Source of the DNA: an uncultured Coprococcus sp.
Lineage (GTDB): Bacteria > Bacillota > Clostridia > Lachnospirales > Lachnospiraceae
Length of the DNA: 11,022 bases
Direction: 5' to 3'
Assembly (NCBI GenBank): GCA_900557435.1
Contig: USSH01000055.1
Coordinates: 1 to 11,022, forward strand
Part shown: positions 1 to 11,022 of the stretch, piece after piece
How positions within the stretch are numbered: the first letter of the stretch is position 1
How the letters are laid out: each line of letters begins with the position of its first letter
Translations under genes and position numbers: made by a program
Notes under the pieces: model-generated
What the model was told of the DNA's origin: nothing
What the model saw: only the letters and a program-made list of their open reading frames with translations
The model's database searches: none

Positions 1-2
1 AT

Positions 3-2309
3 TATTATGTGCATGGTAGTGTAACATCCAAACATGCGGAAAATAATGAGAACAAGACAAGCCCAACAAACGAATATGTAAATGTTGAAAGATTAGGAGA
101 TTCTGAGACAATTGTTGATCCGACACAGAAGGAATATTACGATGGCGAAAATGTGAAGAGTAAATATTCAGGATTTTACGTAAATGGATCACAGGTATCT
201 GTTATGGCAGATACGATTATCGTTCCGGGAACAATTGCGGTTATGAACAAGGGTTCTTTATCTGTATATGGTAAGGATGGTACACAAACTGCAGAATCTG
301 AAGTCTGGACGGATGATGTTGTTTTAGATGGATATAGTACAGTATCAGAAAATACGAATGCAACAACTGGCGAAGTGAAAAAAACATATCAGGGTTCTGA
401 TGCGATCTTCAAGGCAGATATGTATGTTAAAGATGATACCGAACTGAATGCTGCAGGTTCAACACTTCAGCTTACTGGTAGCTATTATGGCTATGGTGAT
501 AGTACGGAGAAAGATGACCGAAAGTTTACACCGGTTGTAAATGCTGAGAACTTCCAGGTTGAAGTTGCAGATGGATCTGGAAAAACTACAACAGAAAATA
601 GAGGGCATTATAACAGTAGTGCAATTATTGTAAATGGTGAACAGTCTACCTTAAATCTGGCACAGGCAAAGGATATTTTTCTTGCAGGACGTACTTATAT
701 TGAATTATCAAAGGATGTTAATACAGTATCGGGCGTTGTGAATGAGACAGAAACAGATAAGGATGGAAAACAAACAACAGTAGAAAAGAAAACTGTAACA
801 GATGTATATGCATACCATCCAACAGACTACAATCCAGAGATGCCATCTAGTTTAAGAACTGATGACAACAAGACCTCTCTTCGTGATTATAAGATGGGTG
901 AGAGTATTTCGTTCAAGAGTAATCAGGCAGCATATATTCCGATTACTAGCAAGGGAATACCAACATTAGCGAAAGATAAGGATGGAAAGTCGCTTGGCTA
1001 TTATCTTGCAGAGCTTCCACCAGCATTAAAGGGTAGTGAGCTCTTTGAAAAGTATTTCCCAGAAGCAATATTCGATGGAAAGGTTCCTTGTGTATTGCAG
1101 GAGGTATCAGGTAAGAAGTATTATTACTATGATTTCCAGACAGCATACAATCAGATGAAAGCAAATTATACACCAAAGACACTTTCTAAGGTGACAGGTA
1201 TGGATTATCTGGAATGGCAGAATACATACCCATCTCCACAGTATTTTGCAGCGGGCTTTATCAGTGATTACAGTGCAGAACTTGAGATGCATAGAAAGTA
1301 TGTTGCTGCAAAGAACAAGAAGGGCTTGCAGGATAGTGTAATTGCAGAGTATCTGGTAGATATTGGGGATTATGAAGATTTCGATGCGGGAGATATTATT
1401 TTACCGGATTCAGAGCTGAATGATAAGGTGAATATTTTCTCAAGTGGTGCGATTACATCAAAGACAGATACAGAGTTTAGTATTGTCAGAGCAGATGATG
1501 AAACAGCAATCAGCAAGCTTCTGACATCGGATGTTCTGGAAGATGTTAATTCAATGAATATACAGGATATCTTATGGAACAAGGATGGCGATTCTGATGG
1601 AACAGAAAAGAAGTTCTTATCAGCATATCAGTTATCTGATAAGATCCAGCTGGAATATGAATATATGAAGTGGAATCTCGGACATTACACAGGAACAGGA
1701 AACAGTGCGAATAATGAGAAGGAAATGGAATATATCAAAGATCTTGTAAATGATGAGAATTTTGGCGATGCAAGCATTACACCAATCAATAAATTCCTGA
1801 ATATGTCCAAGATTGAAGATGGTAATGAGGATATGAGACTTGTGCCAAACTTGACTGGAAATGCAGACGAACAGGATTCTAATAATATTTTGGATCTTGC
1901 ATCAAAATATTCTGTATGGGTAAGTGATAAGGATGTTGTTGTAAAAGCAAGAAGTACAGATAACGGCAAGGTAAGAGGTATTGTTATCACAAAGGGCAAT
2001 GTTTACTTTGATAATTCGGCAACCAATGGCGTAACCGATTTTGAGGGCGCAATTATTGCAGGTGGTAAAATCTATGTAAACGGAAATGTGAAGACGATTG
2101 CATCGAGTGCTGAGATTTGTAGAGCGGTATTACGTGAGTGTATATTGACAGGCAACGAGAAGACGAATTATGTATTATCATTATTCCGAGGATATAATCC
2201 AACGAGTCAGGATGATACAGATTCGGATGATGATGAAGTAAAGTCAATCAATGCGATTGATTATACAGATGTTGTAAGCTTTTCAAATTGGATGAAGAAT
2301 GTGGAATAG
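3..2309 (+). CDS. PilX-like type IV pilus-associated protein, 5'-truncated by the window edge
   Basis: The reading frame is open to the left edge, so the true start and any N-terminal membrane segment lie upstream; the GTG at position 9 is an internal valine codon. About 768 residues are visible. The clearest domain is near the C-terminus (nt 1977-2106): short beta strands with turns such as GIVITKGNVYF, GAIIAGGKIYV and NGNVKT, the parallel-helix pattern seen in PilX-like and bactofilin-like proteins of Firmicutes. Similar strand-turn pieces occur at the start (YYVHGSV, FYVNGSQV). The rest is soluble and acidic and matches nothing I recognise. The tail has an Asp-rich stretch (DDTDSDDDE, nt 2212-2238) followed by VVSFSNWMKN, resembling the C-terminal VSYENW-type ending of PilX-like proteins. 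It lies 9 bases upstream of two prepilin genes, which supports a pilus or pseudopilus role. Family assignment is inferred from pattern and context, not from a search. Confidence 0.62.
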   Translation, partial: YYVHGSVTSKHAENNENKTSPTNEYVNVERLGDSETIVDPTQKEYYDGENVKSKYSGFYVNGSQVSVMADTIIVPGTIAVMNKGSLSVYGKDGTQTAESEVWTDDVVLDGYSTVSENTNATTGEVKKTYQGSDAIFKADMYVKDDTELNAAGSTLQLTGSYYGYGDSTEKDDRKFTPVVNAENFQVEVADGSGKTTTENRGHYNSSAIIVNGEQSTLNLAQAKDIFLAGRTYIELSKDVNTVSGVVNETETDKDGKQTTVEKKTVTDVYAYHPTDYNPEMPSSLRTDDNKTSLRDYKMGESISFKSNQAAYIPITSKGIPTLAKDKDGKSLGYYLAELPPALKGSELFEKYFPEAIFDGKVPCVLQEVSGKKYYYYDFQTAYNQMKANYTPKTLSKVTGMDYLEWQNTYPSPQYFAAGFISDYSAELEMHRKYVAAKNKKGLQDSVIAEYLVDIGDYEDFDAGDIILPDSELNDKVNIFSSGAITSKTDTEFSIVRADDETAISKLLTSDVLEDVNSMNIQDILWNKDGDSDGTEKKFLSAYQLSDKIQLEYEYMKWNLGHYTGTGNSANNEKEMEYIKDLVNDENFGDASITPINKFLNMSKIEDGNEDMRLVPNLTGNADEQDSNNILDLASKYSVWVSDKDVVVKARSTDNGKVRGIVITKGNVYFDNSATNGVTDFEGAIIAGGKIYVNGNVKTIASSAEICRAVLRECILTGNEKTNYVLSLFRGYNPTSQDDTDSDDDEVKSINAIDYTDVVSFSNWMKNVE

Positions 2310-2315
2310 AGGTGG
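2309..2315 (+). promoter_or_regulatory. Ribosome binding site of the GspH/FimU-like prepilin gene
   Basis: GAGGTGG overlaps the last base of the preceding stop codon and lies at normal distance from the ATG at 2319. It favours this start over the in-frame ATG at 2337, which has no comparable site in front of it. The overlap also suggests coupled translation. Confidence 0.7.
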
Positions 2316-2318
2316 CCT

Positions 2319-2921
2319 ATGAATAAGAGAAGATTTATGAAGAAAAATGAAGGCTACTCATTGGTCGAAATGATTATAGTTATTGCAATTATTGCAGTAA
2401 TGAGTGGTGCAGCGATGGTCACAATTACGATTATCCACAATGCAAAAGCAAAGGAGGCTGCAAGCACATTTGAGGATGTGCTTGCAGAGACTCAGAGCAA
2501 TGCAAAAGGCAAGATGTGTGTGATTGATGGAACACAATATCCAGATTACCGTTTTGCAGTAGCTGTATTTAAGAACGGTTCTAAATATTATGTTCAGGAA
2601 GGCTATTACAAAGGAAATGGCGCTTCTTTGACAGATAAAAACAGCTATGATTTTGTAAACACGAAGGATCTTAGAAGTGGTAAGCCGGTTTCATTTTCAG
2701 CATATGTTGCTGTGAAATATAAGGCAAATGGTGCAACGGATGAGAGTGATATTGGTCTTCTGGATTCAGAAAGTGCGGGAAATCAACCAGTTTATATCAT
2801 CTATGATCGTCAGGGAATGTGTATAAATGGAAGTGGTGAGTTTAACTTCTATCGAAACAGCAAAAACACATTATTATCAACAGTGGTGCTTAATAAAAAT
2901 GGTAGCCACACATCGAATTAA
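2319..2921 (+). CDS. Type IV minor prepilin / pseudopilin, GspH/FimU-like
   Basis: This 200-residue protein begins with a class III prepilin signal: a short basic leader ending in Gly12, cleavage before Tyr13, then SLVE with the invariant Glu at mature position 5 (Glu17), and a hydrophobic helix to about residue 36 (MIIVIAIIAVMSGAAMV). A prepilin peptidase would cut and methylate it, and the helix would pack into a pilus or pseudopilus. After the helix, an amphipathic stretch (about 37-60) leads into a beta-rich head. The C-terminal pattern VYIIYDRQGMCINGSG followed by strands and a final NKNG resembles the GspH/FimT/FimU head, so a minor rather than major pilin is likely. The only two cysteines, Cys67 and Cys168, could form a disulfide. 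It sits between the PilX-like gene and a second prepilin. The prepilin call is firm; the subtype is inferred. Confidence 0.85.
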   Translation: MNKRRFMKKNEGYSLVEMIIVIAIIAVMSGAAMVTITIIHNAKAKEAASTFEDVLAETQSNAKGKMCVIDGTQYPDYRFAVAVFKNGSKYYVQEGYYKGNGASLTDKNSYDFVNTKDLRSGKPVSFSAYVAVKYKANGATDESDIGLLDSESAGNQPVYIIYDRQGMCINGSGEFNFYRNSKNTLLSTVVLNKNGSHTSN

Positions 2922-2928
2922 GGGGAGG
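2922..2928 (+). promoter_or_regulatory. Ribosome binding site that fixes the start of the GspJ/PilW-like gene
   Basis: GGGGAGG directly follows the preceding stop codon. It is 7 bases from the ATG at 2936 but only 1 base from the GTG at 2930, so ATG 2936 is the better start and the two codons before it are untranslated. Confidence 0.75.
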
Positions 2929-2935
2929 CGTGAAG

Positions 2936-3868
2936 ATGAAACACATGGAAAAAAAGAATAGTGGTTTCTCCTTGATCGAGTTGATAATCGCGATGGCGGT
3001 GCTTGCATTTCTGATGTTGGCAGTATCATCCTTTATGGGATCAAGTGTTATGCAGAACAAGAAAGTAAAAGTAGATGTGAAAATGCAGACGCAGTCGCAG
3101 GAAACCTACAGTTTATTTTCAGATGCAATTATGCAGGCTTCTGATATCATTATGGTGGGATATGAAGCGTCAGATGATTCGCTGATTGATTTTTCGAAAG
3201 ATGGAGAGAAGACAACAGCAACATTGACAAAGCATTTTTATGTGAAAGATAAAGATGCTGCACAGGCGTTAATTTCAGATCCGGGGAAATATGGAATTGA
3301 AGGTTCAGTATCAGAGACAGAAATTGTATATTTCAAGGATGTTGATAAGAACAAGAAAATCTATGTTAAATCACTTCGAATTGAAAGTTCAGTACCAATT
3401 GACATGAACCAGACAGAGGGAAAAGGTAATGCCAATATTGTTGCAGATCAAACATTGATGAATGATTTGACTGGAGAAGAAGAAAAGATTAGTTGTGAAG
3501 AAAAAACTGCAGAGGATGGAACAAAGAAGAAGGTATATAGTACGAATGATACTTTGGTATCCACTTTCTGCTTTGAAGAAAACAGTTTGTATTATGGAAG
3601 AAAATATGCATTTATGAGTGCATTGAACGATCCACTTGATATGAATGACAGCACTTCAAGACGTGAACATTTGTATAATAAATATTTCTCCTATAATACA
3701 TATGAATCAGCGGGAGTTGGAGATGCAATTTCCGGATGTGTAGCAACTATAAATGCAGATGATGGTACGATCGGAATAGATTTCTATTATCATCAGTCAA
3801 ATATGCAATATACAACGAATGGTCGTGTGAATACGAGAAATTCGTATGTATTAAAGCCAAGAAAGTAA
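2936..3868 (+). CDS. Type IV minor prepilin / pseudopilin, GspJ/PilW-like
   Basis: The protein has 310 residues from the chosen ATG at 2936; an in-frame GTG at 2930 would add two residues but is too close to the ribosome binding site. A 10-residue leader (MKHMEKKNSG) ends in the glycine required by prepilin peptidase, followed by FSLIE with Glu at mature position 5 and a hydrophobic helix to about residue 33 (LIIAMAVLAFLMLAVSSFM). The head is large for a pilin (about 275 residues) and starts with a Gln/Ser-rich helix (MQTQSQETYSLFSDAIMQAS), as in GspJ and PilW, the large minor pilins near the tip. A middle segment (about 150-200) is lysine/glutamate-rich and probably an exposed loop. The gene lies 14 bases after the GspH-like gene and 15 before the giant exported protein. 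The prepilin call is firm; GspJ/PilW is inferred from length, helix pattern and context. Confidence 0.82.
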   Translation: MKHMEKKNSGFSLIELIIAMAVLAFLMLAVSSFMGSSVMQNKKVKVDVKMQTQSQETYSLFSDAIMQASDIIMVGYEASDDSLIDFSKDGEKTTATLTKHFYVKDKDAAQALISDPGKYGIEGSVSETEIVYFKDVDKNKKIYVKSLRIESSVPIDMNQTEGKGNANIVADQTLMNDLTGEEEKISCEEKTAEDGTKKKVYSTNDTLVSTFCFEENSLYYGRKYAFMSALNDPLDMNDSTSRREHLYNKYFSYNTYESAGVGDAISGCVATINADDGTIGIDFYYHQSNMQYTTNGRVNTRNSYVLKPRK

Positions 3869-3883
3869 GGAGGAAAAAAGAAC

Positions 3884-6800
3884 ATGAAACGTAAAATGAA
3901 GATTACAATATCAGCATTAGCAGTTATGTTCGTTGCAGCGATTGCCGTTGCAATTGCTTCGTTCTCCTTTGCTGGTAATGGGGACAAGGATGACTTGTTA
4001 GAAGATAGCCAGATTTTGGCAGATGCGTCTGGTTCGGTTAGTGAGAAAACGATCATAGACTATATTATCGAAAATTCGTATTCTGTTGATCCACAAATAG
4101 ATCCGGTTTATCATATCGTGGAGGTTACTTCTTCGGGAGATGCTTCATCATTCAGCACATATGCAAACTCCGGTGCATTCAAAAATTATGTAGTGGATGG
4201 AAATAAGACAATAGAGCAGCTTATGGCTGAAGGAAAAGTTGATTTCCAGACTGTGAAAGCTACATTGAATGATAGTGATGGAGACGAGTTTACGAATGCT
4301 CTTGATTATATTGCAAAAGCAGATTTAATTTATGTAAGTAATGACGTAAAGAAAAAATATGCTGTAGAAAATGATATTTCAGAGAAGATGTTCGATGCTT
4401 TAAATAAGTATGCGATCACAGACTTTAAGCCATTGATTATTGATAATCCGAATGTAAGCACTGATACAGCAGATAGCAAGACTATGAAGCAGTTAGCTTC
4501 AGATGCGTTTGGACCAAATGAGAAGTATTATTATACTTTCCAATGGAAAGATGGCGTAACAGCAGAGCAGTATTTGGGACATTCCAATTCCTTGTATCTG
4601 GGTATTAATGGTGAAACTCAGAAGTCAAAGGTATGGTCGACGGTATATACCGAGGAACCAGTATATGATGGAGATACATTGACATCAAAACCATTTACTC
4701 TGGCTAGAGTGTTAACGATTAGTGAGAATGGTACAACATCTCGTACGGATCAGTTACTCCAGAAAGCTGATAATAAAAATCCAGTATATACAGGTGACTT
4801 ATATCAGATTACAGATAATAATGGTGTATCAGGTTCTGCTATATATCAGAAACCGGCAAGTGCGACGATTTATTCCTTGTCAACGGATTCGATTATGTAC
4901 ATTAATGGTTATAATAACCGTGTACAGACACGTCCAAATTATATTGAGAATGATGTCGTTACGTTAAGTGATGCTGCAAAGCTTGATTTTGATCAATACG
5001 ATATGATTATCCTTGAAGATAGTTGTTATGGTGAGACAATCACAAAGGATGTATATAAGAAGTTTGCGGCAGCAATGTATGGTAAAATCCATATTGTATA
5101 TGGCAGTAATATGGGAACAGGTACAGAGGCATCAACAGACAATGTTGATGATGCAACAAAGCGTGAATCAAACTATATGAAGCTGCTCATGTTGGTTGGT
5201 ACAACTGATTTCACTGCCAAATATGATAATATCATGATTACAACACATAGTGATTTTGACATTATCGTAACTTCGGAAAGTGTTGAGACAGGAAAAGTAA
5301 TTGCGGATTTAATCAATAAGTCAAAATATCGTGGAATAGGTGGTAACAGTTCTTCTTCATCTATGTTTACGGTATTGGAATTACAGCCATGTTATCCGAT
5401 TGATTTGGATTTGGCAGTCACATTGCGTGATAAGAAGGGATGGAGTAGTAGATTTAGTGAATATAAGGGTACTTATTATACCGATCCATCTAATATGTTG
5501 GATAATAAATCCAAAGAAGAGGTTAAGGATGGCCAGGAATATTATGCTTGGGAGTTAACAAAGGCGAAGATATCAGATGCATTGGGAATTCCTTATGACA
5601 AGATCAATTTGGTACATATGTCAACCGAGGAATTCGCAGGTGATAAAACTGAGATTCTTGGAACCTATGACTTGATTTATATTGGCGGTAATACTTCAGC
5701 GTTAAAGGATGCAAAAAATTATATGGAGTTGCAGAACCAGTATATTGGTCAGGAATGGGGAAATGGTCATTACTTCCCAGCATTAAACAAGAATTTATCT
5801 TTGGCTGAATGTTTGAAGCAATTACCGATATACACAATGTATTCCCATAATGGTGACTTGGTGAATGTTTCAGCTGCTAGAAATGCTACGATGGAAGGAC
5901 AGAAGGCTGTAGCCCAGGTCATCAAGGATGGTAATTATCAGAATACATTTACTTATCTGAATGGTAACGATATTACATATAATCGATACTGTGATTTAAA
6001 GGATTATATTGAAAAAGGCATGCCGGTCGTAGTTAGCAAGGCAGCATCAGATGCATATCGTGCAGTTAAAGATTTTGGCTATTCCCAGAATTCTTTAGAT
6101 CCGGATTGTAACATGTTTAAAGTACTTGATGCATGTCAAAATCAAATGGATGCTTCGATTGCAGAAAATAATGCATCGACAGTTGTTACTGGTTTTGATC
6201 AGTCAGATGTCACAGATATTGTATCCGATGGTACGCTGGGAGATACGCTGACAGGTTATGTTTCAGTATTTAATCAGAACAGTAAGAGCCAGTTGTTGCA
6301 GCTTTACAATAATGCAAATAAGAAGCCAAAGCTTGTTGTAAGAAGTATGCCAACCGAATACAATCGATTTGATAAGAGTTCTTTCCTAACAGAAAAAACT
6401 TTGAATTTCAAGTATGATGTTATTGGAACAACAAATTATACGGCAACGTTATATGTAGATGATAACGGAAACAGTAAATTTGATAGAAGTGAGAGCAGTA
6501 AAGAACGTATGGCAACAAGTAAGACAAATACATTGTCTTATGAATGTGCACCTTCCTTCTTTGGTTCCGTTTACTGGATGCTTGAGATTGTAGATAATGA
6601 TACAGGATTGTCAGTTAGTCAGACAGGATTTTCCTATATCAGAAACAGTGAAGATAAAAAACAGCAGGTTAGTATTCTTCAGATCATGCCACCTGATCCT
6701 GATGGTAAAAATGGTGGCCCGGGCGGTTTAGATGCCTTGTATTTCTGCCCGATATGTCAGAGATCAAAAGAAATTTTGGAGTATAATCCGAAGTACTTAG

Positions 6801-9409
6801 GAGGAGAAGCTACAAGATTTAGTGATGTTATTGAGTATAATGGCTATTATACAGATAGTAAGGATGTCAATGGATATCTTTCAAAAGATGCTTATATTGG
6901 TAGACACAAGCATGATTTTGGTGTTGCTTTTTATGATAGTCAGCGTACACTTGGACAATACACCGGTTCTGATGAATATTATGTAAATCTTGCAGATGAA
7001 GTTGAAGAGTACTATGACTTTGATATTGATATCATTCGTGCGGATGAATTAGCTGAATGGTCGGATGAAGTCCGTAATGCGTTCGAATATAAGTTTGACG
7101 GAAGTAACTTCTCATCAGAGAGGGTAACGGCAAGAGATGTTCGTTCGAAGCTTCTGGAAGCTTTGACAACACCAAGTGAAAGCTCTTCGAAATATGAAGA
7201 TTACCATGATATTTTGGTGGAGCAATATTTAAAGGTATTACTTGCTGCGCACGAAGGCACTGCGTTAGATAATGATAAGAATATCATAATTGCAAAGCTG
7301 AAAGAGGAGAATCCGAAGACAGATAATCAGACAGATGCAGAATATAACACTGCAATTGAGAAGAAATATTCGTCAATGTCATTGAATCAGAAGCTTACTA
7401 TTTTGGAGCCTAGTTTGACACAGGAATTAAAGAATGTGATTGAAGCTTTTGATTATAATGCGAGTGATGATGCTGCAAGAACAGAATTTGTTAACACGTA
7501 CAATGCATTATATATTTCACAGATGATGTGTGAATTTGCGGATGTAGCAAATGAATATAAGCTGAAAGATGATGAGCAGAAGAAACTTGTGGAAGAAAAT
7601 AAGAAAGAAGTTGAAGCTCTTCTTGATACAATTATTGCTAATTATGGCAGTAAGGGTAGTGTATTAGGTAATGCTGTTTCCTTAAAGGAGATACAGGATA
7701 TCAAGAGCAGCGGATATTATTTCGATATGTATGCGTTAACTGGTCATAAGGCTTTGTATGATGATATTACGAGTTTGACGGATGGCAAGGATATTAAAAA
7801 GATTATTTCTGATTACTATCATGCTTTGGATACAGAAATAGAGTATTCGGATGAGTATAAGCGTTACACTCGGTTTGCAAATGGAACTAATTGGATGGCA
7901 GCATGTTATAGTACAGTATTACTTGGACCATCAGACAGCTTTGGTAAACAGGATATTACATCCGAGCATGCATTGGATGATTTGGAGACTTACACAGTTG
8001 CAGGACATCAGATAGTTCTGTTCCATGATACATTATCTCCTTATCAGGATGCTGGTGCTGTACAGTTGACTGCTAGACTTCGTTCTTACTTTGGTATGGA
8101 TCGTTATCACATGCAGACAGCAACGGAGGCAGCTAGTACAGATAAGAAGAAGACATCAAATCCAGTTATTGGATCAAATGACTCATCGTATGTCAAATAT
8201 GTGTTGAAGAATGATGTTGCAACAGGCGAGAGTTATTCTTCAGAGAAGTACTTTATGACGAACCTTTCAAATAAGCCGAGAGATGATGAGAGTCGTTATG
8301 GAACATGGGGATCCGATTCTGGCTTAGGCGCATATAACTATTATCTGACAGACGTAGCTTATACAGATAACTTCAATGTCGGAGATGAATCTTCCAAGAT
8401 GAATTATGCAATTCCTTACAGATATGTACAGTTGAAGGGTTCTGATCAGTCCGTACATATGTCTGATGCAAAGTTTGATATGGCACAGTTCTATGGAAAG
8501 TATGGAACGAACAAAGCAAGTCAGAATAACGCAGGCTTGGTAACAACGTTCCCATTCACGATTCCATCGGAGATTAATATTGGACCAACGCATGGACAGG
8601 CATTTGCACTTGATTTAGAGGATGATGATATGACAGTTTGGTATTCCCTTGCTGGTGGAGACAGTGGTCCGACTACATCATCTATCTATGCCGCATCACC
8701 GAGAGATGCAATGGATAATTATTTCTTGTATTCATATAGAAATGTATTCTATTGTGGTGCAGGTCATACGAATATTACAGGTATTCACAAGATGAATAAT
8801 AATGAACGTTATTTGTTTATCAATATTATGTGTAATTCAGTTCGTTTGAGTATTGCCCAGCCGAAGATTTATGTATATGATTATGATAGTACTGAAACCA
8901 AAGAAAAGAATGACATTATTAAGAAAGATGGATCATCAGGTTATGTGATGAAGATTGCGGATGGAGAAAATTATCCAGAGTTTAACTTCAAGGTATTGGC
9001 AGATTCATCCAAAGATGTGAAATTAACAAATGTCAAGATATTCTATGATTTGGATTATTCAGATACCAATACGGATAATGCATATGTAAACAATAAGAAG
9101 CATATCTTGATTGCAGATTGGGGTTCAGATCAGGTTGTAAAGGGTCAGAATAAGCATGTATTCAGATTTGATGCATCTTTATGCAAGTTAGCAGGTGCAG
9201 ATAATAAGCAGATAAAAGAGATTTATGTTGATGAAAATGGAGTTGAGAGAGAAACAGCAGCTACAACATTGAAACTTTTACCTGAATATTTTGAGCCGTA
9301 CAATGGTGAATATACGTACATCGTAATTGAAGCAACTGATTCGGAAGGACAGAAGGTATATCAAAGAATTAAGATTAAAACAAAGACTCATTTGTTTGAT
9401 CTGACTTAA
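3884..9409 (+). CDS. Giant exported multidomain protein, DUF5057-like, in a minor-pilin operon
   Basis: This 1841-residue protein starts at an ATG 10 bases after AAGGAGG. Residues 1-30 are a Sec signal (basic MKRKMK, hydrophobic core, probable cut after SFA30). It has no prepilin motif, LPXTG or C-terminal membrane helix, so it is either released or held by the uncleaved N-terminus. Visible order: an N-terminal region with ADLIYVS (146-152) and YDMIILED (372-379); a segment beginning VLELQPC (497-503), continuing YDLIYIGGN (595-603), IYTMYSHNGD (649-658), NGNDIT (693-698) and GMPVVVS (712-718), which I associate with DUF5057 from memory; a beta domain with an EF-hand-like loop (859-870); a second unit from VSILQIMPP (about 929) with CPIC (955-958) and HKH (1008-1010); a helical Lys/Glu-rich insertion (about 1075-1260); strands AGHQIVLFHDTL (1373-1384) and GAGHTNITGIH (1625-1635) of glutamine-amidotransferase-like appearance; and a C-terminal Ig-like beta domain (about 1665-1841). 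Its biochemical function is unknown; an adhesin or pilus-dependent effector is inferred from context. Confidence 0.72.
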   Translation: MKRKMKITISALAVMFVAAIAVAIASFSFAGNGDKDDLLEDSQILADASGSVSEKTIIDYIIENSYSVDPQIDPVYHIVEVTSSGDASSFSTYANSGAFKNYVVDGNKTIEQLMAEGKVDFQTVKATLNDSDGDEFTNALDYIAKADLIYVSNDVKKKYAVENDISEKMFDALNKYAITDFKPLIIDNPNVSTDTADSKTMKQLASDAFGPNEKYYYTFQWKDGVTAEQYLGHSNSLYLGINGETQKSKVWSTVYTEEPVYDGDTLTSKPFTLARVLTISENGTTSRTDQLLQKADNKNPVYTGDLYQITDNNGVSGSAIYQKPASATIYSLSTDSIMYINGYNNRVQTRPNYIENDVVTLSDAAKLDFDQYDMIILEDSCYGETITKDVYKKFAAAMYGKIHIVYGSNMGTGTEASTDNVDDATKRESNYMKLLMLVGTTDFTAKYDNIMITTHSDFDIIVTSESVETGKVIADLINKSKYRGIGGNSSSSSMFTVLELQPCYPIDLDLAVTLRDKKGWSSRFSEYKGTYYTDPSNMLDNKSKEEVKDGQEYYAWELTKAKISDALGIPYDKINLVHMSTEEFAGDKTEILGTYDLIYIGGNTSALKDAKNYMELQNQYIGQEWGNGHYFPALNKNLSLAECLKQLPIYTMYSHNGDLVNVSAARNATMEGQKAVAQVIKDGNYQNTFTYLNGNDITYNRYCDLKDYIEKGMPVVVSKAASDAYRAVKDFGYSQNSLDPDCNMFKVLDACQNQMDASIAENNASTVVTGFDQSDVTDIVSDGTLGDTLTGYVSVFNQNSKSQLLQLYNNANKKPKLVVRSMPTEYNRFDKSSFLTEKTLNFKYDVIGTTNYTATLYVDDNGNSKFDRSESSKERMATSKTNTLSYECAPSFFGSVYWMLEIVDNDTGLSVSQTGFSYIRNSEDKKQQVSILQIMPPDPDGKNGGPGGLDALYFCPICQRSKEILEYNPKYLGGEATRFSDVIEYNGYYTDSKDVNGYLSKDAYIGRHKHDFGVAFYDSQRTLGQYTGSDEYYVNLADEVEEYYDFDIDIIRADELAEWSDEVRNAFEYKFDGSNFSSERVTARDVRSKLLEALTTPSESSSKYEDYHDILVEQYLKVLLAAHEGTALDNDKNIIIAKLKEENPKTDNQTDAEYNTAIEKKYSSMSLNQKLTILEPSLTQELKNVIEAFDYNASDDAARTEFVNTYNALYISQMMCEFADVANEYKLKDDEQKKLVEENKKEVEALLDTIIANYGSKGSVLGNAVSLKEIQDIKSSGYYFDMYALTGHKALYDDITSLTDGKDIKKIISDYYHALDTEIEYSDEYKRYTRFANGTNWMAACYSTVLLGPSDSFGKQDITSEHALDDLETYTVAGHQIVLFHDTLSPYQDAGAVQLTARLRSYFGMDRYHMQTATEAASTDKKKTSNPVIGSNDSSYVKYVLKNDVATGESYSSEKYFMTNLSNKPRDDESRYGTWGSDSGLGAYNYYLTDVAYTDNFNVGDESSKMNYAIPYRYVQLKGSDQSVHMSDAKFDMAQFYGKYGTNKASQNNAGLVTTFPFTIPSEINIGPTHGQAFALDLEDDDMTVWYSLAGGDSGPTTSSIYAASPRDAMDNYFLYSYRNVFYCGAGHTNITGIHKMNNNERYLFINIMCNSVRLSIAQPKIYVYDYDSTETKEKNDIIKKDGSSGYVMKIADGENYPEFNFKVLADSSKDVKLTNVKIFYDLDYSDTNTDNAYVNNKKHILIADWGSDQVVKGQNKHVFRFDASLCKLAGADNKQIKEIYVDENGVERETAATTLKLLPEYFEPYNGEYTYIVIEATDSEGQKVYQRIKIKTKTHLFDLT

Positions 9410-9420
9410 GATTTATGAGT

Positions 9421-9464
9421 AAAATCCATGGTGATACCGAAAATGGTATCCCATGGATTTTTTT
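9421..9464 (+). terminator. Rho-independent terminator of the pilin operon
   Basis: The arms AAAATCCATGG-T-GATACC (9421-9438) and GGTATC-CCATGGATTTT (9445-9461) pair over 17 base pairs with one bulged T, around a six-base loop GAAAAT. The 3' arm runs into seven T residues (9458-9464). It starts 12 bases after the stop codon of the giant gene, so it ends that transcript. The A-rich foot on the left could also serve a convergent transcript, but no minus-strand gene is seen. Confidence 0.92.
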
Positions 9465-9473
9465 GTCATTTAA

Positions 9474-9502
9474 TTGACATTTATATTGGGAACAGATATT
9501 AT
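9474..9502 (+). promoter_or_regulatory. Sigma-A type promoter P1 of the leucine-rich repeat gene
   Basis: A perfect -35 box TTGACA (9474-9479), a 17-base spacer and a near-perfect -10 box TATTAT (9497-9502) stand just after the terminator. Transcription would begin near 9509 and give a leader of about 56 bases before the ATG at 9565. Confidence 0.8.
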
Positions 9503-9522
9503 TTATATAGGTTGATTGGGAA
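9485..9522 (+). repeat. Direct repeat ATTGGGAA, two copies 30 bases apart
   Basis: ATTGGGAA occurs at 9485-9492 and 9515-9522, start to start 30 bases, close to three helical turns. The first copy lies in the P1 spacer and the second overlaps the P2 -35 box. This phasing is what a dimeric or tandem regulator could use, but eight AT-rich bases may also recur by chance. Confidence 0.35.
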
Positions 9523-9541
9523 AATAAAAATCGACTATAAT
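9512..9541 (+). promoter_or_regulatory. Possible second promoter P2 of the leucine-rich repeat gene
   Basis: TTGATT (9512-9517), an 18-base spacer and a perfect TATAAT (9536-9541) form a second promoter-like pair. Initiation near 9548 would leave a leader of only about 17 bases, just covering the ribosome binding site, so P2 is less certain than P1. Confidence 0.45.
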
Positions 9542-9550
9542 AAGTAATGG

Positions 9551-9559
9551 AAAGGGGAG
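9551..9559 (+). promoter_or_regulatory. Ribosome binding site of the leucine-rich repeat gene
   Basis: AAAGGGGAG is a good Shine-Dalgarno match 5 bases before the ATG at 9565. The codons after that ATG encode a proper signal peptide, which supports the start. Confidence 0.7.
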
Positions 9560-9564
9560 AGATT

Positions 9565-11022
9565 ATGCATAAACGCAAAATCAATCGTGCGCTTGTTGTT
9601 GCGTTGAGTGTTGCAATGGCTTCAGGGAATGTAACACCAACGATTTCTTATGCAGCAGAGTCCGCACAGGTTCAGGAGATGGTTGAGCAGAAAGAGGATG
9701 TTTCTGATGAGCCGCAGGAAAAAGAGAAGACGGTAGTTAAGGATACGCATACTTTTGAATATGTTTCAGAAGATGGTACTTATTCTTTAAAGTATCAGTT
9801 CCACACTTCGGGGGATGATGTATATGCGATTATTACGGGCTATGGATTAAATAGAGAGGGAAGGAATATTGTAATTCCGGAGAAAGTAAGTGCACCTGCT
9901 GAAGATAGCCAATATGTATATACTGATTCTGACAAATATCAGGATATTACTGTAAAGATTATTTTCCAAAACGCTTTTGCAGGATCAGATTGTCCGACGT
10001 CAGTCGTGATTCCAGCATGTGTAGAATCCATTGGAACAAATGCATTTACAAATGGTAGTTCTAGTAAGGACAGTTTATTGGAATCTGTAACGATTGCGGA
10101 GAAATCGCAATTAAAGGATATTGGTGAGTTTGCATTTCAGAATCAAGTAAAATTAAGTAGTAGCCTTATTATTCCAGCAGGAGTAAAGAAGATTGGTCAG
10201 CAAGCCTTTTATGGATGTAAAGGACTGACGGATATCCAATTTCTTGGTGGTGAGACAATTGAGAAAGAAGCATTTTCGGGATGTACGAATGTTAAAGGCG
10301 GTTTGAATCTCCCAGATAGTGTGATAACGGTTGGAGACAGTGCGTTTGCAAGTTATGGAAATGCAGTAAAAGATGCGAAGGATTTTGGAGCACTTGTCTT
10401 GTCTGACAAACTGGAGTCCATTGGTAAGAGTGCGTTTAGCGGAGCAAAATTTGTGGGGAATTTAACTATCCCGAAAACTGTAAAAGATATTGGAAGTTCA
10501 GCTTTTTCGTCAGCCTTTTCGAATAAAGATACAAAAGGAACATTAACATTCGAGGTTGATGAGAATAATTCCAGCAGTTTGACAGAGATACCAGCGTCTG
10601 CATTTAATAGTTGTATTGGGTTTAATGGAGATTTGAAAATACCTGATTCTATTGTATCAGTTGGTGAAAGAGCATTTGGTGGATGCAATTGCTTAGATGG
10701 AAAGATAACATTATCGAAGACATTAACAACTATTGGCAATTCAGCTTTTGCTATTTGTAAGAAATTGACTGGAGATTTGACAATTCCAGATTCGGTTACA
10801 AAAATTGGTACGAATGCATTTTCTGGTTGTAGTGCATTGAATGGAAAGCTTACAATTAGTGCCAATATAACAAAAATTGAGAATTCAACATTTGAAAATT
10901 GTACTAATTTAAGAGGTGATTTATCAGTACCAGAAGGTGTAACTGAGATTGGTACCAGTGCATTTGCTGGATGTGAATCGATGAATGGGACTTTGACATT
11001 ACCAGAAACCGTTACAAAGATT
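9565..11022 (+). CDS. Secreted BspA-like leucine-rich repeat surface protein, 3'-truncated by the window edge
   Basis: From ATG 9565 the frame is open through the last base, giving 486 residues without a stop. Residues 1-31 form a Sec signal peptide (MHKRKINRALVVALSVAMAS, probable cut after SYAA before Glu). A Glu/Lys-rich linker (about 31-60) follows, then a short beta segment (about 62-135). From about residue 156 come repeats with the LRR_5/BspA signature: IGxxAFxGCxxL, a short linker, LxIPxxVxx. Thirteen units are visible and more should follow. Such proteins in gut Firmicutes and Bacteroides are exported and usually bind host or microbial surfaces, often ending in a cell-wall anchor, which here would lie beyond the window. 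The gene has its own promoters and is separated from the pilin operon by a terminator, so it is a neighbour rather than a member. The family is clear; ligand and anchoring cannot be told. Confidence 0.88.
   Translation, partial: MHKRKINRALVVALSVAMASGNVTPTISYAAESAQVQEMVEQKEDVSDEPQEKEKTVVKDTHTFEYVSEDGTYSLKYQFHTSGDDVYAIITGYGLNREGRNIVIPEKVSAPAEDSQYVYTDSDKYQDITVKIIFQNAFAGSDCPTSVVIPACVESIGTNAFTNGSSSKDSLLESVTIAEKSQLKDIGEFAFQNQVKLSSSLIIPAGVKKIGQQAFYGCKGLTDIQFLGGETIEKEAFSGCTNVKGGLNLPDSVITVGDSAFASYGNAVKDAKDFGALVLSDKLESIGKSAFSGAKFVGNLTIPKTVKDIGSSAFSSAFSNKDTKGTLTFEVDENNSSSLTEIPASAFNSCIGFNGDLKIPDSIVSVGERAFGGCNCLDGKITLSKTLTTIGNSAFAICKKLTGDLTIPDSVTKIGTNAFSGCSALNGKLTISANITKIENSTFENCTNLRGDLSVPEGVTEIGTSAFAGCESMNGTLTLPETVTKI
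10030..11022 (+). repeat. Tandem leucine-rich repeat units, 72-base period in the 3' part
   Basis: Repeat units (counted from the IG/VG before AF) begin at 10030, 10120, 10192, 10258, 10330, 10420, 10489, 10588, 10660, 10732, 10804, 10876, 10948 and 11020. The first seven intervals vary (90, 72, 66, 72, 90, 69, 99 bases); from 10588 on the interval is exactly 72 bases (24 residues) six times in succession. Units such as those at 10804 and 10948 share long stretches of the same codons, as expected after duplication by recombination. The array runs off the right edge. Confidence 0.88.

Follow-up and report, generated by a model that had tools for sequence, protein, structure and literature searches.

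In many gut Lachnospiraceae, the last gene of a type IV pilus operon seems to encode a giant exported protein. In our assessment this giant is probably a separate tip protein, held in the apex pilin by its C-terminal tail and having a role like that of PilY1 without being a PilY1. The window (the whole stretch of DNA that was analysed, 11,022 nucleotides) carries the 3' end of such an operon at positions 3–9409 (Table 1). Two observations that go beyond the first-pass annotation of this DNA, a conserved tail of the giant and a PilX-like pilin devoid of Glu5, strengthen the reading of the giant as a protein in the place of PilY1.

Table 1. Features of the window. Residue numbers are those of the protein encoded by ORF 4.
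Feature	Positions	Strand	Description
ORF 1	3..2309	+	768 codons, open at 5' edge; PilX-like minor pilin, 5' truncated
ORF 2	2319..2921	+	200 aa; GspH/FimU-like prepilin, motif KNEG/YSLVE; N_methyl E 2.9e-7
ORF 3	2930..3868	+	312 aa, GTG start; GspJ/PilW-like prepilin (weak label), motif KNSG/FSLIE; N_methyl E 2.6e-8
ORF 4	3884..9409	+	Giant exported protein, 1841 aa; DUF5057 (PF16480) E 8.4e-17
N-terminal signal	3884..3973	+	Residues 1-30; basic start and hydrophobic helix, no class III prepilin signal
N-terminal alpha/beta region	4049..5953	+	About residues 56-690; AF2 pLDDT 82.5; most length-variable part
First DUF5057 stretch	5966..6697	+	Residues 695-938 (Pfam)
Fn3/Ig-like domain	6332..6649	+	Residues 817-922
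EF-hand-like loop	6458..6481	+	D859-x-N861-x-N863-S-x-F866; D859 in 55/55 giants
ThuA/class-I-glutamine-amidotransferase-like domain	6644..8857	+	Residues 921-1658; conserved H1381, D1382, H1628, E1641
Helical insertion within ThuA-like domain	7184..7783	+	About residues 1101-1300; occupancy 0.10-0.12 among 55 aligned giants
C-terminal beta-rich (Ig-like) region	8858..9382	+	Residues 1659-1833
Conserved tail	9392..9406	+	Residues 1837-1841, LFDLT-COOH; proposed docking strand
Terminator-like hairpin and T run	9421..9461	+	Directly 3' of giant; -26.6 kcal/mol, z -6.98, 0/200 shuffles as good
Promoter-like site	9474..9502	+	TTGACA-17-TATTAT, 5' of LRR/BspA gene; 3 such sites found vs 1.7 expected by chance
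LRR/BspA gene	9547..11022		Next gene after giant; BspA-type LRR_5 surface protein (Pfam)

The operon in the window

The four ORFs lie on the + strand with intergenic gaps of 9, 8 and 15 bases, and Shine-Dalgarno-like sequences are located 5' of the starts of ORFs 2, 3 and 4. ORFs 2 and 3 match both N_methyl (Pfam) and the general prepilin domain TIGR02532 (NCBIfam) over cut-off, and both have the cleavage motif with Glu5. The giant scores 62.1 bits against DUF5057, for which the curated cut-off is 27.9. The first-pass annotation had described a minor-pilin operon that closes with a 1841-residue exported protein of DUF5057-like features, and the ORFs, the gaps and the N_methyl and DUF5057 matches confirm this description. 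The prepilin nature of ORFs 2 and 3 stands, and their scores for GspH and GspJ fall below the family cut-offs. The best named NCBIfam match of ORF 2 is GspH, at 26.7 bits versus a cut-off of 80. For ORF 3 the named NCBIfam matches are all below cut-off, with PRK10557, ComGE and ComGF ahead of GspJ (14.5 versus 64.85 bits); with several such names, and GspJ not the first of them, "GspJ/PilW-like" is weak as a name. The named pilin-family matches of the two ORFs (GspH, GspJ and others) rest on the N-terminus. ORF 1 gave no Pfam or NCBIfam name over cut-off and is called PilX-like after its full-length relatives, its own N-terminus being outside the window.

Given the hairpin downstream of the giant, which is absent from the list of a simple terminator scan, and the promoter-like site ahead of the LRR gene, the transcription unit most likely closes with the giant. 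The LRR/BspA gene looks separate from the pilus operon. The ORFs that follow the giant in loci L001–L007 start unlike this LRR gene.

The complete operon in relatives

The close-relative set comprised eight loci, the records of which are all Lachnospiraceae, Eubacterium or Clostridium sp. (L001 is from the culturable commensal Eubacterium sp. MSJ-21); one of them (L008) starts inside the giant. The gene order in all seven that reach far enough upstream is prepilin peptidase, PilM-N, PilO-like, prepilin, PilX-like, GspH-like, GspJ-like and giant. Pfam confirmed the prepilin peptidase (A24) in each of these seven, placed PilM_2 and PilN in one chain in L001, and in the upstream part of L006 recognised T2SSF (PilC) and an extra N_methyl pilin. 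Among the proteins scanned, the PilO-like and PilX-like ones had nothing over cut-off, the former showing below-cut-off T2SSM/PilO matches alone. Type IVa machine genes are thus present in relatives, outside the window: PilM_2, PilN, the A24 peptidase and T2SSF, and in L127 two T2SSE ATPases with T2SSF. In L097 a second PilM-N gene starts a few kilobases past the giant, and two pilus operons may adjoin there.

In 13 loci (L050, L051, L052, L056, L058, L061, L062, L065, L067, L075, L076, L083 and L091) the giant is preceded by a GspJ-like pilin that is itself large (676–1145 aa). Three of these large pilins were scanned (L050, L062 and L076), and in them Pfam names the N-terminus only over cut-off.

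Spread of the giant and its linkage to pilin genes

A profile search found PF16480 in 54 of 250 Lachnospiraceae genomes and in 0 of 14 controls, and the surroundings of the DUF5057 genes were inspected in all 54. A giant-HMM score of at least 80 gave 61 giant ORFs, from these genomes and others. At least two pilin genes were present among the four upstream ORFs for 55 of the 61, and none for six rows. Four of the six begin at a contig edge or close to one. Two of these (L055, L072) start at the edge itself. The sole upstream ORF of L066 is cut and resembles L065's large GspJ-like pilin; L070 has a cut upstream ORF, which matched no pilin. The last two rows, L071 and L127, are one gene. It encodes a giant's C-terminal part of 652 residues and shares 4 bases with a T2SSF (PilC) gene. 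In L127 (13879–19838) T2SSF is preceded by two T2SSE ATPases, one the size of PilB and one the size of PilT, and followed by the giant's C-terminal third, which looks like a deletion within a pilus operon or an assembly fault. In genome G249 a pilin operon on another contig closes with the giant's first 308 codons at the contig end. In G108 the pilin operon closes with an unrecognised 600-codon ORF running off the contig, and a giant begins at the edge of another contig.

A class-wide sample had DUF5057 in 9 of 391 genomes, 8 over cut-off; three were already known. The five new class-level loci over cut-off all belong to PilM-N/PilO/pilin clusters; L142, which scored below cut-off, is outside such a cluster. 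Full-length DUF5057 giants regularly apart from pilin genes were looked for in the surveyed genomes and were not found. Proteins that match the DUF5057 end only (L109–L113, 1049–1209 aa) are encoded away from pilus operons. Three of these loci (L109, L111, L113) have another protein next, its length ranging from 1371 to at least 2240 residues. The placement like that of PilY1, which had been proposed for the window, is well supported by the seven full loci and by the 55 giant ORFs, and this survey of DUF5057 and pilin gene order extends it to a general arrangement.

Domains and predicted fold of the giant

The DUF5057 core of the giant is predicted to have a ThuA-like fold, with a structural match across the domain (4jqs), relative to which the giant's core has large insertions. 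A PF06283 sequence match was seen in just 1 of 23 giants (E 0.042). The EF-hand-like loop has the sequence of a candidate calcium site. Pfam at E<=1 gave the giant no match to the PilY1 family (PF05567), to N_methyl or to a known adhesin domain. The AF2 models contained, as judged by secondary structure, no run of propeller blades, and had alpha/beta and Ig-like domains instead. These results bear out the earlier remark that the giant lacks a PilY1-type propeller, and both Pfam and the predicted fold agree with the idea that a protein unrelated to PilY1 stands in its place. None of 299 genomes from the phylum had PF05567, yet neither had any of the 14 controls, so that this search says nothing by itself. 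Residues 955, 958, 1008 and 1010 (C-x2-C, H-x-H) are invariant in 68 aligned close relatives and absent from most of the 55 distant giants; judging from the residues, they are possibly a zinc site of the window giant's clade.

A strong N-terminal hydrophobic stretch is present in 55 of 55 giants, its sequence well conserved among close relatives. The same 55 include three with a lipobox-like motif, none with LPxTG, none with a C-terminal membrane helix and one (L083) with an internal hydrophobic stretch. Ahead of D696 the giants have 129–1482 residues.

Pilus operons without DUF5057

For comparison, 19 PilM-N operons that lack a DUF5057 match were considered. Five of them finish with another large exported protein: L100 (935 aa), L101 (903 aa), L102 (at least 822 aa), L119 (802 aa) and L122 (1024 aa), and the end proteins of L102 and L119 match the giant HMM. 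No giant was recognised in the other 14, of which L125 is truncated where its contig stops and L121, L124 and L126 differ in gene content; the pilus, then, can do without the giant. Very large prepilin-like proteins occur in three of these 14: L104:4226-11650 (2475 aa), L106:5073-9260 (1396 aa) and L126:14940-20000 (at least 1686 aa). Their N_methyl matches are below cut-off, and GLUG motif matches are found in those of L104 and L126. They are possibly modular pilins, and giant-less pilus systems perhaps carry a grafted module instead. Two ORFs past the pilins, L108:1146-6242 encodes a 1699-aa protein with an LPETG-type sorting signal at its end, possibly a sortase-anchored protein in the giant's place.

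The N-terminal stretch and the operons without a giant bear, in opposite directions, on the reading of the giant as a biogenesis or cell-wall factor. Such a factor would retain an uncleaved N-terminal helix and help the filament through the peptidoglycan, while its tail keeps the minor pilins placed. The hydrophobic stretch of all 55 giants, conserved in close relatives, and the lack of another anchor seen in the giants agree with it. However, the N-terminal part is the most length-variable of the giant, unlike a machine part, and the 14 operons do without one. We regard this reading as unlikely.

A conserved C-terminal tail

The giants end in a conserved tail, approximately L-F-x-L-D/N/T, which is new here. 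The loose form of this pattern, composed after the ends had been seen, fits 48 of 51 complete giants versus 10 of 786 other ORFs (complete, at least 150 aa); these ten include the proteins that close the operons of L101 and L122. With a narrower pattern, [LIMV][FYLM]xL[DNTE], the counts are 38 of the 51 versus 3 of the 786, and with the strict LF[DEN]L[DNTE] 20 versus 1, the latter being the end protein of L122. Leucine is penultimate in 49 of the 51. The window giant has 157 homologues; among the 120 listed, the loose pattern describes 116 and the strict one 103, LFNLT or LFDLT being commonest, and one of the four that miss the loose pattern is named partial in its source. The last residues are conserved while the rest has drifted, and various leucine codons are used at each conserved leucine, so the conservation acts on the protein. 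In the model (pLDDT 89) the tail is beyond the last strand, and the sole stretch below pLDDT 50 is residues 1838–1841; by this prediction the tail might behave as a docking peptide without its partner. Of two sequences compared with the tail, LQNVYELP is alike and SKVLIYAP hardly. The tail fades outside the main clade: among the five class-level loci it is full in L137 only, and L138, L139 and L141 do not fit. L140 has tandem large exported proteins (1234 and 1942 aa) in one pilus cluster, both with a K-L-x-S-L-D end.

A conserved tail could also serve as a targeting signal, were the giant a substrate that is pushed out and released by a pilus or pseudopilus. TcpF is such a substrate of the toxin-coregulated pilus. 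It is named in passages of PMC10191384. The operon position would fit a substrate, and the ThuA-like core, with its conserved His, Asp and Glu, could be an enzyme. Against this, a Sec-exported protein leaves a one-membrane cell without a pilus, the relatives have the type IV pilus set PilM, PilN, T2SSF and peptidase, and L127 has a PilB-type ATPase together with a second T2SSE ATPase of PilT size. A released substrate is, on balance, quite unlikely. That the giant is merely a co-transcribed ThuA-like surface enzyme acting on sugars, physically unconnected to the pilus, would accord with the fold and the conserved H-D/H/E set, but it leaves unexplained both the position directly behind the minor pilins, which hardly varies, and the conserved tail, and is very improbable.

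The PilX-like pilin

The proposed partner of the tail is the PilX-like pilin. The window copy has 66% identity over 791 aa to that of L001 (5225–8446). In giant-bearing loci, 54 complete-looking relatives measure 566–1079 aa, all but one at least 703. Glu5 is present in 0 of 47 PilX-like N-termini (the window copy is without its N-terminus), and any acidic residue within the first 20 is seen in three. All 47 have Gly at the cleavage-like site, and an F-Y-x-x-E motif has F, Y and E each in at least 90% of the 47. Among ORFs that HMMs built in this analysis labelled as other pilins, with major pilins included, the Glu5 motif is retained in 69 of 72, 99 of 100 and 72 of 75. PilX_N (PF14341) is the family matched by most members, weakly but consistently with the label, with 14 of 47 at E<=1 and a best E of 1.2e-4; the full-length proteins of L001 and L006 had no PilX_N match at E<=0.1. 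In the Streptococcus sanguinis pilus model, as passages of PMC10628169 describe it, the sole pilin without Glu5 starts the filament at the apex. By analogy, the missing Glu5 may be the mark of an apex pilin in the PilX-like proteins.

Discussion

We propose that the window encodes a module for the tip of a type IV pilus in a Gram-positive host. The operon's minor pilins (the PilV-placed prepilin, the PilX-like pilin without Glu5, the GspH-like and the GspJ-like) would prime the filament, with the PilX-like pilin at the apex. The giant would be exported via its N-terminal signal and fold outside, whereupon its last residues would add a strand to the PilX-like pilin and hold it on the apex. It would then be carried out at the tip, its variable N-terminal alpha/beta domains leading, as a stand-alone effector for binding to a surface or a glycan. 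In published models PilY1 docks on PilX via a C-terminal strand, and we take the strand addition suggested here from that analogy. The location at the tip follows from the same reasoning and is to be understood as presumptive. For a tip protein, adhesion would be the likeliest task, and the ThuA-like core possibly binds or cuts sugar. To the stronger statement, that the Lachnospiraceae invented a second, non-homologous PilY1 in the form of a ThuA-like giant plugged by its tail into an apex pilin without Glu5, we give even chances.

Among known systems the giant is near to PilY1/PilC1 of Gram-negative type IVa pili (PF05567). Both are large exported non-pilins encoded with minor pilins, both have a variable N-terminal part, and for both the C-terminal end is proposed to dock on a PilX-type pilin. 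A PilX-type neighbour devoid of Glu5 and a conserved, free C-terminus are likewise common to the two. The giant differs in having no match to that family and no propeller, in its alpha/beta, Ig/Fn3-like and ThuA-like domains, and in its one-membrane host. PilY1 needs a calcium site for function, whereas the candidate D859 loop of the giant is in another kind of domain. Passages of PMC10191384 and PMC6916266 present PilC/PilY1 as the tip effector in diderms, and pilins with grafted modules in the monoderm S. sanguinis. The modular pilins PilB and PilC of S. sanguinis resemble the proposed tip giant in that they equip the type IV pilus tip of a monoderm with large functional modules; in them a pilin carries the grafted module, whereas the Lachnospiraceae giant is a separate exported protein. 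The large GspJ-like pilin and the giant occur together in 13 loci. Clusters for type IV pili in Gram-positive bacteria are catalogued by Imam et al. 2011 (PMC3244431), in a main text without the term PilY1. A literature search for "DUF5057" and "PF16480" found no paper. Pfam gives no function for DUF5057, and the full-length proteins are tied here to type IV pilus operons.

If the proposal is true, DUF5057 would acquire a function. If the stronger statement of a second PilY1 is true, the joint of a tail into an apex pilin would be a general socket of type IV pili, into which unrelated effectors have been fitted in one- and two-membrane bacteria. The short tail makes the docking hypothesis directly testable. 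A separate tip protein in a widespread gut family would alter the reviewed picture of diderm and monoderm pili and make the giant a candidate for the grip of these commensals on fibre, mucus or other cells.
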